Part shown: positions 1 through 64,000 of the stretch, in pieces
How the letters are laid out: every line of letters begins with the position of its first letter
Numbering within the stretch: the first letter of the stretch is position 1
Assembly: GCF_013337185.1 (NCBI RefSeq)
Contig: NZ_SWDE01000001.1
Location: 1,550,001-1,614,000, forward strand
DNA: 64,000 bases
Direction: 5' to 3'
Source of the DNA: Serratia proteamaculans
GTDB lineage: Bacteria > Pseudomonadota > Gammaproteobacteria > Enterobacterales > Enterobacteriaceae
Notes under the pieces: model-generated
What the model was told of the DNA's origin: nothing
The model's database searches: none
What the model saw: only the letters and a program-made list of their open reading frames with translations
Program-made: the position numbers and the translations under genes

Positions 1-746
1 ACTTCTTTCAGCGTCGAGCCGGAGGCGTTAGCCATCACTTTCTTGCCGGTTTTCACCCCGCCGGTGAACGATACCTTGGCGATGCCAGGGTGATCGGTCA
101 GGTACTGGCCCACTTCTGCGCCGCTGCCGGTGACCACGTTGAATACGCCGTCCGGCAGGCCGGCTTCGGTGTAGATCTCCGCCAGCTTCAGCGCCGTCAA
201 AGAAGTTACTTCACTGGGTTTGAAGATCATGGCGTTACCTGCCGCCAGTGCAGGAGCCGACTTCCATAAGGCGATTTGAATCGGGTAGTTCCAAGCGCCG
301 ATACCGGCCACCACACCCAGGGGTTCGCGGCGGGTATAAACAAAGGAGCTATCGCGCAGCGGGATCTGCTGCCCCTCGATGGATGGGATCAGGCCGGCGT
401 AATACTCCAGCACGTCAGCACCGGTGACAATATCTACCGCCGTGGTTTCCGACATCGCCTTGCCGGTATCCAGCGTTTCCAGCACGGCCAGTTCGTCGTT
501 ACGTTCGCGCAGGATATCCACTGCACGACGTAAAATGCGAGAACGCGCCATTGCCGTCATCGCCGCCCACACCTTTTGTCCGCTGGCTGCGCTGGCCACC
601 GCACGGTTGACGTCTTCAGCGCTGGCGGACTGGATTTCGGCAAGCACTTCGCCGTTTGCCGGGTTCACTGCGTTGAAGGTTTTTCCATCGGTACTGTCTA
701 CATAGGCGCCATTAATATAGAGCTTCTGTAAGCCAAAACGGGACAT
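1..746 (-). CDS. betB: betaine aldehyde dehydrogenase BetB, partial (N-terminal 248 residues)
   Basis: This enzyme oxidises betaine aldehyde to glycine betaine with NAD(P)+, the second step of choline-to-osmoprotectant conversion in the cytoplasm. The visible part has the aldehyde dehydrogenase features [11 protein letters not shown] and FKPSE (cofactor-binding fold) and the FTGG motif after about residue 230. The catalytic cysteine region lies beyond the window start, so activity cannot be judged. ATG at 746 is preceded by an AGGAGAA ribosome site. betI ends 20 bases upstream on the same strand, the usual betI-betB order. The gene runs off the left edge. Confidence 0.95.
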
Positions 747-766
747 AGGTTCTCCTTGGGTTGTCC

Positions 767-1363
767 TCAGGGTGGCGTGTGCCCCCGGAGTTGAAACGTA
801 ATGTAATCGGTAGTGAGCGCTATCGCCTGCGCCTGGTTAAATGCCGCACCGCGCAACGCGCTGCGCAACCACAGACCGTCGATCAACGCCGCCAGCCCTT
901 TGGCCGCCAGCCTCGCCTGCGTCTGCGGCAGTACCCGGCTAAATTCGGCGCACAGGTTGGAATACAGACGACGACCATTCACCTGCTGCAGCCGGTTCAA
1001 CTGCGGTTGATGCAGACTGCTGGCCCAAAAGGCCAGCCAGGTTTTCATCGCCGCACTGTTGATCTGGCTGTCGTCAAAGTTGCCGGCGACGATCGCCTGC
1101 AGCCGTGATGCCGGGCTATGGTCGCTCAGCGCCTGTAACCTTAGCTTCACCGCCTCGCCCAGATGGCTAATCAAATAGCGCATCGTGGCTTCCAGCAGGC
1201 CATTCTTATCCTTGAAATAGTGGCTGATGATGCCGTTGGAAACCCCCGCCCGACGCGCTATCTGCGCAATGGTGGCATCGTGCATTCCAACTTCATTGAC
1301 CGCGGCCAGCGTGGCATCTATCAACTGCTGCCTTCTGATCGGCTGCATTCCTACCTTTGGCAT
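767..1363 (-). CDS. betI: choline-responsive TetR-type repressor BetI
   Basis: BetI represses the choline uptake and oxidation genes and is relieved by choline. The protein has 198 residues, close to the family length (about 195). The N-terminal TetR helix-turn-helix is clear (residues about 25-55, with [20 protein letters not shown]), followed by a helical ligand domain. It is first in the leftward betI-betB unit and divergent from betT. A palindrome that suits a BetI dimer lies in the shared intergenic region. Confidence 0.95.
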
Positions 1364-1470
1364 AATTCGACTCTCACAAAACCGATTTCGGCCTCATCTC
1401 AGCGGCGGGATTTCACCGTCTTTCCACCTGCTGAACTTGGTCTTCATGGCCACTATTAAACTTTTTTTTG

Positions 1471-1484
1471 ATTGAACGTTCAAT
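1471..1484. promoter_or_regulatory. candidate BetI operator
   Basis: ATTGAACGTTCAAT is a perfect 14-base palindrome in the betI-betT intergenic region, about 110 bases upstream of betI and 290 upstream of betT. From memory it resembles the E. coli BetI binding sequence, which contains TTGAACG. Position and symmetry support it; binding is inferred. Confidence 0.7.
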
Positions 1485-1642
1485 AAAAATTGCATATATT
1501 TTATTGCCGATTGGTTACAAATATGTATTTTTCGGTTGTGGAACTGGCTGATTTTTGTGAGGTATTTAACGAATCTGACCAAAATCAGTGTCTGTAAGCG
1601 GTTCCCACCACGAGGCGATTTTCCGCTTCGTTAACAAGCAAA

Positions 1643-1686
1643 GCGGCAATCTTTGGCAAGCAGAATAGCGATTGCCGCGGCGTTTT
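1643..1686 (+). promoter_or_regulatory. terminator-like hairpin in the betT leader region
   Basis: GCGGCAATC (1643-1651) and GATTGCCGC (1670-1678) form a perfect 9-base inverted repeat. It is followed by GGCGTTTTTAT, which resembles an intrinsic terminator. It lies about 100 bases upstream of the betT start with no gene before it, so if the betT promoter is upstream of it, it would sit in the transcript leader and could attenuate. The rest of the 1364-1777 gap shows only AT-rich promoter-like sequence and the BetI palindrome. Confidence 0.5.
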
Positions 1687-1777
1687 TATCCGCACTGTTT
1701 CCGGACAACACCTGTGTGTCGTTCAGGCTGGTGTGTGGGCACGATTTTACTCAGTTGTTAAAAAACAGAGGAAGACG

Positions 1778-3817
1778 ATGACAACACGCGAAACCTCCTC
1801 AAAACCGCAAAAGGATGGCCTTAATCCTGTGGTTTTCTTTACCTCGGCAGGGCTGATTTTGGCCTTCTCGCTGATGACCATCTTTTTTACCGATTTCTCC
1901 GGGCGATGGATCACCCGCACCCTGAATTGGGTTTCAACCACCTTTGGCTGGTACTACCTGCTGGCCGCCACCCTGTACATTGTATTTGTGGTGTTTATCG
2001 CCGCTTCGCGCTTTGGTTCGATCAAGCTCGGGCCTGAGCAATCAAAACCCGAATTCAGCCTGATGAGCTGGGCGGCGATGCTGTTTGCCGCCGGTATCGG
2101 CATCGATCTGATGTTCTTCTCGGTCGCCGAACCGGTGACACAATATATGATGCCGCCGGAAGGCCAGGGTCAGACGCTGGAAGCCGCACGCCAGGCCATG
2201 GTTTGGACGCTGTTCCACTACGGCCTGACCGGCTGGTCGATGTACGCATTGATGGGCATCGCCCTGGGCTACTTCAGCTACCGCTATAATCTGCCGCTGA
2301 CCATCCGTTCAGCGCTGTACCCGATTTTCGGTAAACGCATCAATGGCCCGATTGGCCACAGCGTAGATATCGCCGCGGTGCTGGGTACCATCTTCGGCAT
2401 CGCTACCACGCTCGGTATTGGCGTGGTGCAGTTGAACTACGGGCTGAAAGTGCTGTTCCACATACCGGAAAACCTGACGGTTCAGGCCGCGCTGATCCTG
2501 CTTTCGGTGATCATGGCCACCATTTCGGTGACTTCCGGCGTCAATAAGGGCATCCGTATTCTTTCCGAGCTCAACGTGCTGTTGGCGCTGGGGCTGATTT
2601 TATTCGTGCTGTTCTTCGGTGATACCGAGTTCCTGCTCAATGCGCTGGTGCTTAACGTCGGCGATTACATCAACCGCTTTATGGGCATGACGCTCAACAG
2701 CTTCGCCTTCGATCGCCCGGTGGAGTGGATGAACAACTGGACCCTGTTCTTCTGGGCCTGGTGGGTCGCCTGGGCGCCGTTTGTCGGCCTGTTCCTGGCG
2801 CGAATTTCACGCGGTCGCACCATCCGCCAGTTCGTGGTCGGCACGCTGATTATTCCGTTCGTGTTTACCCTGCTGTGGCTGTCAATCTTCGGGAACAGCG
2901 CGCTGTACCAGATTATTCACGGCAACGCCGCCTTTGCGCAGGAAGTGATGCAGTACCCGGAACGAGGGTTCTACAGCCTGCTGGCGCAGTATCCGGGCTT
3001 TACCTTCAGCGCTTCGGTGGCCACTATCACCGGGCTGCTGTTCTACGTCACCTCGGCGGATTCCGGCTCGCTGGTGCTGGGTAACTTCACCTCGCGCCTG
3101 AGTGATATCAATAATGACGCCCCCAACTGGCTGCGTATTTTCTGGTCGGTGGCGATTGGCCTGCTGACCATAGGTATGTTGATGACCGACGGCGTGCCCG
3201 CGCTGCAGAAAACCACGGTGATCATGGGCCTGCCGTTCAGCTTTGTGATCTTCTTCGTGATGGCCGGGCTGTATAAATCGCTACGGGTGGAGGATTACCG
3301 TAAGGCCAGCGCCCTGAACACCACCGCGCCAATGCCGGTGTCCAGCAATGACGTATTGAACTGGAAACAGCGCCTGTCACGGGTGATGAATTATCCAGGC
3401 ACCCAGTACACACAGAAAATGATGGATACCCGTTGCCGACCGGCGATGCAGGAAGTGGCACGTGAGCTGGAATTGCGCGGGGCCAAAGTGGAATTCAGTG
3501 AGGTGCCGCCGACCGAAGATGAGCGTTTAAACCATCTGGAACTGCTGGTGCATTTAGGCGAGGAGCAAAACTTTATCTATCAGATCTGGCCGCAGCGTTA
3601 CTCGGTACCGGGCTTTACCTATCGCGCCCGCTCCGGCAAGTCGCACTACTACCGGCTGGAAACCTTCCTGATGGAAGGCACCCAGGGCAATGACCTGATG
3701 GACTACAGCAAAGAACAGGTGATCGGCGATATCCTCGATCAGTACGAGAAACACCTGAACTTTGTGCATATCCACCGTGAGGCACCGGGCAATACCCTGA
3801 CCTTCCCGGATATGTAA
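1778..3817 (+). CDS. betT: high-affinity choline transporter BetT (BCCT family)
   Basis: BetT imports choline with a cation gradient across the inner membrane and feeds BetA/BetB. The ATG at 1778 has a good AGAGGAAG site and gives 679 residues, matching E. coli BetT (677). An upstream in-frame start at 1733 lacks a site and would add 15 atypical residues. There are about 12 membrane segments in the first 500 residues, including the BCCT signature around WTLFHYGLTGWS and the WAWWVAWAPFVGLFLARISRGR stretch. A hydrophilic C-terminal extension of about 170 residues follows, a feature of the long osmoregulated BetT type. It is divergent from betI. Confidence 0.95.
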   Translation: MTTRETSSKPQKDGLNPVVFFTSAGLILAFSLMTIFFTDFSGRWITRTLNWVSTTFGWYYLLAATLYIVFVVFIAASRFGSIKLGPEQSKPEFSLMSWAAMLFAAGIGIDLMFFSVAEPVTQYMMPPEGQGQTLEAARQAMVWTLFHYGLTGWSMYALMGIALGYFSYRYNLPLTIRSALYPIFGKRINGPIGHSVDIAAVLGTIFGIATTLGIGVVQLNYGLKVLFHIPENLTVQAALILLSVIMATISVTSGVNKGIRILSELNVLLALGLILFVLFFGDTEFLLNALVLNVGDYINRFMGMTLNSFAFDRPVEWMNNWTLFFWAWWVAWAPFVGLFLARISRGRTIRQFVVGTLIIPFVFTLLWLSIFGNSALYQIIHGNAAFAQEVMQYPERGFYSLLAQYPGFTFSASVATITGLLFYVTSADSGSLVLGNFTSRLSDINNDAPNWLRIFWSVAIGLLTIGMLMTDGVPALQKTTVIMGLPFSFVIFFVMAGLYKSLRVEDYRKASALNTTAPMPVSSNDVLNWKQRLSRVMNYPGTQYTQKMMDTRCRPAMQEVARELELRGAKVEFSEVPPTEDERLNHLELLVHLGEEQNFIYQIWPQRYSVPGFTYRARSGKSHYYRLETFLMEGTQGNDLMDYSKEQVIGDILDQYEKHLNFVHIHREAPGNTLTFPDM

Positions 3818-3823
3818 TTCGAT

Positions 3824-3856
3824 AAAAAAAGGGGCTCAGCCTGGCTGTGCCCCTTC
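3824..3856. terminator. bidirectional terminator between betT and the BhsA-like gene
   Basis: GGGGC (3831-3835) pairs with GCCCC (3849-3853), with additional inner pairing (CAGCC/GGCTG). On the minus strand it is followed by seven T residues; on the plus strand by a weaker TTCTCATCTTTT. It serves two convergent units. Confidence 0.8.
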
Positions 3857-3893
3857 TCATCTTTTGTATTTTCTGCAGCGCATCTATCTTCCT

Positions 3894-4142
3894 TTATTTA
3901 TACAAGTCCGCCGTACCGTAGACATGATTGTTGACGGTGACAGAAGTGATGCGATAGCCACTCGCCCCTTGTTGCCTTGCATCGGCAGCAATTGACTGCT
4001 CAAAGTCATTTAACGTTGACGCCTGGCTGGAAACCACGCCAATTTTTTGCAGTTGCTGAGCGTTTTCCGCAGTTACCGGCGCGGCAGCCAATACTGCCCC
4101 GCTGATGCAGGCCAATACCACGGCCAGGATAAGGTTTTTCAT
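3894..4142 (-). CDS. BhsA/McbA/YdgH-like small periplasmic stress protein (DUF1471)
   Basis: This is an 82-residue exported protein: a signal peptide (about residues 1-20, ending AVLA) precedes a small DUF1471 domain. The domain motif is the run from QKIGVVSS through the final TADLYK. The family (BhsA/YcfR, YhcN, McbA) consists of stress-induced envelope proteins linked to peroxide, acid, biofilm and chlorine responses. ATG at 4142 has a GTGAGG site; longer in-frame starts read through non-signal sequence. It is last in a leftward unit, 62 bases after the MxKDx gene and before a terminator, so it is probably co-expressed with the redox module. Confidence 0.85.
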   Translation of the reverse strand: MKNLILAVVLACISGAVLAAAPVTAENAQQLQKIGVVSSQASTLNDFEQSIAADARQQGASGYRITSVTVNNHVYGTADLYK

Positions 4143-4204
4143 GATAAACACCTCACTATTGTTGAAAAGACCGGCGACCCAAGCCGCCGGAGTTGGCACG
4201 GGGT

Positions 4205-4510
4205 TTATTTCCCCATCGCATCTTTTTTCATTTCATCTTTCTTCATGCCGTCTTTGGCCATGCTGTCTTTTTTCATAGCGTCATGTTTCATCGCATCCTT
4301 ACTCATGCTGTCTTTCTTCATGCAATCCTTGCTCATGCAGTCTTTCTTCATGGCGTCTTTTTTCATGCCATCTTTAGCCATGCCGTCATGAGACATCTGG
4401 CCCATGTTGTCCTTTTTCATCGAGTCCTTACTCATGCTGTCTGCAGCATTGGCACCGATAGAACCCAACATCAACGCACTGCACATCATCACTGCGAATA
4501 ACTTTTTCAT
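4205..4510 (-). CDS. methionine-rich MxKDx pentapeptide repeat protein, exported
   Basis: This 101-residue precursor has a signal peptide of about 22 residues (MKKLFAVMMCS..ANA). The mature part, about 79 residues, is almost entirely tandem pentapeptides of the form xMxKD. It holds 16 methionines (about 20%), many Lys and Asp, and two repeats carrying Cys. The repeat is a recognised family (pentapeptide MxKDx, TIGR02953) without an assigned function in this organism. ATG at 4510 follows a GAGAAGG site. It lies 59 bases downstream of an MsrP-like molybdoenzyme gene on the same strand. A role as a sacrificial oxidant sink whose Met sulfoxides the enzyme reduces is my inference; metal binding by Met/Asp/Cys is an alternative. 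Confidence 0.9.
   Translation of the reverse strand: MKKLFAVMMCSALMLGSIGANAADSMSKDSMKKDNMGQMSHDGMAKDGMKKDAMKKDCMSKDCMKKDSMSKDAMKHDAMKKDSMAKDGMKKDEMKKDAMGK
4208..4444 (-). repeat. 15-base tandem repeat array encoding MxKDx pentapeptides
   Basis: The mature-coding part of the gene is built of about 14-15 degenerate 15-base units (GAT-GGC/AGC-ATG-AAA-AAA type on the coding strand). The units vary at the fourth base of the plus-strand tcttt/tcctt pattern and at the x codons. The array is in frame, so unit gain or loss would change only length. Confidence 0.85.
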
Positions 4511-4569
4511 GGTATTTCCTTCTCTCATTTAAAAAGCACCTGTGTGCCGGGGGATAGTTGTGGCCGCCG

Positions 4570-5358
4570 TTAACTGCCACCAAACCAGTTGTAACCTTGG
4601 TCTTCCCAGTAACCGCCGGGAAAACGATTGGTGACTTCAATCACCTGAATATGTTTCGGATTCTTGTAGCCGAGCTTGGTCGGCATGCGCAGCTTCATCG
4701 GATAGCCGTATTTTCGCGGCAGGATTTGGCCGTCGTAGGTCAGCGCCATAATGGTTTGCGGATGCAGCGCCGTGGCCATATCAATGCTGGTGTAGTAATC
4801 GTCGGCGCATTTAAAGCTGACATATTTGGCGCTCAGGTCTGCGCCGACCGCCTGGAGAAACTCCGCGAACGGCACTCCGCCCCATTTGCCAATAGCGCTC
4901 CAACCCTCTACGCAAATATGGCGAGTCACCTGGCTGATTTGCGACATCTTGTGCAATTGCGGCAGCGTCCAGGGCTGCTTATTCAGCACCAGTCCGTTGA
5001 CCTCCAGCCGGTAGTCGTTACCATTGATCTCCGGTGCCTGCTCCTCGGCATAAAACGCGTTGAACGGAAACGGACGGGTGATCATCGACTCGGCATACAC
5101 CGGTGCCAGATGGTCGGCATTGAACAGCCAGCCCTGTACCCGGTCGTTAAACCGCGATATGCGGTTCAGCGCCTGTTCGACATTGGCGTTGTCGCTGATG
5201 TCACACCCGGTGAGCATCGCAATACCGCCCAATGTCAGTCCGTTGCGCAGGAAGCGACGACGCGAAGAGGACTCCAGCTGGCGTGCCAGCAGCTGCTGCG
5301 CTTCCCTGACTATCTCCCGCCCTTCGCTCAGGCTTATTGGGTCTTTTTCTGTTTTCAT
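4570..5358 (-). CDS. Tat-exported molybdopterin oxidoreductase, MsrP/YedY-like (copy A)
   Basis: This is a 262-residue sulfite-oxidase-fold protein. The twin-arginine motif SRRRFLRNG is at residues 32-40, followed by a hydrophobic stretch ending in a lipobox-like LTGC at 49-52. The molybdenum-ligand cysteine is Cys149 in RHICVEGWSAIGKWGG. By family it should be a periplasmic reductase or dehydrogenase such as the methionine sulfoxide reductase MsrP. It is shorter than E. coli MsrP (334), so the substrate is uncertain. ATG at 5358 has a GGAGAG site. It lies 10 bases after its cytochrome b partner and upstream of the Met-rich protein. A close paralogue is at 21955-22722. Confidence 0.9.
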   Translation of the reverse strand: MKTEKDPISLSEGREIVREAQQLLARQLESSSRRRFLRNGLTLGGIAMLTGCDISDNANVEQALNRISRFNDRVQGWLFNADHLAPVYAESMITRPFPFNAFYAEEQAPEINGNDYRLEVNGLVLNKQPWTLPQLHKMSQISQVTRHICVEGWSAIGKWGGVPFAEFLQAVGADLSAKYVSFKCADDYYTSIDMATALHPQTIMALTYDGQILPRKYGYPMKLRMPTKLGYKNPKHIQVIEVTNRFPGGYWEDQGYNWFGGS

Positions 5359-5368
5359 CAGGCTCTCC

Positions 5369-5980
5369 TTAACGTCCACGCAGCATGGCCAACAGCGTGC
5401 GTGGCACCAGCGCCACCATCACCAGATGTACCACCACAAAACCCACCAGCCCCGACATGGCAAAAAAGTGGATGTACCGCACTGTGTCATAGCCGCCGAG
5501 CAGGTCACGCAACAGAGGGAATTGCACCGACTTCCACAACACCAGGCCGGAAAGCACCATTACCACGCTGGCAACCATCACAAACAGATAGGCCGCCCGT
5601 TGCACCATGTTGTAATGGCGCAGGTCGTTATGGCCGAGCTTGCCCCGCAGCGCCGCCAGTAAATCGCCGAGCAGGGCTTTCGGGCTGAGCGGCCAGAATT
5701 TGCGTTTCAGCCGACCACTGAACAAATTAATCAGCAGATAACACAGCCCGTTAATCCCAAACAGCCACATGCCGGCAAAGTGCCACTGCAGTGCGCCACC
5801 CAACCAACCACCCAGCGTCAGTTCATTGATAAAGCTGAAGTTAAACAGTGGCGAAGCGTTATAGATGCGCCAACCGCTGGTGACCATAATCAGCATCGCC
5901 AGCGCATTCAACCAGTGCGTCAGGCGCAGCCACAGCGGATGGATCAGCGCGGGTTTTTCCGGCGTAACAGACATATCCAT
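5369..5980 (-). CDS. cytochrome b561-type membrane subunit (copy A)
   Basis: This 203-residue integral membrane protein has four hydrophobic segments. Candidate haem histidines are in LTHWLN, QWHFAGMW, RYIHFFAMSG and VVVHLVMV. By analogy with MsrQ/YedZ and other b-type partners it should pass quinol or flavin electrons to the adjacent periplasmic molybdoenzyme. ATG at 5980 follows GGAGAG; in-frame codons further upstream belong to the promoter region. It is first in the leftward four-gene unit and divergent from the two-component system. A paralogue is at 20067-20684. Confidence 0.9.
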   Translation of the reverse strand: MDMSVTPEKPALIHPLWLRLTHWLNALAMLIMVTSGWRIYNASPLFNFSFINELTLGGWLGGALQWHFAGMWLFGINGLCYLLINLFSGRLKRKFWPLSPKALLGDLLAALRGKLGHNDLRHYNMVQRAAYLFVMVASVVMVLSGLVLWKSVQFPLLRDLLGGYDTVRYIHFFAMSGLVGFVVVHLVMVALVPRTLLAMLRGR

Positions 5981-6040
5981 GGAGTCTCTCCTGACGTTAG
6001 CGGTTTCGATGTACTGAGTATCCGTCTGATTTGTTCCCCA

Positions 6041-6111
6041 AGACCTCACGCAAAGTTAAATAAAATGTGATAACTCCGGCCCTGCGGGTTGTGTAGACTT
6101 CAATCAGGTCT
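6041..6111. promoter_or_regulatory. candidate response-regulator half-sites, module A
   Basis: The 151-base divergent region holds AGACCTCA (6041-6048), AGACTTCA (6095-6102) and TCAGGTCT (6104-6111). The last two form an imperfect inverted repeat. These repeated octamers are candidates for binding by the neighbouring OmpR-type regulator; no direct evidence. Confidence 0.35.
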
Positions 6112-6131
6112 GGCAATCAGCGGTGAGAAGA

Positions 6132-6845
6132 GTGGAAAAGCCAAAGAAAATTTTAATCGTCGAGGATGACGGCAACATCGCAGAGCTGCTGCAATTACAT
6201 CTGCGCGATGAAGGCTATGACATCAGCCATGCCGCCGATGGCAATCTGGGCATGGCCATGCTGGAACAGGGCGGCTGGGATGCACTGATCCTCGACCTGA
6301 TGCTGCCGGGCATTGACGGGCTGGAGATCTGTCGTCGGGCACGCAATATGACGCGCTATACGCCAATCATTATTACCAGCGCGCGATCCAGCGAAGTGCA
6401 TCGCGTCCTGGGATTGGAACTGGGCGCTGACGACTACCTCGCCAAGCCCTTCTCGATGCTGGAATTGGTGGCCAGGGTCAAGGCGCTGTTTCGCCGCCAG
6501 GAGGCGATGAGCCGCAACCTGCGGATGGACGCCGGCACCCTGAGTTTCGACGGGTTAACCATCGATCCGATTGCCCGAGAAGTGCATTTGAACCAACAGA
6601 ATGTCGATCTGACGCCGCGTGAATTTGATCTGCTGTATTTTTTTGCCAAACATCCCGGCAAGGTATTTTCCCGCCTCAGCCTGCTCAATCAGGTCTGGGG
6701 TTATCAGCACGAAGGTTACGAGCACACGGTGAACACTCACATCAACCGGCTGCGCATCAAGATCGAAACCAACCCGGCGGAACCCGAGCGCATCCTCACG
6801 GTGTGGGGCATGGGCTATAAATTCGCGGCTATGCCGCAAGAGTAA
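6132..6845 (+). CDS. OmpR/PhoB-family response regulator (module A)
   Basis: This DNA-binding response regulator has about 237 residues. The receiver domain starts with the acidic pair in VEDDG and has the phospho-acceptor Asp near residue 55 (LILDLMLPG) and the lysine in AKPFS. The C-terminal winged helix ends with the family pattern around HINRLRIKIE and VWGMGYKF. I chose GTG at 6132, where GGTGAG is suitably spaced; GTG at 6123 would add three residues but lacks a site. The kinase gene starts three bases after its stop. The divergent placement suggests it controls the cytochrome b/molybdoenzyme/Met-rich operon. Confidence 0.9.
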   Translation: MEKPKKILIVEDDGNIAELLQLHLRDEGYDISHAADGNLGMAMLEQGGWDALILDLMLPGIDGLEICRRARNMTRYTPIIITSARSSEVHRVLGLELGADDYLAKPFSMLELVARVKALFRRQEAMSRNLRMDAGTLSFDGLTIDPIAREVHLNQQNVDLTPREFDLLYFFAKHPGKVFSRLSLLNQVWGYQHEGYEHTVNTHINRLRIKIETNPAEPERILTVWGMGYKFAAMPQE

Positions 6846-6848
6846 ACC

Positions 6849-8312
6849 ATGAAAAATCTTACGCTAACGCAACGTCTGACCCTGATCTTCGCCCTGTTGA
6901 TGGTAGTCAGCTGTGCCATCTCCGGCTGGATGCAGGTGCGCAGCAGCACCCAGTACAGCCAGGCGGTGATCCAACGGCTGTCCGGCAATCTGGCGCAGCA
7001 CATTGCCGACAGCAACCCGCTATTGGGGCAAAACGGCCTGAACCCGCAGTCGGTGCAAAGCCTGTTTGGACAACTGATGGCGGTGAATCCCAGCGTTGAG
7101 GTTTATCTGCTCGATAAGCAGGGCGAGATTATCGGCAACGCCGCACCGGCAGGTCACCTGAAGCGACAAAAAGTGAGCCTGCAGCCGCTGCAAGCACTCT
7201 TCAATGGTGCCAATATGCCGATTTACGGCGATGACCCGCGCAATCCGGAGGCCAAAAAGGTGTTCAGCGCCGCGCCACTGAAGGTCAACGGTCAGGTTGA
7301 GGGCTATCTGTACGTGGTATTGCTGGGCGAGGAGTACGATACGCTGACCAGCTCTGCCTTGCATAACTCCGCGGTCTCCATGGCACTGTGGACGTCGGGC
7401 CTGATGGTGCTGTTCAGTCTGGTGGCCGGTGGTTTTGCTTTTTATTGGGTGACACGACCTATCCGTCGTCTTACACGCCAGGTCAGTGAGCTGGACAGCG
7501 GTGGCATCGCGGCGGTGCAAGCCTATGCGGCGCTGCCGGCCGAAGGCGGTCGTGATGAAGTCAGCCGACTGCAACAAGCGTTCAGCAGCATGGCGCAACG
7601 TATAGCCGAACAGTGGCAGACGCTTTCGCAGCAGGATCAGCAACGCCGCGAGTTCATCGCCAATATCTCGCACGATCTACGCACCCCACTGACTTCGTTG
7701 CACGGCTACCTGGAAACGCTGTCGGTTAAATCGGCCAGCCTGAGCGAAAACGATCGCCAACGTTATCTGGAGATTGCGCTGGCGCAGAGCCGTAAGGTCG
7801 GCCGATTAGCGCAGGAACTGTTCGAGCTGGCGCGGCTGGAATATGGCGTAGTGAAACCGCAGAAAGAGCCGTTCTCGCTCAGTGAATTGGTGCAGGACGT
7901 GTTTCAGAAGTTTGAATTGGCGGCGGAAGCTCGCCAGCAACGGTTGCTGGCGGACATCGCCCCCGGCATTCCGTTGGTGTTTGCCGATGTCAGTATGATT
8001 GAACGGGTGCTGACCAACCTGCTGGATAACGCCATCCGCCACACGCCTCAGGGCGGTGAGATCGAGGTCCGCCTGTGGCAACAGGCGGGCAAGGTGCTGG
8101 TACAGGTTAATGACAGTGGCCCGGGTATCCCACAAGAACTACGCGCCGATCTGTTTGTGCGCCCTTCTATTCTCAGCAGCGCCCGCCGCCATGCCAGCGG
8201 GCTGGGGTTGATGATCGTGCGGCGTATCTTGCTGCTGCACGACAGCGATATCCAATTGGTCGAGCGGCCACAAACCGGTGCCTGTTTCCGCTTTTCGATC
8301 CCGTTACGCTAG
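6849..8312 (+). CDS. sensor histidine kinase (module A)
   Basis: This 487-residue inner-membrane kinase has TM1 at about residues 8-28, a periplasmic sensor domain to about 175, TM2 at 178-200, then HAMP. The HisKA domain has His275 in ISHDLRTPL. The ATPase domain has an N box NLLDNAIRHTP and G1 box DSGPGIP. The expected F-box (F-x-RFYR-x-D) is replaced by LFVRPSILSSARRHA, while the later GLGLMIVRR motif is intact. The kinase is translationally close to its response regulator. The periplasmic signal is unknown. Confidence 0.9.
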   Translation: MKNLTLTQRLTLIFALLMVVSCAISGWMQVRSSTQYSQAVIQRLSGNLAQHIADSNPLLGQNGLNPQSVQSLFGQLMAVNPSVEVYLLDKQGEIIGNAAPAGHLKRQKVSLQPLQALFNGANMPIYGDDPRNPEAKKVFSAAPLKVNGQVEGYLYVVLLGEEYDTLTSSALHNSAVSMALWTSGLMVLFSLVAGGFAFYWVTRPIRRLTRQVSELDSGGIAAVQAYAALPAEGGRDEVSRLQQAFSSMAQRIAEQWQTLSQQDQQRREFIANISHDLRTPLTSLHGYLETLSVKSASLSENDRQRYLEIALAQSRKVGRLAQELFELARLEYGVVKPQKEPFSLSELVQDVFQKFELAAEARQQRLLADIAPGIPLVFADVSMIERVLTNLLDNAIRHTPQGGEIEVRLWQQAGKVLVQVNDSGPGIPQELRADLFVRPSILSSARRHASGLGLMIVRRILLLHDSDIQLVERPQTGACFRFSIPLR

Positions 8313-8322
8313 TCGTACAGGG

Positions 8323-8985
8323 TTAGGGAATGCAGCTTTTATCAACGCTGATAAATTTGTCGTTATAGATAATAAATTTCTGTCCGTTCAGCCGAATACC
8401 GGCGTGGGTGAAGGTATCACCGGGACGCAGGTATTCGGTGATCCCCTCCTCGTCGGTACTGTCGCAACCGGGCTTGAGCAGGAACTTGAAGTAGGTATTG
8501 CCGGTATTGGTCAGGGTACCGCGCTGCGTATCCAGCCGATAGGCAAAGTTGATCTGGCGCGGGCGCACCACCAAAATGGTGTCCATCACCACTATCGGCT
8601 CCAGATTGACACCGCTGGTTTGACGCTGTGCCGGGTCGAAAAGACGAGTCGGGATTTCTCGAAATGACACCCGGTAGTAACGTTCGCGGTCATCCTGCGG
8701 GCCACGGTAGAAAAACTTGTAATATTCGCCCTGTCCGGCCTGCAGTTGTAGTTGGCGTGGGGCAAACAGCAGTTCGCCATCTGCCGGGCGACTGCGAGTT
8801 TCTTTCTCCCCCGGCCTGTCGATGGCTCGCAGGGTCACCTGATAAATACGCGCACTACGGTTGTTGTTCAGCACTCGCTTGGCGGTAAATGATTGGTTCT
8901 GATCCATCGCAAACGTCAGGGTGCCGACGTTTATCGCCGTCGCGTAAAAGGGCCAACACAGCAGCCAGAACAACCAGCTTCTCAC
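8323..8985 (-). CDS. ecpE: Ecp pilus periplasmic chaperone EcpE
   Basis: This is the second periplasmic chaperone of the common-pilus system, about 220 residues with signal peptide. It has immunoglobulin-like chaperone features, including RERYYRVSFREIP, which matches the same region of EcpB at 13197-13865. GTG at 8985 follows an AGAGGAAA site; a longer reading to 9057 would overlap ecpD more deeply. It overlaps the end of ecpD and closes the operon. It is convergent with the kinase gene, only 10 bases away. Confidence 0.88.
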   Translation of the reverse strand: MRSWLFWLLCWPFYATAINVGTLTFAMDQNQSFTAKRVLNNNRSARIYQVTLRAIDRPGEKETRSRPADGELLFAPRQLQLQAGQGEYYKFFYRGPQDDRERYYRVSFREIPTRLFDPAQRQTSGVNLEPIVVMDTILVVRPRQINFAYRLDTQRGTLTNTGNTYFKFLLKPGCDSTDEEGITEYLRPGDTFTHAGIRLNGQKFIIYNDKFISVDKSCIP

Positions 8986-8995
8986 GGCGTTTCCT

Positions 8996-10630
8996 CTAGT
9001 TAATGTTGCGCCAGGTGGCTTCAACGTGGATCTCCCCGGCGGCGCTAACGTCGCCATACCAACCGTTGCCCGCTACCGTTTTTAATGAGATCGGGTTATC
9101 CATCGGGATACTGAACTTCACCCGGGTTTTGTTCAGCACCCCAACTTCGCCGGAAATGTCATTCCACGGCGTGCTGCTCCACAACGCATTGGTCATGTCA
9201 TGCCACTGTCCGTCGCAGCCGGCGTCATAGCTTTGTTGGCCGTTGCTGCTGGTAGTGATACTGAGCGTGGCCGGGAAAGGCACCTGACTTTGGTTATCCG
9301 CCGAGGAAAAAATACAGTAATTAATCCCGTTGATGGCCTGCGTTGGCCCGGTAGCCATCACCCGCACCTGGTCGGCGGCGGACTTGCCGCTGGTGGTGAC
9401 GATATAACCAAACTCCAGCGGCGGCTCCGCCGGGCCGACGTAACCTTCACGATGTGGCTGGTTGTCGTAGTCGTCGGAGATGATGCTGATACTGAAATCA
9501 CGCGGTTTGATAATCAGCTGGTTGGAGGTGGAAAACTCATACCAGCCAGACTCCGGTGAAGTGGTGTTCTGGAAGCGGAAGTTAATCAGGTCACGAGTCC
9601 CGCTGTCGGAGATGCCCAGTTTCACCATCTGCTTGAAAAAATTGCTGGCGAAGAACACGTAAATCACATTACTGCTCTTCAGTTGGTTAAAGGTGTAATA
9701 ACTGCCGGTCCCCGAGGTGTTTTTCCAGCTATTGCCATCCAGGCTGAACTGTAAATCGGCGGCGTTGGTCGCTGAGGTTAACGCCGCATTATTGATCGCC
9801 GGAAACACGTGAATCGAGGTGTTACTGACGCTGCCATCGGTCTGCAGATCGTAACTGACCATTTTACAGGTGATGCCAGAGCGCGAACCAATCGTCTGGT
9901 TTTTGCAGTCGGCATTACCCTCACCGATGATCGGCACACCATCACTGTTAACAAACACTTCTGACACCGCGTTGGTGTTGATAAAACGCAGATGCGCCGC
10001 CTTGCTGTGAGTCACGTTGCGTTTATACCAGTTACCTCTGCTCTGATCCTGACAGCGGCCACCGCTACTGGCATCGTAGACATCCGCGGTTTGGCAGCCA
10101 TTAATCTGCATGCTGAACGCATCACCGGGAGCCATCTGTTTCAGGTACTGATAAAAACTCGGCGACATCATGCCGTGCATCCATTTAGCGCCGCCCGGAG
10201 TGACTACCGCACCATAAAAGCCTTTCTCATCGGTGGCCTGCGGCAAGATCAGGCTGGTATCCATATTGCAGCCGGCATACCAGTTAATGCAGCGCAGCCC
10301 GAGGAACGGGTTCTTGATCGGCGCATTTTCCAGCCACATGTCAAAACGATTGTTGGCCGACAGGCCGGTGTTATAACCGTTATCCACATAACCCAGGCTT
10401 TGCTGGTAAATGGTGCCGGAGCCGCCGTATTTCAGCCCGGTCCATTTATTGGCACCGGTCATGCGCGGATCCAGCGCCCCGGACGGGGTGACAAAAAAGT
10501 TGTCATCGGCGTTGTTCTCAACAAACACAAACTTCACCGTCGCGGCATCCGGCCGGTTGGTGACGCTCACTGCCGCCTGTAGCGGCAAAGCTACCAACAG
10601 CATTAGCAGCAGCGTAAACTTAACCTTCAT
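8996..10630 (-). CDS. ecpD: Ecp pilus tip adhesin/minor subunit EcpD
   Basis: The 544 residues match E. coli EcpD length (547). A signal peptide (to about residue 19, LPLQA) is followed by a large Cys-containing domain and a C-terminal domain that ends HVEATWRN, like the pilin end NATWTA of EcpA. This is consistent with donor-strand assembly at the fibre tip. ATG at 10630 has CAGGAGAG upstream and overlaps the end of ecpC by 11 bases, indicating translational coupling. Confidence 0.93.
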
Positions 10631-13142
10631 TGCTCATCTCTCCTGCCTGCAGGTTACCCACATAAGTTTGCAGTCCGCTACAAATCACGTCGCCGACCCA
10701 TATCGCCCCCTGCGCCTTACTCAGATCCAGGCTCACTTCGCAGCTCTGGTTACCACTGTGGGTAAAGTCGATCACCGGGAACTTCTTATCGACGTCCATA
10801 ATGAACTCCCCTTTTTCATCAGTGCGGGTGCGGCCGATATGGTTTTTGATATAGGCGTTGGCCAGCAGCGTACCGTCTTCCGCCTTGATGCGGCCAAACA
10901 CCGTCACCATCTGTTTAATTTCCGGTGTGATCACCGCCACGTTGCCTGGATACAGCGTCAGCTTGCTCTTGCGCCTGGTGACGATATCGAAGCTTTCCGC
11001 CGAGTTTTTATTGTTCATCAACTCAACTTCGTACTGGCCGTACGGCGACAACGGCACATAGTTTTTATTGCCGGTCAGCTTCACCGTCCGGCCATCAACC
11101 CGGGCGGTCAACATGCCGTCATTTTCAATGCCGGTGTTAAAGATGATGCCCGCATTGCCCTCACTTCTGCCGCTGGCCGCAATATCACGCCCTTGCCAGC
11201 CCACGCTGCCGCTGGCGGTCAGGCTGGTGTTAACGTAACCGTCGGCAGAGCTGCTGACGTTGACCGTACCGGCGGAATACTTGGTGTCAAAGCGCGCATA
11301 GGCGCCCCCGTTCATACTGTTGTCACCCTTGGTATCACCGGAGATCGCTCGTGACAGGTTGGCGCCCAGGGTGCGGATGGGCCCGTCTTGAATGTCTTTA
11401 CGTGCAGCCAGGTTAGCCATGGTATAGCCGTTCTGGTTTGAAACCCCGGCACTGAGCCAGTTGCCCATCGGCAGTGAGAAATCGAGGGCGACGTATTTAC
11501 CGGTATTCGAACTGTACCCCCCGTTGTTGTAACGCTGAACGCCGGCCCGCACGCCAAGCGTGCCAAAACGACCGGTGAAAATATTTTGGTAATAATCCGC
11601 GTTGTAGTAGTGACTGCCGTTCTTTTTATCGTCGTTGTAACTGAGGCTTAAGCTCCCCAACGGCGACCAAAGCGCACCAAAATTCATCGTGCCGCCGATG
11701 GCGCGGTTGTGCGCATCGTTTTGCAGCAGTTTGTCGCCGATCACCGTTTTTTCCTGATTGACCCACAGGCTGCTGAAACCGCCGGGCAGCGCGGCGCTGA
11801 TGCTGTTGACCAGGCTCCAGGAATGGTCTGATGCCACCATGTTCTGCACGTTGAACTGAATGGATTGGCTGAGTGGCACACTGATCCGGCTTTCACCCAC
11901 CGCGTTGCTGTCAAACGAGTATCCGGACAGCGCCCAGTTCAGCGTCCGCAGGTTACCGGTGGCCGAAGCGCCGATCAGGTATGAATCCCTGGCTTGCCGC
12001 TGGCGTTGATCGTCACCGCGCCAGTCGTCCATACGGATCATCCCGCCCCAAAACTGCCAGGCCAGTGGAGCATTGGCACCGCGATTGGGGCTAAACAGCT
12101 TGTTCACCCGCTGCAGGCGTTTATCCACCACCCGACCGTTAACCACCACCTCAACCTCGACGTCATATATGCCGTAGGGCAAATTGCCGGTATCCACCTC
12201 ATGATTGCCCATGGCAAAGTTCTGCACGCTCAGCAGTCGTCCGTCACGCGACAGATGCACTTCCCCCGCCGAGGGGAAAAACGCCACGATCGGCGTCAGC
12301 GATTGACTGTTATCAAATACGGTAGAGTTGGCCCGGTTGCCGTAGGACAGACCATAAATCTTGCTGGAGTTAATGGTGGTGACCGGCCCCAGCGACTGCA
12401 GGTTCCAACTGTCCAGCATGCCGGCGGCAAAGCGGCGGCCGGCGAAGTCACGTTCGTACATCGCCTTATACAGCGTGGCGTTCTCATCGCCGCTGCCGAT
12501 GCCATAGACGGAACCGTTAACTTCCACATGATGTTCACGCAGGGCGGTAACGCTGTTGAGCGACAGATAGCTGGAGGTATTGCCCTCGCTGGCCCGGGTG
12601 CGGTTATCGTAAACCCCGAGGTTATAATCCAGCGTACTGCTGACGGCATTCACGCTGGAAACGCCGATGTCGCTGGAGCGGGCGCGCAACAGGGTACCCA
12701 TCGCCGCCTCTTTCACCACCAGTTGCAAATTCAACTGGCGGAAATCCAGCGCCAGCCAGGCGTCATCGGTCAGTGCAATACGCTGCTGTGAGTCAAAGCC
12801 GGCTTCCTGCAGCGCCTGCAATTGCCTGATGGTCTCTGCCGTCAGCGGCGTGCCATCGTCACCGTCTTCCAGCGTGATCTGACGAATTTTCAGCTGATTG
12901 TCATCCAGGTACAAAAAGGCGTGGCCAATACGGCGGTCGTCTTTTACGCCACTGTTTTTTTCAAAGTGCAGCAGCAATGGAATACTCATGCCCTCGCGCA
13001 GTGCCAGGCTGAAGGTTTGCGGGATTAACACACCGTCAATTTGGGTCAGCCCGGCAGCGATCGCCGCCTGGCCCGGTAGCAACACCGCAGGGATCGCCAT
13101 TACCCCACCGGCCAGCAGCGTCCTCAACAACACAGCCTTCAC
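10620..13142 (-). CDS. ecpC: Ecp pilus outer membrane usher EcpC
   Basis: This 840-residue usher (E. coli EcpC about 841) forms the outer-membrane assembly pore for the pilus. It has a signal peptide (about 1-29), a middle beta-barrel rich in alternating polar/aromatic residues, and C-terminal domains with the [18 protein letters not shown] carboxypeptidase-like plug pattern. The start is GTG at 13142 with AAGGAGTGG suitably spaced; the ATG two bases away is out of frame. It is third in ecpABCDE. Confidence 0.95.
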
Positions 13143-13196
13143 ATGCCACTCCTTGCTTTAATGTGGTGCATTCCGTTTCATTGCAGACAACCGGCT

Positions 13197-13865
13197 CTAT
13201 TTCACCGGGATAAACTGCTCGCCATGCCACAGTGCCACGCGACCTTTCTTGTCGTTGACGTCCACTTTGCTGAAACCACGTGCCTTACCCGGCATCACGA
13301 AATAGTTTTCCTTACAGTCATTGCCGTCTTTCTTGTTGCGGCAATTACCGTAGGCCACCACCTTGAAAGTGGCGTTGCCGGTGTTTTTAATCTGGCCGGC
13401 GGCAAACTGGTAATTGAATTGATCCTGCCTTGGCGCCACCACCAAAATGGTGCCAATGCGGGCAGAGGTCGTCGCGACGGCATTGCGCCTGGCCGAGTTT
13501 TGCCCCACGTCGCTCAGTGCCTGATCGAACCAGACGATGCGGTAATAGCGCTCCTGGCCGTCAGCGGGACCTTTGTAATAAAAGCGAATCACATCGCTGG
13601 CGTTAGCCGGCAATATCAGGCTGGCCGGGGACAGCAGCATTTCGTCTTTGCTGCCCATCGGCACCACCGTTCCGGACTCCAATGGGCTGGAGATACGCTC
13701 GATTTTGATGTTCACCAGGCGCCCACTGTCGGTGGTGTTTTTGATTTCTTTACTCAAACGCGCGCTATCGCTGTGCATGAACGAACTGATCTCACCGACA
13801 TCAAGCGCGAAAACAGGTTGAGACAGCGATAACAGCAGGAGAGAAGCGAGAGAGAAAGGTTTCAT
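13197..13865 (-). CDS. ecpB: Ecp pilus periplasmic chaperone EcpB
   Basis: The protein has 222 residues, the same as E. coli EcpB. The signal peptide is about 1-20 (QPVFA). Chaperone signatures are the run around [15 protein letters not shown] and [14 protein letters not shown], shared with EcpE. It should deliver EcpA to the usher. It lies between ecpA and ecpC on the same strand, about 80 bases after ecpA. Confidence 0.94.
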
Positions 13866-13946
13866 GACGGTATTCCAGTGGCGTTCTTCAGTAGCGGTGA
13901 ATACAGGGGGATGACCCTCCCCCTGTTTACAGCGGTCACTCAGGGA

Positions 13947-14534
13947 TTACGCGGTCCAGGTGGCGTTGAACTCAACGCTCACATCGCCGCTCCAGATCCC
14001 TTCAGGCAAAGTGCTGAAATCAGTCACTGCGGTGGTGCCGTCAGAGGTGGCACCAATGATGGTGAAGGTGAACTGATCTTGTGCGCTGGTACGAACGGCC
14101 TTGTTATAGGCATTAGACAGCGCGCTCAGGTTGCCGCCCAGAATGCCGGCAGAGGTATCGATCATGGTGGTCTCAGCGGTTTTCTCTACGGCAGCGCCGT
14201 TGTAGTTCACGCCGACGTTCAGGGTAGAACCAGAGGTGTCGAGCTGAGTCAGGGTGTTGGAAACCAGTTTGGAGGTCAGTTTGAATGCCGTCGCGGTAGC
14301 ATCCCCTTCTACGGTCACGTCAAACAGACCTTTCTGGCTGTTAAAGCCCTTGATGCCTTCCGCATAGTTGAAAGACAGGCTGCCAATAGGGGTAACAACC
14401 AGCTTGCTGGTGGTGTCTTTTTTAGCGGTAGCAGACCAGGTGGCCAACGCCTGAGCGGTGACGTCGGCGGCTTGTGCAGAGCTAACTGCTGCGAAGGCTG
14501 AAATAATGGCCAGTGCCAGTGTAATTTTCTTCAT
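13947..14534 (-). CDS. ecpA: common pilus major subunit EcpA
   Basis: The protein has 195 residues, the same length as E. coli EcpA. It has a signal peptide of 22 residues (ending SSAQA) and a pilin body rich in Thr/Ser/Ala, ending VEFNATWTA. It polymerises into the fibre that mediates adhesion and biofilm. ATG at 14534 has an AGGGAG site. It is the first structural gene, with 434 bases of mostly AT-rich DNA separating it from the regulator gene. Confidence 0.96.
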
Positions 14535-14856
14535 GGTAAAACTCCCTTCAACTTTAAATATGATTGTGCGTCCATTAGCGTGACCTGCTTTAGCCAGTCT
14601 GCTTGACGAGAGGAAGAGTAATCCAATCAGATCAAAAAAGAATCATTAACTACCAATGGTTAAATATTTAGATTTAAATTCTATTTTTAACATTTAACTG
14701 ATTAATTTTAAGGTTAAAAACCCAATCAACGTCATTTGTAAGAACAAAAGATTTATTATTTCCTGAGCTAATGCAACAGCCATAGCTGTATATAAAATGC
14801 GCACTTACGCAAAATCAAAATACGGCTTTTCGGCTTGTTTTTGTAGGATGTTTAAT

Positions 14857-14870
14857 TTGATGTAAATCAA
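14857..14870. promoter_or_regulatory. perfect FNR-type box upstream of ecpA
   Basis: TTGATGTAAATCAA matches the FNR consensus TTGATNNNNATCAA at all defined positions and is fully symmetric in its arms. It lies 323 bases upstream of ecpA, between ecpR-position and ecpA genes. Surrounding DNA (14570-14850) is strongly AT-rich and promoter-like. Confidence 0.6.
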
Positions 14871-14923
14871 TTCCACGCAACGTGGGACAGAAACATAAAT
14901 AAATAGTCTGAGGAGAAGGAAAT

Positions 14924-14966
14924 TAAGTCGCCGATCGGCCGGGTGACAAGACAGACCGACGACTTA
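14924..14966 (-). terminator. hairpin directly after the LuxR-type regulator
   Basis: TAAGTCG (14924-14930) and CGACTTA (14960-14966) form an inverted repeat that begins two bases beyond the regulator stop codon. The inner part (CCGATCGGCC) can pair further. There is no long T tract after it, so it may terminate weakly or act as an RNA-stabilising stem between regulator and pilus genes. Confidence 0.4.
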
Positions 14967-14968
14967 TT

Positions 14969-15598
14969 TTAGGCTGGGTGCTGGAGACGAAAAGCCAGAA
15001 TCAAGCGCATAAACCCCGCCTGATTAAGGCCAAGTTTGCGCATGATATTCAACTTGTGGCTACTCACCGTTTTATAACTGCGATGGGTGACACGGGCAAT
15101 ACGCTGCGGATTGGTATCGGTAATCATCATCGCCAGTATGCGCCATTCGCTGCGGGAAAGAGATTCTACGGGTCGAGTCAACACCGTCTGAATGCCCGGA
15201 CTGCGGTACTCCACTCCCGTGTCGGCGGCGACAACGGCTGCAAACAAACAATCAAGCGGATCGTCTTTTGCCACCAGAGATAAATGTACCTCTGCCGCCA
15301 GCATCGCCAGTATGCTGGCGTTGGTGACGTCGGTAAATACGATCAGCGGCGTCTTTGGCCAGAAATCGTTAATGGTCAGAATGAAGCGCAATACATCATA
15401 CAAATTCTCACTTTCATTATATAACTCCATAATGAGGATTTGCCTCTCATTCTCCTTCAGCGCAGCGTCTATTCCCCTGAGATTGTAGGCAAATTGATAG
15501 TGCACAGGCTTAGATTCAATAAGCGCTCGTAATCCTTTTCTCACCCAGGGATTAGGTTCAAAAAAGAGAATAGATTCCCTGAAAGGGGTATTCATCAT
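14969..15598 (-). CDS. LuxR/FixJ-type transcription regulator in the EcpR position
   Basis: The 209 residues have an N-terminal pseudo-receiver-like region and a C-terminal LuxR helix-turn-helix (LSRSEWRILAMMI through SYKTVSSHKLNIMRKLGL). It sits where ecpR/matA lies in the E. coli ecp locus and is on the same strand. The HTH resembles EcpR (LTDREMEIIR..SVKTVYTHRR, from memory) but the rest is quite different, so I do not assign the symbol. It probably controls ecpABCDE. ATG at 15598 or 15595; no strong ribosome site separates them. Confidence 0.8.
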   Translation of the reverse strand: MMNTPFRESILFFEPNPWVRKGLRALIESKPVHYQFAYNLRGIDAALKENERQILIMELYNESENLYDVLRFILTINDFWPKTPLIVFTDVTNASILAMLAAEVHLSLVAKDDPLDCLFAAVVAADTGVEYRSPGIQTVLTRPVESLSRSEWRILAMMITDTNPQRIARVTHRSYKTVSSHKLNIMRKLGLNQAGFMRLILAFRLQHPA

Positions 15599-15808
15599 AA
15601 TCTGTTACCGTCAATTAGGTATAAAATAGCGGTCGAGCCGGAAATGCCGTGCATTGCATTTCTGGCTTATAAAGCATAAATATTGCACCAGAAAAATGCT
15701 GCATTAATAGCCAGACAGTGAAAGTTAAGGGGTTAACTTCAAGGTGATCATATTGGCGGCATATTCCTTTTCCCCCGGGGTGGTGTTCATCCTGACACCG
15801 ATTAATGA

Positions 15809-16648
15809 TTAATTGATAATTGCTGCGTTGTCGCTTTCAAGACCAGAACAAACTTCAACCCTGTGCTCACGCAAAATGCGACAACGTAGGAAAAATAGCC
15901 GGGAAATACCGGAAATGTAGGAGCGCACCTGGTTGCTGCGCACCACCAGCAAGAACTCGTCACCACTGCACGCCGCGGTCTGCGGGGCAGCATAGGCCAG
16001 AATGTCACGACTCAGGCCGGCACTGACGGCGGCCGCAGTGCCGGGCATTGACATGAATACCTTACAGCTGTTGGCCTTACCCAGATAAATTTCCTGCCGG
16101 GGAACCGAACCGATGAGATAGCTGCTAATTGCCACCACCAGCATAATCACCCCCAGCGCGACAATGCTGGCTATCGCCCACCATCTTCGGGAATAACCGA
16201 CATGCACAGTCCCAGCGACTGCCGGCTCTGCGGGCGATGAGGCTATTTGAGGTTGCTCAGAAGCGTACGCAATAACCGGTATTTCTTCGTCGGTGAAGCT
16301 GTCTTCCTGCTCATCACAAGACTCCACCTCTATTTCATAACGCAGCATAAAACCGACTTTGGGAACGGTCGCGATCACCTCCTCTTCAATGCCCAGGTTT
16401 TTAATTACCCGACGTAGTTTGCTCACGCATTGGTTAAGATTATTGTTACCTGAGACCATGCCATAATCATCCCAAACCTTCTTGAATATCACTTCCCGGC
16501 AAACGGCCTCACCATGATGGGTAATCAATAGCAGCAGTAATCGCTTCGAAGGATTGGAAATAGAGATGGGATCGTCAGAGAACTCGGCCAGGCTCAGGGT
16601 ACCCGTATCCACATCAAAAATGATGTGATCATTTAATCTATATTTCAT
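15809..16648 (-). CDS. CadC/ToxR-like transmembrane winged-helix regulator
   Basis: The 279 residues begin with an OmpR-type winged helix (residues about 1-105; NQCVSKLRRVIKNLG and TVPKVGFMLRYE). Next come an acidic linker, one membrane segment (about 157-178, WWAIASIVALGVIMLVVAIS) and a C-terminal periplasmic part of about 100 residues. This is the architecture of membrane-bound regulators that sense the periplasm and bind DNA directly. It precedes the LuxR-type gene and the ecp operon on the same strand, so pilus control is likely but not shown. Confidence 0.87.
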   Translation of the reverse strand: MKYRLNDHIIFDVDTGTLSLAEFSDDPISISNPSKRLLLLLITHHGEAVCREVIFKKVWDDYGMVSGNNNLNQCVSKLRRVIKNLGIEEEVIATVPKVGFMLRYEIEVESCDEQEDSFTDEEIPVIAYASEQPQIASSPAEPAVAGTVHVGYSRRWWAIASIVALGVIMLVVAISSYLIGSVPRQEIYLGKANSCKVFMSMPGTAAAVSAGLSRDILAYAAPQTAACSGDEFLLVVRSNQVRSYISGISRLFFLRCRILREHRVEVCSGLESDNAAIIN

Positions 16649-17192
16649 TTTTAAAGGTCACTCTAGTGATTATTTATTGCCAGCATTAAATGTTAATAAA
16701 ACATTAAGCAATATTTAATCAGGTTAATTAGTCAATCTCAGCCACCCACCGTAATGAAAATCAATTAACGCCACAGCATGGATGCTGCTTCCCTTACTAT
16801 TTTAGATATAAGATTTTTCTCATAACCTATAACCAAAGATTATACAAACATCACAACCAATGATATATTTATATGTAAAGGTTCTTAAAGTTAGTTTTTT
16901 ATTTTGTAAATTACCGCCTTTAAGCTAAAAATTCTTTTCGTTCATTTAATGCAAGCACTTTTAATGGGTAAATAATATTACACCCATTTTAACAACATCA
17001 TATTTAACCAATAATCAAAGAGTAAAGAGCAAAATTGACGCAATCTACAGCAGAATTAATCGTTTGATGCGGGGATACAGACGTAATAAAGAGGGAAATG
17101 AAAGTAAATTGTTACGGATGCTATTTTCGCTAATAATACCTGGCGTCACTCTATTAGCGATGTAACGAATAGCCTCAATCAGCGAGATTAAA
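16649..17192. other. AT-rich intergenic region without a recognisable gene
   Basis: These 544 bases are markedly richer in A+T than neighbouring genes. They should contain the promoter of the CadC-like gene at the left end and the untranslated end of the kinase gene at the right. I found no ORF with a ribosome site and no convincing RNA gene. The composition would suit silencing by a nucleoid protein such as H-NS. Confidence 0.5.
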
Positions 17193-18617
17193 TTAATCTG
17201 CAGCGGGAAAAATCAGACTAAAGGTGATCCTGGAGGTGGTATTCCCTTCGGCACACTGGGCACGACTAACCCCGCCGTGCAGCGTCATGATTGCGCGGAC
17301 GATTGCCAGCCCCAGACCACTGGCATGGCTGCCGGCACTGCGGGCTGCATCGGCGCGGTAGAAACGGTCGAACAACTTGTCAAGATGAGCCGGGGCAATC
17401 GCTGGCCCCTGATTAACCACCTGCACAACCACTTCGCCAGTCTGCTGATTGAGGGTTTGCAGCAATATCTGGCTGTTCTCATCGGCATAACGCACCGCAT
17501 TGGCCACCAGGTTGCTCAATGCACGCTGGAACAACATGGCATCCGCCAGCAATGGCCCTGCGCCCTGGCACACCAGCGTAATACCGCGCTCTTCCGCCAG
17601 GCCTTCAAAATAATCAGCCACCCGTTGCAGCTCATGCGCCATATCAAGGCGACTGAGGTTCAGTACTGCTTGCCCTTCGCCGGCACGCGCCAGGAACAGA
17701 ATATTTTCTACCATGCGCGAAATGCGTTCCAGCTCATCCATATTGCTCGACAACAGGGTTTCATACTCTTCCACGCTGCGTGACTGATACAACGCCACCT
17801 GACACTGCCCCATTAGCGCGCCCACCGGAGTCCGGATCTCGTGCGCCAGATCGGCGGAAAACTGCGTCAGACGTTGATAGCCTTCGTTCAGCCGATCGAG
17901 CATGGCATTAAACGAACGTGTCAGTTGCTGCAATTCCTTCGGCGCCCCCTGCTCGCTCAGGCGAGTCGACAGCGTGTTCGGCGTAATTACCGCCGCCTGC
18001 GCCGCCATGCGCCATAATGGCTGCAACCCACGACGCATCACCCAATACCCCAGCAATGCAATCAACACAAACGCCATCGCCACCGCGGCCACAATCCGCC
18101 AAAGATAACGCGCCAGCATCTTCTGTTCATTGACCAACACGTGTGCGGCCGAGATTTGCAGCAGGCGGCCGTCCTCCAGTTTGACCAACGCCGATACGGC
18201 CCGCAGCGGCACGCCTTGTGGCGTTTGCCCACCGTGCACCGCGCTCAAGCGCTGCGGCGTGCCAACCGGCGTCGGCACTATCGCCGGCAGACTCAGCCTG
18301 GCCGGGTTAACGTTGATTAACGGTTTTTGTCCCGGTAGCTGAAAAATCAGTACGTCCTGTTCGTTACCCAGCATATTTTCGAACAGGCCGGTATTCGCCG
18401 TCAGCCGCTCGAGAGGAAAGCGCTGGCTCAGCAAATGGCGAAAATACTCCACCCGTCCGGTGACCTGTAAATCGCTGCGGATAGTCATCTCCTGACGCAT
18501 CGCGCCATACAGGTACCATCCCGCGCCACTAACCACCAGTGCCGCCACCAGCGCAAACAGCATCGCGCTGCGCAGCGTTAACGACAGCGCCCGCCAGCGT
18601 TGGGCCAAAGCCTTCAT
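17193..18617 (-). CDS. CusS/HprS-like sensor histidine kinase (module B)
   Basis: This inner-membrane kinase of about 474 residues has TM1 near residues 15-38, a periplasmic domain to about 170, TM2 near 175-195 and HAMP. The H box [11 protein letters not shown] has His near residue 259. An N box ([11 protein letters not shown]), a complete F-box [13 protein letters not shown] and GLGLAIVR follow. It belongs to the heavy-metal/HprS class. ATG at 18617 overlaps the regulator stop by four bases (ATGA); a TTG 15 bases earlier is less likely. E. coli HprRS controls msrPQ, which fits the divergent cytochrome b/molybdoenzyme genes here. Confidence 0.9.
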
Positions 18618-19285
18618 GAACGCGGCTCGCAAACGTAGCCGATGCCGCGCACGCTGTGGATCAGCTTGACGTCAAATGGCCGATCAATCTTGGCACGTAG
18701 CCGCTTGATCGCCACATCCACCACGTTGGTATCGCTGTCAAAGTTCATGTCCCAGACCTGCGAGGCGATCATGGTGCGTGACAGCACCTCCCCTTCGCGA
18801 CGCACCAACAGGTGCAGCAACATGAACTCTTTGTTGGTCAGCGGGATCACCTGTTCTTGCCGTACCGCTTTGCGGCGCAGGACGTCGAGCTGCAGATCGG
18901 CAATCGCATAGTGGTCGGCCTCGCGTACCGTGCCGCGCCGCAATAGCGTGCGCAATCGCAACACCAGTTCAGTGAAGGAAAAAGGTTTGATCAGATAATC
19001 ATCGGCCCCCAGCTCCAGGCCATGAATACGATCCTGCACCCCGTCGCGAGCGGTCAGAAACAGGATCGGCACGTCGCTTTTCTTGCGCAGCACCTCAATG
19101 ATCTGCCAGCCATCCAGCCCTGGCAGCATTACGTCGAGCACAATGGCGTCGTAGGCATCTTCAAGCGCCCGAAACAGGCCGTCGGTGCCGTTACGCGCCA
19201 AATCTACGCTGTACCCGGCCTCGCCCAGCCCTTTCTTCAGGTAATCACCCGTGCTGATGTCGTCTTCAACTACCAATATCCGCAT
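18614..19285 (-). CDS. CusR/HprR-like response regulator (module B)
   Basis: This OmpR-family regulator has about 223 residues. It has the acidic pair in VVEDD, phospho-acceptor Asp51 (LDVMLPG), Lys in IKPFSF, and a C-terminal winged helix ([23 protein letters not shown]). ATG at 19285 is eight bases after GAGG; the GTG at 19294 sits on that site. It is first in the leftward two-component unit, divergent from the module B structural genes. A CusR-type palindrome lies in the shared promoter region. Confidence 0.92.
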
Positions 19286-19340
19286 TATCGCCACCTCATT
19301 ACACCAGCCGAAATATTAGCAGCTTCGGCAGACCTGCTTG

Positions 19341-19356
19341 ATGACATTAATGTCAT
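19341..19356. promoter_or_regulatory. CusR/HprR-type operator palindrome
   Basis: ATGACATTAATGTCAT is a perfect 16-base palindrome in the 140-base divergent promoter region. It contains TGACA-N4-TGTCA, the spacing of the CusR box. It probably lets the regulator control both its own operon and the 19426-22722 genes. Confidence 0.65.
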
Positions 19357-19425
19357 TAAACGGACATGGTGCTGTCCCTGTTGTTCAACCATGCTTAACC
19401 GGCAACCTAAACAGAGGAGAACATT

Positions 19426-20052
19426 ATGATTACCCGTCATCGTTTTGCCGGTTTACTGCTGTCCACCCTGATGCTGTGCAGCGGAGCCGCCGCTGCGGCT
19501 CAAACGCCAGGGAAAGTGATTGCTCCACTGCGCGGCACTATTGATCAAGTGACCGACAGCAGCCTGCAGGTTACCGACCGTAAAGGGGAGAAGGTCAATG
19601 TCAAACTCAACGATCAGACGAAGGTGCTGAGCGTTTCAAAAGGTACGCTCGATGACATTAAACCGGACAGCTTTATCGGCACCGCTGCGGTACCCCAAGC
19701 GGACGGCAGCCTGAAAGCGTTGGAAGTCCACGTCTTCGCCGCCAGCCTGCGCGGCACCGGTGAGGGCCATTCGGCCTGGGAATCGGCCGACGGCAAGGTG
19801 GATACCATGACCAACGGCACCGTCGGTAAACTGGTTAAATCCAACGGCCGTACTCTGACCGTGACCTACGGCAACCAGCAGAAAACCGTTAACGTGCCGG
19901 AAGATGTGCCGATCGTGACGCTCGATCCCGGCGATCGCAGCCTGCTGAAACCCGGCGCGCACATCGTGTTGTTCTCCGCCACTGACGATAAGGGCGAACG
20001 CGTCGCCACCCGCATTTCTGCCGGCAAAGACGGCACCGTTCCACCGATGTAA
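19426..20052 (+). CDS. exported protein of unknown function with two OB-like repeats (DUF5666-like)
   Basis: The 208 residues include a signal peptide of about 25 residues (ending AAAAA). The mature part has two similar beta-rich segments. The first runs from GTIDQVTDSSLQVTD to KVLSVSKGTLDD, the second from GTVGKLVKSNGRTLTV to PGAHIVLF. I do not know a function; resemblance to DUF5666-type periplasmic domains is a pattern judgement. It follows an AGAGGAGA site and is 14 bases upstream of cytochrome b copy B, so it belongs to the module B operon. It takes the promoter-proximal position and is not Met-rich, unlike the small protein of module A. Confidence 0.8.
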   Translation: MITRHRFAGLLLSTLMLCSGAAAAAQTPGKVIAPLRGTIDQVTDSSLQVTDRKGEKVNVKLNDQTKVLSVSKGTLDDIKPDSFIGTAAVPQADGSLKALEVHVFAASLRGTGEGHSAWESADGKVDTMTNGTVGKLVKSNGRTLTVTYGNQQKTVNVPEDVPIVTLDPGDRSLLKPGAHIVLFSATDDKGERVATRISAGKDGTVPPM

Positions 20053-20066
20053 CTCGGGAGTCGATG

Positions 20067-20684
20067 ATGAAAACCAACGCGCCGCGACCGGTGCACCGCT
20101 GGCCGGTACGCCTTACCCATTGGATTAACCTGTTCGCCATGGTCTGCATGTTCATGAGCGGTTGGGAAATCTACAACGCCTCACCGCTGTTCGGCTTTCG
20201 CTTTCCGCCGCAGGTCACGCTCGGCGGTTGGTTGGGGGGCGCGATTGGTTGGCATCTGGCGGTCATGTGGCTGCTGGCAGGCAACGCGCTGTGCTATTTC
20301 CTGTGGAGCCTGTTCAGCGGCCATTTTCGACGCGATCTGCTGCCGCTCACCGCCGGTAAGTTACGGCGTGATATCTGGCAGGCGTTAACGCTGCGACTAA
20401 AGCATCAACACGGCCGTTATAACGCCATTCAAAAGCTAATGTACCTCGGCGTACTGGTTCTCGGGTTGTTGCTGGTGCTCTCCGGGCTGGCAATCTGGAA
20501 ACCGGTGCAGCTACAAGGGCTGGTCAGCCTGTTCGGCGGTTTTGATATCGCGCGTTATGTGCACTTTTTCGCGATGTCCGGCATTGGTTTATTTGTGGTG
20601 ATCCACCTGCTGATGGTGATGATCGTGCCGCGCACGCTATGGGCAATGATTACGGGTGGCAAGCTTGACTGCTCCCCGCCCTAA
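20067..20684 (+). CDS. cytochrome b561-type membrane subunit (copy B), C-terminus altered by an insertion
   Basis: This paralogue of the 5369-5980 gene has about 205 residues with four membrane segments and the same histidine motifs (LTHWIN, GWHLAVMW, RYVHFFAMSG, VVIHLLMV). It is the expected electron donor to the downstream molybdoenzyme. The last six codons (L-D-C-S-P-P) and the stop are read from the end of an inserted element; the original C-terminal tail is lost. The core fold should be unaffected. ATG at 20067 is six bases from GGGAG; ATG at 20064 is also possible. Confidence 0.88.
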   Translation: MKTNAPRPVHRWPVRLTHWINLFAMVCMFMSGWEIYNASPLFGFRFPPQVTLGGWLGGAIGWHLAVMWLLAGNALCYFLWSLFSGHFRRDLLPLTAGKLRRDIWQALTLRLKHQHGRYNAIQKLMYLGVLVLGLLLVLSGLAIWKPVQLQGLVSLFGGFDIARYVHFFAMSGIGLFVVIHLLMVMIVPRTLWAMITGGKLDCSPP

Positions 20685-20716
20685 AGGGCGAGGATTCCCA
20701 CTTCACTGAGTCGAAC
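20674..20716 (-). ncRNA. probable omega-RNA scaffold 3' end (right end of the tnpB element)
   Basis: In IS605-type elements the omega RNA overlaps the tnpB 3' end and right end; its guide is the flanking DNA immediately beyond the right end. Here the conserved hairpin (20674-20693) lies just beyond the tnpB stop. The adjoining flank is the end of the cytochrome b gene (plus-strand positions below about 20665). Presence is inferred from element type and layout; the 5' end is not determined. Confidence 0.45.
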
Positions 20717-21847
20717 CTAAGCCGCTTGATGCGATTCAGGATTTACAGACTCTCCGTGGGCTAACGCTGCCAGCCCGGCAGCTTTTATATTCCGTGCCGC
20801 ATTAATGTCACGGTCATGGCTTGTCTGACATTCCGGACAATTCCATTTACGAACATCAAGAGGTAATTTTTTCATGGTGAAGCCGCAACAACTACAACGC
20901 TTTGAGGACGGGAAAAACGGGGCAATTGCGACCAGTGAACGCCCGCCCCATTCAGCCTTGTATGCGAGCTGGCGCACAAACTCGCCCCAGCTTGCATCGG
21001 CTATCGCTTTCGACAGCTTAGGGTTGCGGATCATGTTCTTCACTTTCAGGGATTCAACGCAAACAACTTGGTTATCGTTAATCAGTTTGCGGGACAACTT
21101 GTGCAAGTTATCCATGCGGCAATCGGCAATTTTCGCGTGGAGTCGGGTCACCTTCAAGCGGGCTTTAGCGCGGTTTTTCGAACCTTTCGCTTTTTTGCTT
21201 AAACGGCGCTGAAGTAGCGCCAGGCGAGCCGCGTATTTAGCGGTATGGCGGGGATTGCCTTGTTTAAATCCAGTGTCAGTAACGAACAAATCCTTTAAGC
21301 CCACATCAATGCCCACGGTTTTAGCGGAAATGGGCAGTGATACAGGTTCAAACTCGCACAGACAGGAAATGAAATATCGTCCGGCTGCATCTTTGGAAAT
21401 AGTGACGGTTGACGGCACGGAGGGGAGTTCACGGCTCCAGCGCACGTCCAATGGGGCTTTGCTCTTAGCCATATGCAGCTTGCCATCACGATATTTAAAC
21501 GCGCTGGCGGTCAATTCAGCGACCTGTTTGTGGCGTTTGCTTTTGAATGCGGGATATTTAGCCCGACCTGCAAAAAAGTGAGAAAAGGCCGTCTGTTGGT
21601 GGCGTAGCGATTGTTGCAAGGGGACACAGGAAACGTCATTGAGCCATGCGCATTCAGGCTCTTTTTTAAGCGCGGTTAACCGCGCATTAGCTTGCAGATA
21701 GCCGATCTTCTCCTGGCGTTCATAGTAAGCATCAGTACGCCAGCGAAGGATTGAATTATAGACAAAACGCACACAGCCGAACGTTTGAGCCAAAAGCTCA
21801 ACCTGATCGGCTGTTGGATAGAATCGGTATCTGTAAGCGCGTTTCAT
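20717..21847 (-). CDS. tnpB: RNA-guided endonuclease TnpB
   Basis: This 376-residue OrfB/TnpB protein has an N-terminal helix-turn-helix-like region (MKRAYRYRFYPT start, typical), then a RuvC-like nuclease. The catalytic residues are Asp181 (GIDVGL), Glu265 (VESLK) and Asp347 (HDRDINAARN). A zinc finger of Cys318/Cys321 and Cys337/Cys340 sits between them. All key residues are present and the frame is intact. ATG at 21847 begins the family-typical N-terminus; a longer reading to 21985 would run through the element end. Such nucleases help retain the element by cutting empty sites next to a target motif. It is antisense to the host operon. Confidence 0.95.
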   Translation of the reverse strand: MKRAYRYRFYPTADQVELLAQTFGCVRFVYNSILRWRTDAYYERQEKIGYLQANARLTALKKEPECAWLNDVSCVPLQQSLRHQQTAFSHFFAGRAKYPAFKSKRHKQVAELTASAFKYRDGKLHMAKSKAPLDVRWSRELPSVPSTVTISKDAAGRYFISCLCEFEPVSLPISAKTVGIDVGLKDLFVTDTGFKQGNPRHTAKYAARLALLQRRLSKKAKGSKNRAKARLKVTRLHAKIADCRMDNLHKLSRKLINDNQVVCVESLKVKNMIRNPKLSKAIADASWGEFVRQLAYKAEWGGRSLVAIAPFFPSSKRCSCCGFTMKKLPLDVRKWNCPECQTSHDRDINAARNIKAAGLAALAHGESVNPESHQAA

Positions 21848-21954
21848 ATGTACAAAATTACAGGAGCTATCGTGAAAAGACAAAAAGAAGTTAGCTCGAA
21901 AACCGCCTCCTTTCCTCCCCGGCCTGAAGGCCGAGGTTTCCCGGAGGCACTCTG

Positions 21955-22722
21955 ATGAGTGATAAAAAACAGCGCCCTGCGGCACCCACGTTGGAGCCGG
22001 CGCAAAAGAAACAATTGGTCAATCTGCAGCGCCGCCTGATGCTGCGCTCCGGCCTGACCCTGGGCGGCATCGCCATGCTGAGCGGCTGCAACCTGCAGGA
22101 CGGCGATCAGGTCGATAAAGTGTTGTGGGCAATGTCGCGCTGGAACGATCGTGTGCAGGCCTGGCTGTTCAGTGGCCAGAAGCTGGCGCAAACCTATCGC
22201 CCGGATCAAATCACCCATCCCTTCCCGTTTAACGCGTTTTATCCCGAGTACAACGTGCCGGAAGTGGATCTGGCCAGCTATCAGTTGGAAGTCTCCGGCA
22301 AGGTAGAGAAAAAAGCGCCCTGGACGCTGGAACAGCTGCAGCGCCTGCCACAGCAAAGCCAGATAACCCGTTTGATCTGTATCGAGGGCTGGAGCGCCAT
22401 CGGCCAATGGGGCGGCGTGCCGCTGCGCAACTTCCTGCAGCACGTCGGGGCGGATCTGAACGCGCGCTATGTTGGCTTCAAATGCGCAGACCGTTATTAC
22501 TCCAGCATCGACATGGCCACCGCGCTGCATCCACAGACCATTCTGGCGCTGGATTTCGGCGGCAAGGCGCTGCCGGCAGATTACGGCTACCCGCTAAGGC
22601 TGCGGGTACCCACCAAGCTGGGGTTCAAGAACGCCAAACATATCGCCGCTATTTTTGTCAGTGATACCAACCCCGGCGGCTACTGGGAAGATCAGGGTTA
22701 TAACTGGTTCAGCGGTATTTAG
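21955..22722 (+). CDS. Tat-exported molybdopterin oxidoreductase, MsrP/YedY-like (copy B)
   Basis: The 255 residues form a sulfite-oxidase-fold protein paralogous to 4570-5358. It has a twin-arginine pair at residues 26-27 (LQRRLMLRSG), a lipobox-like LSGC at 42-45 and the molybdenum-ligand Cys142 (LICIEGWSAIGQWGG). The C-terminus GGYWEDQGYNWF is nearly identical in both copies. ATG at 21955 has an excellent CGGAGG site directly beside the inserted tnpB element. Transcription from the module B promoter must now cross 1.28 kb of antisense tnpB, so expression may be reduced. The substrate is unproven. Confidence 0.9.
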   Translation: MSDKKQRPAAPTLEPAQKKQLVNLQRRLMLRSGLTLGGIAMLSGCNLQDGDQVDKVLWAMSRWNDRVQAWLFSGQKLAQTYRPDQITHPFPFNAFYPEYNVPEVDLASYQLEVSGKVEKKAPWTLEQLQRLPQQSQITRLICIEGWSAIGQWGGVPLRNFLQHVGADLNARYVGFKCADRYYSSIDMATALHPQTILALDFGGKALPADYGYPLRLRVPTKLGFKNAKHIAAIFVSDTNPGGYWEDQGYNWFSGI

Positions 22723-22726
22723 TTTT

Positions 22727-22744
22727 CTGCGCAGCGCTGCGCAG
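22727..22744. repeat. 18-base perfect palindrome after molybdoenzyme B
   Basis: CTGCGCAGCGCTGCGCAG begins five bases after the stop codon. It has no T tract, so it may be a weak terminator or an RNA-end stabiliser. Confidence 0.4.
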
Positions 22745-22846
22745 GATCCCCTCTGGTGGCTGGCACAGATATCCCGATGCTGCTAATAATTCACCATTAA
22801 CAAGGAAGATAACTATTGGAAAAGTAATAATAAAAAGGATTTTATC

Positions 22847-23332
22847 ATGGAGATTGATGCTACGGAGCGCTATACGCTACGGGCGGGTGAGTTCAGATAT
22901 CAGATAACGGTAAGCAAAAGTGATGAAAAAACTGCAGAATATTATCTGGATTTCAAAAAGATCACTCAAGAAATGCGAGCATGGTTTTCGCATGTTTATA
23001 CCGACCCAGACTTTTTAGATAACGCTTATGCCATAGAGTTTTATGATATCAAAGCGCTAAGTCTTGCCACCAGACAAGGACGCTCCGCATTCGATACCTA
23101 TACCCCCATGGGGTATACTTTTTCTGAACGTGAGCGCCTGTTCGTCGATGGGATAGGTAAAACTATTATCGACTTCGTTACCCAATATCAGGCAAAGCTC
23201 GTTTTTAGCGTACCTTTAAGACCCGCCTTGGCCAAAATCTATGATTCACTCTTGAAAAAACACGCTCAGAGAGTACAGTGTTTGTACAAAATGGAATTCA
23301 TAAAGGACGGTTTATATGTCATCGAAATCTAA
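22847..23332 (+). CDS. unknown protein, first gene of a two-gene unit
   Basis: I do not recognise this 161-residue soluble protein. It is AT-richer than its neighbours, with no signal peptide or membrane segment. The composition alternates charged and aromatic residues (YTLRAGEFRYQITV at the start; LYKMEFIKDGLYVIEI at the end). The strand-like C-terminal end is vaguely like acetyltransferase-fold ends, but no acyl-CoA loop is seen. It has an AAAAGG site and overlaps the next gene by 17 bases. The coupled layout would fit a small accessory pair; I assign no function. Confidence 0.7.
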   Translation: MEIDATERYTLRAGEFRYQITVSKSDEKTAEYYLDFKKITQEMRAWFSHVYTDPDFLDNAYAIEFYDIKALSLATRQGRSAFDTYTPMGYTFSERERLFVDGIGKTIIDFVTQYQAKLVFSVPLRPALAKIYDSLLKKHAQRVQCLYKMEFIKDGLYVIEI

Positions 23333-23516
23333 CGTCTTGGATCAATCACAGGAGCAAAGCTCGGACTTTTTGAGTATTAAAGAACAGCGCCTGCAAGCCT
23401 TACAAGCTTTCCATGATGCCTGGTGGGAACAAAGATGCCAGGAGTGGCGTGAACGAGGTTGCCTCGGTACGCCGGGGCGGGTCATCAGCCGCTACCGTTC
23501 CAACGAAACGCCATAA
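23316..23516 (+). CDS. small unknown protein, coupled second gene
   Basis: This 66-residue protein is hydrophilic and predicted helical. It has paired Trp residues (HDAWWEQRCQEWRERG) and a basic C-terminal half. ATG at 23316 lies within the end of the previous gene and has an AAAGGACGG site, so translation is likely coupled. Its TAA overlaps a GC-rich hairpin. No family is recognised. Small basic partners downstream of a coupled gene can be antitoxins, regulators or unrelated; nothing decides this. Confidence 0.6.
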   Translation: MSSKSNVLDQSQEQSSDFLSIKEQRLQALQAFHDAWWEQRCQEWRERGCLGTPGRVISRYRSNETP

Positions 23517-23533
23517 CCCCCGCCAGGGGGTTT
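23515..23533 (+). terminator. terminator of the two-gene unit
   Basis: AACCCCC and GGGGGTT form a short GC stem overlapping the stop codon of the small gene, followed by TTGAGGTT. It is the first of three stacked hairpins. Confidence 0.55.
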
Positions 23534-23543
23534 GAGGTTGCTG

Positions 23544-23579
23544 ACAAAGCAGGAAAAAGCGTGGTTTTTCCTGCTTTGT
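23544..23579. terminator. 15-base perfect inverted repeat (bidirectional terminator-like)
   Basis: ACAAAGCAGGAAAAA (23544-23558) and TTTTTCCTGCTTTGT (23565-23579) are exact complements around a six-base loop. It lies between the small-gene unit and the next hairpin. Confidence 0.6.
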
Positions 23580-23673
23580 TGTGATCAGCCGAAAATCAAT
23601 AAATTGATTTTCCTGATTTTTATTTATCGTACTCTACTCGCTCTGGGCAGGAATGAGGTTTGTCATCAGTCTG

Positions 23674-23700
23674 AACCCCCATTCGGGGGTTTTCTGTTTT
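23674..23700. terminator. terminator hairpin beside ygbI
   Basis: AACCCCC-ATTC-GGGGGTT followed by TTCTGTTTT on the plus strand. It lies just outside the ygbI stop codon, so it can stop transcription from either side. Confidence 0.65.
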
Positions 23701-23706
23701 AGCCAC

Positions 23707-24471
23707 TCACTCCCCGGTCGTCATCAGCGTGATATCCGCCTGCAGGATCGCCTCGCGCGCGGCGGCGGGCAGATTGTCATCGGTAATAATCGTATCAAAT
23801 ACCGTTATCGGCAGCGCCAGATAGGTGGCGACTTTACCGTATTTAGAAGTATCGCTGAGCAGCATGCAGCGGCGGCTGGCATCCACAATGGCTTTCTTCA
23901 CCACCACCTTGTCTTCGTTCGGCGTCGACAGCCCGCGCATCCCCCATGACGAAGCTGAAATAAATGCCAGATCGATAAACAGCCCGCGCAATGCCTGCGC
24001 TGCCGCTTCCCCCACGCAGGAGCGATTTTCACGGCAGACGGTACCGCCGGTGTGAATAATTTTGCACTGGCTGTGTTCAATCAGGTAGCCCGCAATCACG
24101 AAATCATTGGTGACCACCGTCAGGTCATCGCGATCGCTAATGTGCCTGGCCAGCGCCAGCGTCGTGGTTCCCGCATCCAGATAGATACAGCTGTCAGGGG
24201 GGATCTGCCGGGCCGCCAACTGACCGATAGCCGCTTTCTGCTGGCTGTACATCCCTTCCTTGTCCTGATGCGAAGGTTCGATCGCCACCCGTTCTGCCGA
24301 CTGCACGCCGCCCGACACCGCCAGTACCGCCCCCTGCTCTTCGAGCTTTTGCAGATCGCGGCGGATGGTCATGTGCGACACCCCCAGCCGTTCGGTCAAT
24401 TCTGCAATGCTGACCACTCCGCGTTCTGATACCAGCGCTAAGATTTGTTGATGGCGTTCTACAGGTATCAC
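23707..24471 (-). CDS. ygbI: DeoR-family regulator of the threonate/erythronate operon (YgbI)
   Basis: This 254-residue DeoR regulator has an N-terminal winged helix (RHQQILALVSERG, LGVSHMTIRRDLQKLEEQG) and a C-terminal sugar-phosphate sensor domain (DAGTTTLALA, VTNDF, HTGGTV). It is divergent from ltnD-otnK-otnC-otnI-permease and by position is its repressor. The start is GTG at 24471 with a GAGAGGG site. Repeated 15-base motifs in the 281-base promoter region are candidate operators. Confidence 0.9.
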   Translation of the reverse strand: MIPVERHQQILALVSERGVVSIAELTERLGVSHMTIRRDLQKLEEQGAVLAVSGGVQSAERVAIEPSHQDKEGMYSQQKAAIGQLAARQIPPDSCIYLDAGTTTLALARHISDRDDLTVVTNDFVIAGYLIEHSQCKIIHTGGTVCRENRSCVGEAAAQALRGLFIDLAFISASSWGMRGLSTPNEDKVVVKKAIVDASRRCMLLSDTSKYGKVATYLALPITVFDTIITDDNLPAAAREAILQADITLMTTGE

Positions 24472-24492
24472 GGTTCCCTCTCTTTACCGCAG

Positions 24493-24668
24493 TGATAATA
24501 ATTGTGATTTTACGTCAATTTTCGTTCGGCGAAAGCCTGCTGTTTTCAGGCCGTGAAGTCGCTCATGTTATCGGTTATTTAATTTTAATATTTTAAAACA
24601 AACAGATAGAAAAGAATTCATATTATTGACCGAGGTGAGCCTCATCCATTCACTGTTAATAATTGTGA
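24493..24668. promoter_or_regulatory. two direct copies of TG(A/T)TAATAATTGTGA
   Basis: Copies at 24493-24507 and 24654-24668 match at 14 of 15 bases and lie next to the two divergent genes. Such a pair suits looping or dual repression by YgbI. The second copy is about 85 bases before the ltnD start. Confidence 0.5.
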
Positions 24669-24752
24669 CAACGATCGCTGATGACGCGCCACAAAGCGCT
24701 TATATTTAACACAACAAAACAAATTATCACTAAAGTTAACATGAGGTGCAGT

Positions 24753-25667
24753 ATGACACAGCCAGCGGATTTTGCAGTTTGCATCGTAGGATTAGGTTCG
24801 ATGGGCATGGGAGCGGCGAAGTCGTGCATTAATGCCGGGCTGACAACCTACGGCGTCGACCTTAACCCGCAGGCGCTGACCACCTTGCAACAGGCCGGAG
24901 CAAAACAGGCGGCCACCTGCGCAGACGACTTCGCAGCCGAGCTGGATGCCTTGTTACTGCTGGTGGTCAACGCCGCCCAGGTGAAACAGATCCTGTTTGG
25001 CGATAACGGCCTGGCCGCAAAGCTGAAACCGAATACGCCTGTGATGGTGTCTTCCACTATTTCCGCCGCCGATGCCAAACAGATAGAACAGCAGTTGCTG
25101 GCCCTGGGCCTCAACATGTTGGACGCCCCAGTTTCAGGTGGTGCAGCCAAAGCTGCCGAGGGCCAGATGACGGTGATGGCCTCCGGTGCCGAATCCACTT
25201 TCCGCCAGTTGCAACCGGTGCTGGACGCCATTGCCGGCAAGGTCTATCGCATTGGCGAAGAGATTGGTCTGGGGGCTACGGTGAAAATCATCCACCAACT
25301 GCTGGCCGGGGTACATATTGCCGCCGGGGCCGAGGCCATGGCGCTGGCCGCCCGCGCCGGTATTCCGCTGGACGTGATGTACGATGTGGTCACCCACGCC
25401 GCCGGTAACTCATGGATGTTCGAGAACCGCATGCGCCACGTGGTCGACGGTGACTATGCGCCTAAATCGGCGGTTGATATCTTCGTGAAGGATCTGGGGT
25501 TGGTAGCAGATACCGCCAAAGCGCTGCACTTCCCGCTGCCGCTGGCCTCAACCGCCTTCAATATGTTCACCGCCGCCAGCAATGCCGGTTTCGGTAAAGA
25601 GGACGACAGTGCGGTGATCAAGATCTTCGCCGGTATCGACCTGCCGCAAAAGAAGGAGAACGCATAA
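24753..25667 (+). CDS. ltnD: L-threonate dehydrogenase LtnD
   Basis: This 304-residue beta-hydroxyacid dehydrogenase oxidises L-threonate (or a related four-carbon acid) to 2-oxo-tetronate with NAD+. The Rossmann motif GLGSMGMGAAKSC is near the start, with the substrate motif DAPVSGG mid-protein and catalytic lysine in KIIHQLLAG. ATG at 24753 has a GAGGTG site; an upstream in-frame start at 24681 adds unrelated residues. It overlaps otnK (TAATG). Confidence 0.92.
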   Translation: MTQPADFAVCIVGLGSMGMGAAKSCINAGLTTYGVDLNPQALTTLQQAGAKQAATCADDFAAELDALLLLVVNAAQVKQILFGDNGLAAKLKPNTPVMVSSTISAADAKQIEQQLLALGLNMLDAPVSGGAAKAAEGQMTVMASGAESTFRQLQPVLDAIAGKVYRIGEEIGLGATVKIIHQLLAGVHIAAGAEAMALAARAGIPLDVMYDVVTHAAGNSWMFENRMRHVVDGDYAPKSAVDIFVKDLGLVADTAKALHFPLPLASTAFNMFTAASNAGFGKEDDSAVIKIFAGIDLPQKKENA

Positions 25668-26929
25668 TGCTGCTCGGCGTCATTGCAGATGATTTTACCG
25701 GGGCCACCGACATTGCCAGTTTTCTGGTAGAAAACGGTCTGCCGACGGTGCAGTTGAACGGCGTGCCGCAGGATGACCTGCCGGTCGAGGCGCAGGCGGT
25801 GGTTATCAGCCTGAAGTCACGCTCCTGTCCGGTGGCACAGGCCATTGAGCAGTCACTGCAGGCACTGGCCTGGCTGCAGCGCCAGGGCTGCCGGCAATTT
25901 TACTTCAAATATTGTTCGACCTTCGACAGCACCGCGCAGGGCAATATCGGCCCGGTGACCGACGCCCTGCTTGATGCGCTGGGTGAAAGCCAGACGGTGA
26001 TCTCACCCGCGTTGCCGGTGAATGGCCGCACCGTATATCAGGGCTATCTGTTCGTGTCGGATCAGCTGCTGGCAGAATCCGGCATGCGCCACCATCCGGT
26101 AACGCCAATGACCGACAGTAACCTGCTACGGCTGATGGAAGCACAGGCTCAGGGACGCTGTGGGCTGGTGAATGCCGCAGAAATGGATCGCGGCGCCGGG
26201 GCGGTGACTGAAAAACTACAACAGCTGGCACAGCAGGGCATGCGTTACGCCGTGCTCGATACGTTAAATGAGCAGCATTTGCTGACCCAGGGTGCGGCGC
26301 TGAAAGAGATGAAGCTGGTGACCGGTGGCTCCGGTCTGGCGATGGGTCTGGCACGCCAATGGGCGCAGCCGGGACAAGGCAGCCCACAGGCCGCTGGAGC
26401 GCCGCAGGGAGCAAAAGCCGTGGTGCTGTCCGGTTCCTGTTCCACTATGACTAATCAACAGGTGACACGTTACCGTCAACAGGCAGCCGCCATGGCGGTC
26501 GACGTGGCGCGTTGCCTGGACGACGCTGAGCGCACGGCCTATATCACCGAACTGGCCGACTGGGTGCAACAGCAGGCGAATGCCCCGCTGGCCCCGCTGC
26601 TGTACGCCACCGCAGAGCCGGAAAAACTGCAGCAGGTGCAACAGCAGTACGGCATGGCCGCCGCCAGCCAGGCGGTAGAGTCGCTGTTCGCCGGGGTGGT
26701 CAAACAGCTCCAGCAGCGCGGCTTCAGCCGCTTTATCGTCGCCGGCGGCGAAACCTCCGGCGTGGTCACCCAGGCTCTGGGTATTCGTGGTTTCCACATT
26801 GGCCCCTGTATTTCTCCAGGCGTGCCCTGGGTGCGTGCCATCGATCAGTCTATTTCACTGGCCCTGAAATCGGGCAATTTTGGCGATGAGAACTTTTTCG
26901 CCCGGGCGCAAACGGAGTTCCCCCTATGA
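25667..26929 (+). CDS. otnK: 3-oxo-tetronate kinase OtnK
   Basis: This 420-residue DUF1537 four-carbon acid sugar kinase phosphorylates 3-oxo-tetronate at the 4-position. It begins with the N-terminal motif IADDFTGATDIASFL. The C-terminal nucleotide domain has VAGGETSGVVTQAL. The start overlaps the ltnD stop and its stop overlaps the otnC start, showing tight coupling. Confidence 0.93.
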   Translation: MLLGVIADDFTGATDIASFLVENGLPTVQLNGVPQDDLPVEAQAVVISLKSRSCPVAQAIEQSLQALAWLQRQGCRQFYFKYCSTFDSTAQGNIGPVTDALLDALGESQTVISPALPVNGRTVYQGYLFVSDQLLAESGMRHHPVTPMTDSNLLRLMEAQAQGRCGLVNAAEMDRGAGAVTEKLQQLAQQGMRYAVLDTLNEQHLLTQGAALKEMKLVTGGSGLAMGLARQWAQPGQGSPQAAGAPQGAKAVVLSGSCSTMTNQQVTRYRQQAAAMAVDVARCLDDAERTAYITELADWVQQQANAPLAPLLYATAEPEKLQQVQQQYGMAAASQAVESLFAGVVKQLQQRGFSRFIVAGGETSGVVTQALGIRGFHIGPCISPGVPWVRAIDQSISLALKSGNFGDENFFARAQTEFPL

Positions 26930-27558
26930 CACTGACCCCTGAACAACATGCGCGTGAAGAAATGGTACGTCTGGGAGACTCGTTCTTTCAGCGTGGCTAC
27001 GCCACCGGGTCGGCCGGTAACCTTTCGCTGTTATTGGCGGACGGCACGCTACTGGCCACCCCCACCGGATCCTGTTTGGGTGAACTGCAGGCCGATCGGT
27101 TATCGAAAGTCAGCCTGAGCGGTGAATGGCTGTCCGGGGATAAACCCTCAAAAGAGATCAGTTTCCACCGCGCGCTGTATCTGAACAACCCGGAATGCAA
27201 AGCGGTGGTGCACCTGCACTGTACCTATCTCACCGCCCTGTCCTGCCTGCAGGGGCTGGACGTGGAGAATGCCATCAAACCCTTCACCCCTTATGTGGTG
27301 ATGCGGGTCGGCAAGGTACCGGTGGTGCCTTACTATCGCCCCGGTGACTTGCGACTGGCGGAGGATCTGGCCAAGCTGGCACCGACGCACCGTGCTTTTT
27401 TGCTGGCCAATCACGGCCCGGTGGTCACCGGTAAGAGTCTGCGTGCGGCGGCGGACAACACCGAAGAGATGGAAGATGCGGCGAAGCTGATTTTCACCCT
27501 CGGCGAACGCCCGATTCGTTATTTGACCGATGATGAGATTGCCGAGCTACGGAGCTGA
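26926..27558 (+). CDS. otnC: 3-oxo-tetronate 4-phosphate decarboxylase OtnC
   Basis: This 210-residue class II aldolase/adducin-fold enzyme decarboxylates 3-oxo-tetronate 4-phosphate to dihydroxyacetone phosphate. Metal-binding histidines appear in VVHLHCTY and later in FLLANHGPV, with a conserved Glu in the KEISFHRALY segment. It overlaps otnK by four bases (ATGA). Confidence 0.92.
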   Translation: MTLTPEQHAREEMVRLGDSFFQRGYATGSAGNLSLLLADGTLLATPTGSCLGELQADRLSKVSLSGEWLSGDKPSKEISFHRALYLNNPECKAVVHLHCTYLTALSCLQGLDVENAIKPFTPYVVMRVGKVPVVPYYRPGDLRLAEDLAKLAPTHRAFLLANHGPVVTGKSLRAAADNTEEMEDAAKLIFTLGERPIRYLTDDEIAELRS

Positions 27559-27561
27559 ATC

Positions 27562-28338
27562 ATGCCTAAATTTGCTGCCAATTTATCGATGATGTTTACC
27601 GAACTGCCGTTCCTGGAGCGGTTCGAGGCCGCGGCCGCCGAAGGGTTCACCGCAGTGGAGTTCCTGTTCCCCTATGACTATCCGGCCGGGTTGCTGGCGG
27701 AAAAACTGCGCAGCCACGGCCTGCAACAGGTGCTGTTTAATACCGCCCCCGGCAATGTCGATGCCGGTGAATGGGGACTGACGGCGCTACCAGGCCGCGA
27801 ACAGGACGCACGGGCCGATATCGACAGAGCTCTGGCCTATGCCATCGCGCTGAACTGCCCCAGTGTACACGTCATGGCCGGTGTGGTTCCGCCCGGCGAA
27901 GACTGGCAGCGCTACCGCGATACCTTTATCGACAATATCCGCTACGCCGCCGACAGCTTCGCCCAGCACGGTATCAAGGTACTGATCGAAGCGCTCAGCC
28001 CGCAGGTTAAACCCAACTACCTGTTCTCCAGCCAGCATCAGGCAGCAAAACTGGTCGAAGCCGTCGATCGTCCGAATGTGTTTATCCAGTTCGATTTTTT
28101 CCATGCGCAATTGGTCGACGGCAATATCAGCGGTCTGATGACCGCACTGGCCGGGCGCTATGCCCATATTCAGATTGCTTCGGTGCCAGAACGCCATGAA
28201 CCTGACGATGGCGAACTGAATTATCCGTGGCTGTTCGCCCAACTGGACCGCCTCGGTTATACCGGCTGGATTGGCTGCGAGTACAAACCGCGTGGCGATA
28301 CCCGAGCCGGGCTGGGCTGGATAAGGCCTTATCGGTAA
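27562..28338 (+). CDS. otnI: 2-oxo-tetronate isomerase OtnI
   Basis: This 258-residue TIM-barrel enzyme of the hydroxypyruvate-isomerase-like family interconverts 2-oxo- and 3-oxo-tetronate. It has conserved metal-ligand acidic residues in [18 protein letters not shown] and the final [12 protein letters not shown]. It starts three bases after otnC and connects LtnD to OtnK in the pathway. Confidence 0.92.
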
Positions 28339-28445
28339 CAGGCCACTCCTCCGTACCTGCACAGCAACAACATAAAAATTAAACGCACCCGTATCGCCAG
28401 TCGGCGATCGCGGTGCCTGACTCTTACCCGATTAAAGGCTACCTC

Positions 28446-29816
28446 ATGTCGACTTCTCTGCTTTTGATAATTGCCGTATTAGGCGTAGTGCTGCTCCTGC
28501 TGATGGTGATCAAGGCCAAGATCCAGCCGTTTGTCGCCCTGCTGGTGGTTAGCCTGCTGGTGGCGCTGGCCAGCGGCATTCCGACCGGCGAAGTGATGAA
28601 AGTGATGACTGCCGGGATGGGCGGCGTGCTGGGCTCGGTAACCATTATTATCGGTCTGGGGGCCATGCTCGGCAGAATGATCGAGCATTCCGGCGGGGCC
28701 GAGTCGCTGGCCCAGCGTTTCAGCCAGGCTTTAGGGCCAAAACGTACCATCGCCGCACTAACCCTCGCCGCGTTTATTCTCGGTATTCCGGTGTTCTTCG
28801 ACGTCGGCTTTATCATTCTGGCGCCGATCATCTACGGCTTTGCCAAAGTGGCCAAAGTTTCCCCGCTGAAATTCGGCCTGCCGATGGCCGGCGTGATGCT
28901 GACGGTGCACGTCGCGCTGCCGCCACACCCTGGCCCGGTGGCTGCTGCCGGGTTACTCAGCGCCGACATCGGCTGGCTGACCATTATCGGTCTGGCCATC
29001 TGTATCCCGGTCGGTGTTATCGGCTATTTCACGGCCAAATGGCTGAACCGCAAGTCCTACCCGTTATCGATTGAAGTGCTGGAGCAGCTGCAGCTGGCGG
29101 CCCCCGAGCCGGCTCCTGCAGGCAAAGCACCGCTAAGCGACCGCATCAACCCGCCGGGTGCCGGACTGGTGGCCGCGCTGATCGTCATTCCTATCGCGAT
29201 CATCATGCTGGGTACCGTTTCCGCCACCCTGCTTGAGCCAGGCTCGGTACTGCGTGACACTTTATCGTTGATCGGTTCCCCGGCGGTGGCGCTGATGATC
29301 GCTCTGCTGTTGGCGTTCTATTTCCTGGCCATTCGCCGTGGCTGGAGCCTGCAACACACCAGCGACGTCATGGGTGGCGCGCTGCCCACTGCCGCGGTGG
29401 TGATCCTGGTGACCGGTGCCGGTGGCGTGTTCGGCAAAGTGCTGGTGGAGTCTGGCGTGGGCAAGGCATTGGCGGAGGTTCTGACCACCATTGGTCTGCC
29501 GTTGATCCCGGCGGCATTTATTATCTCGCTGGCTCTGCGTGCCTCACAGGGGTCCGCCACCGTGGCGATCCTGACGACCGGAGGGTTACTGTCGGAAGCG
29601 GTCAGCGGACTGAACCATTTACAGTTGGTGCTGGTCACCCTCGCCACCTGCTTCGGCGGGCTGGGGCTATCGCACGTGAATGATTCCGGCTTCTGGATCG
29701 TCACCAAATATCTCGGTCTTTCAGTGGCTGATGGGTTGAAAACCTGGACGGTGCTGACCACTATCCTCGGCCTGAGCGGTTTCCTGTTCACCTGGTTGCT
29801 GTGGCTGGCGGTGTAA
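28446..29816 (+). CDS. ygbN: GntP-family permease for the four-carbon sugar acid
   Basis: This 456-residue inner-membrane permease has about 12-14 segments. Family motifs include PPHPGPVAAAG near residue 160, GGVFGKVLVESGVG and LRASQGSATVAI. It takes the ygbN position at the end of the operon, so it is probably the threonate/erythronate importer. ATG at 28446 follows AAAGG; an earlier in-frame ATG at 28413 would prepend a non-membrane stretch. Confidence 0.9.
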   Translation: MSTSLLLIIAVLGVVLLLLMVIKAKIQPFVALLVVSLLVALASGIPTGEVMKVMTAGMGGVLGSVTIIIGLGAMLGRMIEHSGGAESLAQRFSQALGPKRTIAALTLAAFILGIPVFFDVGFIILAPIIYGFAKVAKVSPLKFGLPMAGVMLTVHVALPPHPGPVAAAGLLSADIGWLTIIGLAICIPVGVIGYFTAKWLNRKSYPLSIEVLEQLQLAAPEPAPAGKAPLSDRINPPGAGLVAALIVIPIAIIMLGTVSATLLEPGSVLRDTLSLIGSPAVALMIALLLAFYFLAIRRGWSLQHTSDVMGGALPTAAVVILVTGAGGVFGKVLVESGVGKALAEVLTTIGLPLIPAAFIISLALRASQGSATVAILTTGGLLSEAVSGLNHLQLVLVTLATCFGGLGLSHVNDSGFWIVTKYLGLSVADGLKTWTVLTTILGLSGFLFTWLLWLAV

Positions 29817-29829
29817 TTTCTCTGGCATA

Positions 29830-29858
29830 CTGCACAGACCGCCTTTGGTTCTGTGCAG
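29830..29858 (+). promoter_or_regulatory. hairpin overlapping the acetyltransferase ribosome site
   Basis: CTGCACAGA (29830-29838) and TCTGTGCAG (29850-29858) form a perfect 9-base stem. Its right arm abuts the AGGAAAA site of the next gene. It may end the permease operon or limit translation of the acetyltransferase. Confidence 0.45.
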
Positions 29859-29867
29859 GAAAAAATA

Positions 29868-30398
29868 ATGCCCCTTATTACCGCCGCACCGCAGTTGCTT
29901 ACCGAACGTTTACGCCTTGATGCCCATACACTGGACGATTTTGACGCCCTGGCCACCATGTGGGCCGATCCTCAAGTGGTACGCTATATCGGCGGCACGC
30001 CTAGAGATCGGGAAGACTCCTGGGGTCGGCTGATGCGTTACGTCGGTCACTGGGCGCTATTAGGTTATGGCTATTGGGCAGTGCGCGATAAAGTCAGCGG
30101 CGCTTACCTCGGCGGCATCGGCTTTTCTGACTTCCAGCGGCATATCACCCCGGCACTCGACGCCCCGGAGATGGGCTGGACGCTGGTGACATCGGCGCAG
30201 GGCAAAGGCTATGCCACCGAAGCGTTGCGGGCGGCCCTGGCCTGGGGGAAAGACCATTTACCGGGTGATAAGGCGGTCTGTATTATTTCGCCGGATAACC
30301 AGGCTTCCGTGGCACTGGCGAAAAAAGTCGGTTTTAGTGAAAGCCATCGCAGCGAGTACCATCAGAACCCGATATTGGTGATGCACTGCCCACTATAA
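29868..30398 (+). CDS. GNAT acetyltransferase (RimJ/RimL type)
   Basis: This 176-residue GNAT protein is of the class that begins LLTERLRLD. The acyl-CoA loop region is TSAQGKGYATEALRAAL near residues 110-125 and a C-terminal IISPDNQASVALAKKVGF segment follows. The acceptor is unknown (ribosomal protein, antibiotic or metabolite). ATG at 29868 has an AGGAAAA site. It converges on the LysR gene with a six-base overlap. Confidence 0.88.
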   Translation: MPLITAAPQLLTERLRLDAHTLDDFDALATMWADPQVVRYIGGTPRDREDSWGRLMRYVGHWALLGYGYWAVRDKVSGAYLGGIGFSDFQRHITPALDAPEMGWTLVTSAQGKGYATEALRAALAWGKDHLPGDKAVCIISPDNQASVALAKKVGFSESHRSEYHQNPILVMHCPL

Positions 30399-31271
30399 AC
30401 TCACCGTTGCTGTGGCCTGGGCAACCTGAATAAAATTATCCCGCAGCGCATCAGCCTGCTGTGGGTTCCAGGCAATGCCGACCTGCCACTCGGTCTGTTC
30501 CCCGCTCAGCGGCAGAATATCGATACCCACCGGAATAATATGGCTGACGCTGTGCGGCAACAGGGCAACGCCAATGCCGGCGGCAACCAGCGCCAACAGC
30601 GTCTGGATATCCCCCGCCTGCTGCACCACATTGGGCGTCAGTTGATGGGCGGCAATAAAACGCAGCGACTGTTCGCTCAGACCGCGTCCGCGTTTTGGCG
30701 TCAGTTGCAACAGCGGCAGGGTATTGAATTGCCCGATGATCGTTTCCGCCTTCAGCGCCAACGCAGCGGGTGCCGCCAGCACCAACCGATCGCTCAGCAG
30801 TGCGGTCGCTCGCAACGGCGTGCTGACCGGCAGCCGCACGAACCCCACCTGCAACTCTCCTTGCAACAACAGTTGATACTGCCGCTCTGAAGGCAAATCC
30901 TCCAGCCCCACGGCAACCTCAGGAAAACGCTGGCGGAAGGCGGCAACCAGTTGCGGAGCAAGGTGAAAACTGGACAGCCCGAACCCGATAGCCAACCGCC
31001 CCGCTTCGCCTTGCACGATCCTCAAAGCACGCTGTTGAAACTGCACATGCTGACCAACCAGCGTCTGCGCTTCGGGATAGAGTCGCTGTCCGCTGGCGGT
31101 GAGCTGAGCGCCCTGGCGGCCACGATTAAATAGCCGGGCACCCAGCAATGCTTCCAGCGACTGGATCTGTTTGCTTAGCGCCGGCTGGGTGATACAAAGC
31201 CGTTCCGCCGCCAGACGATAATTGCCCTGTTCGGCCAGCACCACAAAGGCGCGTAGTTGTCGAATATCCAT
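30393..31271 (-). CDS. LysR-family transcription regulator
   Basis: This 292-residue LysR regulator has the N-terminal winged HTH (MDIRQLRAFVVLAEQG, LCITQPALSKQIQSLE) and a periplasmic-binding-like effector domain. It is divergent from a nitrilase-family gene 94 bases away, the classic layout for a LysR target. Palindromes lie in the shared region. Confidence 0.92.
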   Translation of the reverse strand: MDIRQLRAFVVLAEQGNYRLAAERLCITQPALSKQIQSLEALLGARLFNRGRQGAQLTASGQRLYPEAQTLVGQHVQFQQRALRIVQGEAGRLAIGFGLSSFHLAPQLVAAFRQRFPEVAVGLEDLPSERQYQLLLQGELQVGFVRLPVSTPLRATALLSDRLVLAAPAALALKAETIIGQFNTLPLLQLTPKRGRGLSEQSLRFIAAHQLTPNVVQQAGDIQTLLALVAAGIGVALLPHSVSHIIPVGIDILPLSGEQTEWQVGIAWNPQQADALRDNFIQVAQATATVSL

Positions 31272-31274
31272 TCC

Positions 31275-31320
31275 ATTTGGTTATCAAATAGAGAATTTAA
31301 TTGATTATACAGTAATCGAT
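31275..31320. promoter_or_regulatory. candidate LysR operators
   Basis: ATTTGGTTATCAAAT (31275-31289) has complementary five-base arms and the T-N11-A pattern. ATTGATTA/TAATCGAT (31300-31320) is a second near-palindrome. Both lie between the two divergent starts, the first directly upstream of the LysR gene. Confidence 0.45.
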
Positions 31321-31365
31321 GGCTTTGCTGTAATCGACACCTGATCACAACTAAAGGCGTCCCCC

Positions 31366-32349
31366 ATGACAAACTCTCTACGCGCCGCGACGGTGCAATT
31401 CCAGCACCGCGCCAACGATAAAAATTACAACCTGTCGGTGATCGAGGGCTTTATCGCTCGCGCCGCCGCCGAACAAATCCAGGTGCTGACCTTCCCGGAG
31501 ATGTGCATTACCGGCTATTGGCACGTCCGGCATCTCAGCGCCGGCGAAATTGCTGCACTGGCAGAGCCGATTGCCACCAGCCCTTCACTGGCGCGTATTC
31601 GTCCGCTGGCGGAGCGCTATAACATGGCCATCGGTGTTGGGCTGATTGAACAGGGTGAAGACGGCAAATATTACAATGCCTATGCGGTTTGCCTGCCCGA
31701 TGGCAAGCTTCACGTACACCGAAAACTGCACGCCTTTGAACACCCGGCGATAGCCAGCGGCGATAGCTTCACCGTTTTTGACACCCCATGGGGGGTCAGG
31801 ATGGGAGTGTTGATCTGTTGGGACAATAACCTGGTAGAGAACGTGCGGGCAACCGCTTTGCTGGGAGCTGAAGTCCTGCTCGCTCCGCATCAAACGGGCG
31901 GCACCCATTCCCGCAGCCCACACGGCATGAAGCCAATCCCGCTGGAAGTCTGGCAACAGCGGCAGACAAATCCGGCGGCGATAGAAGCGGCGTTTCGTGG
32001 CGAACATGGTCGCGGCTGGCTACTGCGCTGGCTACCGGCTCGCGCTCATGACAATGGCCTGTTCGTTCTGTTCAGCAATGGTGTGGGCCGCGATGATGAC
32101 GAAGTTCGCACCGGCAATGCGATGATCCTCGACCCCTATGGCCGTATTTTGGCGGAAACCTGGGCGGCGGAAGATCGGATGGTCACGGCGGAACTGGATC
32201 TGTCGTTAATCCCGCTCAGTACCGGACGCCGCTGGATCCATGGCCGTCGGCCGGCGCTGTACGGCATTCTCACCCAGCCGCAGGGCTACGAGCGAGATGC
32301 CCGCAGCGCTCGCTTTTCGTCAGAGCCGGCGCAGAAACTGGGCAAATAG
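31366..32349 (+). CDS. nitrilase-superfamily amidohydrolase
   Basis: This 327-residue carbon-nitrogen hydrolase has a complete Glu-Lys-Cys triad: Glu45 (FPEMCITGY), Lys120 (HRKLHAF) and Cys151 (LICWDN). It is likely a cytoplasmic amidase or carbamoylase; the substrate is not evident. It stands alone, divergent from its probable LysR regulator, and is followed by a strong terminator. Confidence 0.88.
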   Translation: MTNSLRAATVQFQHRANDKNYNLSVIEGFIARAAAEQIQVLTFPEMCITGYWHVRHLSAGEIAALAEPIATSPSLARIRPLAERYNMAIGVGLIEQGEDGKYYNAYAVCLPDGKLHVHRKLHAFEHPAIASGDSFTVFDTPWGVRMGVLICWDNNLVENVRATALLGAEVLLAPHQTGGTHSRSPHGMKPIPLEVWQQRQTNPAAIEAAFRGEHGRGWLLRWLPARAHDNGLFVLFSNGVGRDDDEVRTGNAMILDPYGRILAETWAAEDRMVTAELDLSLIPLSTGRRWIHGRRPALYGILTQPQGYERDARSARFSSEPAQKLGK

Positions 32350-32373
32350 TCATCTGTGCCAAATTACAGGCAA

Positions 32374-32400
32374 AAAAAATCCGCCCGAGGGCGGATTTTT
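32374..32400. terminator. bidirectional terminator
   Basis: AAAAATCCGCCC and GGGCGGATTTTT form a 12-base stem with A and T tracts on both sides. It separates the nitrilase gene from convergent ompX. Confidence 0.85.
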
Positions 32401-32453
32401 ATCTGATGCGGCCAATTGCGCCACACGCTCACACCCGTAGGCGTGGAGAAATC

Positions 32454-32972
32454 TTAGAAACGGTAGCCTACGCCAACGCTCCAGATGCCAACGTCAACGC
32501 TGCGGATACGGCTCTGCTCGTAACCAACATCCAGAGCAACGTCCTGGATTGGGTTGAACTGCAGGCCAGCACCGTAGGTGAAGCCGTAGTCGCTGTTGCC
32601 GTTACGGTCGGTACCGTTCTGAGCGTTGTCGATGTTTTTGCCGTAGCCAACACCGATCACACCGTAGATGCTTGCCCAGTCGTTGAAGCGGTAAGCTGGA
32701 CCGGCAGTGATAGAGTTGTACTGAGATTTACCGTAGTAACCGTTCTCAGAACCGTTCTTTTCCACGTGGGTAAAGGAACCGATCACACCCAGTGGGTTGT
32801 TGTCGAACTCGTAACGGTACTTCAGGTTGAAACCGTCGGCTTTGTTAGCAACGCCTTGGAGATCACCCTGCGCATAGCCTGCGGATACGGTGCTCTGGCC
32901 AGCGAATGCGGTACCTGCGGTTACTGCTAATACACAGGCTGCTACTGCGGAAAGACATGCAATTTTTTTCAT
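32454..32972 (-). CDS. ompX: outer membrane protein OmpX
   Basis: This 172-residue precursor of an eight-strand outer-membrane barrel (Ail/OmpX family) has a signal peptide ending GTAFA. Alternating strands follow, with a C-terminal GVGYRF ending in Phe, as required for Bam recognition. ATG at 32972 has GAGG; a GTG two codons earlier lies inside that site. It neighbours rhtA as in E. coli. Confidence 0.96.
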   Translation of the reverse strand: MKKIACLSAVAACVLAVTAGTAFAGQSTVSAGYAQGDLQGVANKADGFNLKYRYEFDNNPLGVIGSFTHVEKNGSENGYYGKSQYNSITAGPAYRFNDWASIYGVIGVGYGKNIDNAQNGTDRNGNSDYGFTYGAGLQFNPIQDVALDVGYEQSRIRSVDVGIWSVGVGYRF

Positions 32973-32978
32973 AACCAC

Positions 32979-33370
32979 CTCAAACGCGTTATATTTTTAA
33001 GTAAATCCATTTGTTCATGCATTGAAAATATAACAAAAATCAGCGTGAAACTCTGCCTTAAAATGAGTGTCTAATGCTTTATATCGTGTAACATTAGATT
33101 TCAAGAACAGTGTATCCTCTTCTTTTCGCTCTATTTTCGAGCCGTATTCTACTCGTTTCTGTGACAATAATCACCTATTTAAAATCCAGATGATTCTTAA
33201 AAAAAGCGCACTTTTTGAGCATAAAACCCAGCCGACCGTCCTGAATCTGGCACTTTTCTCCGTTGTGAACGCTTTTCTCAGACACATTTAGCTCATTTCA
33301 TTTACACTGCCATCATCCGAATTTCGACGGTCTTCCCTGGTAGTGGGAACCCCATAAAAGGCTCTTAAGG
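32979..33370. other. ompX-rhtA divergent intergenic region
   Basis: These about 390 bases hold the two divergent promoters. I see AT-rich promoter-like stretches near 33000-33100, but no convincing small gene and no named RNA. Confidence 0.4.
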
Positions 33371-34258
33371 ATGTCCTCGTCTGCAACCGCTAAAGCGTCT
33401 TCCACGCTGGTGCCTATCTGTTTATTAATTATTGCCATGGTGTCGATTCAGACCGGCGCCTCGCTGGCCAAAAGTCTGTTCCCGCTGGTCGGTGCTGAAG
33501 GCATCACCACGCTGCGCCTGAGTATCGGCACGCTGATCCTGTTTATTATCTTCCGCCCATGGCGCATGCGTTTCGCCGCCGGCAGCCGTCTGCCGCTGTT
33601 TATCTACGGCCTGACGCTGGGCGCGATGAATTACCTGTTCTATCTTTCCCTGCGCACTCTGCCGCTGGGCATCGCCGTCGCCCTGGAGTTCACCGGGCCA
33701 CTGGCGCTCGCCATGTTCTCGTCACGTCGCCCGATCGACTTTCTATGGGTCGCATTGGCGATTGCCGGATTATGGTTCTTGCTGCCGCTGGGTCATGCCA
33801 TGAACAGTATCGATCCGGTGGGGGCGGCCTGTGCGTTGGGTGCCGGTGCCTGTTGGGCGGTCTATATTATCTGCGGCCAAAAAGCAGGGGGGGACCACGG
33901 CCCCGGCACCGTAGCTGTCGGTTCCCTGATCGCCGCCGTGGTGTTCTGCCCGATTGGTGCCTGGCAAACCGGTAGCGCGCTGCTGAATGTCGACATTCTG
34001 CCCATTGCATTGGCAGTAGCCATTTTGTCTACGGCGCTACCCTATTCCCTGGAAATTATCGCACTACCGAAAATTCCGGCGCGCACCTTCGGCACCCTGA
34101 TGAGCCTGGAGCCGGCGATGGCGGCGCTGTCCGGCATGTTGTTCCTTAATGAACACCTGACAACGGTGCAATGGCTGGCACTGGCAGCGATCATCGCGGC
34201 TTCCATGGGCGCCACCCTGACCATCAGGCCAAAGCCACAAATCGAAAAGCTGTCCTGA
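33371..34258 (+). CDS. rhtA: threonine/homoserine exporter RhtA
   Basis: This 295-residue EamA-family inner-membrane exporter has ten hydrophobic segments. It contains SIQTGASLAKSLFP and GIAVALEFTGPLALA, close to E. coli RhtA. It exports threonine and homoserine. It keeps its ancestral place between ompX and dps. A 9-base hairpin (GCCTGCATT 34270-34278, AATGCAGGC 34291-34299) after the stop may end the transcript. Confidence 0.95.
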   Translation: MSSSATAKASSTLVPICLLIIAMVSIQTGASLAKSLFPLVGAEGITTLRLSIGTLILFIIFRPWRMRFAAGSRLPLFIYGLTLGAMNYLFYLSLRTLPLGIAVALEFTGPLALAMFSSRRPIDFLWVALAIAGLWFLLPLGHAMNSIDPVGAACALGAGACWAVYIICGQKAGGDHGPGTVAVGSLIAAVVFCPIGAWQTGSALLNVDILPIALAVAILSTALPYSLEIIALPKIPARTFGTLMSLEPAMAALSGMLFLNEHLTTVQWLALAAIIAASMGATLTIRPKPQIEKLS

Positions 34259-34403
34259 GGAACGACTACGCCTGCATTTGCCAAAAGCGGAATGCAGGCG
34301 GGTTAACTGTTTTCACACTGGCAAACAGGCATACTTTTCCGCGCAATATCCCCCACGTTTTATGGAACCGAACCCGGCAGGGTTCAACACATGGAGAATT
34401 AAA

Positions 34404-34871
34404 GTGATCTATAACACTCTGTTTAACCCACGCTACGGCCGTGGGCTGTCACCGAAACTGAATGAAACCCTCACCGCCCTTCGTCAATACGATCTGCCTG
34501 AGTTGGCACTGGGGCGGCATGAGATTGACGGTGAAAAGATTTTTATGGAAGTGATGACGCTCACTACCGGATCGACGGAAACCCGGCGTGCAAAGCTGCA
34601 TCAGGAATATGCCGAAATACATCTGCTAATCAGTGGTGAAGAGCGAATTGATTACGGCATGCTGGGTGACTGGCAAAGCGAATTACCCTATGACGAAGCC
34701 CGCGATCTGCAACTGTTGGATATCATCCGTCATCGCCAGACGCTGACGATGTTCCCGGGCATGTACGCCATATTTTTCCCTCATGAACCGCATCAGGTCG
34801 GATGCCAGTTGAATGCACCGATGTTGATCAAAAAAGCGGTGGTTAGAATACATTACACCCTGTTGCTGTGA
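34404..34871 (+). CDS. YhcH/YjgK/YiaL-family cupin-like protein
   Basis: This 155-residue DUF386 protein begins at GTG 34404, preceded by TGGAGAA. Family features are the HQEYAEIHLLISGEERI metal-site segment and the late FPHEPHQVG. Relatives include EbgC and YhcH, linked to sialic acid or glycoside use; the function here is unknown. Longer in-frame starts (to 34278) read through the rhtA terminator region. It is inserted between rhtA and dps relative to E. coli. Confidence 0.85.
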   Translation: MIYNTLFNPRYGRGLSPKLNETLTALRQYDLPELALGRHEIDGEKIFMEVMTLTTGSTETRRAKLHQEYAEIHLLISGEERIDYGMLGDWQSELPYDEARDLQLLDIIRHRQTLTMFPGMYAIFFPHEPHQVGCQLNAPMLIKKAVVRIHYTLLL

Positions 34872-35233
34872 CCGGCGAGCCGGTCGAGATGGCCGGCTTT
34901 CTCGTCGCTCTATTGATAGCTGCAAAACTGGAGTTCAAATTTTAAAGACCAGAACCATCCGAATAAAATAAAAGTAAACAGAGTGATAAATTTCATTTAT
35001 AAATTATTACACCCGCAAACAAATCGCAAATTAAAACAAATTAAAAACAATAAAATCAACATTTTAAATAAAAAATAATTTCACACGAGTTAACCTACCC
35101 TTATTATTCATCATTTTCAATTCGTTACTCCCTATTTATCCAATAGCCATTTTCGTCCTGCAAAAATTCATATCATTGCTATAATTAGTCCCGTACCAAA
35201 ATAGGACCAGGTTACAACAAGAGGAGATCTGAT
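34872..35233. promoter_or_regulatory. AT-rich dps promoter region
   Basis: These 362 bases are extremely AT-rich from about 34920 to 35150. A TATAAT -10 hexamer is at 35180-35185, about 50 bases before the dps start; no good -35 is seen, which suits activator- or stationary-phase-dependent (sigma-S, IHF) control known for dps. No gene is evident. Confidence 0.55.
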
Positions 35234-35737
35234 ATGAGTACCGCTAAACTGGTGAAAACGAAATCTTCTGAACTGCTTTACACCCGCAATGACATGGACG
35301 AAAAAACCAAGCTGGACGCCATCAAGGCGCTGAACCGTCAGGTTATCCAGTTTATCGATCTGTCGCTGATTACCAAACAAGCCCACTGGAACATGCGCGG
35401 CGCCAACTTTATTGCCGTTCATGAAATGCTGGACGGGTTCCGTACGGCCATCATCGATCATCAGGATACTTTTGCTGAACGCATCGTACAGTTGGGCGGC
35501 GTCGCCTTGGGTACGGTACAGGTCGTGAACGACAAGACCCCGCTGAAAAGCTATCCGACCAATATCCACAGCGTGCAGGAACATCTGAAAGCGCTGGCCG
35601 ATCGTTACGGTGCGGTGGCCAATGACATTCGCAAGGCCATTACTGAAGTAGCGGATGAAGATACCGCGGATATGTTCACCGCAGCATCCCGCGATCTGGA
35701 CAAGTTCCTGTGGTTTATCGAGTCCAACATCGAATAA
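35234..35737 (+). CDS. dps: DNA-protecting ferritin-like protein Dps
   Basis: The 167 residues match E. coli Dps (167). The Lys-rich N-tail ([15 protein letters not shown]) binds DNA. The ferroxidase motif is at KQAHWNMRG...HEMLDGF and [10 protein letters not shown]. The dodecamer stores iron while consuming peroxide. ATG at 35234 has an AGAGGAGA site. It lies in conserved order before ybiI-glnHPQ. Confidence 0.97.
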
Positions 35738-35780
35738 ACCCGATAGTACCGTTCAAAACGGCCCGCATCGCGGGACTAAG

Positions 35781-35816
35781 CAGGCTGAGGGCTTTCGCCC
35801 CGGCCTGTTTTTCTTT
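35781..35816 (+). terminator. dps terminator
   Basis: CAGGC-TGA-GGGC-TTTC-GCCC-CG-GCCTG forms an interrupted stem and is followed by TTTTTCTTTTT. Confidence 0.85.
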
Positions 35817-35896
35817 TTACGCAGCTTGAATTGCTCAAAAAACCGCCCATAGTAGATAAAACAGGCAATGGGCAGCATCACAAAAGTGAGGTGACT

Positions 35897-36163
35897 ATGG
35901 CAAGCGGATGGGCGGCGGAAGGCGCCGTGCAGGATCAAATCGACTCCACCGTGGATGACGCCGTACAGCGTGCCAGACAGGCGCTGGGCCGGGGCGAAAG
36001 TGAGCATTATTGCCAGGAATGCGGAGAAGAAATTCCTTTAGCCCGTCGGCAAGCGCTGAAAGGCGTGCGCTATTGTCTGGCCTGCCAAACCGAGCTGGAT
36101 AAAAAACAGGCGGCGAGTAGCTTATTTAACCGCCGCGGCAGCAAAGACAGCCAGCTGCGTTAA
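35897..36163 (+). CDS. ybiI: DksA/TraR-type zinc-finger protein YbiI
   Basis: This 88-residue protein begins MASGWAAEG, as in E. coli YbiI. It has a four-cysteine zinc finger (CQECG ... CLACQ). Short DksA-like proteins of this kind may bind the RNA polymerase secondary channel, but a function is not established. ATG at 35897 has GTGAGG. In E. coli ybiI lies several genes away in the same neighbourhood. Confidence 0.88.
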   Translation: MASGWAAEGAVQDQIDSTVDDAVQRARQALGRGESEHYCQECGEEIPLARRQALKGVRYCLACQTELDKKQAASSLFNRRGSKDSQLR

Positions 36164-36315
36164 GCTCATAGGTGCCAGGCACCGCCTAAACTGAACACTC
36201 CTGCACCAAATGCAACAGCCTTGCGACACAAAAGTTAGAGTTAGTTATCAGTATTGAAGCGAAATGGTTAACTATCGGTTGTTTCAGCGCCATTATTTGG
36301 TTAATGATAGACCCC

Positions 36316-36366
36316 TGCACCAACAGGCACCCCAAAGCACCATTTTGGGGCCTCAATTTGGTGCAT
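36316..36366 (+). promoter_or_regulatory. NtrC-type activator sites upstream of glnH
   Basis: GCACCATTTTGGGGC (36337-36351) fits GCACY-N5-RGTGC with one mismatch. Additional half-sites are TGCACCA (36316-36322) and TTTGGTGCAT (36357-36366). They lie about 70-120 bases upstream of the sigma-54 promoter, as enhancer sites do. Confidence 0.65.
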
Positions 36367-36436
36367 GAAAATAATAATTCGATCTTCAAACACAACATCA
36401 CAGCATAACTCTTTGTTTTTATAGTAGTTGAAAACA

Positions 36437-36452
36437 TGGCACGATTCTTTCA
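36437..36452 (+). promoter_or_regulatory. sigma-54 promoter of glnHPQ
   Basis: TGGCACGATTCTTTCA has a consensus -24 element (TGGCACG) and an imperfect -12 (TTTCA in place of TTGCA). From memory it matches the weak -12 of E. coli glnHp2. It predicts nitrogen-limitation control by NtrC. Confidence 0.75.
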
Positions 36453-36511
36453 TGGCACCAACTGCAATATAAAAAATGGGTAATCCGCAACCTGTACAGG
36501 AAATTCCTCTC

Positions 36512-37255
36512 ATGAAGTCAATTTTTAAAGTCTCCCTGGCCGCCCTTTCGCTGGCCTTTGCCGTAAGCTCCCACGCAGCAGACAAACTGGTCGTCGCCAC
36601 CGACACCGCATTCGTGCCTTTTGAGTTCAAACAAGGCGATAAATACGTTGGCTTCGATATCGACCTTTGGGCCGCCATCGCCAAAGAACTGAAACTGGAT
36701 TACACCCTGAAACCAATGGACTTCAGCGGTATCATCCCGGCACTGCAAACCAAAAATATCGATCTGGCGCTGGCCGGTATTACCATTACCGAAGAACGTA
36801 AAAAAGCTATCGAATTCTCCGACGGCTACTACAAAAGCGGCCTGCTGGTGATGGTGAATGCCAACGACAACAGCATCAAGGGCATTGACGACCTGAACGG
36901 TAAAGTGGTGGCGGTGAAGAGCGGCACCGGTTCCGTTGATTACGCCAAACAACACATCAAAACCAAAGACCTGCGTCAGTTCCCGAACATCGATAACGCC
37001 TATATGGAACTGGGCACCAAGCGCGCCGACGCAGTGCTGCACGACACGCCAAATATCCTGTACTTCATCAAAACTGCCGGCGCAGGCAAGTTCAAAACCG
37101 TCGGTGAATCACTGGAAGCTCAGCAATACGGCATCGCCTTCCCGAAAGGCAGTGATGAGCTGCGCGTGAAGGTCAATGGCGCGCTGAAAACGCTGCGCGA
37201 CAACGGCACCTATAACGAAATCTACAAAAAATGGTTCGGTACCGAACCTAAATAA
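36512..37255 (+). CDS. glnH: glutamine ABC transporter periplasmic binding protein GlnH
   Basis: This 247-residue precursor has a signal peptide ending AVSSHA. The family 3 binding-protein motif begins [14 protein letters not shown] and a C-terminal [11 protein letters not shown] follows. It captures glutamine for GlnPQ. ATG at 36512 has AGGAAAT. Confidence 0.97.
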
Positions 37256-37360
37256 CGGATGAAGTCAGTCACTGATTCACTTGAGCACAGGGGTGGTGTC
37301 TTAGCCCCTGCGCTTTGTTGTATCTGATTCCCACATTTGGGAACACCGGGAGAAAACACC

Positions 37361-38020
37361 ATGCAGTTCGACTGGAGCGCCATCTGGCCCGCCATCCCCA
37401 TTCTGTTAGAAGGCGCCAAAATGACCCTGTGGATTTCGGTCCTCGGTCTGATTGGCGGCCTGATCATTGGCCTGGTTGCCGGCTTTGCCCGTACCTACGG
37501 CGGTTGGATTGCCAACCACGTGGCTCTGGTATTCATTGAAGTTATCCGCGGTACGCCAATCGTGGTGCAGGTGATGTTTATCTACTTCGCCCTGCCGATG
37601 GCGTTCAGCGATTTACGCATCGATCCTTTCAGCGCGGCAGTGGTCACCATTATGATCAACTCCGGGGCCTATATTGCGGAAATCACCCGTGGTGCCGTGC
37701 TGTCGATTCATAGCGGTTTCCGTGAGGCCGGCCTGGCATTGGGCCTGTCGCGCCGCGAAACCATCCGCTATGTCATCATGCCGCTGGCGCTGCGCCGCAT
37801 GCTGCCGCCGTTGGGTAACCAGTGGATCATCAGCATTAAAGACACCTCGCTGTTTATCGTGATCGGCGTGGCGGAACTGACCCGTCAGGGTCAAGAGATT
37901 ATTGCCGGTAACTTCCGCGCGCTGGAAATCTGGAGCGCCGTGGCAGTTATTTATCTGATTATTACCCTGGTGCTGAGCTTCGTGCTGCGTCGTCTGGAAA
38001 GAAGGATGAAAATCCTGTGA
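37361..38020 (+). CDS. glnP: glutamine ABC transporter permease GlnP
   Basis: The 219 residues form a five-segment inner-membrane permease. The EAA-loop region is [27 protein letters not shown] at 37361 has GGGAGAA; eight upstream in-frame codons are non-family. It overlaps glnQ by four bases (GTGA). Confidence 0.97.
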
Positions 38021-38739
38021 TTGAATTTAAAAACGTCTCCAAGCACTTCGGGCAAACCCAGGTGCTGCACAACATCGACCTGAAAATTAACCAGGGTGAA
38101 GTGGTGGTGATTATCGGGCCTTCCGGCTCCGGCAAATCTACGCTGCTGCGCTGTATCAACAAACTGGAAGAGATCACCAGCGGCGATCTGATCGTCGATG
38201 GCCTGAAAGCTAACGATCCCAAGGTTGACGATCGGTTGATTCGCCAGGAAGCCGGCATGGTGTTCCAACAGTTCTACCTGTTCCCACACCTGACCGCGTT
38301 GGAAAACGTCGCCTTTGGACCTATTCGCGTGCGCGGGCTGAAAAAGTCGGATGCGGAAAAGCTGGCTCGTGACCTGCTGGCCAAAGTTGGCCTGGCAGAG
38401 CGTGCGCACCACTATCCTTCAGAGCTTTCCGGCGGCCAGCAACAGCGAGTGGCTATCGCCCGTGCGCTGGCGGTGAAGCCGAAAATGATGCTGTTCGATG
38501 AGCCTACTTCGGCGCTTGACCCGGAACTGCGCCATGAAGTGCTGAAGGTCATGCAGGACCTGGCGGAAGAAGGCATGACCATGGTGATCGTCACCCACGA
38601 AGTCGGCTTTGCCGAAAAAGTGGCGTCACGGCTGATCTTTATTGATAAGGGACGGATTGCGGAAGATGGCAACCCTCACGAGTTGATCAACAACCCGCCA
38701 AGCCCTCGTTTGAAAGAGTTCCTGCAGCACGTTTCCTGA
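38017..38739 (+). CDS. glnQ: glutamine ABC transporter ATPase GlnQ
   Basis: This 240-residue ABC ATPase has Walker [10 protein letters not shown], signature LSGGQQQR and Walker [12 protein letters not shown]. It powers GlnHP uptake. It starts with GTG overlapping the glnP stop. Confidence 0.97.
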
Positions 38740-38751
38740 TTTATCCTGTTC

Positions 38752-38787
38752 AACGGCGGGCGTACTCAGCGCCCGCCGTTTCTATTT
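38752..38787 (+). terminator. glnHPQ terminator
   Basis: AACGGCGGGCG and CGCCCGCCGTT form an 11-base stem with a TACTCAG loop, then TCTATTT. Confidence 0.85.
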
Positions 38788-38893
38788 AGCACGCGTTCCC
38801 ACTCCCTGCCTCGCATCATTTCCTACTATATTGCTTGTTTTTATTAACATTTGTCTTTAATCCGCCGATTTACAGAGCCCCAAGAGAGGATAA

Positions 38894-41104
38894 ATGCCCG
38901 CAACCGCATGCTCCCGATTAGGTTCTCATCTGCGAGAACGCTGGTTCCCCCTATTACTGCTGCTGATAGCCTGCACTGTTTCCCCGTTGGCGATGGCGCA
39001 ACCCGCACAGACAGCCGCTTCCGCTGACCAAAACCAACAGCAAAAAGCCTCTTACGCCGCACTGGCGGATATTCTGCAAGACGACAAGGCCCGTGCCGCG
39101 CTGATCGACCACCTCAGACAGGCAGCAGATGAATCTGCCAAAACCCCACCGAAAACAGAAACGTCAGAAACGCCCGAGTCGCTGAGTGACAATCTGAGCA
39201 ATCTGGCACAAGGGGGTATCAGCAGCGTTAATCAAAGGCTGAGCTCGCTGCAAAAGCTGATCGACTCGGGGCCAAAACGCAGTTTTAATCCCGACAGCTT
39301 TTTCCGCGCACTGGGCTACTTTCTGCTGACGGTGGTGGTGACCTTTGCCCTCTTCCATCTGATCCGTCGGCTGATCCGCCCGCTGTATACACGCATGGGC
39401 AACTGGGGACATAACGCCAAACTGCAGCAGGGGCCATGGTATAAACTGCCGACGGCTATCCTTGGTGCTTTCGCCGTCGATCTGCTGGTACTGCTGCTGG
39501 CGCTGGCGGCGGGCAACCTGTTTGCGCGCCATGTGAATGCCGACAGCGCGACCATTCTGCGTTTGCAAACCCTGTTTCTTAGCGCCTTTGCGGTTATCGA
39601 GTTCTTCAAGGCGGTACTGCGGCTGATCTTTGCGCCCAACTTCGATTATCTGCGCCCCTTCCCGTTTAGCGATGCCAGCGCCCACTACTGGAACCAGCGT
39701 CTCGCCTGGCTAAGCGGCCTGATTGGCTACGGCCTGATGGTGGTGGTGCCGGTAGTGGCGACGCAAATCAGCTATCCGGCTGCGGCTGCGGCCAATCTGA
39801 TAATCATGCTGGCTCTGACGCTGTATGCAGTGGCTTTGATCCTGCGTAACCGCAAACCGATACAACGGCAAATAAACCTGCTGGCCGAACGCTCCATGGC
39901 GTTTTTCAGCATTATTTTGCGCGGTCTGGGTCACGTCTGGCACCTGCTGGCGATCGCCTATTTCCTGGTGCTATTTACGCTGTCGCAGTTTGAAATCGGC
40001 AACAGCCTGCGCTTTATGATGACCGCGACGGTGAAAAGCCTTGTGGTCGTTGGCCTCGGCGCCCTGCTTTCCGGCATGCTGACCCGCTGGATTTTCCGTC
40101 GTATCTCGCTGCCGGATGACGTCAACCGGCGCTACCCGATGCTGGAACGTCGCATTAACTCCTATATTCCCAATGGGCTGAAGATACTGCGAGTGATCGT
40201 AGTGTTGGCGGTGACGCTGCTGCTGTTTGACGCCTGGCATCTGATCAATTTGTACCAGTGGGCCGGCAGCGAAAACGGCGAGAAAATTATTGGCGGGCTG
40301 GTGCATATCCTGCTGATTGTGGTAATCGCGGTATTCAGCTGGACACTAATGGCCAGTATTATCGAACACCGCCTGGCATTGGAACTGAGCAACGGTATTC
40401 GCCCGAGCGCGCGTGAACGTACCTTATTGACGCTGTTTCGCAACGTACTGGCGATAGTGATCAGCACCATTACCATCATGATTGTACTGTCGCAGGTGGG
40501 GATTAACATTGCGCCCCTGCTGGCCGGTGCCGGCGCACTGGGGCTGGCCATCAGCTTTGGCGCGCAAACGCTGGTGAAAGACGTGATTACCGGCGTCTTC
40601 ATCCAGTTCGAAAACGGCATGAATACCGGCGAATATGTCACCGTCAGCGGCATTACCGGCACCGTGGAGCGCATGACCATCCGTTCAATCGGTCTCCGGG
40701 ACGACTACGGCGTGTATCACATCGTTCCCTTTTCTTCGATCACCACGCTGGCCAACTATGCGCGTGAATTTGGCGTTTACCGTGCCAATTACAGCGTTAG
40801 CCGCGACGAAGACATCGATCGTGTCCATGAGGTGCTGCATCAGGCCGTTGATGCATTGAAACAAGACGAGCAGGTGAAGCACTTTCTGGTCGGCGAACCG
40901 GTATTCAACGGCGTGGTCGCGCTGGGTGACCGTTCCTTCACCACTCGTGTCACCGTTCGCACTCAGGCGTTGAAACAGTGGGTGGTGCAGTACGCGCTCG
41001 ATCGTCTGGTAAAAATGCATTTTGACCAGGCCGATATCGCCATGCCACAACAGGCCATGCAGCTTTCTTATGCTCCTGGCTCAGAACCCCCGGCAGCAAA
41101 ATGA
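38894..41104 (+). CDS. ybiO: moderate-conductance mechanosensitive channel YbiO
   Basis: This 736-residue MscS-superfamily channel has a signal peptide, a periplasmic region with coiled parts, and many membrane segments. The MscS pore helix and beta domain are seen in GAGALGLAISFGAQTLVKDVITG and the later GTVERMTIRSIGLRD. It releases solutes on hypo-osmotic shock. It lies beside glnQ as in E. coli. Confidence 0.95.
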   Translation: MPATACSRLGSHLRERWFPLLLLLIACTVSPLAMAQPAQTAASADQNQQQKASYAALADILQDDKARAALIDHLRQAADESAKTPPKTETSETPESLSDNLSNLAQGGISSVNQRLSSLQKLIDSGPKRSFNPDSFFRALGYFLLTVVVTFALFHLIRRLIRPLYTRMGNWGHNAKLQQGPWYKLPTAILGAFAVDLLVLLLALAAGNLFARHVNADSATILRLQTLFLSAFAVIEFFKAVLRLIFAPNFDYLRPFPFSDASAHYWNQRLAWLSGLIGYGLMVVVPVVATQISYPAAAAANLIIMLALTLYAVALILRNRKPIQRQINLLAERSMAFFSIILRGLGHVWHLLAIAYFLVLFTLSQFEIGNSLRFMMTATVKSLVVVGLGALLSGMLTRWIFRRISLPDDVNRRYPMLERRINSYIPNGLKILRVIVVLAVTLLLFDAWHLINLYQWAGSENGEKIIGGLVHILLIVVIAVFSWTLMASIIEHRLALELSNGIRPSARERTLLTLFRNVLAIVISTITIMIVLSQVGINIAPLLAGAGALGLAISFGAQTLVKDVITGVFIQFENGMNTGEYVTVSGITGTVERMTIRSIGLRDDYGVYHIVPFSSITTLANYAREFGVYRANYSVSRDEDIDRVHEVLHQAVDALKQDEQVKHFLVGEPVFNGVVALGDRSFTTRVTVRTQALKQWVVQYALDRLVKMHFDQADIAMPQQAMQLSYAPGSEPPAAK

Positions 41105-41116
41105 GTTGAGAGGAAA

Positions 41117-41149
41117 TGACGCTAACCCTGGCCATCGGGGTTAGCGTCA
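41117..41149. terminator. hairpin after ybiO
   Basis: TGACGCTAACCC (41117-41128) and GGGTTAGCGTCA (41138-41149) are exact complements. No T tract follows on either strand, so termination strength is uncertain. It lies between convergent ybiO and the chemoreceptor gene. Confidence 0.55.
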
Positions 41150-41182
41150 CCGGCCTCAGTGCAGCGCTTCTGGCTGTTTTAC

Positions 41183-42460
41183 CTAGGCAAATGTCTGCAT
41201 CAGTTTCACCACATCCTGCATGCCCACATTCACCTGATTGATCACCTCACCGGCATCATGTGTCAGGGCAACGCCACCGCCCGCTTGCTCCACGCAGACC
41301 GCCATTCCGGCAATCGCTGCCGCCACGCCCTGTTGAATCGCTTTGGTAATCCTCTCGATTTCCGTCGCCGCCTGGCGGGACTGTTCTGCCAAAGTGCGTA
41401 CTTCGTTGGCGACCACGGCAAAACCGCGCCCGTGCTCCCCCGCGTGTGCGGCCTCAATAGAAGCATTGATAGCCAGCAAATTGGTTTGTGAGGCAATTTT
41501 ACGGATCGCCTCCACCATGGTGCCAATTTGCTGTGACCCATTGCCCAGTTCGCTGACCACGGCAGAAGTATCGCGCGCAGCCGCTTCCACCTGCTGCATG
41601 CCCGCCACCGCCTGCTGCACGATCACCGCCCCCTGCGCCGCGGTTCTGTCGGTATCCAGAGAAAGGTGATGTGCGTTGCGAACCATCTGTTCCTCGTGCT
41701 GCTGCTGGATCATCAGTTGGGTAATGTCCTGAGCGATTTTCACCACCTTCACCAAGCGCCGATCCTCGTCAAGGATCGGGTTATAGCTGGCCTCCAGCCA
41801 CACCCGCTCCCCGCGTCGGTTCACACGTTCGAAACGCCCGGTAATAAACTCACCGCGTGCCAAACGCTGCCAATGCTGGCGGTAATCGTCAGAGGCGGCA
41901 AATTCTGGCGGGCAAAGCACTGCATGCGACTGCCCGCGCGCTTCCTCCAGCCGATAGCCCATCAAGTTCAACATATTGTCATTGGCATCGAGGATCTTTC
42001 CCTGTGCGTTGAAAGTGATCATCGCCATGGATCGATTTAACGCTGCCAATAAACTCTGATGTTCCTGCGCCTGGGTAATACGTTCGGTCACCACGCTGGC
42101 GATCTTGACGATCTCCATCACCCGCCCCTGCTTGTTCAATACCGGAGTGTAGGTCCCCTGCAGCCACACCACTTCACCGTCTTTGCGAATGCGTTTGATA
42201 TTGTCTGTAATCGATTTGCCCTGATTTAACCTATCCCAGTGTTTGCGATAGGCCGCGCTCGCGGCATATTGCGAATCGCAAAAAATAGCGTGATGTTGAC
42301 CGAGCACTTCATGTCGCTGGAATCCCATGGTTTGTAAAAATAGATCATTGGCGCGCAGCACGGTGCCATCGGGTTTAAATACAATCATGGCAACGGCATT
42401 TTCTATTGCGTTCAATTCCGCGCGGCTGTGGGTATTTAACTGACTGAATCGTAACAGCAT
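41183..42460 (-). CDS. soluble PAS-PAS methyl-accepting chemoreceptor, BdlA-like
   Basis: The 425 residues have two PAS domains (about 15-130 and 135-255), each with a PAC-type end ([12 protein letters not shown] and [12 protein letters not shown]). A short MCP signalling tip follows ([24 protein letters not shown], near 320). There are no membrane segments. The layout and length match BdlA of Pseudomonas aeruginosa (417 residues, from memory), which controls biofilm dispersal; the cytoplasmic location and energy/redox sensing are inferred. It sits next to the S-layer-like gene on the same strand. Confidence 0.85.
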
Positions 42461-42782
42461 AGGGTAAAAATCCTTCTGGCAGATGATTTAGCGGACCAAG
42501 GCTTCTCATTTTATTTTTACGCACGCCGCGCCCACACGCAGACGTGCATCCCCAGAGAAACAGGCAGGCCTTATTCTCCAGACAGATAATGCTAACCGGG
42601 ATAAATATATAAATTTAGCAAGGTGACTATTATTTTTTAAATAAATGATTAAATCAGGATTTTTATTATTGATAACCGCATTGAGAATAACGCAAGTTGA
42701 AGAAATTGAAAGGAAAACGAAAATTATAATTGGCGCCGGTTAAATAACCGGCGCCTGCGGACATAAATACGACAGCTAAAAC
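42461..42782. other. intergenic region between SlaA-like and chemoreceptor genes
   Basis: These 322 bases hold the AT-rich promoter of the chemoreceptor (about 42590-42720) and a hairpin that ends the SlaA-like gene. No ORF is supported. Confidence 0.5.
42732..42755. terminator. terminator of the SlaA-like gene
   Basis: GGCGCCGGTTA and TAACCGGCGCC are exact 11-base complements around AA. On the minus strand AATTATAATTTT follows. Confidence 0.7.
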
Positions 42783-45700
42783 TCAGGCAACCAGTGATTC
42801 CTCCATGGATGCCGTAGCGGTAATAGTAACTTCCGGTGGGAGATAGCGCAGTTCACTGAGCAGCATCTGGTGATCCTGGCCCAACAGCAGGATCACACTG
42901 TCAGCAGCATCCAGCCGGTGATCGTCGTTATTGTCGACAATAATATAACTGCTGTTTTGATCGGCCAATACGCTGCTCACCCCCACCTTGGCGCTGAGAG
43001 CCCCCGGTTTGCCCAGATCCAGCAGTGCCGCCAGCAGTTGGCTGGCGCTCCCCATCTGTTCATCCCCCAGCACACCAATCCGGGCTTCAATATTTTGGCC
43101 ATCGCTGGTGCCGTAATCCGCCAATGAACGACCTCCGGCATCATGGGATAAACGCACGCCAGACAAAACGTCAGTAATACTGTCTTGCTGCAGTGAAAAA
43201 CCCTTGAGTGTGACGCCGGAAGCCGCCGTGCTTGATTGCAGAGTTACGCTGTTATGCCCTGCACCTGCGATTAGCGTGGTATCTCCCGTAATGTTGAACT
43301 GGTCATTACCCCCTCCACCTTTGACTAACAGTTGCTCACCTACCAGCCCCAATTCGGCCAATAACGGATCCAATTTGGCCTGGCTGGCACCGCTGAGCGG
43401 CAATAAATCCAGCATCTGGATCAGCGTACCGTTTCCGCTGCCGCCATGGGCCGAATTCAGAGTGAACGCATTACCGGCAAAGGCTGAAGCGTCAATCAGC
43501 CCCACATTGTGGTATCCCTCTTCCAGAGTCAGGTTAAAGCTCGCTCGCCCCGAAAGTACAATGTCATGCACCTGGTCATTACTGCCGGTCAACGTCAGTG
43601 CGCTGCGCCCCCAACCCGCTGCATTGATGGCAATCAGCTCCAGCGGGTTTTGACTGCCGTGAGAACCCAGTGCCAAAGACCCGACGTTTCCGCTGCCGGA
43701 AAATAATAGATCGACGCGGTGAGTGGCATTCGCCAGAAAATCGATTTCGAGCCGGCTGTCTGCCTGATCGCCCACGCTGCTTATTTCAAGCCGTGCAGCA
43801 TCCGCATTGGCGTTAATCACTTTGACATTATCCGCCCGATCGGAAAGCAACAGTCCCCCGCTACCCAGATCGTTCGCAGCCCGATCCTGGACGACATAGC
43901 CCCCCAGAGTGCCCTCTACCGTCGCATGGCCATTTAGTACGCCGTAATCAAAAACATGGGCTTCAGTCACCAGTTTTTCTGTCTTAATCCCACTCCAACT
44001 GACCTTATTCAGCGTCGCTTCAGCCTGACCGATATAACCGGCCATATCGAGCTGTTCAAAATGGCTGAAGTTGGCAGCGTTGCTGCTCACCGTGCTGACA
44101 CGCATTCCCCAAAGATCGAGTGTAGACGTGAGTTTAACGATCAGATTAGCAGACAGGATGTCCATGCCTGCACCACCGTCAGCTCGCAGCGCCCAACCTA
44201 CATGATTGGCCCCCCCGGTGGCGTTCCCGGCCCATAACAGGCTGTCATTTCCCTCACTCAGATTAAAATTCCCGCTGGCGGCAGCCACATCTGCCAGCGC
44301 CGTTAACTGTACCTGATCGCTACCGTAGGTACCGTCGAGAGTGACGTTGGCGTTATTTACGGTCACCGCCACGCCATATTTAACGTTCGGGTTATGATGC
44401 AACTGAATGGCCGCAGCCCCCTCCCCATTGATAGTCAAATAGGAAAGCTGGGAGGCATAGCTCAGATCCACAGAGACATCCTTATCTGCATTGAGGAAAA
44501 CCCGGAACAGTACGGCAGTTTCCGCATTGCTCAGCGAGTGTCCGACATGGGTGTTTACCGTCCCGTAAGCATTTCCACCCTCTTCGCTAGTGCCAAGCGA
44601 AGCCGTGGTTTTATAGGCCAGGCTTTGGCCAATCTCTCGGGCAAACGCCCATTGCTCACTCTGAGTCACTCCGCCAGTGACGTCGTTAGTCATCAGATCC
44701 TCAACTACCGCCTGCGTGATCACTCCCTTGTCGTCACCCAATGCCCGGTAATGCGCCAGTTGTTGCTCATCTGCGGCTTTGCCATGAACGGCCTGATACA
44801 CGTGTTGAATAAAAGCATCCCCCTGCAAATCACCAATCTGTCCCTGAAACTCGGGGGTTGCCAACAGGGCAGCGACCAACTCAGGATAACTCAGGGTGCC
44901 GGAGGCCAGGGTTTTGCTCCAGGTATCCAGTGAAGCGGCATCAATACTCCGTTCAGGAATAGCGCGAAACAGCGCTGCTACTTGTTCCAAATAAACCGCT
45001 GCAGGCAGCTCCCCCGATGGATATTGATAACCGGCATCATTGAAATGCTGCTGCGCAGCTTGATCTGCCGGTGCCACTTCGCCACGTAATTGCTCAATCA
45101 TGGCAACCAGCAGATCGCCACGCGTCGCCCCTCCCGCCAGTTGATTTTGATAATCGCTCAGTTCAGCCGCCGTTGGCGGGCGCTCAAAACCCTGTTCGAA
45201 CAACTGCAAAATAAAGTCGCCGTCCGAAAGATTATTGATTGGCAAGGTCTCTATTTTTTCCTGCGCCAGAACGCCCAGATCGCCCCCCTGATTAAGCTGA
45301 CGGCCATATGAATTGATTTCGTCAGCCAACCAAGGGGCTTTCAGTAGGTAGAACATGGCGATGGCATCACCGGCCCCTCCGACAGCATCATCGGCAACGG
45401 ACGGGAATAGCCCCTCGGCAATCCTTTGATCCAATGCGTCACGCTGCGCGAGGATAGCCGGATCGTCCCCCAGATAATTGAAAAGATCGATGACCACACT
45501 GGCGATCGCGCTATTGAAATGGCCCTGCATAAGCAGCTCGTTGATATAATCCGGATCGGGGTAGGCGTTATAAACCGAAAGGTAGACTGAGGTGAGAATA
45601 TCGTATTCGCTCTGGCCGTTCATCCAGTCGGCATCAGGCTGACTCATTAAAATACTGGCCATATAAGCCGGTGGCTGACTGCCGATATCAAATTGACTGT

Positions 45701-45791
45701 CGTAATAGTCAATTTCAGAAACCGTCGGCAGACGTCCAAAAATACCGATGATCAGAGCGCCGACTTCTTGTTGCGTAGATAAAGGAATCAT
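42783..45791 (-). CDS. slaA: large secreted S-layer-like protein (SlaA-like, DUF4214)
   Basis: This is an acidic protein of 1002 residues with almost no cysteine and no N-terminal signal peptide. The N-terminal half has DUF4214-type repeats (GRLPTVSEIDYY, YLSVYNAYPDPDYI, GFERPPTAAELSDY). The rest is beta-rich with Asn/Asp/Gly repeats (GSDQVQLTALADV, GGGGNDQFNITGDTT). These features suit type I secretion with a C-terminal signal. Size and composition match Serratia SlaA (about 1004 residues, from memory), which is exported by the Lip ABC system; no ABC exporter gene is in the window. ATG at 45791 follows GGGAG. Confidence 0.72.
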   Translation of the reverse strand: MIPLSTQQEVGALIIGIFGRLPTVSEIDYYDSQFDIGSQPPAYMASILMSQPDADWMNGQSEYDILTSVYLSVYNAYPDPDYINELLMQGHFNSAIASVVIDLFNYLGDDPAILAQRDALDQRIAEGLFPSVADDAVGGAGDAIAMFYLLKAPWLADEINSYGRQLNQGGDLGVLAQEKIETLPINNLSDGDFILQLFEQGFERPPTAAELSDYQNQLAGGATRGDLLVAMIEQLRGEVAPADQAAQQHFNDAGYQYPSGELPAAVYLEQVAALFRAIPERSIDAASLDTWSKTLASGTLSYPELVAALLATPEFQGQIGDLQGDAFIQHVYQAVHGKAADEQQLAHYRALGDDKGVITQAVVEDLMTNDVTGGVTQSEQWAFAREIGQSLAYKTTASLGTSEEGGNAYGTVNTHVGHSLSNAETAVLFRVFLNADKDVSVDLSYASQLSYLTINGEGAAAIQLHHNPNVKYGVAVTVNNANVTLDGTYGSDQVQLTALADVAAASGNFNLSEGNDSLLWAGNATGGANHVGWALRADGGAGMDILSANLIVKLTSTLDLWGMRVSTVSSNAANFSHFEQLDMAGYIGQAEATLNKVSWSGIKTEKLVTEAHVFDYGVLNGHATVEGTLGGYVVQDRAANDLGSGGLLLSDRADNVKVINANADAARLEISSVGDQADSRLEIDFLANATHRVDLLFSGSGNVGSLALGSHGSQNPLELIAINAAGWGRSALTLTGSNDQVHDIVLSGRASFNLTLEEGYHNVGLIDASAFAGNAFTLNSAHGGSGNGTLIQMLDLLPLSGASQAKLDPLLAELGLVGEQLLVKGGGGNDQFNITGDTTLIAGAGHNSVTLQSSTAASGVTLKGFSLQQDSITDVLSGVRLSHDAGGRSLADYGTSDGQNIEARIGVLGDEQMGSASQLLAALLDLGKPGALSAKVGVSSVLADQNSSYIIVDNNDDHRLDAADSVILLLGQDHQMLLSELRYLPPEVTITATASMEESLVA

Positions 45792-46011
45792 AATAACTCC
45801 CACTAATGTGTCGAATGAAAGATACGGCACATCAGTGCCGCAACCTGTCTCCTGCTGCAGGGAGAGAGACGATGCACACTGCTGGGATAGCTATTATTGG
45901 TATGGCTACAGTTAAGGAACCTTAATGGGATATGTCAAGAAAGGGCGTCAAGCCTAAAGCCAGTATGGGAGTTGCCTCCCATACCGACAAAAATCTGTGC
46001 AAACTCCGAAA

Positions 46012-47022
46012 TTAACGCCAGCGTTCTGCCGCCCAGGCGGCCTGTTGCTCGGCGTCATGGAAGGTCCAGGCAACAAAGCGGCTGATCTTTTGCCCCTGCG
46101 CCATCTCGATAGTGCGCACTTCCGCCACCCCGGCCAACTTGGCCGCGTGATAAATCGACGGCAAGGTGGTGTGTTTGGAAATCAGCGAGGTGAACCACAG
46201 GCAGTTCTGCGCCTTGCTCACGCTTTCTTCGACCATTTTGCGCACGAAGGCTTCTTCGCCGCCTTCACACCAGAGTTCGTTATTCTTGCCGCCAAAGTTC
46301 TGGACCGGCTTGTCGGCCACTTCACCCTTGCCCAGCTTGTGCAGTTTGCGGCGGGTGCTGGCCTGCGCTTCCTGCTCGGAGCCGTGGAATGGCGGGTTAC
46401 ACAGCGTGGCGTCAAACTTCTCAGCCACACCGATGATGCCGTTAAAGATAAACTCCGGTTGTTTTTGCAGGCGCAGACGCACGCTGTTTCTTAACGTCGG
46501 GTTCATTTCGACGATCATTTTGGCCGAATTGAGCGACACCGGGTCAATCTCTGAGCCAGTAAAACGCCAGCCATACTCGCGCAGGCCGACGATCGGATAA
46601 ATGCAGTTGGCACCAATACCCACATCGAGGATCGCCACACCTTTGCCACGCGGGATCTCACCGTCGTTGCTGCTCGCCAGCAGGTCGGCCAGATGGTGCA
46701 GGTAATCGGCGCGCCCCGGGATTGGCGGGCACAGGTAATCGGCGGGAATATCCCAATGTTCGATACCATAGAAGTGTTGCAGCAACGCACGGTTGAGCAT
46801 TTTAACCGCCGCCGGATCGGCAAAATCTACCGAGATATCACCCCAGGCGTTTGGCTTGACGAACGGCTCCAGCGCCGGGCAGCTGGCGATCAGCGCCGGA
46901 AAGTCATAGCGCGAGCGATGACGGTTACGCGGGTGCAGTCCGCTTTTCTGCTGCGGGAAGCTTTTCTTTTTTTCCACCGTGACGGGCTCTCTTAAAGGTA
47001 TTTCTGGCGCGTAAGATACCAT
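46012..47022 (-). CDS. rlmF: 23S rRNA (adenine-1618 N6) methyltransferase RlmF
   Basis: The 336 residues include an S-adenosylmethionine-binding fold (VAILDVGIGANCIYPI) and the N6-adenine catalytic motif NPPF (LCNPPFHGSEQEA). It modifies 23S rRNA. E. coli RlmF is about 308 residues; the extra N-terminal basic stretch may reflect a later start, for example GTG at the VEKKKSF position, since ATG 47022 has no clear ribosome site. It follows the ybiO side as in E. coli, separated by two inserted genes. Confidence 0.93.
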   Translation of the reverse strand: MVSYAPEIPLREPVTVEKKKSFPQQKSGLHPRNRHRSRYDFPALIASCPALEPFVKPNAWGDISVDFADPAAVKMLNRALLQHFYGIEHWDIPADYLCPPIPGRADYLHHLADLLASSNDGEIPRGKGVAILDVGIGANCIYPIVGLREYGWRFTGSEIDPVSLNSAKMIVEMNPTLRNSVRLRLQKQPEFIFNGIIGVAEKFDATLCNPPFHGSEQEAQASTRRKLHKLGKGEVADKPVQNFGGKNNELWCEGGEEAFVRKMVEESVSKAQNCLWFTSLISKHTTLPSIYHAAKLAGVAEVRTIEMAQGQKISRFVAWTFHDAEQQAAWAAERWR

Positions 47023-47096
47023 AAAGCGACGGCAAACTTGCAGGCGGCAGGAAACACGCCAGAATAAAAGCTCTGTTTAGCCAATTCAGGTCATTT

Positions 47097-47735
47097 ATGA
47101 GCAGTGAGTCCCGTTATTACTATGAACCCGCCGCAGGCCACGGTTTGCCACACGATCCGCTGAATGCCATCGTCGGCCCACGGCCGATAGGCTGGATCTC
47201 GTCGGTCAGCGTCACCGGCCAGCGCAACCTGGCACCCTACAGCTTTTTTAACTGCTTCAACTACCGCCCGCCGATTATCGGCTTCGCCAGTACCGGCTGG
47301 AAAGACAGCGTGGCGAACATCGTCGAAACCGGAGAGTTTGTCTGGAATCTGGCGACGCGCCCACTGGCCAATGCCATGAATAACAGCTCCGCCAGCCTGG
47401 CGCGCGGTGAAGATGAATTTGCTTTTGCCGGCGTGACGCCACTACCCAGCCGCCTGGTGAAGGCCGAACGCGTAGCGGAAAGCCCGGTGAACTTTGAATG
47501 CCGCCTGTCGCAGTGCATTCAATTGCAAAGCGCTGCAGGCGACAAGGTGGATACCTGGCTGGTGCTGGGGGAAGTGGTGGCGGTGCATATCGACCCCGCG
47601 CTGCTGGACGAACACGGCATCTATCAGACCGCCGCCGCCGAACCTATTCTGCGTGCCGGTGGCCCGAGCGCCTACTACGGCATCTCGGAACAGCACCGTT
47701 TTGACCTGACCCGCCCGGACGCGCAAAAGCGCTGA
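47097..47735 (+). CDS. flavin reductase-like FMN-binding protein
   Basis: This 212-residue protein belongs to the flavin reductase domain family (DIM6/NTAB). The N-terminal IVGPRPIGWISSV and NLAPYSFFNCF are typical of FMN binding. It probably reduces flavin for a partner or acts as a small flavoprotein; the substrate is unknown. It is divergent from rlmF and convergent with the peptidase. Confidence 0.87.
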   Translation: MSSESRYYYEPAAGHGLPHDPLNAIVGPRPIGWISSVSVTGQRNLAPYSFFNCFNYRPPIIGFASTGWKDSVANIVETGEFVWNLATRPLANAMNNSSASLARGEDEFAFAGVTPLPSRLVKAERVAESPVNFECRLSQCIQLQSAAGDKVDTWLVLGEVVAVHIDPALLDEHGIYQTAAAEPILRAGGPSAYYGISEQHRFDLTRPDAQKR

Positions 47736-47753
47736 GCGGCCACAGGTTCTGAA

Positions 47754-47790
47754 AACAAGCCCGCCGATGCAGGCACATGGCGGGCTTGTT
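47754..47790. terminator. bidirectional terminator
   Basis: AACAAGCCCGCC and GGCGGGCTTGTT form a perfect 12-base stem between convergent genes. Confidence 0.75.
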
Positions 47791-47798
47791 CAGCGGTT

Positions 47799-49655
47799 TC
47801 AGGCCAGGCGCGCGTTAATCGCTGCGGCGAAGTCACGGCACATCTTTTCATCGCCCTCGGCGTTATCCGCCAGCACCTGCTCGCCATCCACCACGCGAAT
47901 ATGCGCCGCCAGGTCGAAGTCTGCCGCCGGTTGCGGCCGAACAGCAGCGGCAGCGATGGTCTGCTGTGCATCCTGCCAGGCCTGCGCCACCGTCTGGTTG
48001 CAGGCCCGCGCCAGATAGTCCGGGTTAAAGCCTTCGCCGGTCAGGCTGCGTAGCGTTTCATCATGACTGACACCGTTACCCGGTAGCCAGTAGTGATGCG
48101 CCAGATCCGGACCAATCGCCGGGTTATCGGTGAGGTAACCATCACGCTGCAGGAAGAAATGACGCGTCTGTTCGACCGCCATCAGTGCCAGCAGATAGCC
48201 CTGATAGGAACAGGCCGACTCCAGCGACAACAAATGCGGGATCGCCAGCGTCGGACGCGGGCTGCCACTGATGCCCAGAATTTTGTGCTCAACCTCGCGC
48301 GCCAGTGCGGTAATCGCCTCTGGTGTCAGCTGTTGCTCATCCCACTGATACAGCGCCCACTCAAAGTAAGGCACCAGCAGAATATGACGTTCGTTGAACG
48401 CACGCATCGGCTGACGTGCCGCAATACTGGCTTCAATCAGCGCGTCCGGCACCGGCTCACCGGCGGCGTTTTTCGCATAGCGTTTCAGCCAATCGGCGTC
48501 GTCCAGCAGGCTGTCACAGAACATCGACTGGGTTTCCGCATAGGCCATGGAGGTCGGCGGGAACTCCTGCGAGAAACAGGGCGCGTTCTGGCAGATATTG
48601 GCAAAGTGCGCGGCATGGCCGCCCTCGTGGAACAGCGTATTCAGCCCATGAGCGCCACTGCCCACCTGATCCGGCTGCGCCAGACTGGTGAAGTTAATCC
48701 GCGCCGGCAGCCATTTCCCCTGCTGGATAAACGGCGGCACCGGGCCGTGCATAAAGCCGTTTTCATACTTGCCCTGACGCACCAGTAGATCGAGATCCAT
48801 CTGCGCACCACGAAAACCGATGTGCAGCCGTTTGAAGCTGTTGATCCAACGCTCCAGCGACTGGGCAAACGGGAAGTAAGGATCCAGTTGTCGGGTCACA
48901 TCACCGGCGCTGGCAAAACGGATGTTCCAGGGTTCCAGCGCCTGCTCACCCTTCTGCGCCGCCAACTGCTGCAGGCTGCGTGAATTGGCCTCGCGGGTTT
49001 GCTGTTCGAAGCGGTCCAGAATGGTGAACAACTGCTCCGGCGTCATGCGCTCGGTTTTGTTGACCTTGTAGTCGAAATAGTTGCGAAAACCCATCTGGCG
49101 TGCAAAGCGGTTACGCAGGCTAATCAGCTCCGGCAAACCGTTGAGCAACAGCCACTGCTCCAGCTCACGCAGCGCATTCTGCGAACTGCGGCGGTAATCT
49201 TCATTTTCATTGGTGGCCTGGTTGGTCAGCAGCTCACCGAGCGAAGCGTTCACCCGCTGCCCGGTGGCATTCAGATGGCTGACCGGATTGGCCTTGCGCC
49301 GGGTATACAGGTCCGCCTCGGCACTGATGATCTGATCCAGCAGCGTCTGGGCCTCGGCATCTTCAATGGCGTTACAGTCAAAGAAACGCAGCCAGCCGTT
49401 CAGCCCATGTTGCAGCGCGTCGCGCTGTGCGTCCTGCGGCAGCACTTCCAGCCCAGCTAACAACTGACGAATTTCCGCCAATCGACGCGGTTCGGCGATA
49501 AAGCGTTTATAGGCGCTTTCCGCCGCCGAGAAGCGGGCGGAAACATCGTCGCCACCGGTACCCATATAGTTGTGCCAGAACAGATCTTCTTTGGTGCGGT
49601 GAACCTCAAGGTAATCCTGATTCAATTGATTGAAGTAATCGAGAGCCTGTTGCAT
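47799..49655 (-). CDS. M3-family metallopeptidase (oligopeptidase-like)
   Basis: This 618-residue cytoplasmic zinc peptidase has the HEGGH motif (HExxH zincin) near residue 344 and the downstream Glu ligand region around YAETQSMFCDSLL. It is shorter than OpdA/Dcp and resembles the M3 oligopeptidase group. It should cleave short peptides. ATG at 49655 has AAAGGA; an ATG two codons earlier lies on that site. Confidence 0.88.
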   Translation of the reverse strand: MQQALDYFNQLNQDYLEVHRTKEDLFWHNYMGTGGDDVSARFSAAESAYKRFIAEPRRLAEIRQLLAGLEVLPQDAQRDALQHGLNGWLRFFDCNAIEDAEAQTLLDQIISAEADLYTRRKANPVSHLNATGQRVNASLGELLTNQATNENEDYRRSSQNALRELEQWLLLNGLPELISLRNRFARQMGFRNYFDYKVNKTERMTPEQLFTILDRFEQQTREANSRSLQQLAAQKGEQALEPWNIRFASAGDVTRQLDPYFPFAQSLERWINSFKRLHIGFRGAQMDLDLLVRQGKYENGFMHGPVPPFIQQGKWLPARINFTSLAQPDQVGSGAHGLNTLFHEGGHAAHFANICQNAPCFSQEFPPTSMAYAETQSMFCDSLLDDADWLKRYAKNAAGEPVPDALIEASIAARQPMRAFNERHILLVPYFEWALYQWDEQQLTPEAITALAREVEHKILGISGSPRPTLAIPHLLSLESACSYQGYLLALMAVEQTRHFFLQRDGYLTDNPAIGPDLAHHYWLPGNGVSHDETLRSLTGEGFNPDYLARACNQTVAQAWQDAQQTIAAAAVRPQPAADFDLAAHIRVVDGEQVLADNAEGDEKMCRDFAAAINARLA

Positions 49656-49705
49656 AACCATCCTTTCAGCCGATTCACGAAGTATTCCAGTATAGACGAC
49701 GGGAT

Positions 49706-50665
49706 TTACGCGCTGCGTAAACGCTCCAGTCCCTGCTCCAGGCTGCCGACTTCACCGGTAGCCAGCAAACAGCAGGCAATCTGCCGTTGGATCGCCAGCG
49801 GGATCGCCACCTCACCCGCCAGGCAACGTTCGGTCCAGCGCGCGGTGGTCTCGGCATCTTTTGCCGCCGGCAGCTCGGGAATTTCATCCTGCGCCGGTCG
49901 TTCCAGCAGCACCTGCTGCTCGCCGTTAACCATGTAATGGATTTGTGGGCATCGCTGCGGGTTGGCATAGGCCTCGCCTTCGGTACCGTGCATCAGTAAC
50001 CCGCGAGCGCCGATTTGGCGGAAAAACGAGGCCACACGGCCGACGTATTCCGGGTGCGACACGCTGGCGATACGCAGGACATCCTGCTCGGCAAACGGCG
50101 TTGCCAGTTTGGCCAGGGTATGGGCGCTGTTACGCACCCCCATGCGCCAGCGCAGGCCAAGCTGACGCTCCAGAGGGGCAGACAAGGTGGAAACCGGGAT
50201 AAACACCACTTCGCCCGCATCCAGGCGCTGCTGAGCATGAGCAGCATCTTGCGACCAGGGCAGGCCCAACGCCTTGAAGGTTTCGGCGCTGGTGACGCGG
50301 GTGCTGTCATCGAGCACGCCATGTACCACCACCGGCAGACCGACGCGTTTGAGCAACAGCGCCAACAGCGGCGTCAGGTTCGCCTGTTTGCGCGCACCGT
50401 TATAACTTGGCAACACCACCGGCATCGGTCGCCCAGACGGTGCCTGCAGGCGGATCACCTGCTGTTGCATCGCCTGATAAAAGCCGATCATTTCCTCTTC
50501 GGCTTCGCCTTTGATACGCATGGCAATCAGGATGCCGCCCAGCTCCAATTCGCCAACCTCATCGGCCAGCATCTTTTGGTAGAGCTGAAAGGCGGTTTCC
50601 CGATCCAGATCGCGCGCATGGTTCTTGCCACGGCCGATCTCTTTAATAATTTTGGTGTAATCCAT
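49706..50665 (-). CDS. ybiB: TrpD2-like nucleic-acid-binding protein YbiB
   Basis: The 319 residues match E. coli YbiB (320), a homologue of anthranilate phosphoribosyltransferase that binds nucleic acid and lacks the synthetic role. It has the N-terminal helical domain (KIIKEIGRGKNHARDL) and the glycosyltransferase body with PSYNGARKQANLTP. It neighbours dinG in E. coli; here four genes intervene. Confidence 0.93.
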   Translation of the reverse strand: MDYTKIIKEIGRGKNHARDLDRETAFQLYQKMLADEVGELELGGILIAMRIKGEAEEEMIGFYQAMQQQVIRLQAPSGRPMPVVLPSYNGARKQANLTPLLALLLKRVGLPVVVHGVLDDSTRVTSAETFKALGLPWSQDAAHAQQRLDAGEVVFIPVSTLSAPLERQLGLRWRMGVRNSAHTLAKLATPFAEQDVLRIASVSHPEYVGRVASFFRQIGARGLLMHGTEGEAYANPQRCPQIHYMVNGEQQVLLERPAQDEIPELPAAKDAETTARWTERCLAGEVAIPLAIQRQIACCLLATGEVGSLEQGLERLRSA

Positions 50666-50704
50666 GCTCTGCTTTCCCCTGATTCAGTCTGGAGTCAGCA
50701 TACC

Positions 50705-51337
50705 TTATCCACGCCGCCGCTCAACCTCATCTGCCAGTTGCTGCTGGTCAGCATCACCGCTACGTAGCGCGGCGATCACCCCTTCGACGTCTTCGGCGTT
50801 GCGGTTCTGGCTCATCTTCCATTTGCCTTCACGGTGAGTCACAGCGATCTCGATACCGACAATGCCCCTGATCTGCGCAGCGATATAATTGGTCGGCGCA
50901 TCGTCGATATGCCAGGGTTCCGGCTGGCGGCCTTCCTGCAACGCCGTCAGCCCGTCCAGCTGTTGTCGCAACCAGCCCGCGTTCTCCGTTACCCGGGGCA
51001 CCCCGCGCAGTTGCACCACGCTGTAATTCCAGGTCGGCACCACCTTGCCGGTCTGACGCTTGGTTTCATACCAGCCCGGCGAGATATAGCCCTCCGGCCC
51101 CTGAAACACCACCAGACATTCCTGCACGGTCTGCAGCAAGGACCCATGGGGATTGGCGCGGGACAGGTGCGCCCGCAACACCATGTTGCCCTGCTCATCG
51201 ACGTCAATCAAAAACGGCAGCGGGTCCGCTACCAGTCCCTGTTCACCGTGGCTGATTAACATGCCCAGCGGGTGGGCACGTACCAGAGCAATTTGACTTT
51301 CCAGGCGGTCATCGCGAAATGAGGCGGGTTGGTACAT
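50705..51337 (-). CDS. PaiB-like FMN-binding protein
   Basis: This 210-residue PaiB-family protein (often named FMN-binding negative transcriptional regulator) has the split-barrel motif EGYISPGWYETKRQTGKVVP. In Bacillus PaiB is linked to protease regulation; here the role is unknown. ATG at 51337 (MYQPASF) is the family start; ATG at 51349 abuts the ribosome site. Confidence 0.85.
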   Translation of the reverse strand: MYQPASFRDDRLESQIALVRAHPLGMLISHGEQGLVADPLPFLIDVDEQGNMVLRAHLSRANPHGSLLQTVQECLVVFQGPEGYISPGWYETKRQTGKVVPTWNYSVVQLRGVPRVTENAGWLRQQLDGLTALQEGRQPEPWHIDDAPTNYIAAQIRGIVGIEIAVTHREGKWKMSQNRNAEDVEGVIAALRSGDADQQQLADEVERRRG

Positions 51338-51401
51338 GGCGTTAAGCATCCTTCAGCGTTATCGGGGGAGATGAATAGCAATAGCACTCGCCACAGCTTT
51401 A

Positions 51402-52823
51402 CTAAAGATCCACTTTGCGCTGGTGTTGGATGATCCACCTCAGCAGCCCCAGGGCAACGGCCATCGCCAGCAGGTTGTAAACCATGGCCCCGGCAAACGC
51501 CCGCCCATAACCCTCTGCGCCCGCACCGCCTGCCAACAAGGGAACAAAAAACGCGCCGCTGGCGGCAATTCCCAACGCCCCACCCACCTGCTGCACGGTG
51601 GAAATCACCCCGGCCGCCATCCCTGCCTGCTGTTCTTTTGCCAGTCCGAGCACCAGGTTAAGCAGCGGCGTCATACTCAGTGCCTGACCAAAGCCCAGAA
51701 TCACCAGGCCCGGCAACAGCCACAGTGGCTGAACCAGCGCCGCGCCCCACTGCACCTGCGCCACCAGCAATGCCATCCCGGTGGCGTAAATCACCACGCC
51801 AAGCGCCAGCACGCCATTGCCCCAGCGTTGTACCAGCGTCGGTGCCAGCAGGGAAGCCAGCATAAAAGCCACGCTGGCAGGCGCAAACAGACTACCGGCC
51901 TGAAACGGCGTCAGGCCAATGCCCGCCTGCAACAGCAGGGCAAAACACAGAAAGAACGAAGAGGCGGTCGAGTAAATCGCCAGCACCACCATCACGCCCG
52001 GGGCAAAACTCCCCTGCCGCAACAGCGCCGGATCAAGCACCGCATCCCCCGCACGCTGCGCCAAGCGCCGTTCCCAGCGGATAAAGGCCCACAGCACCGC
52101 TACGCCCAGCGCCAGCGCGGGCAACACCCACCAGGGCCAGCCACGCGACGGCCCTTCCAGCAGCGGAAGCAGCAGCAACAACAGCCCGCTTGCCGCCAAC
52201 AGCAGGCCAACACCATCCAGCCGCTGCGCCTGTTCGAGGCGGGATTCGGGAATACGCCGCGCCGCCAGCATGGCCAGCGCCCCCACCGGCAGATTGATCA
52301 GAAAAATCATTCGCCAACCGCTGTCGAAGATATTGGCTTCGATAATAAAGCCACCGAAAATCTGACCAAAAATCGCTGCCAGCCCCAGCGTCATACCCAG
52401 CCAGGCAAAGGCCCGCCGCCGCTGGTGCGGGCTGTACAACACGCGCAGCAACGCATAGATCTGCGGGAACAACAGCGCCGCCGTCGCCCCCTGCAAAAAG
52501 CGCGCTACGATCAACATGCTCAGAGAGGTTGCCATGCCACACAGCGCCGACGTCAGCGTAAAACCCAACATGCCGAGACTAAACATGCGACGGCGCCCAA
52601 AGCGATCGCCCAACCGCCCACCGGCAATCAGTAACACGCCGAATGCCAGCTCATAACCGGCAATAATCAGCCCGATGCCGGCAAAGTCGGCGGTGAACTG
52701 CTGCTGGATCACCGGCGCCGCCACGTTCACCACAAACAGGTCGAACACCGTGACAAAGCCGCCCAGCAATAACACCGGCAAACCGGGAAGACGACGAGCT
52801 CCACTAGCTAATGACTGTTCCAT
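51402..52823 (-). CDS. MFS drug/solute efflux transporter, DHA2 type
   Basis: The 473 residues have about 14 membrane segments. The motif A region is GGRLGDRFGRRRMF and the motif C region is IFGGFIIEANIFDSGWRMIF. This architecture exports drugs or small toxic compounds by proton antiport. ATG at 52823 has a perfect GGAGG site. It is divergent from an XRE regulator with a short shared promoter, so it is probably controlled by it. Confidence 0.92.
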   Translation of the reverse strand: MEQSLASGARRLPGLPVLLLGGFVTVFDLFVVNVAAPVIQQQFTADFAGIGLIIAGYELAFGVLLIAGGRLGDRFGRRRMFSLGMLGFTLTSALCGMATSLSMLIVARFLQGATAALLFPQIYALLRVLYSPHQRRRAFAWLGMTLGLAAIFGQIFGGFIIEANIFDSGWRMIFLINLPVGALAMLAARRIPESRLEQAQRLDGVGLLLAASGLLLLLLPLLEGPSRGWPWWVLPALALGVAVLWAFIRWERRLAQRAGDAVLDPALLRQGSFAPGVMVVLAIYSTASSFFLCFALLLQAGIGLTPFQAGSLFAPASVAFMLASLLAPTLVQRWGNGVLALGVVIYATGMALLVAQVQWGAALVQPLWLLPGLVILGFGQALSMTPLLNLVLGLAKEQQAGMAAGVISTVQQVGGALGIAASGAFFVPLLAGGAGAEGYGRAFAGAMVYNLLAMAVALGLLRWIIQHQRKVDL

Positions 52824-52872
52824 AAATGCCTCCAAAGATTGGGATGGCGGCAGTATGGAACATGTCCTAAAC

Positions 52873-52912
52873 TGTTACTATATAGCCAGTTATACTATTA
52901 CTAATAGCAACA
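52873..52912. promoter_or_regulatory. candidate XRE operator in the MFS/regulator promoter
   Basis: TGTTACTAT (52873-52881) and ATAGCAACA (52904-52912) are near-complementary arms (eight of nine) within the 100-base divergent region. GTCC and GGAC flank them on the outside. An internal CTATATAG is also symmetric. Confidence 0.4.
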
Positions 52913-52923
52913 GGACAGCCACT

Positions 52924-53760
52924 ATGCCGCCGCGCACCCTCAACCGAACCCGTCAGGATCTGGCGGATTTTCTGCGTCAAAAGCGTGAGAAGTTATCACC
53001 GCAGGCGGTAGGTCTGCCGAGCGGCACCCGGCGCAGAACGCCGGGGCTGCGGCGTGAAGAAGTGGCCGCCCTGGCAGGCGTCGGCCTCACCTGGTACACC
53101 TGGCTGGAACAGGGCAGGGAAATTAACGCCTCGGTGGATTTTCTGGAGAATCTGGCTCGGGTGCTGAAGCTGGACGCGACCGGGCGCTACCATCTGTTTT
53201 TGCTGGCGCATCAGCGCCCGCCGGTAGCGGTCGGTCATCAGTGGTGTCAGGTTTCACCGCTGGTGCGCCGCCTGCTGGACGATCTGCAACTGCGTCCGGC
53301 TTATGTCATGAACCTGAGCTGGGACATCATCGCCTGGAACCCGGCGGCGGACCGGCTGTTCGCCATCGGCGATCGCCCGGCGGAGCAGCGCAATATGCTG
53401 TGGATGCTGTTCGCCGACCCACAACTCAATCAGCGATTGGTAGAGTGGCAAGCGCAGGCACCCCAGGTGCTCGCCAGCTTTCGCCGCGACTACGCCCGCG
53501 CCCCGGAAGACGCTACCATGCAGCAACGGGTGCAGGCATTGGAGCAGGTATCACCGCAGTTCCGCCAACTGTGGCAACAGCATGATATTCACGGTCGTTG
53601 CCAGGGGCAGCGTACTTTCAAGGTGCCGGGAGTCGGCCAGGTGACTTTTGAACATGCGTCATTCATTGTCGATGAGGAAAATCATTTACGCCTGGTGATG
53701 TACAGCGCGCTGGCACAAAGTCCGGCCAGCGCGGCGTTTGAGGCGTCATTGCAGGAGTAA
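52924..53760 (+). CDS. XRE-family regulator with MmyB-like ligand domain
   Basis: This 278-residue regulator has an N-terminal XRE helix-turn-helix (TPGLRREEVAALAGVGLTWYTWLEQG) and a C-terminal MmyB-like PAS-type domain (NLSWDIIAWNPAADRLF). It probably binds an efflux substrate and regulates the divergent transporter. ATG at 52924; an upstream in-frame extension to 52675 runs into the transporter gene and is rejected. Confidence 0.9.
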   Translation: MPPRTLNRTRQDLADFLRQKREKLSPQAVGLPSGTRRRTPGLRREEVAALAGVGLTWYTWLEQGREINASVDFLENLARVLKLDATGRYHLFLLAHQRPPVAVGHQWCQVSPLVRRLLDDLQLRPAYVMNLSWDIIAWNPAADRLFAIGDRPAEQRNMLWMLFADPQLNQRLVEWQAQAPQVLASFRRDYARAPEDATMQQRVQALEQVSPQFRQLWQQHDIHGRCQGQRTFKVPGVGQVTFEHASFIVDEENHLRLVMYSALAQSPASAAFEASLQE

Positions 53761-53807
53761 GGCTATTTACGGCTGTTAAAAATCAGCTTGCAAGCCAGCC
53801 CAGAAAA

Positions 53808-54722
53808 TCACTGTTCGGGGGCCTGCTTGCCGCCTGGGGCAGCCGTTAGCCGTACGCGGCACTCACCCAGCAGGTTCATGCCCGCAGCCGCCAGCAGGAT
53901 GATGGCCGCACCGGCAAATTGCAGCGCCACCAACCGATGTCCAAACGCCAGCCGATCCACCAGCATGGCGGCAATCGGATAAATAAACGACAGCGAGCCG
54001 ATCAGGTTGGTCGGCAGCTTTTGGATCGCGCCGTACAGCAACACGTACATGAACCCGGTATGCAATACCCCGAGCGTCAGCAGTATGCCCCATTGCCCGG
54101 CATTGGCTGATGCATGGAAATCCACCAGCGGCAGCAGCATCACCACGCCGACCGTCACCTGGATCAACGCAATCAGATGCGGCGGCGTTCCTTTCAGTCG
54201 TTTGGCGGCCAGCGCCATCAGGGCATAGAAAAAAGCCGCCCCCAACGCCAGCAGAATACCGATCAGGTAGTTGTTCTGTCCGCCCGCCTGCTTCGGCTGC
54301 GCCAACACCACCAGCATCATGCCGATAAACGCCAGCACCAGCCATAACAGCTTGCGGGCAGTCAGTTTCTCACCGAGGAACAACGCCCCCAGCGCCACCA
54401 GCATAAAGGGTTGGGTGTTGTAGACCGCCGTAGCGATGGAGATCGACGCATAGGAATAAGCGGCAAACAGCAGCAGCCAGTTGACCACCAGCGCAATGCC
54501 GCCGGCTATCGCCACCAATAGCGTGGTGCGAGTCAGACTGTCACGCCGCAGTTGGCCCAGCGCCGCACAAATTGCCAGCAATACCAGCGCCCCCACCGCA
54601 CAGCGCCAGAACACCACGTTCACTACCGATTGGCCGGACATCAGCACAAACCAACCAATGGTGCCGGAAATCAGCATCGCGGCCATCATCTCCAGCGAGC
54701 CGCGTTTTATCTCTGCGTTCAT
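53808..54722 (-). CDS. EamA/DMT-family exporter
   Basis: This 304-residue protein has ten predicted membrane segments in two EamA repeats (AVYNTQPFMLVALGALFLGEKLT and GSLSFIYPIAAMLVDRL). It is probably an amino acid or metabolite exporter. ATG at 54722 has GAGGAAA; longer readings lack a membrane-protein start. It is divergent from an Lrp/AsnC gene, a common exporter-regulator pair. Confidence 0.88.
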   Translation of the reverse strand: MNAEIKRGSLEMMAAMLISGTIGWFVLMSGQSVVNVVFWRCAVGALVLLAICAALGQLRRDSLTRTTLLVAIAGGIALVVNWLLLFAAYSYASISIATAVYNTQPFMLVALGALFLGEKLTARKLLWLVLAFIGMMLVVLAQPKQAGGQNNYLIGILLALGAAFFYALMALAAKRLKGTPPHLIALIQVTVGVVMLLPLVDFHASANAGQWGILLTLGVLHTGFMYVLLYGAIQKLPTNLIGSLSFIYPIAAMLVDRLAFGHRLVALQFAGAAIILLAAAGMNLLGECRVRLTAAPGGKQAPEQ

Positions 54723-54858
54723 CGTTATTTCCTCAGGGTAAGCCAATACGCTTAGCTTGCGACTTTCCCGCACCGGTTTCCATGGCATAAAACAGGCCAA
54801 CATGCTTAACTGCCTTTTTATTTAAGGCATAAGACGTAATTAACCTAATGGAGAGTTT

Positions 54859-55293
54859 ATGGATGATATCGACCGCCAAATCCTGACCCTGCTGGCCGAG
54901 GACGCACGGGTGTCGCTGAAAACGCTCAGCGCCAGAGCCGGGTTGTCTTCACCCAGTACTTCAGAACGCCTGCGACGGCTGGAAGAGAATGGCGTGATCC
55001 AGGGTTACACCCTGAACGTCAATTTACAGGCATTGGGCTACGCTTTTCAGTCGCTGGTACGCATCAAACCGCTGCCGGGCATGCTCAAGAAGGTCGAACA
55101 GCTGATCCAGGATATCCCGGAGGTGATTGAATGTGACAAGGTGACCGGTGAGGACTGTTTTATCGTGCGGCTGGTGGCGCACTCGATGGAACAACTCGAC
55201 CAGATCCTCGATCGGCTGGCCGAGCGCGCGCAGAGCAACACTTCCATCGTCAAAACCACGCCGGTGAAGCGCCGCCTGCCCCCGCTGCTTTGA
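54859..55293 (+). CDS. Lrp/AsnC-family regulator
   Basis: The 144 residues form a winged helix (MDDIDRQILTLLAEDARVS, RAGLSSPSTSERLRRLEENGVI) and an AsnC effector domain (TGEDCFIVRLVAHSMEQLD). It probably senses an amino acid and controls the divergent EamA exporter. ATG at 54859 has GGAGAG. Its stop abuts that of dinG with no base between. Confidence 0.9.
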   Translation: MDDIDRQILTLLAEDARVSLKTLSARAGLSSPSTSERLRRLEENGVIQGYTLNVNLQALGYAFQSLVRIKPLPGMLKKVEQLIQDIPEVIECDKVTGEDCFIVRLVAHSMEQLDQILDRLAERAQSNTSIVKTTPVKRRLPPLL

Positions 55294-57492
55294 TTAACGC
55301 GTACGTCGGCGGGCGAACGGATTTTTACGCTTTTTGTCTTTTTTTTCCGCCGCAGCGGCAGATTTGATGGCGGCCAGGTGCGCCTTGTCGGCCTCCGGCA
55401 CATCCCGCTGTTCGATAGGAAATACCGGCAGTGACGCCAGCAAGCGCGAACCGTAGTTTTTAGTCAGCAGGCGGCGATCGTAAATCACGATCTCACCGTG
55501 GCACTCATTACTGCGGATCAGTCGCCCCACCTGCTGGATCAGGTTGAACGAAGCGCTTGGCAGGCTCTGCACTTCAAACGGATAACGCTTCAGCGATTTT
55601 AGCCATTCGCCCTCGGTCAGGATCACCGGGCTGTCGATCGGCGGGAAGGCAATTTTGTGAATATGCACCTGAGTCAGCAGTTCACCTTTCAGATCCAGCC
55701 CTTCGGCAAACGACTGCAGGCCGATTAACACGCTGGCCGTGCCTTTTTCGACCCGTTTACGGTGTTCTTCCACCAGCCGATAGCGCGGTTGATCGCCCTG
55801 TACCAGCAGCATCAGGCGCAGGTCGGTCACATAGCTAAGGAAGGTCTGCATCGCCCGATGGCTGCTGAACAGGATCAGCATCCCCTTGTGCTTGCCAGTG
55901 GCCTGCTCGGCACGGAAAAAGCGCGCCATCTCTTCCAGATGTTCGGCCTCATTGGCCATCGCCGGCTCAAAGCGCATATTCGGAATAACAATCTTGCCCT
56001 GTTCCACATGATTGAAGGGGGAAGACAGGGATTCGAAGCGATCGCCGGCCTTTTCACTTAATCCGCTCATTTCTTGCAGGCGCGAAAAGCTGTTCAGCGA
56101 GCGCAGCGTCGCCGAGGTGATCACCACGTGCGGCACCTTGCGCCACAGCAGTTTTTCCAACTGATCGCTGACGCGAATGCCCACACAATGCAGGTACAGA
56201 TGGGTAACGTTATCGCGCAGATCCCGCGTGACCCATTTGGAGATCGGTGCATTGGAAGACTTGTCCAGCGCGGCCAGCCGCCACAGTTTACTCATCGCCT
56301 CCAGATAACCCAGGGTGCGGCTCATCTGAATGATGGAACGGTGCAGCCGCACAATGTCGTGCTTGCCGGTCTGTTCGCTGAGGTCATTGACGATAAACTC
56401 CGCCACCCCACGCAAGGCGTCGGTCAACTTGAATAATCGTGCGCAGGTTTCTACCATCTCCGTTGGCAGTTCCCCCATTTCAAATCGATGTTCGGCGATG
56501 ATCGTATCGGTCGGCAAATAGGCGCTGACCTGATGCTCGAAGATTTGGATCAGTTCGCGCAGTTCTTCGCAGTGGTTCTTCAAACGTTCGCCATTCGCCA
56601 ACCCCGGCGGGCTTTTCGGCCGGTATTGCGTCATGCACTGCTCAACCTGGCGCACGATCATGTCCAACTGCAAATTGGTCGACAAGGCGGTGATTTCGCC
56701 TTCTATCTCCAGCGCGTCACGCGCTACTTCCGGCAGATGATGCCCTTCGTCCAGCACCAGCAACAGCTCTTTCGGGTTCGGCAGTACCGACTCGGTTTCC
56801 AGCGCCGCCATCACCAACGCATGGTTAGCCACCACCACGTCGGCGGTTTCAATCTCTTTACGGGCGATATAAAACGGGCATTCACGAATGTAATGGCAGT
56901 TACGGCCCAGGCAGTTGGCTTTATCGGTGCTCAGCTTGATCCACAGCGGATCGTCGATCGACAGTTGATAATGGTCGCGCAGCCCGTCCCACTCATGGCG
57001 GTCAAGCGCCTTGCTCAGCTTTTGGCACAGCGCCTGTTCTTCACCGCTAGAAGGCGCCAGCTCGTCGCCCAGAAACAGCATCAGGTCACCCTGCTCGCTG
57101 ACGTCAGTGCAGAGCGCCGCCAGGTTACGCGGGCAAACATAGCGCCCGCGGCCAAAGGCACCGGTAAATTTCAGATCGGGAATGATCTTCTTCAGCAGGG
57201 GTAAATCTTTGCTGTAGATCTGATCCTGCAGCGCCACGTTGGCGGTGCTGACCACCAGCGGCTTGCTTTCGGCGCGGCCAACGGCGATCCCCGGGATCAG
57301 GTACGACAAGGTTTTGCCCACGCCGGTGGGTGCCTCAATCGCCAGGTGGCGTGGGTAATCACCGGCCAGCGTTTTTGCCACTTCGGCGATCATCTGCCGT
57401 TGCGGTGCACGGGAAATAAAATCCGGTATTTGCTGCTGCAGGGCTTTGTACCACTGGCCAATCTGATCTTTAACTGCGGGGGAGAGCGCCAT
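55294..57492 (-). CDS. dinG: ATP-dependent DNA helicase DinG
   Basis: The 732 residues (E. coli 716) form an XPD-like superfamily 2 helicase. It has Walker A APTGVGKT, iron-sulfur cysteines (RYVCPRNLAALC ... CLGRNCHYIRECPFY), DEGH box (LVLDEGHHLP) and late motif QQVGRLIRS. It unwinds DNA-RNA and damaged DNA and is SOS-linked in E. coli. It is convergent and gap-free with the Lrp-type gene. Confidence 0.96.
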   Translation of the reverse strand: MALSPAVKDQIGQWYKALQQQIPDFISRAPQRQMIAEVAKTLAGDYPRHLAIEAPTGVGKTLSYLIPGIAVGRAESKPLVVSTANVALQDQIYSKDLPLLKKIIPDLKFTGAFGRGRYVCPRNLAALCTDVSEQGDLMLFLGDELAPSSGEEQALCQKLSKALDRHEWDGLRDHYQLSIDDPLWIKLSTDKANCLGRNCHYIRECPFYIARKEIETADVVVANHALVMAALETESVLPNPKELLLVLDEGHHLPEVARDALEIEGEITALSTNLQLDMIVRQVEQCMTQYRPKSPPGLANGERLKNHCEELRELIQIFEHQVSAYLPTDTIIAEHRFEMGELPTEMVETCARLFKLTDALRGVAEFIVNDLSEQTGKHDIVRLHRSIIQMSRTLGYLEAMSKLWRLAALDKSSNAPISKWVTRDLRDNVTHLYLHCVGIRVSDQLEKLLWRKVPHVVITSATLRSLNSFSRLQEMSGLSEKAGDRFESLSSPFNHVEQGKIVIPNMRFEPAMANEAEHLEEMARFFRAEQATGKHKGMLILFSSHRAMQTFLSYVTDLRLMLLVQGDQPRYRLVEEHRKRVEKGTASVLIGLQSFAEGLDLKGELLTQVHIHKIAFPPIDSPVILTEGEWLKSLKRYPFEVQSLPSASFNLIQQVGRLIRSNECHGEIVIYDRRLLTKNYGSRLLASLPVFPIEQRDVPEADKAHLAAIKSAAAAEKKDKKRKNPFARRRTR

Positions 57493-57506
57493 TCAACTCT
57501 ATATCT

Positions 57507-57941
57507 CTACGAAATGATGGCGCTATTGTCCCACAGACCGTCGGCCGCGTCAGCCTGGCCTTCGATCATTGAGGCGCGACCCGCACTGAACGACCACTCG
57601 TCCAACTGAGTTGTGGTGATCACCACCATCACATCTTGCGGCCGTAACTGCAGATTTTCCCCCAGCAGCTCCGCCAACCGCTGATAAAAACGCTGTTTGG
57701 TCAGGGTATCGCGCGGACGACCAGCGGTAATGTAAAACAGCACAAAATCCGCCGAACGCGGGCCGCCCAGATAGTCACGATCGTAAATCAGCTCTCCTGG
57801 ACGATATTGATCGATGGCCTGGAATTTATCGGCCGGCGGTACGCTGAAGGTTTCTACCAACGCCTGATGCAGGCTGTCTGACAGGGTTTTCAGGTATTGC
57901 GCAGATTTCCCCTGATGCAAAGCAATGCGGCTGAATGGCAT
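57507..57941 (-). CDS. tautomerase-family protein
   Basis: The 144 residues begin Met-Pro, so an N-terminal Pro can act as base after Met removal, as in the 4-oxalocrotonate tautomerase superfamily. The YDRDYLGGPRS and RPRDTLTKQRFYQRL segments suit Tautomerase_2-type proteins. The substrate is unknown. ATG at 57941 has AGGAG. It follows a carboxymuconolactone decarboxylase-like gene by four bases, forming a two-gene unit. Confidence 0.83.
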   Translation of the reverse strand: MPFSRIALHQGKSAQYLKTLSDSLHQALVETFSVPPADKFQAIDQYRPGELIYDRDYLGGPRSADFVLFYITAGRPRDTLTKQRFYQRLAELLGENLQLRPQDVMVVITTTQLDEWSFSAGRASMIEGQADAADGLWDNSAIIS

Positions 57942-57945
57942 GAGG

Positions 57946-58263
57946 CTACTCCTGTTTCAGTTCGCGCAAGCGCGTTACGGCACAAGCAGCCGCAGGCCAG
58001 CCGGCATAGAACGCCAGATGAGTGATCAACTCGGCAAGCTGTTCGACGTTCACGCCATTGCGCTGGGCCAGTTGCAGATGAAACGGCAATTGCTCCACGC
58101 GGTTAAGCGCCACCAGCGCCGCCACGGTGATCAGGCTGCGCTCACGCGGGGTGAGTATCGGCCGCTGCCAGACGTCGTCGAATAATACGCTGTCACTGAG
58201 CTGCGCCAGTTTGGGGGCTATGTCGCCGAACGCCTGCTGGCCGGCCTGTTGGGAAGGTTGCAT
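57946..58263 (-). CDS. carboxymuconolactone decarboxylase-family protein
   Basis: This protein has about 105 residues of the AhpD-like/CMD fold. The core LTPRERSLITVAALVALNRVEQLPFH and LITHLAFYAGWPAA are typical. The AhpD double Cys is absent (CAV only late), so a peroxidase role is unlikely. ATG at 58263 has GGAG six bases upstream; ATG 58266 is also possible. It is coupled to the tautomerase gene. Confidence 0.83.
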   Translation of the reverse strand: MQPSQQAGQQAFGDIAPKLAQLSDSVLFDDVWQRPILTPRERSLITVAALVALNRVEQLPFHLQLAQRNGVNVEQLAELITHLAFYAGWPAAACAVTRLRELKQE

Positions 58264-58393
58264 CATTTTCTCCTGTCGATTTACCGATAGCCCCACGCTA
58301 CCCGCAAACACAGCTGGCGAAAATCGGGATTTTTAACACTAAAGGTTCAGAAAAACAGGATGGTTTCCCCCACTCCCCTGCAAATGACAAGCC

Positions 58394-59044
58394 TTACTCC
58401 AGCGGCGCCACATGATCAAAATGCGCCTGGAACAAGGCGTTAAATTCGGCGCGTTGCTCAACCTTTTGGGAGATAGCGTGCAGCTTGGGACAATGCTGTT
58501 GGAACCAGGCCTGTCCCGGCCGCCAATGACACATTACCGCCACATAGAGATCCAGCGCGCTGAAGGTCTTGCCGAGGAACCAGGGCCCGGCATCGCTGGC
58601 AGCGGCCAATTGCAACAGTAGCCGCTGACGATAACCCAACACTTCGGCAGCCAATTGTTCAGACCCAGACTCTTTCGGCACCCATTTTTCAGGATGATCG
58701 GCATAGGTAAAGGTGGGGTAAATCTCGGCGTTGATGAACAACAACCAGCGTAAAAAGCGTGGCAACAATGCCGATCCGCTATGGGGTGCCAGCTCGGCGT
58801 GTGGCGCGCGATCGTGCAGCAACAGAACAATTGCCGCGCTTTCCGTCATTACTTCGCCATTCGGCAGGATCAGAGTAGGCACCTGCCCCAGCGGGTTCAG
58901 CTCCAGCAGGCGCTCGCGTTCAGGCCCATCCAGCTGATAGTCCACTTCCTCGTAGCCCCAGGGAAAACCGGTCAGCTCCAGCGCGGCGGCAACAATGGTG
59001 GATCCGCAACCACGGGTACCCAGTAACGTATAAGTCTCACGCAT
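58394..59044 (-). CDS. glutathione S-transferase-like protein
   Basis: This 216-residue GST has a thioredoxin-like N-domain (TRGCGSTIVAAALELTG; NPLGQVPTLILPNGEVMTESAAIV with the Pro and Glu-Ser of the G-site) and a helical C-domain (FLGKTFSALDLYVAVM). The activity is probably conjugation or peroxide/disulfide reduction; the substrate is unknown. ATG at 59044 has a GGAGGAA site. Confidence 0.9.
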   Translation of the reverse strand: MRETYTLLGTRGCGSTIVAAALELTGFPWGYEEVDYQLDGPERERLLELNPLGQVPTLILPNGEVMTESAAIVLLLHDRAPHAELAPHSGSALLPRFLRWLLFINAEIYPTFTYADHPEKWVPKESGSEQLAAEVLGYRQRLLLQLAAASDAGPWFLGKTFSALDLYVAVMCHWRPGQAWFQQHCPKLHAISQKVEQRAEFNALFQAHFDHVAPLE

Positions 59045-59287
59045 GATTCCTCCAAAAACCAAGGAACAGTAACGCTAACTGTAGACCAGCCACAGACAGT
59101 TGTATGAAGAAGAAATTCACTCTTTACGCAACTTTTTTAATCGTTCGACATGGAAATGAATATTTTGTCATAAATAGATCACATAACTACGGTAAAAAAC
59201 CTGCGCTGCAAACAAAACGGGCGGCACAGTGAAGCAGCAGTACAACTGATGATAAGCGTCTTTCAATCGAATAAAGCAGGGTAAATC

Positions 59288-60385
59288 ATGAAACGTAATC
59301 TTCTGGCCGTTATTATTCCGGCACTTTTAATTGCGCAGACAGCACAGGCAGCGGAAATCTACAATAAAGACGGCAATAAACTTGATTTTTACGGCCGCGT
59401 TAAAGCAATGCACTATTTCTCTGACGATGCCGGTAATGATGGCGATAAAACCTATGTGCGTATCGGTTTTAAAGGCGCTACACAAATTAACGATATGCTG
59501 ACTGGCTATGGCCAGTGGGAATATCAGATTGCTGCCAACCATGCTGAGGCTGACGGCACCAAAGATACCAAAACCCGTTTGGGCTTTGCTGGTCTGAAAT
59601 ATAAAGATATCGGTTCATTCGACTACGGCCGCAACTACGGTATTATCTATGACGTCGGTGCCTGGACGGATATGCTGCCAGAGTTCGGTGATGATGCTTA
59701 CGTCAAGACCGACAACTTTATGAATGGCCGTACCAACGGCGTGGCAACCTACCGTAACAACGACTTCTTCGGTCTGGTTGATGGCCTGAAGTTCGCTGTA
59801 CAGTACCAGGGCAAAAACGAAAACGACGGCCGTTCTGGCAGCAAAGCGAACGGCGACGGTTGGGGCCTGTCTTCCAGCTATGAAATCATCGACGGCCTGA
59901 GCGTCGGTGCTGCTTACGCTTCTTCCAACCGTACTGCCGGCCAAAAAGCAGGCACCTTCGGTAAGGGCGATAAAGCGGATATCTGGGCCGGCGGCCTGAA
60001 ATACGACAACAAAGAAGTTTATCTGGCAGCGACCTACTCGCAAAGCCGTAATATCGCGCCTATTTCCGGCACTGCAACCATTAATAATACCTCTACCTCT
60101 GTTAGCGGCTTTGCCAATAAAGCAGAAGGTCTGGAATTGGTTGCGCAATACCAGTTCGACTTCGGCCTGCGTCCATCGCTGGGTTATGTTCAGCAGAAAG
60201 GTAAAGATATTGAAGGCATCGGCGACGCCGACCTGGTGAAATATATCGATATCGGTACTTACTACTATTTCAACAAGAACATGTCGACCTATGTTGATTA
60301 TAAAATCAACCAACTCGACAGCAACAATAAGTTGGGTCTGAAAGATGACAACGTCATCGCCGTCGCCCTGACCTACCAGTTCTGA
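59288..60385 (+). CDS. general porin of the OmpC/OmpF family
   Basis: This 365-residue precursor has a signal peptide ending TAQA and mature [17 protein letters not shown]. Typical porin features are GQWEYQ, the RNYGIIYDV stretch with PEFGDD in loop 3, and the C-terminal TYQF with Phe. It forms trimeric outer-membrane channels; which paralogue (OmpC, OmpF or OmpN type) cannot be decided. The 225-base upstream region is AT-rich, as for OmpR-regulated porins. Confidence 0.93.
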
Positions 60386-60441
60386 TGTGATGAATAACCA
60401 CCACTGCAAACTTAGCTCCACTTGATATCCAGAATGACTTC

Positions 60442-60466
60442 GCCGGGCGGCAACGCCCGGCTTTTT
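60442..60466 (+). terminator. porin terminator
   Basis: GCCGGGCG-GCAA-CGCCCGGC followed by TTTTTC is a strong intrinsic terminator. Confidence 0.9.
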
Positions 60467-60575
60467 CATTTGATGCTCTGGCCGCCCTTCACCTCTCATC
60501 ACCGCATCAGGAAACTTGCCTTACAAAACAAACGGGTCTACATCTATATGTTGCGCAAATCAACCTGGATGACCT

Positions 60576-61415
60576 ATGCCAAACACCTCCCCATTCGAAT
60601 ACCACTCAGCATTGCGCTACAGCAGTGACCAGCTGGCGCAGATCCTTTGCCACTGTTTTGAAAACTACATTGTGCGTTTCGTCATTGACGGTGACACCTT
60701 CGCCCGTCGCTTCGGTGCCGAAGACCTCAGCCTGAATGACAGCATTATTGTCACGCATCAACAGCAACCGGTAGCACTGGCGCTGATTAGCCGCCGTGGC
60801 TTGCACAGCCGGGTGGCGGCGCTGTCGATCCGGCCGGAAATGCGCGGTAAGGGATTGGGTAAAGCCCTGATGCAGCGGATTGTCGCCGATGCGCGTGAGC
60901 GCGGCGATCGCCAGTTGTCGCTGGAGGTGATTGAAGGCAATGACCCCGCCATTGCGCTGTATCATCAGGCTGGGTTGCGCATCGTGGGCACCCTCACCGG
61001 CCATCTGGCAGGCGAGCAGACGGCTGGCGACACTGTGACGCTGCAGGAAATTGATCCGCTGTTCGTTTCCCACCGCCTGATTGCCGAAGGGGCCACCAGC
61101 CAGCCCTGGCTGATCGCCCCGGAAACGCTGTTCAAGCTGCCCGGCAAACCCCATGCCTTTGCCCTTGAACAGCACCAGGCCTATGCGGTGGTGCAGGTTG
61201 GCGCGGATAAGTGTTTTTTACGCATGATTTACGTGCCGCCACAACACCGTAACCAGGGCCATGCAAGGGCCATGCTGGCCGCACTGCAGACGCGTTTCTC
61301 ACCGTTGCCGCTGGTGACCAACGTCTACGTTCCCGAAGTGGCTGCCCCCTTCTTCGCTCGGCTCGGCTGGCAACAGGACGCGATGCGCCAGTTCGAGATG
61401 ACAATAACCCTGTAA
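60576..61415 (+). CDS. double-domain GNAT acetyltransferase
   Basis: The 279 residues hold two GNAT units. The N-terminal one has a clear acyl-CoA loop (RPEMRGKGLGKALMQR) and LEVIEGNDPAIALYHQAGL. The C-terminal one is shorter (VPPQHRNQGHARAMLAAL, FFARLGWQQD). The acceptor is unknown. It lies between the porin and the acid phosphatase gene, in the same direction as the latter and 32 bases from it. Confidence 0.85.
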   Translation: MPNTSPFEYHSALRYSSDQLAQILCHCFENYIVRFVIDGDTFARRFGAEDLSLNDSIIVTHQQQPVALALISRRGLHSRVAALSIRPEMRGKGLGKALMQRIVADARERGDRQLSLEVIEGNDPAIALYHQAGLRIVGTLTGHLAGEQTAGDTVTLQEIDPLFVSHRLIAEGATSQPWLIAPETLFKLPGKPHAFALEQHQAYAVVQVGADKCFLRMIYVPPQHRNQGHARAMLAALQTRFSPLPLVTNVYVPEVAAPFFARLGWQQDAMRQFEMTITL

Positions 61416-61447
61416 ATCTACAATAACCACCAGAGAGCTATCCCTTT

Positions 61448-62278
61448 ATGGCAGGAATAAATAAGCAGAAAATCACCCTTGGCGCGGCCATCGGCATTGC
61501 GCTACTGGCCCTGACCGGTTGCGCGCAGCCGCCAAAAACCGACCTGCAAGCCCAGCAACGCCTGGCAGATCAGTCAGTGCTGGCCCTGAACTGGTTCCAG
61601 CAGTCCGGGGAGTATCAGGCGCTGTCACACCAGGCGTTCAACAGCGCCAAACTGGCCTTTGATCAGGCCAAAGCCACGCCGGGCAAGAAGAAAGCGGTGG
61701 TGGTAGATCTGGACGAAACCATGCTGGACAACAGTCCTTATTCCGGCTGGCAGGCAAAGCAGGGCCAACCTTTCGCCGCTGCCACCTGGGCCAAATGGTC
61801 GCAGGCAGAGCAAGCCGGTGCGGTACCGGGTGCCGTGCAATTTGCCCGTTACGTCAACAGCCATCAGGGCACCATGTTCTACGTTTCCAACCGCAAGCAG
61901 TCTGAATACGCCGCCACGGTGGCCAATATGCAGAAACTGGGCTTTACCGGCATGTCGGAAAAAACCGTACTGCTCAGCGGTGACACCTCCAACAAACAGC
62001 CCCGCTTCGACGCCATCAAAAACGCGGGCTACGATATTGTGGTGTACGCCGGTGACAACCTGAACGACTTCGGGGCAGCGACCTACCACAAGGATAATGC
62101 ACAGCGCCGCGCATTTGTCGCCGACAACCAAAGCAAGTTCGGCACCCAATACATCGTGCTGCCGAACCCGCTGTACGGCGACTGGGAAAGTGGCATGGCG
62201 CAGGACTATAACAAGCTGACGCCGGAGCAAAAACTGCTGATACGCCAACAGGCTATCAAGGCCTGGAACGGGCAGTAA
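61448..62278 (+). CDS. lipoprotein e(P4)-family acid phosphatase/5'-nucleotidase
   Basis: The 276 residues include a lipoprotein signal with lipobox LTGC (Cys25). The HAD phosphatase motif DLDETMLDN gives the nucleophile Asp and acid-base Asp. A later GDNLNDFG is motif IV. The e(P4) class dephosphorylates NMN and nucleotides in the envelope, helping NAD precursor uptake in Haemophilus. The residue after Cys is Ala, predicting outer-membrane placement. Confidence 0.93.
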   Translation: MAGINKQKITLGAAIGIALLALTGCAQPPKTDLQAQQRLADQSVLALNWFQQSGEYQALSHQAFNSAKLAFDQAKATPGKKKAVVVDLDETMLDNSPYSGWQAKQGQPFAAATWAKWSQAEQAGAVPGAVQFARYVNSHQGTMFYVSNRKQSEYAATVANMQKLGFTGMSEKTVLLSGDTSNKQPRFDAIKNAGYDIVVYAGDNLNDFGAATYHKDNAQRRAFVADNQSKFGTQYIVLPNPLYGDWESGMAQDYNKLTPEQKLLIRQQAIKAWNGQ

Positions 62279-62291
62279 GAGGTTTGTTCAC

Positions 62292-62319
62292 TGCCGCAAG
62301 AGGCCTCGCCCTTGCGGCA
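62292..62319. terminator. hairpin between convergent genes
   Basis: TGCCGCAAG and CTTGCGGCA are exact nine-base complements between the phosphatase and the acetyltransferase stops. It lacks a T tract. Confidence 0.5.
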
Positions 62320-62322
62320 ATA

Positions 62323-62772
62323 TCACAGCATTTTTTCGAAGCATATCGCCTGGGGATTACCGCGATAACGGCCATAATTTTCACGCACCTGATAACCCTG
62401 CGCCAGATAGAATCCTACCGCACGCTGGTTCACCTGCCGCGTCTCAAGCCACAATTGACGATAGCCTTGCTGCCGTGCATGTTGTTCAAGCTCACGCAAC
62501 AACTGCCCGCCTGCTCCATTACCCGCATCACGCACATACATACGTTTAACTTCCGCAATCCCTGCAGCCAACCAGCGGAAAGCACCGCAGCCCACCGCTT
62601 CACCGGCAGCATTGCGCACCAGCAGAAAACAGGCGTTGCTCGCCTGCATTTCGCTGAGGTCAAACGAGCTCGCACCGCTGTCGCCGGTGATCTCTGCCAA
62701 TTTTCTGGATAACTCAGCCATCAGAACCAGGGCTTCCGGACTGCCGGCCTCAACGCGGGAGATAGTCAACAT
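62323..62772 (-). CDS. GNAT acetyltransferase, third gene of an XRE-GNAT-GNAT unit
   Basis: This 149-residue GNAT protein has the acyl-CoA loop NGAGGQLLRELEQHARQQGY and a QVNQRAVGFYLAQGYQ end. The acceptor is unknown. ATG at 62772 overlaps the stop of the previous gene (TGATG), so it is translationally coupled; a GTG one codon earlier is possible. Confidence 0.87.
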   Translation of the reverse strand: MLTISRVEAGSPEALVLMAELSRKLAEITGDSGASSFDLSEMQASNACFLLVRNAAGEAVGCGAFRWLAAGIAEVKRMYVRDAGNGAGGQLLRELEQHARQQGYRQLWLETRQVNQRAVGFYLAQGYQVRENYGRYRGNPQAICFEKML

Positions 62773-63290
62773 CACAGCAACTTATACATATAACTGGTGG
62801 CATCCAGCGCACTGCCGTTGCTGGCGAGGGCATATTGCGGAATGCTGCCCGCAAGTTGAAAGCCCAATTGGCGATACATACCTTCCGCCGTATCGCCGGT
62901 CAGGGTATCGAGCACCAATAAATGCCGCTGCAGCTCAAGTGCGCTTTGTTGCACCTGCAGCATCAGGCTGTGGGCAATACCGCGGCGGCGTGCGTCCGGG
63001 TGCACCATCAGTTTTACCACCTCCGCCCGGTGGCGGCCGTTTTCCGGCATTGCCAGCAACAACTGCACCGTCCCCACCAAACGCCCGGTATCGTATGCCA
63101 CCAACAGCAACCTTTCTCCACGCTCAATCGCCGGTAACAGGCTGCGCCAGAACGTCTGCGCCTGCTCCAGTGTGAACGGCATGACAAAACCAATACTCGC
63201 GCCCTGGGCGACGCTAGCTTGCAACATTTCGGCCAGTTCAGGGATCGCGTTTTGTGCCGCTTCGGCATTCAGTTGCTGTATCTCAATCAT
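62772..63290 (-). CDS. GNAT acetyltransferase, second gene of the unit
   Basis: This 172-residue GNAT protein has VHPDARRRGIAHSLMLQV (acyl-CoA loop) and EGMYRQLGFQ near the end. It starts two bases after the XRE gene stop. Its pairing with an XRE-cupin regulator and a second GNAT suggests a joint small-molecule or detoxification role; the acceptor is unknown. Confidence 0.88.
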   Translation of the reverse strand: MIEIQQLNAEAAQNAIPELAEMLQASVAQGASIGFVMPFTLEQAQTFWRSLLPAIERGERLLLVAYDTGRLVGTVQLLLAMPENGRHRAEVVKLMVHPDARRRGIAHSLMLQVQQSALELQRHLLVLDTLTGDTAEGMYRQLGFQLAGSIPQYALASNGSALDATSYMYKLL

Positions 63291-63292
63291 GA

Positions 63293-63865
63293 TTATGGCC
63301 TGCTGATAACGAGGGTGTAGTGGGCCGGCTCAGGGCCGGGGGCATGAAATTTTGAAGCGCCGAACAGCCGATAACGCAGGCAGTCACCCGGCTCAAGCTG
63401 GAAAGTTCGTCCCTCCAGCGTCAGTTCAAGTCGCCCTGCCAGCAGCCACAGATGGTGCTCGAGCGCATGCACCGAAGGCGTGTCATAGGCAATCACCGCC
63501 CCGGCCTCCAATGTGCATTCAATAAACTCGGCCTTATACAGGGCGGCAGGCGGTGAGACCGAACGGCGATGAAAACCGCTGGCGCGATCAACCCACACCG
63601 TCTGCTGTTCACGATGCAACAACTCCGGCGGCTCGTCCTCGACCTCGCTCAGCAACCGCGACATGGTCAACCCATAAGCCGAGCACAGCTTGTTTAACAG
63701 TGAAGCGGTCGGGCTGGTTTCAGCGCGTTCGACCCGTGACAACGTCGCCCGGCTGATGCCGGTTTGCTGCGCCAATTCCTCCAGCGACCAGCCCTGCTGC
63801 TGGCGTAAATCAGACAGTCGCTGTGCCAGTCTGAGATCGGCGCTTTCCAATCCGTTATCCATCAT
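63293..63865 (-). CDS. XRE-cupin transcription regulator
   Basis: This 190-residue regulator has an N-terminal XRE helix-turn-helix (LRQQQGWSLEELAQQTGISRATLSRVER) and a C-terminal cupin (LEHHLWLLAGRLELTLEGRTFQLEPGDCLRY). Such proteins sense small ligands via the cupin. It is first in the unit with the two GNAT genes. ATG at 63865 has GAGA upstream; an earlier in-frame start at 63910 would cross the palindromic operator, so it is disfavoured. Confidence 0.88.
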   Translation of the reverse strand: MMDNGLESADLRLAQRLSDLRQQQGWSLEELAQQTGISRATLSRVERAETSPTASLLNKLCSAYGLTMSRLLSEVEDEPPELLHREQQTVWVDRASGFHRRSVSPPAALYKAEFIECTLEAGAVIAYDTPSVHALEHHLWLLAGRLELTLEGRTFQLEPGDCLRYRLFGASKFHAPGPEPAHYTLVISRP

Positions 63866-63883
63866 TGAGTCTCTGATACAAAA

Positions 63884-63920
63884 AATCCCATATGAGAGAA
63901 ATAATCTCAAATACGGGATT
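63884..63920. promoter_or_regulatory. candidate autoregulatory operator of the XRE-cupin gene
   Basis: AATCCC (63884-63889) and TGAGA (63893-63897) are mirrored by TCTCA (63905-63909) and GGGATT (63915-63920). The compound inverted repeat lies about 20-55 bases upstream of the start. The remaining 80 bases to the window end show no gene. Confidence 0.5.
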
Positions 63921-64000
63921 CGTCAATCGGATTTTTAATTGGTGGTCACTTTTTCGCTGCTAGGACGACAGAGCCGACGAGTCTGGTACCAGCTTGTCGC

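Follow-up and report, generated by a model that had tools for sequence, protein, structure and literature searches.

The window, a 64,000-nucleotide stretch of Serratia proteamaculans DNA, contains a leftward four-gene unit facing a divergent response regulator/sensor kinase gene pair, with the following features.

3894–4142, minus strand: exported protein of BhsA-like (DUF1471) type; accessory gene at a variable position (PF07338, 5.5e-16)
4171–4190, minus strand: hairpin resembling a terminator, in the gap separating the MxKDx gene from the BhsA-like gene (8 pairs, 7 of them G-C, then TCTTTTCA)
4205–4510, minus strand: Met-rich protein with MxKDx repeats, exported; probably an oxidant sink (TIGR02953, 1.5e-27)
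4570–5358, minus strand: molybdopterin enzyme, predicted Tat lipoprotein and, judged by sequence, probable Met-sulfoxide reductase (PF00174, 1.4e-29)
5369–5983, minus strand: cytochrome b of the membrane, cytochrome b561/Ni_hydr_CYTB family; probably carries electrons from quinol to the enzyme (PF01292, 1.4e-23)
6046–6070, between the divergent units: candidate OrhR-type operator TCACG-N15-TGTGA (inverted-repeat match)
6123–6845, plus strand: response regulator (OmpR/PhoB type), OrhR orthologue (PF00072 and PF00486)
6849–8312, plus strand: sensor histidine kinase, OrhK orthologue (PF00512, PF02518, PF00672)

All six genes lie on the strands and at the coordinates given in a preliminary description of this DNA, with the same gaps of 10, 59 and 62 bases in the leftward unit. 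The encoded proteins are 97–100% identical to those of Serratia quinivorans (locus L065), and a BetT-like transporter gene adjoins the operon. Comparison across relatives supports the supposition that the Met-rich protein belongs with the molybdoenzyme, the cytochrome and a sensor of their own in a single conserved unit. In all 24 same-genus genomes that have an MxKDx match (the window and 23 fetched genomes), the genes for MxKDx protein, enzyme, cytochrome, regulator and kinase are arranged and oriented identically. Among the named relatives, a set biased towards close ones because it takes the best 80 of 223, all 80 have the enzyme gene flanked by the cytochrome gene and, on its 3' side, by the Met-rich repeat gene. 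"Met-rich" is defined in this set by a custom pattern, which gave one match per locus (80/80), always within about 300 bases 3' of the enzyme gene; start codons of these genes were set only roughly, with some of the lengths coming out too short. Counts from these 80 loci and from the first set (24 same-genus loci and 5 others) are kept separate because their genomes overlap (S. grimesii, for example). MxKDx protein and enzyme are also present or absent in exactly the same genomes (present in 24 of 30 in the genus and in 7 of 295 in the order sample). The gene arrangement is not due to chance. The unit of sensor, repeat and operon extends over many Enterobacterales genera and into Achromobacter, Bordetella and Pseudomonas, with a patchy distribution (7/295 order-sample genomes). 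There is no support for a recent arrival of the window copy on a mobile element: 23 of the 24 same-genus loci have the BetT-like gene no more than about 0.7 kb from the MxKDx gene, and in the remaining one, L057, the distance is 4 kb.

The regulator and kinase are 71% and 49% identical, respectively, to E. coli plasmid orthologues, orthology being assigned by pairwise identity, and the kinase sensor domain has conserved segments in a 72-row alignment (74 sequences, 2 removed for length). The inverted repeat at 6046–6070, overlooked in the preliminary description, differs by one letter from TCACA-N15-TGTGA and is the sole match in the genome to a 25-base consensus when as many as 3 mismatches are allowed; the reversed pattern, run as a control, gave 0. 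TCAC[A/G]-N15-TGTGA stands 5' of the cytochrome gene in all 28 first-set loci having the regulator, and the looser TCAC-N17-GTGA in 71 of 73 wider-set loci drawn from the best 80 of 223 relatives; by our own arithmetic the looser pattern is expected by chance in under 1% of 510-base stretches. Over 18 hand-picked representatives, some genera being represented more than once, the inner 15 bases of the repeat show 77% mean identity, compared with 53% and 52% for the 30 bases on either side; the 85% identity over the whole 25 bases is partly built in, as the wider search fixed 8 of the 25, and the inner 15 are free of this effect. At the sequence level, then, the cytochrome b, molybdoenzyme and MxKDx genes have upstream of them a conserved inverted repeat and a divergently oriented pair of regulator and kinase genes. 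For the 7 loci without a detected regulator, control by an ECF sigma factor was set aside after by-eye inspection of the listed reading frames upstream of the cytochrome gene, among which no ECF sigma gene was recognised.

This architecture has been published for the uropathogenic E. coli (UPEC) strain CFT073, as OrhK/OrhR with c3566–c3568 (PLoS Pathog 2021, PMC8550376), which contradicts the earlier suggestion that a two-component version of such a system might be undescribed. The L063 stretch of our comparison is 100% identical in CFT073; the window shares its gene order, with the cytochrome b, molybdoenzyme and Met-rich unit likewise divergent from regulator and kinase, an enzyme with 63% identity to that of L063 and a near-identical inverted repeat. 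In CFT073 c3566–c3568 are reported to be co-transcribed, the regulator to bind a promoter fragment with TCACA-N15-TGTGA proposed as the site, and the system to be induced by peroxide, mutants being sensitive; the stresses described there are tert-butyl hydroperoxide and macrophages, HOCl not being among them (PMC8550376). The two loci differ in their surroundings, the window having the BetT-like neighbour and a BhsA-like gene after the Met-rich gene, whereas the UPEC operon reportedly reads through into the hemolysin operon (PMC8550376). The window operon is the Serratia-type ortholog of CFT073 OrhK/OrhR with C3566–C3568; the original idea is plausible but not new.

The molybdoenzyme begins with RRRFLRNG...LTGC-D, that is, a lipobox LTGC with Asp at +2 right behind the Tat twin arginine, a feature missed in the preliminary description, and is predicted to be a Tat lipoprotein. 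The Mo is probably bound by C149, in the motif CVEGW. Across 5 orthologues this motif, the twin Arg and LTGC do not vary, and a 23-sequence comparison including a paralogue leaves the twin Arg, the lipobox Cys and the motif residues C, E, G and W all unchanged. That paralogous molybdoenzyme is encoded elsewhere in the window, accompanied by a CopRS/HprRS-like pair. The designation "MsrP-like" given earlier stands in so far as the CVE-W motif around the Mo-ligand Cys is common to both enzymes. Beyond that it is a loose fit: the enzyme scores 83 bits (E 2.4e-23) against MsrP model NF003767, below the cut-off of 207, and is 24% identical over 137 residues to the MsrP of the same genome. It shares the molybdopterin domain and the motif with E. 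coli-type MsrPQ, also present in this genome (L006), but carries a lipobox and has a PF01292 partner, whereas the genome's own MsrP has no lipobox (sequence judged by eye) and a PF01794 partner. The operon cytochrome, correspondingly, is outside the MsrQ family and has no significant BLASTP similarity to the genome's own MsrQ.

The missed MsrP cut-off counts against a Met-sulfoxide reductase reading, and we considered whether the enzyme might instead be a sulfite dehydrogenase, or a reductase of a small sulfoxide or N-oxide, with the Met-rich protein protecting or assisting it. Sulfite oxidase profiles do match, at 1.6e-9 or weaker, as does SorA (2e-13), which points that way; however, the best matches are to MsrP (2.4e-23) and to PDB 1xdq (5e-13), which is titled sulfite oxidase and which we take to be YedY/MsrP. 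The CVE-W motif is moreover that of MsrP, the corresponding position in the sulfite oxidase row 1ogp reading cagnrr, and the Pfam domain runs to residue 251 of 262, leaving no space for a second sulfite-oxidase domain. We regard this alternative as very improbable, the least probable of those weighed here; the enzyme probably reduces protein Met sulfoxide.

The MxKDx protein scores 95.3 bits against penta_MxKDx TIGR02953 (cut-off 41) and, with its mature start set by eye at ANA|ADSM, contains 16 Met in 79 mature residues, the figure given before. Within the Met repeat lie 2 Cys, absent from the preliminary description; the pair is kept in the MxKDx proteins of all 29 first-set loci. It is rejected as a general feature of the Met-rich proteins, 47 of the 80 (best 80 of 223 relatives) having two Cys and 33 none. 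One may then ask whether molybdoenzyme and cytochrome perform general envelope Met-sulfoxide repair, with MxKDx a separate metal binder or structural peptide and no recycled sink, to which the first-set Cys pair, unneeded by a pure Met sink, would lend itself. Section 10 of the UPEC article, reporting stress phenotypes for c3564–c3567 mutants, attributes protection to c3566/c3567; the Met-rich c3568 has no separate result in that section, and the figure title names c3566–c3568 (PMC8550376). MxKDx-like proteins are also found without this enzyme, which counts against a recycled sink: a class sample gave 14 other genomes at E <= 0.001, with an enzyme homologue in the flanks of 3 (about 1.5 kb, less in two genomes), and of 13 genomes of the order sample, 6 have no enzyme at E <= 1e-60 and an MxKDx match that stays below the cut-off. 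Against general repair stand the MxKDx–enzyme adjacency in 80/80 of the relatives, the identical presence and absence within the genus and the lack of generality of the Cys pair, and we judge it unlikely.

More improbable, in our view, is copper or silver handling, with the Met/Cys/His repeats as ligands of Cu(I) or Ag(I), and with a copper-linked envelope protein in BhsA. The MxKDx repeats do contain Met, His and Cys, E. coli BhsA has been linked to copper permeability (PMC12096828), and the CopRS/HprRS-like pair beside the paralogous enzyme fits the same picture. Regulator and kinase, however, both fall below the cut-offs of the heavy-metal models (TIGR01386/TIGR01387 pair), at 169.6 vs 279.2 bits and 165.4 vs 292.55 bits, respectively; BhsA is rare at the locus, and the identified genes behind MxKDx in relatives are of MsrA, MsrB, RclC and BhsA types.

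For the locus as a whole we favour, as the probable reading, an OrhKR-type envelope oxidant-defence operon in which a Met-rich sink is regenerated by a membrane-anchored molybdoenzyme. The kinase would sense a periplasmic oxidant or its damage, and the phosphorylated regulator would bind the repeat and switch on the leftward operon. The exported MxKDx protein would spare the Met residues of other envelope proteins by having its own oxidised; electrons from quinol would travel through the cytochrome to the molybdoenzyme, which, lipid-anchored on the periplasmic side of the inner membrane, would reduce the Met sulfoxides again and so render the sink reusable. Two systems are alike by description, as opposed to sequence. 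Brucella melitensis bcrXQP, comprising an MXKDX protein and MsrPQ homologues, is reported to be HOCl-induced and to contribute to HOCl resistance, but is under ECF sigma/anti-sigma control (PMC8315932); in Azospira suillum MrpX/YedY1, a Met-rich peptide that scavenges hypochlorite is paired with a Met sulfoxide reductase, but under sigF/nrsF control (PMC5748585).

As the core is already known from UPEC, the value of the present analysis lies in the comparison, from which it newly emerges that what follows the Met-rich gene varies between lineages. In the 24 same-genus genomes the position behind it holds an RclC-family gene (16), a BhsA-like gene (2) or nothing (6). MsrB and/or MsrA genes occupy it in 18 of the 80 loci (best 80 of 223), 15 of them in Achromobacter; Pfam confirmed 7 Msr proteins from 6 loci, and export signals were judged by eye for those seven. 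L123, L130 and L132 end shortly past the Met-rich gene and L110 shortly past MsrB, all being counted within the 80. MsrA/MsrB genes in this position favour Met-sulfoxide chemistry, as an independent genomic argument, while operons also holding MsrA and MsrB could mean another substrate for the molybdoenzyme. The BhsA-like gene, earlier taken as part of the unit, is found in this position in 2/24 same-genus genomes and 3/80 named relatives (best 80 of 223). Its product scores 83.5 bits against BhsA NF047859 (cut-off 90) and matches the DUF1471 domain itself; the genome has 16 PF07338 matches in all, this one included. On this rarity and family size BhsA was rejected as a core member. Hairpin-type sites in the region number 3 vs 3.0 expected from shuffles, the wider stretch is not unusually stable (z -1.0), and shuffle counts give no above-chance signal for a hairpin and promoter-like site near the BhsA start.

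The BhsA-like protein is probably a lineage-specific extra, in a place where relatives hold other oxidant-related genes. The extra genes behind Serratia MxKDx belong to the DUF1471 and DUF417 families, as do RclB/RclC and RcrB, but the latter are in different operons under RclR and RcrR (PMC12096828, PMC9600549), and the Serratia extras fall below the RclB and RclC equivalog cut-offs. Tentatively, and with a little less than even confidence, we propose that OrhR-controlled Met-sink operons carry a regulated accessory slot at their 3' end (BhsA-like; RclC/RcrB-like; MsrB with MsrA; in UPEC the hemolysin operon, via the published read-through), one conserved sensor and operator driving lineage-specific add-ons. 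If true, the recurrent DUF417 and DUF1471 families there would link these obscure proteins to periplasmic Met-sulfoxide or chlorine stress. RclC/RcrB-family and DUF1471 proteins, which reportedly act by an obscure mechanism (PMC12096828), now stand beside a concrete periplasmic substrate system where they are testable.

The six genes of the locus (leftward cytochrome b, molybdoenzyme, Met-rich MxKDx and BhsA-like genes; divergent regulator and kinase) were all found where the preliminary description had placed them, with its intergenic gaps of 10, 59 and 62 bases and with 16 Met among the 79 residues of the mature repeat protein. Family scans gave DUF1471/BhsA-like, TIGR02953 MxKDx, Oxidored_molyb, cytochrome b561, response regulator and histidine kinase. 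The system is real and conserved. That such a two-component variant had not been described is no longer tenable, as the same core architecture of cytochrome b, molybdoenzyme and Met-rich peptide beside a divergent regulator and kinase appears in the available text on UPEC OrhK/OrhR and c3566–c3568 (PMC8550376), and an MXKDX-type system, bcrXQP, in that on Brucella (PMC8315932). The operon core is thus already described in UPEC, and the part worth following is its variable end.

Behind the Met-rich gene, 16 of the 24 same-genus genomes carry an RclC-family (DUF417) gene, assigned on one representative; 2 genomes, that of the window among them, carry a BhsA-like gene, and 6 have nothing up to the next gene. 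The BhsA-like protein, proposed earlier as part of the unit, holds that place in 2 of 24 genomes. Among 80 named relatives (the best 80 of 223), BhsA-like genes stand there in Serratia grimesii, Serratia sp. Ag1 and S. oryzae, and same-strand MsrB and/or MsrA genes in 18 loci, both in 15; these 18 comprise 15 Achromobacter, one Bordetella, one Pseudomonas and one unclassified gammaproteobacterium. Msr identities rest on Pfam for 7 proteins from 6 loci and on tblastn for all others, and the Msr proteins read have, by eye, apparent export signals. The compared loci are as follows:

RclC/RcrB-family (DUF417) gene directly behind MxKDx: L041, L043, L046, L049–L058, L060–L062
MsrB and/or MsrA gene behind the Met-rich gene: L116, L126, L139, L140 and other Achromobacter, L110 (Bordetella), L118 (Pseudomonas), L108

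RclB, RclC and RcrB, tied to HOCl or HOSCN resistance by a mechanism given as unknown in the portions available (PMC12096828, PMC9600549), belong to the same two families (DUF1471, DUF417) as the extra Serratia genes. A full-text search covering few subscription journals returned no paper on these operon-end arrangements among the matches listed. The BhsA-like protein of the window is a DUF1471 member with BhsA as top model, scoring below the BhsA cut-off. Between its gene and MxKDx lies a terminator-like hairpin, not above chance by shuffle count, and no unusual stability was found in the wider stretch around it; judging from the 62-base gap, transcription of the BhsA-like gene probably either continues from upstream or begins within MxKDx.

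The genes for the enzyme and the Met-rich protein occur in identical sets of genomes, 24 of 30 in the genus and 7 of 295 evenly sampled from the order (enzyme E ≤ 1e-60, MxKDx above its cut-off). The shared presence in the order sample has a chance of about 3e-14 by simple combinatorics that ignore kinship, and by coordinates the two genes adjoin in each of these 7. Among the best 80 of 223 relatives, all 80 have a single Met-rich repeat gene no more than about 300 bases downstream of that for the enzyme. Counting against universal coupling are 6 order-sample genomes with a below-cut-off MxKDx match and no enzyme, and 14 other genomes in the class sample (369 genomes) with an MxKDx match at E ≤ 0.001, 3 of which have an enzyme homologue in the examined flanks.

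In the molybdoenzyme a lipobox (LTGC) with Asp at +2 comes after a Tat twin arginine; both the twin arginine and the Cys of the lipobox are invariant across 23 aligned sequences. Under the Lol rule, Asp at +2 of a lipoprotein means inner-membrane retention, which suggests a predicted lipoprotein held at that membrane. Its description as MsrP-like stands for the CVE-W motif common to MsrP and fails at the MsrP cut-off, below which it scores; canonical MsrPQ is also encoded in this genome (L006). The operon cytochrome belongs to PF01292 and the genome's own MsrQ to PF01794, with no significant similarity between them, so that the 23.1% identity of C3566 to MsrQ given in the UPEC paper (PMC8550376) should not count as MsrQ membership.

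Identity of the window molybdoenzyme is 81% to the Yersinia ruckeri plasmid, 74% to Rahnella, 67% to the E. coli plasmid and 63% to the E. coli chromosomal enzyme. The E. coli plasmid-type version matches 73 of 5426 E. coli genomes, always plasmid-borne, and the chromosomal type (ATCC 25922, L063) 283 of 5426; CFT073 carries the 3972-base ATCC 25922 stretch at 100% identity. The operon cytochrome gene (L063:2732–3330) is annotated as frameshifted in ATCC 25922, and the CFT073 stretch is identical. On the Y. ruckeri plasmid (L002), IS6 transposase genes flank the enzyme, cytochrome and Met-rich genes, and no kinase or regulator is annotated nearby. L111, whose title names Chryseobacterium sp. 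18061, contains an enterobacterial-looking copy (enzyme identity 71%); this assembly is perhaps mislabelled or mixed.

In UPEC the regulator binds a promoter fragment, and the inverted repeat TCACA-N15-TGTGA is proposed as its site (PMC8550376, in part). Likeness to this repeat points to a candidate operator in the window:

6046–6070: TCACG-N15-TGTGA, candidate operator

All 28 regulator-bearing loci of the first set (24 same-genus, one Rahnella, three E. coli) have the repeat; the 253 bases searched at the regulator-less Y. ruckeri plasmid locus gave no match. With three mismatches allowed, the window copy is the sole genome match to the 25-base consensus; the reversed pattern, as control, gives zero. 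TCAC-N17-GTGA occurs in 71 of 73 named relatives with a regulator match and in 3 of 7 without (best 80 of 223). The inner 15 bases, left free by the search pattern, reach 77% mean identity, compared with 53% and 52% for the 30 bases on either side (18 representatives).

Across 72 kinase sequences, the sensor region retains segments such as LF--LM--NP-VE-YL and VFS-AP and one Met, M77, conserved in at least 95%; no Cys reaches that level, making a Cys switch in the sensor domain unlikely as judged from the alignment. In E. coli, HprSR controls msrPQ, with HOCl a stronger signal than H2O2 according to the accessible part of a review (PMC10151825).

We propose that an oxidant or its damage would act through kinase and regulator on the inverted repeat to switch the operon on, that the Met-rich protein would become oxidised, and that electrons may pass from quinol via the cytochrome to the lipid-anchored molybdoenzyme, which would reduce the sulfoxide; what is observed in this scheme is the repeat, the order of the genes and the families of their proteins. 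By reaction rates, HOCl or chloramines suit a Met sink better than H2O2. The UPEC stress work, as far as available, used peroxide (PMC8550376).

A second, paralogous redox unit lies at 17193–22722, where a CopRS/HprRS-like kinase and regulator, both above heavy-metal cut-offs, diverge from an exported DUF5666-like protein (under the Pfam cut-off), a cytochrome b and another molybdoenzyme with a lipobox; this second enzyme is 62% identical to the first (tblastn) and is encoded in 24 of 30 same-genus genomes. Between regulator and DUF5666-like gene, 19341–19356 is a perfect palindrome, ATGACATTAATGTCAT, which we take to resemble a CusR/HprR box. A reading frame at 20717–21985, identified by eye as a TnpB-like transposase, separates the second cytochrome and molybdoenzyme genes. 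Of the 23 retrieved same-genus loci, 7 (L047, L048, L050, L052, L057, L059, L061) have the two redox units directly adjoining, kinase to kinase; in the window a fimbrial chaperone-usher cluster parts them.

Follow-up and report, generated by a model that had tools for sequence, protein, structure and literature searches.

Does the methionine-rich locus at positions 3894 to 8312 of the window, a 64,000-nucleotide stretch of the Serratia proteamaculans genome (5.28 Mb), encode a periplasmic system that absorbs oxidants, and which of its genes belong to such a system? The locus, here termed module 1, comprises four leftward genes (cytochrome b, molybdoenzyme, MxKDx repeat protein, BhsA-like protein) and a rightward pair encoding a two-component system, the response regulator ahead of the histidine kinase (Table 1). 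In the ORF list it reads as flanked by a betT-like gene on one side and a fimbrial cluster on the other. A preliminary description had proposed an oxidant sink related to the MrpX system, in a variant not previously described.

The open reading frames lie where that description placed them, and profile searches confirmed their families. The gaps of 10, 59 and 62 bases were reproduced using likely ATG starts (MsrP-like enzyme 5358, MxKDx protein 4510, BhsA-like protein 4142). The proposed four-gene unit stands as to gene set, order and gaps, and has its weak point in the BhsA-like gene, which lies behind a terminator-like hairpin.

Table 1 Features of module 1 and of the sister module in the window.
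Feature	Position	Strand	Remarks
BhsA/DUF1471-like exported protein, optional fourth gene	3894..4142	-	PF07338 58 bits (cut-off 27)
Terminator-like hairpin, MxKDx/BhsA-like intergenic region	4171..4190	-	Count not above shuffles
Exported MxKDx repeat protein	4205..4510	-	TIGR02953 97.1 bits (cut-off 41)
Short MsrP/YedY-like molybdoenzyme; twin-arginine signal, lipobox, Mo-ligand Cys	4570..5358	-	PF00174 103.2 bits (cut-off 24)
b561-type cytochrome b	5369..5980	-	PF01292 83.5 bits (cut-off 30.1); likely ATG 5980, open frame to 6049
Putative operator TCACATTTTATTTAACTTTGCGTGA (minus strand)	6046..6070	.	Form of the OrhR site published in PMC8550376
OrhR-like response regulator	6123..6845	+	PF00072 and PF00486; 67% identity to E. 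coli locus L013
OrhK-like histidine kinase	6849..8312	+	49% identity to E. coli locus L013; Met77
Second two-component system	17193..19294	-	Kinase 17193-18632, regulator 18614-19294
DUF5666-like exported protein	19426..20052	+	PF18914 23.1 bits, under cut-off 27; homologues pass
Cytochrome b, sister module	20064..20684	+	PF01292 84.2 bits
Second short MsrP-like enzyme, predicted lipoprotein	21955..22722	+	PF00174 118.7 bits; 62% to first enzyme

Comparison with described systems

Published systems are cited here from parts of the respective papers. In uropathogenic E. coli, orhK/orhR control c3566-c3568, encoding a cytochrome b, an MsrP-like enzyme and a Met-rich peptide, with the same divergent two-component system and gene order as in Serratia (PMC8550376). 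An MxKDx protein under a two-component system is therefore not the novelty that it had been taken for. In E. coli locus L013, which is a counterpart of the orhKR locus by layout and not strain CFT073 itself, the regulator, kinase, enzyme and cytochrome are 67%, 49%, 63% and 58% identical to those of the window, and the operator has the same form. The Met-rich proteins of two E. coli loci score 38.8 and 35.2 against TIGR02953, just under the cut-off of 41. The E. coli genes share a transcript with the haemolysin genes of a pathogenicity island (PMC8550376), whereas the Serratia locus has betT on one side and fimbrial genes on the other and carries the BhsA-like gene behind its core. In E. coli, mutation of c3564-c3567 makes cells susceptible to tert-butyl hydroperoxide, and binding of OrhR to the promoter is reported (PMC8550376); the inducer reported there is peroxide and not HOCl, which counts against the sink interpretation.

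Brucella bcrXQP with bcrS/abcS shares the MXKDX repeat protein, the MsrP-like enzyme and the cytochrome, and differs in having an ECF sigma factor with anti-sigma factor where Serratia has a two-component system (PMC8315932). BcrX is called an MXKDX repeat protein and is homologous to the Azospira peptide; bcrXQP is induced by HOCl and its deletion confers HOCl sensitivity (PMC8315932). The bcr mutants show no H2O2 phenotype (PMC8315932), which again counts against the sink interpretation. Azospira mrpX-yedYZ has in common the periplasmic cycling of methionine by a peptide and a YedY-type enzyme, and differs in its sigF/nrsF sigma-factor control (PMC4623255). The nearest relative of this Azospira locus in our set, an Azonexus locus (L041), encodes an MxKDx protein over the cut-off together with an NrsF anti-sigma factor.

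A variable gene slot behind the core

Module 1 was present in 24 of the 30 Serratia genomes searched, and the regulator, cytochrome, enzyme and MxKDx gene are all kept in 24/24 of these loci. Among the remaining genomes, G299 and G310 have the sister copy only (see below), and four small genomes have neither copy. The slot behind the MxKDx gene is variable. The BhsA-like protein of the window passes the wider family PF07338 and does not reach the NCBIfam BhsA equivalog NF047859 (82.8 bits, cut-off 90). Its gene occupies the slot in only 2 of the 24 Serratia loci (L108, the window's own, and L111) and in one of the 80 genome-contig loci (best 80 of 590 matches; L014, also Serratia), so that the membership in the system that had been supposed for it is not supported. 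In 16 of the 24 Serratia loci the slot is taken by a DUF417 gene, from the family of RclC; this assignment was profile-checked on two of the 16 (PF04224, 125 and 122 bits, cut-off 27). The same two proteins miss the RclC equivalog NF040476 (89.3 and 87.6 versus 275 bits), and neither type of slot protein reaches the RclB or RclC equivalog cut-off. Every Serratia genome with any DUF417 match (16) has one in the slot, and 7 more DUF417 genes lie elsewhere. At the remaining 6 loci neither a BhsA-like nor a DUF417 gene was found in the slot, and a hairpin lies 3' of the MxKDx gene.

The BhsA-like gene could on these grounds be a bystander, expressed independently and contributing nothing to oxidant defence, a view to which we give slightly less than even chances. 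Besides its occurrence in so few loci, it is preceded by a hairpin (4190-4171; 8 pairs, 7 of them G-C), and the same stem stands 5' of the gene in 3/3 loci having it there, so that it may or may not share the transcript of the other three; terminator-like hairpins as a class were not enriched here (3 found, shuffle mean 2.4). Such genes are also common, with 16 domain matches to PF07338 across the genome, and a promoter-like match precedes the gene (4168-4141), scoring no better than shuffles. Against a bystander stands the occupation of the slot by DUF417 genes at most Serratia loci, since the E. coli partner of RclC, RclB, is a DUF1471 protein (PMC12096828). The slot families are thus those of E. 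coli RclB, RclC and RcrB (PMC12096828, PMC9600549), although the Serratia unit, unlike that of RclB and RclC, has no RclA-like gene. RclB and RclC protect E. coli from HOSCN by a mechanism described as still to be determined (PMC12096828), and uropathogenic E. coli requires RcrB to resist HOCl, in a study that handles RcrB and the Met-rich peptide as separate systems (PMC9600549). The parts of the literature covered here yielded no report joining the DUF1471 or DUF417 family with a methionine-rich operon. On our reading the BhsA-like gene, or its DUF417 replacement in sister species, lies outside the core and would be an optional addition directed at envelope stress.

A short molybdoenzyme with a predicted membrane anchor

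The best solved relative of the module-1 enzyme is YedY (1xdq), and the Mo-ligand Cys is aligned, in agreement with the preliminary description; we take the aligned Cys to be the Mo ligand here as well. Its closest named match (best 80 of 590 matches) is from Serratia sp. Ag1, with 88%. Like canonical MsrPQ, the pair consists of a PF00174 enzyme and a membrane haem protein. An assignment as canonical MsrPQ was rejected, since the enzyme misses the NCBIfam cut-off for MsrP (82.8 versus 207 bits; the true MsrP of the same genome scores 511), its cytochrome partner belongs to PF01292 with the MsrQ family PF01794 absent from its matches, and a lipobox is present. Canonical MsrPQ is located elsewhere in the genome, which counts against the sink interpretation. 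The lipobox pattern follows the twin-arginine pair in 88/88 enzyme sequences (a loose pattern, applied without control), and the enzyme is thus probably anchored to the membrane as a lipoprotein. A search for the words lipobox, lipoprotein and twin-arginine in PMC8550376 and PMC8315932 gave no such statement on the enzyme. Selenocysteine was considered and rejected: one TGA was flagged in 7 Serratia enzyme genes, and in the 6 displayed it is codon 5 of an over-long query, just 5' of the true ATG.

Co-occurrence of the MxKDx protein and the enzyme

The MxKDx protein has 101 residues and falls within the penta_MxKDx family TIGR02953. The 79 residues that follow a 22-residue signal, by our own cut, contain 2 Cys and the 16 Met counted earlier. 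Across 295 Enterobacterales genomes, TIGR02953 matched in 13 at E <= 0.001, with 7 over the cut-off, and the enzyme was found at E <= 1e-40 in 7. These are the identical seven genomes (G000, G112, G140, G208, G228, G238 and G276, where G000 is that of the window), and the two genes are adjacent in 7/7; the six genomes with weak MxKDx matches have no enzyme at those loci. The seven genomes are related and so represent fewer than seven independent events. The co-occurrence of MxKDx genes with short YedY-like enzymes, which the preliminary description had put forward as a check, is non-random by this measure.

For a wider view we scanned genome contigs; of 590 confirmed matches the best 80 were retained, a sample that is therefore biased towards close relatives. 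With Met-rich genes called by a sliding-window rule, the neighbour of the enzyme in these best 80 of 590 is a Met-rich gene in 68 loci, DUF5666 in 7, both in none and neither in five (L022 and L064 at a contig edge, L065 with MsrA, L067 with MsrA and MsrB, L077 with nothing). The background of the rule is low, at 2 stretches in 624 kb of outer parts, one of which belongs to an additional copy of the module (L030). An MsrA or MsrB gene stands near the core in 17 loci (best 80 of 590), and in 0 of the 7 DUF5666 loci. As read from their N-termini these MsrA and MsrB proteins appear to be exported; predicted-exported MsrA and MsrB have been noted earlier in perchlorate islands (PMC4623255).

These counts bear on a second alternative, that the enzyme and cytochrome b form a general repair pair for envelope proteins like MsrPQ, with the MxKDx protein a minor client or engaged in another task rather than the main sink. 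We judge this unlikely, though it deserves weight. YedY is the closest solved relative, L065 and L067 combine the enzyme with MsrA or MsrA and MsrB without a Met-rich gene, and DUF5666 replaces the latter in 7 loci (best 80 of 590). The E. coli oxidant phenotypes, moreover, come from survival tests on mutants of the regulators, cytochrome and enzyme only, not of the Met-rich peptide (PMC8550376), which counts against the sink interpretation. Against a general repair pair stands the frequency with which the enzyme has a Met-rich gene as its neighbour, namely in 68 loci (best 80 of 590) and in 24/24 Serratia loci.

A dedicated two-component system and its predicted operator

Regulators of the best 80 of 590, classed by our own identity cut-offs, were OrhRK-like in 22 loci, ECF with anti-sigma factor in 19, ECF at a contig end in 1, a second two-component type in 4 and unrecognised in 34, the last class including contigs that end early and counting against the sink interpretation. 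Module types are scattered on the enzyme tree, where OrhRK with a Met-rich gene requires 9 changes, a count inflated by unrecognised regulators, of which at least 7 are forced by starred branches.

The OrhRK type is represented by 25 loci, namely the 22 above (best 80 of 590), two E. coli loci and the window. One 25-base putative operator lies in the divergent region of all 25. Compared with TCAC[AG]-N15-TGTGA by our own scoring, it has at most one mismatch in 24/25 loci and two in L025; the motif score was reached at 55 of ~1.016 million positions in all loci. The published OrhR site is TCACA-N15-TGTGA (PMC8550376), which E. coli locus L013 matches exactly. With the fuller consensus and up to 3 mismatches, the window's site is the only one in the whole genome; the loose form TCACR-N15-TGTGA occurs at 7 genome places and at 7 in a reversed control, which counts against the sink interpretation.

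Met77 of the kinase, in a stretch read as periplasmic, is common to 25/25 kinases, and in the first membrane helix all 25 read as having a Cys, at position 21 or 22. HOCl sensing by E. coli HprS relies on two Met of its periplasmic part, and a Cys in the membrane is important for its signalling (PMC10151825). Met77 and the helix Cys are candidate redox residues of the sensor. Copper or silver defence, in which the Met-rich protein would bind Cu(I) or Ag(I), with metal sensing by the kinase and copper entry lowered by BhsA, is improbable. In its favour, the kinase has a match to TIGR01386, a model of heavy-metal sensors, albeit below the cut-off (165.4 versus 292.55 bits), the MxKDx protein of the Serratia loci displayed has two Cys five residues apart, and E. 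coli BhsA reduces copper permeability (PMC12096828). Against it, the unit has no metal efflux gene, the partners exchanged between loci are MsrA/MsrB and ECF regulators linked to HOCl (best 80 of 590), and the E. coli and Brucella relatives of the operon respond to peroxide or HOCl (PMC8550376, PMC8315932).

A sister module with a DUF5666 partner

Positions 17193-22722 of the window hold a second module of the same enzyme type (Table 1). The sister enzyme occurs in 24/30 Serratia genomes. In the 22 that also carry module 1, the two are always separated by 7 to 17 kb. DUF5666 stands beside the sister enzyme in all further loci checked, 6 from Serratia and 2 from other genera, and accompanies a regulator 72-74% identical in 4 loci, all Burkholderiaceae (best 80 of 590). 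The titles and partial abstracts of DUF5666 literature that were covered do not mention methionine repair. Repeated gain of the DUF5666 partner is not claimed: the enzyme tree places these rows in more than one spot, and a single clade was not rejected (p-AU 0.086).

A TnpB-type gene splits cytochrome b from the enzyme in the window's sister module; the two are adjacent in 6 other Serratia loci.

Proposed function and significance

The locus has the sequence features of methionine-cycling operons: an exported Met-rich peptide adjoins the enzyme, a PF00174 enzyme with Mo-ligand Cys adjoins a cytochrome b gene, and a dedicated neighbouring regulator comes with a predicted site. Conserved adjacency, nearby MsrA/MsrB (17 of the best 80 of 590) and the published E. 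coli and Brucella mutants point to methionine-sulfoxide chemistry and support the sink logic and the MrpX link of the preliminary description. We consider the locus to be, with good probability, the Serratia version of an MrpX/BcrXQP/OrhKR-type periplasmic methionine-redox system.

From the gene set, its conservation, the operator, the lipobox and the co-occurrence, which can be read directly, we infer induction, oxidant, electron route and Met-sulfoxide cycling as follows. An envelope oxidant (HOCl or peroxide) would be sensed by the kinase, perhaps via oxidation of the invariant Met77, with the helix Cys aiding signal transfer. The response regulator would then bind the single operator and activate the genes for cytochrome b, enzyme and MxKDx protein. 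This last protein would take the oxidation in place of other envelope proteins, and the probably membrane-anchored molybdoenzyme would reduce its Met-sulfoxides with electrons passing from the quinol pool through cytochrome b.

Since the sister module joins the same enzyme type with a DUF5666 protein, the enzyme core may be a swappable platform. We tentatively entertain a joint reading, which may well prove wrong, of an integrated Serratia chlorine-defence operon with a methionine-sponge core and an exchangeable DUF1471/DUF417 tail, the core possibly being a platform that swaps periplasmic client and sensor. In the portions of the literature covered, the variable fourth slot, the enzyme lipobox, the invariant sensor Met and the DUF5666 sister module were not found in print.

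The core mechanism is already published for E. coli and Brucella, as far as the cited parts of those papers go, and the Serratia locus adds the variable tail. The oxidant-defence operon of uropathogenic E. coli is thereby extended to most Serratia genomes searched (24/30), and conservation singles out its parts, namely one dedicated predicted operator, an enzyme predicted to be a lipoprotein and sensor residues that are candidates for redox chemistry. The slot behind the core offers a handle on RclB- and RclC-family proteins. If the joint reading is true, the sharing of this slot would mean that the sponge and the DUF1471 and DUF417 proteins deal with one and the same oxidant in the envelope.

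Genomic context of the sister module and related loci

The sister module, which holds a second enzyme of the module 1 type, was kept next to module 1 (cytochrome b, short MsrP-like enzyme, MxKDx protein and divergent two-component system) in 22 Serratia genomes. In the window, a TnpB gene lies between the cytochrome b and enzyme genes of the sister module; no TnpB gene was found at this position in any of the six other Serratia loci checked. The place behind the MxKDx gene is variable, being occupied by a DUF417 (RclC-family) gene in the Serratia locus L119 and 15 further Serratia loci (family checked on two).

A module of enterobacterial type was also observed in L023, a locus whose record is titled Chryseobacterium. 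Its enzyme adjoins that of Enterobacter in the molybdoenzyme tree, and the record is probably a mislabelled or mixed assembly.

Modules of the module 1 type are also carried by plasmids (loci L008 and L009). Among E. coli genomes, 75 of the 365 matching places were plasmid-borne, and a Yersinia ruckeri plasmid carries the cytochrome b, enzyme and MxKDx genes with IS6 transposases nearby.

Coordinates and content of the features discussed
Feature	Location	Strand	Content or position
Sister module	window 17193-22722		Genes for a two-component system, an exported DUF5666-like protein, cytochrome b and a second short MsrP-like enzyme that is a predicted lipoprotein
IS605-type TnpB gene	window 20717-21985	Opposite to sister-module cytochrome b/enzyme	PF07282, PF01385, PF12323
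DUF417 (RclC-family) gene	L119 2696-3166		Slot held by the BhsA-like gene in the window
Plasmid-borne module	L008 3723-7714		
Plasmid-borne module	L009 6397-8127
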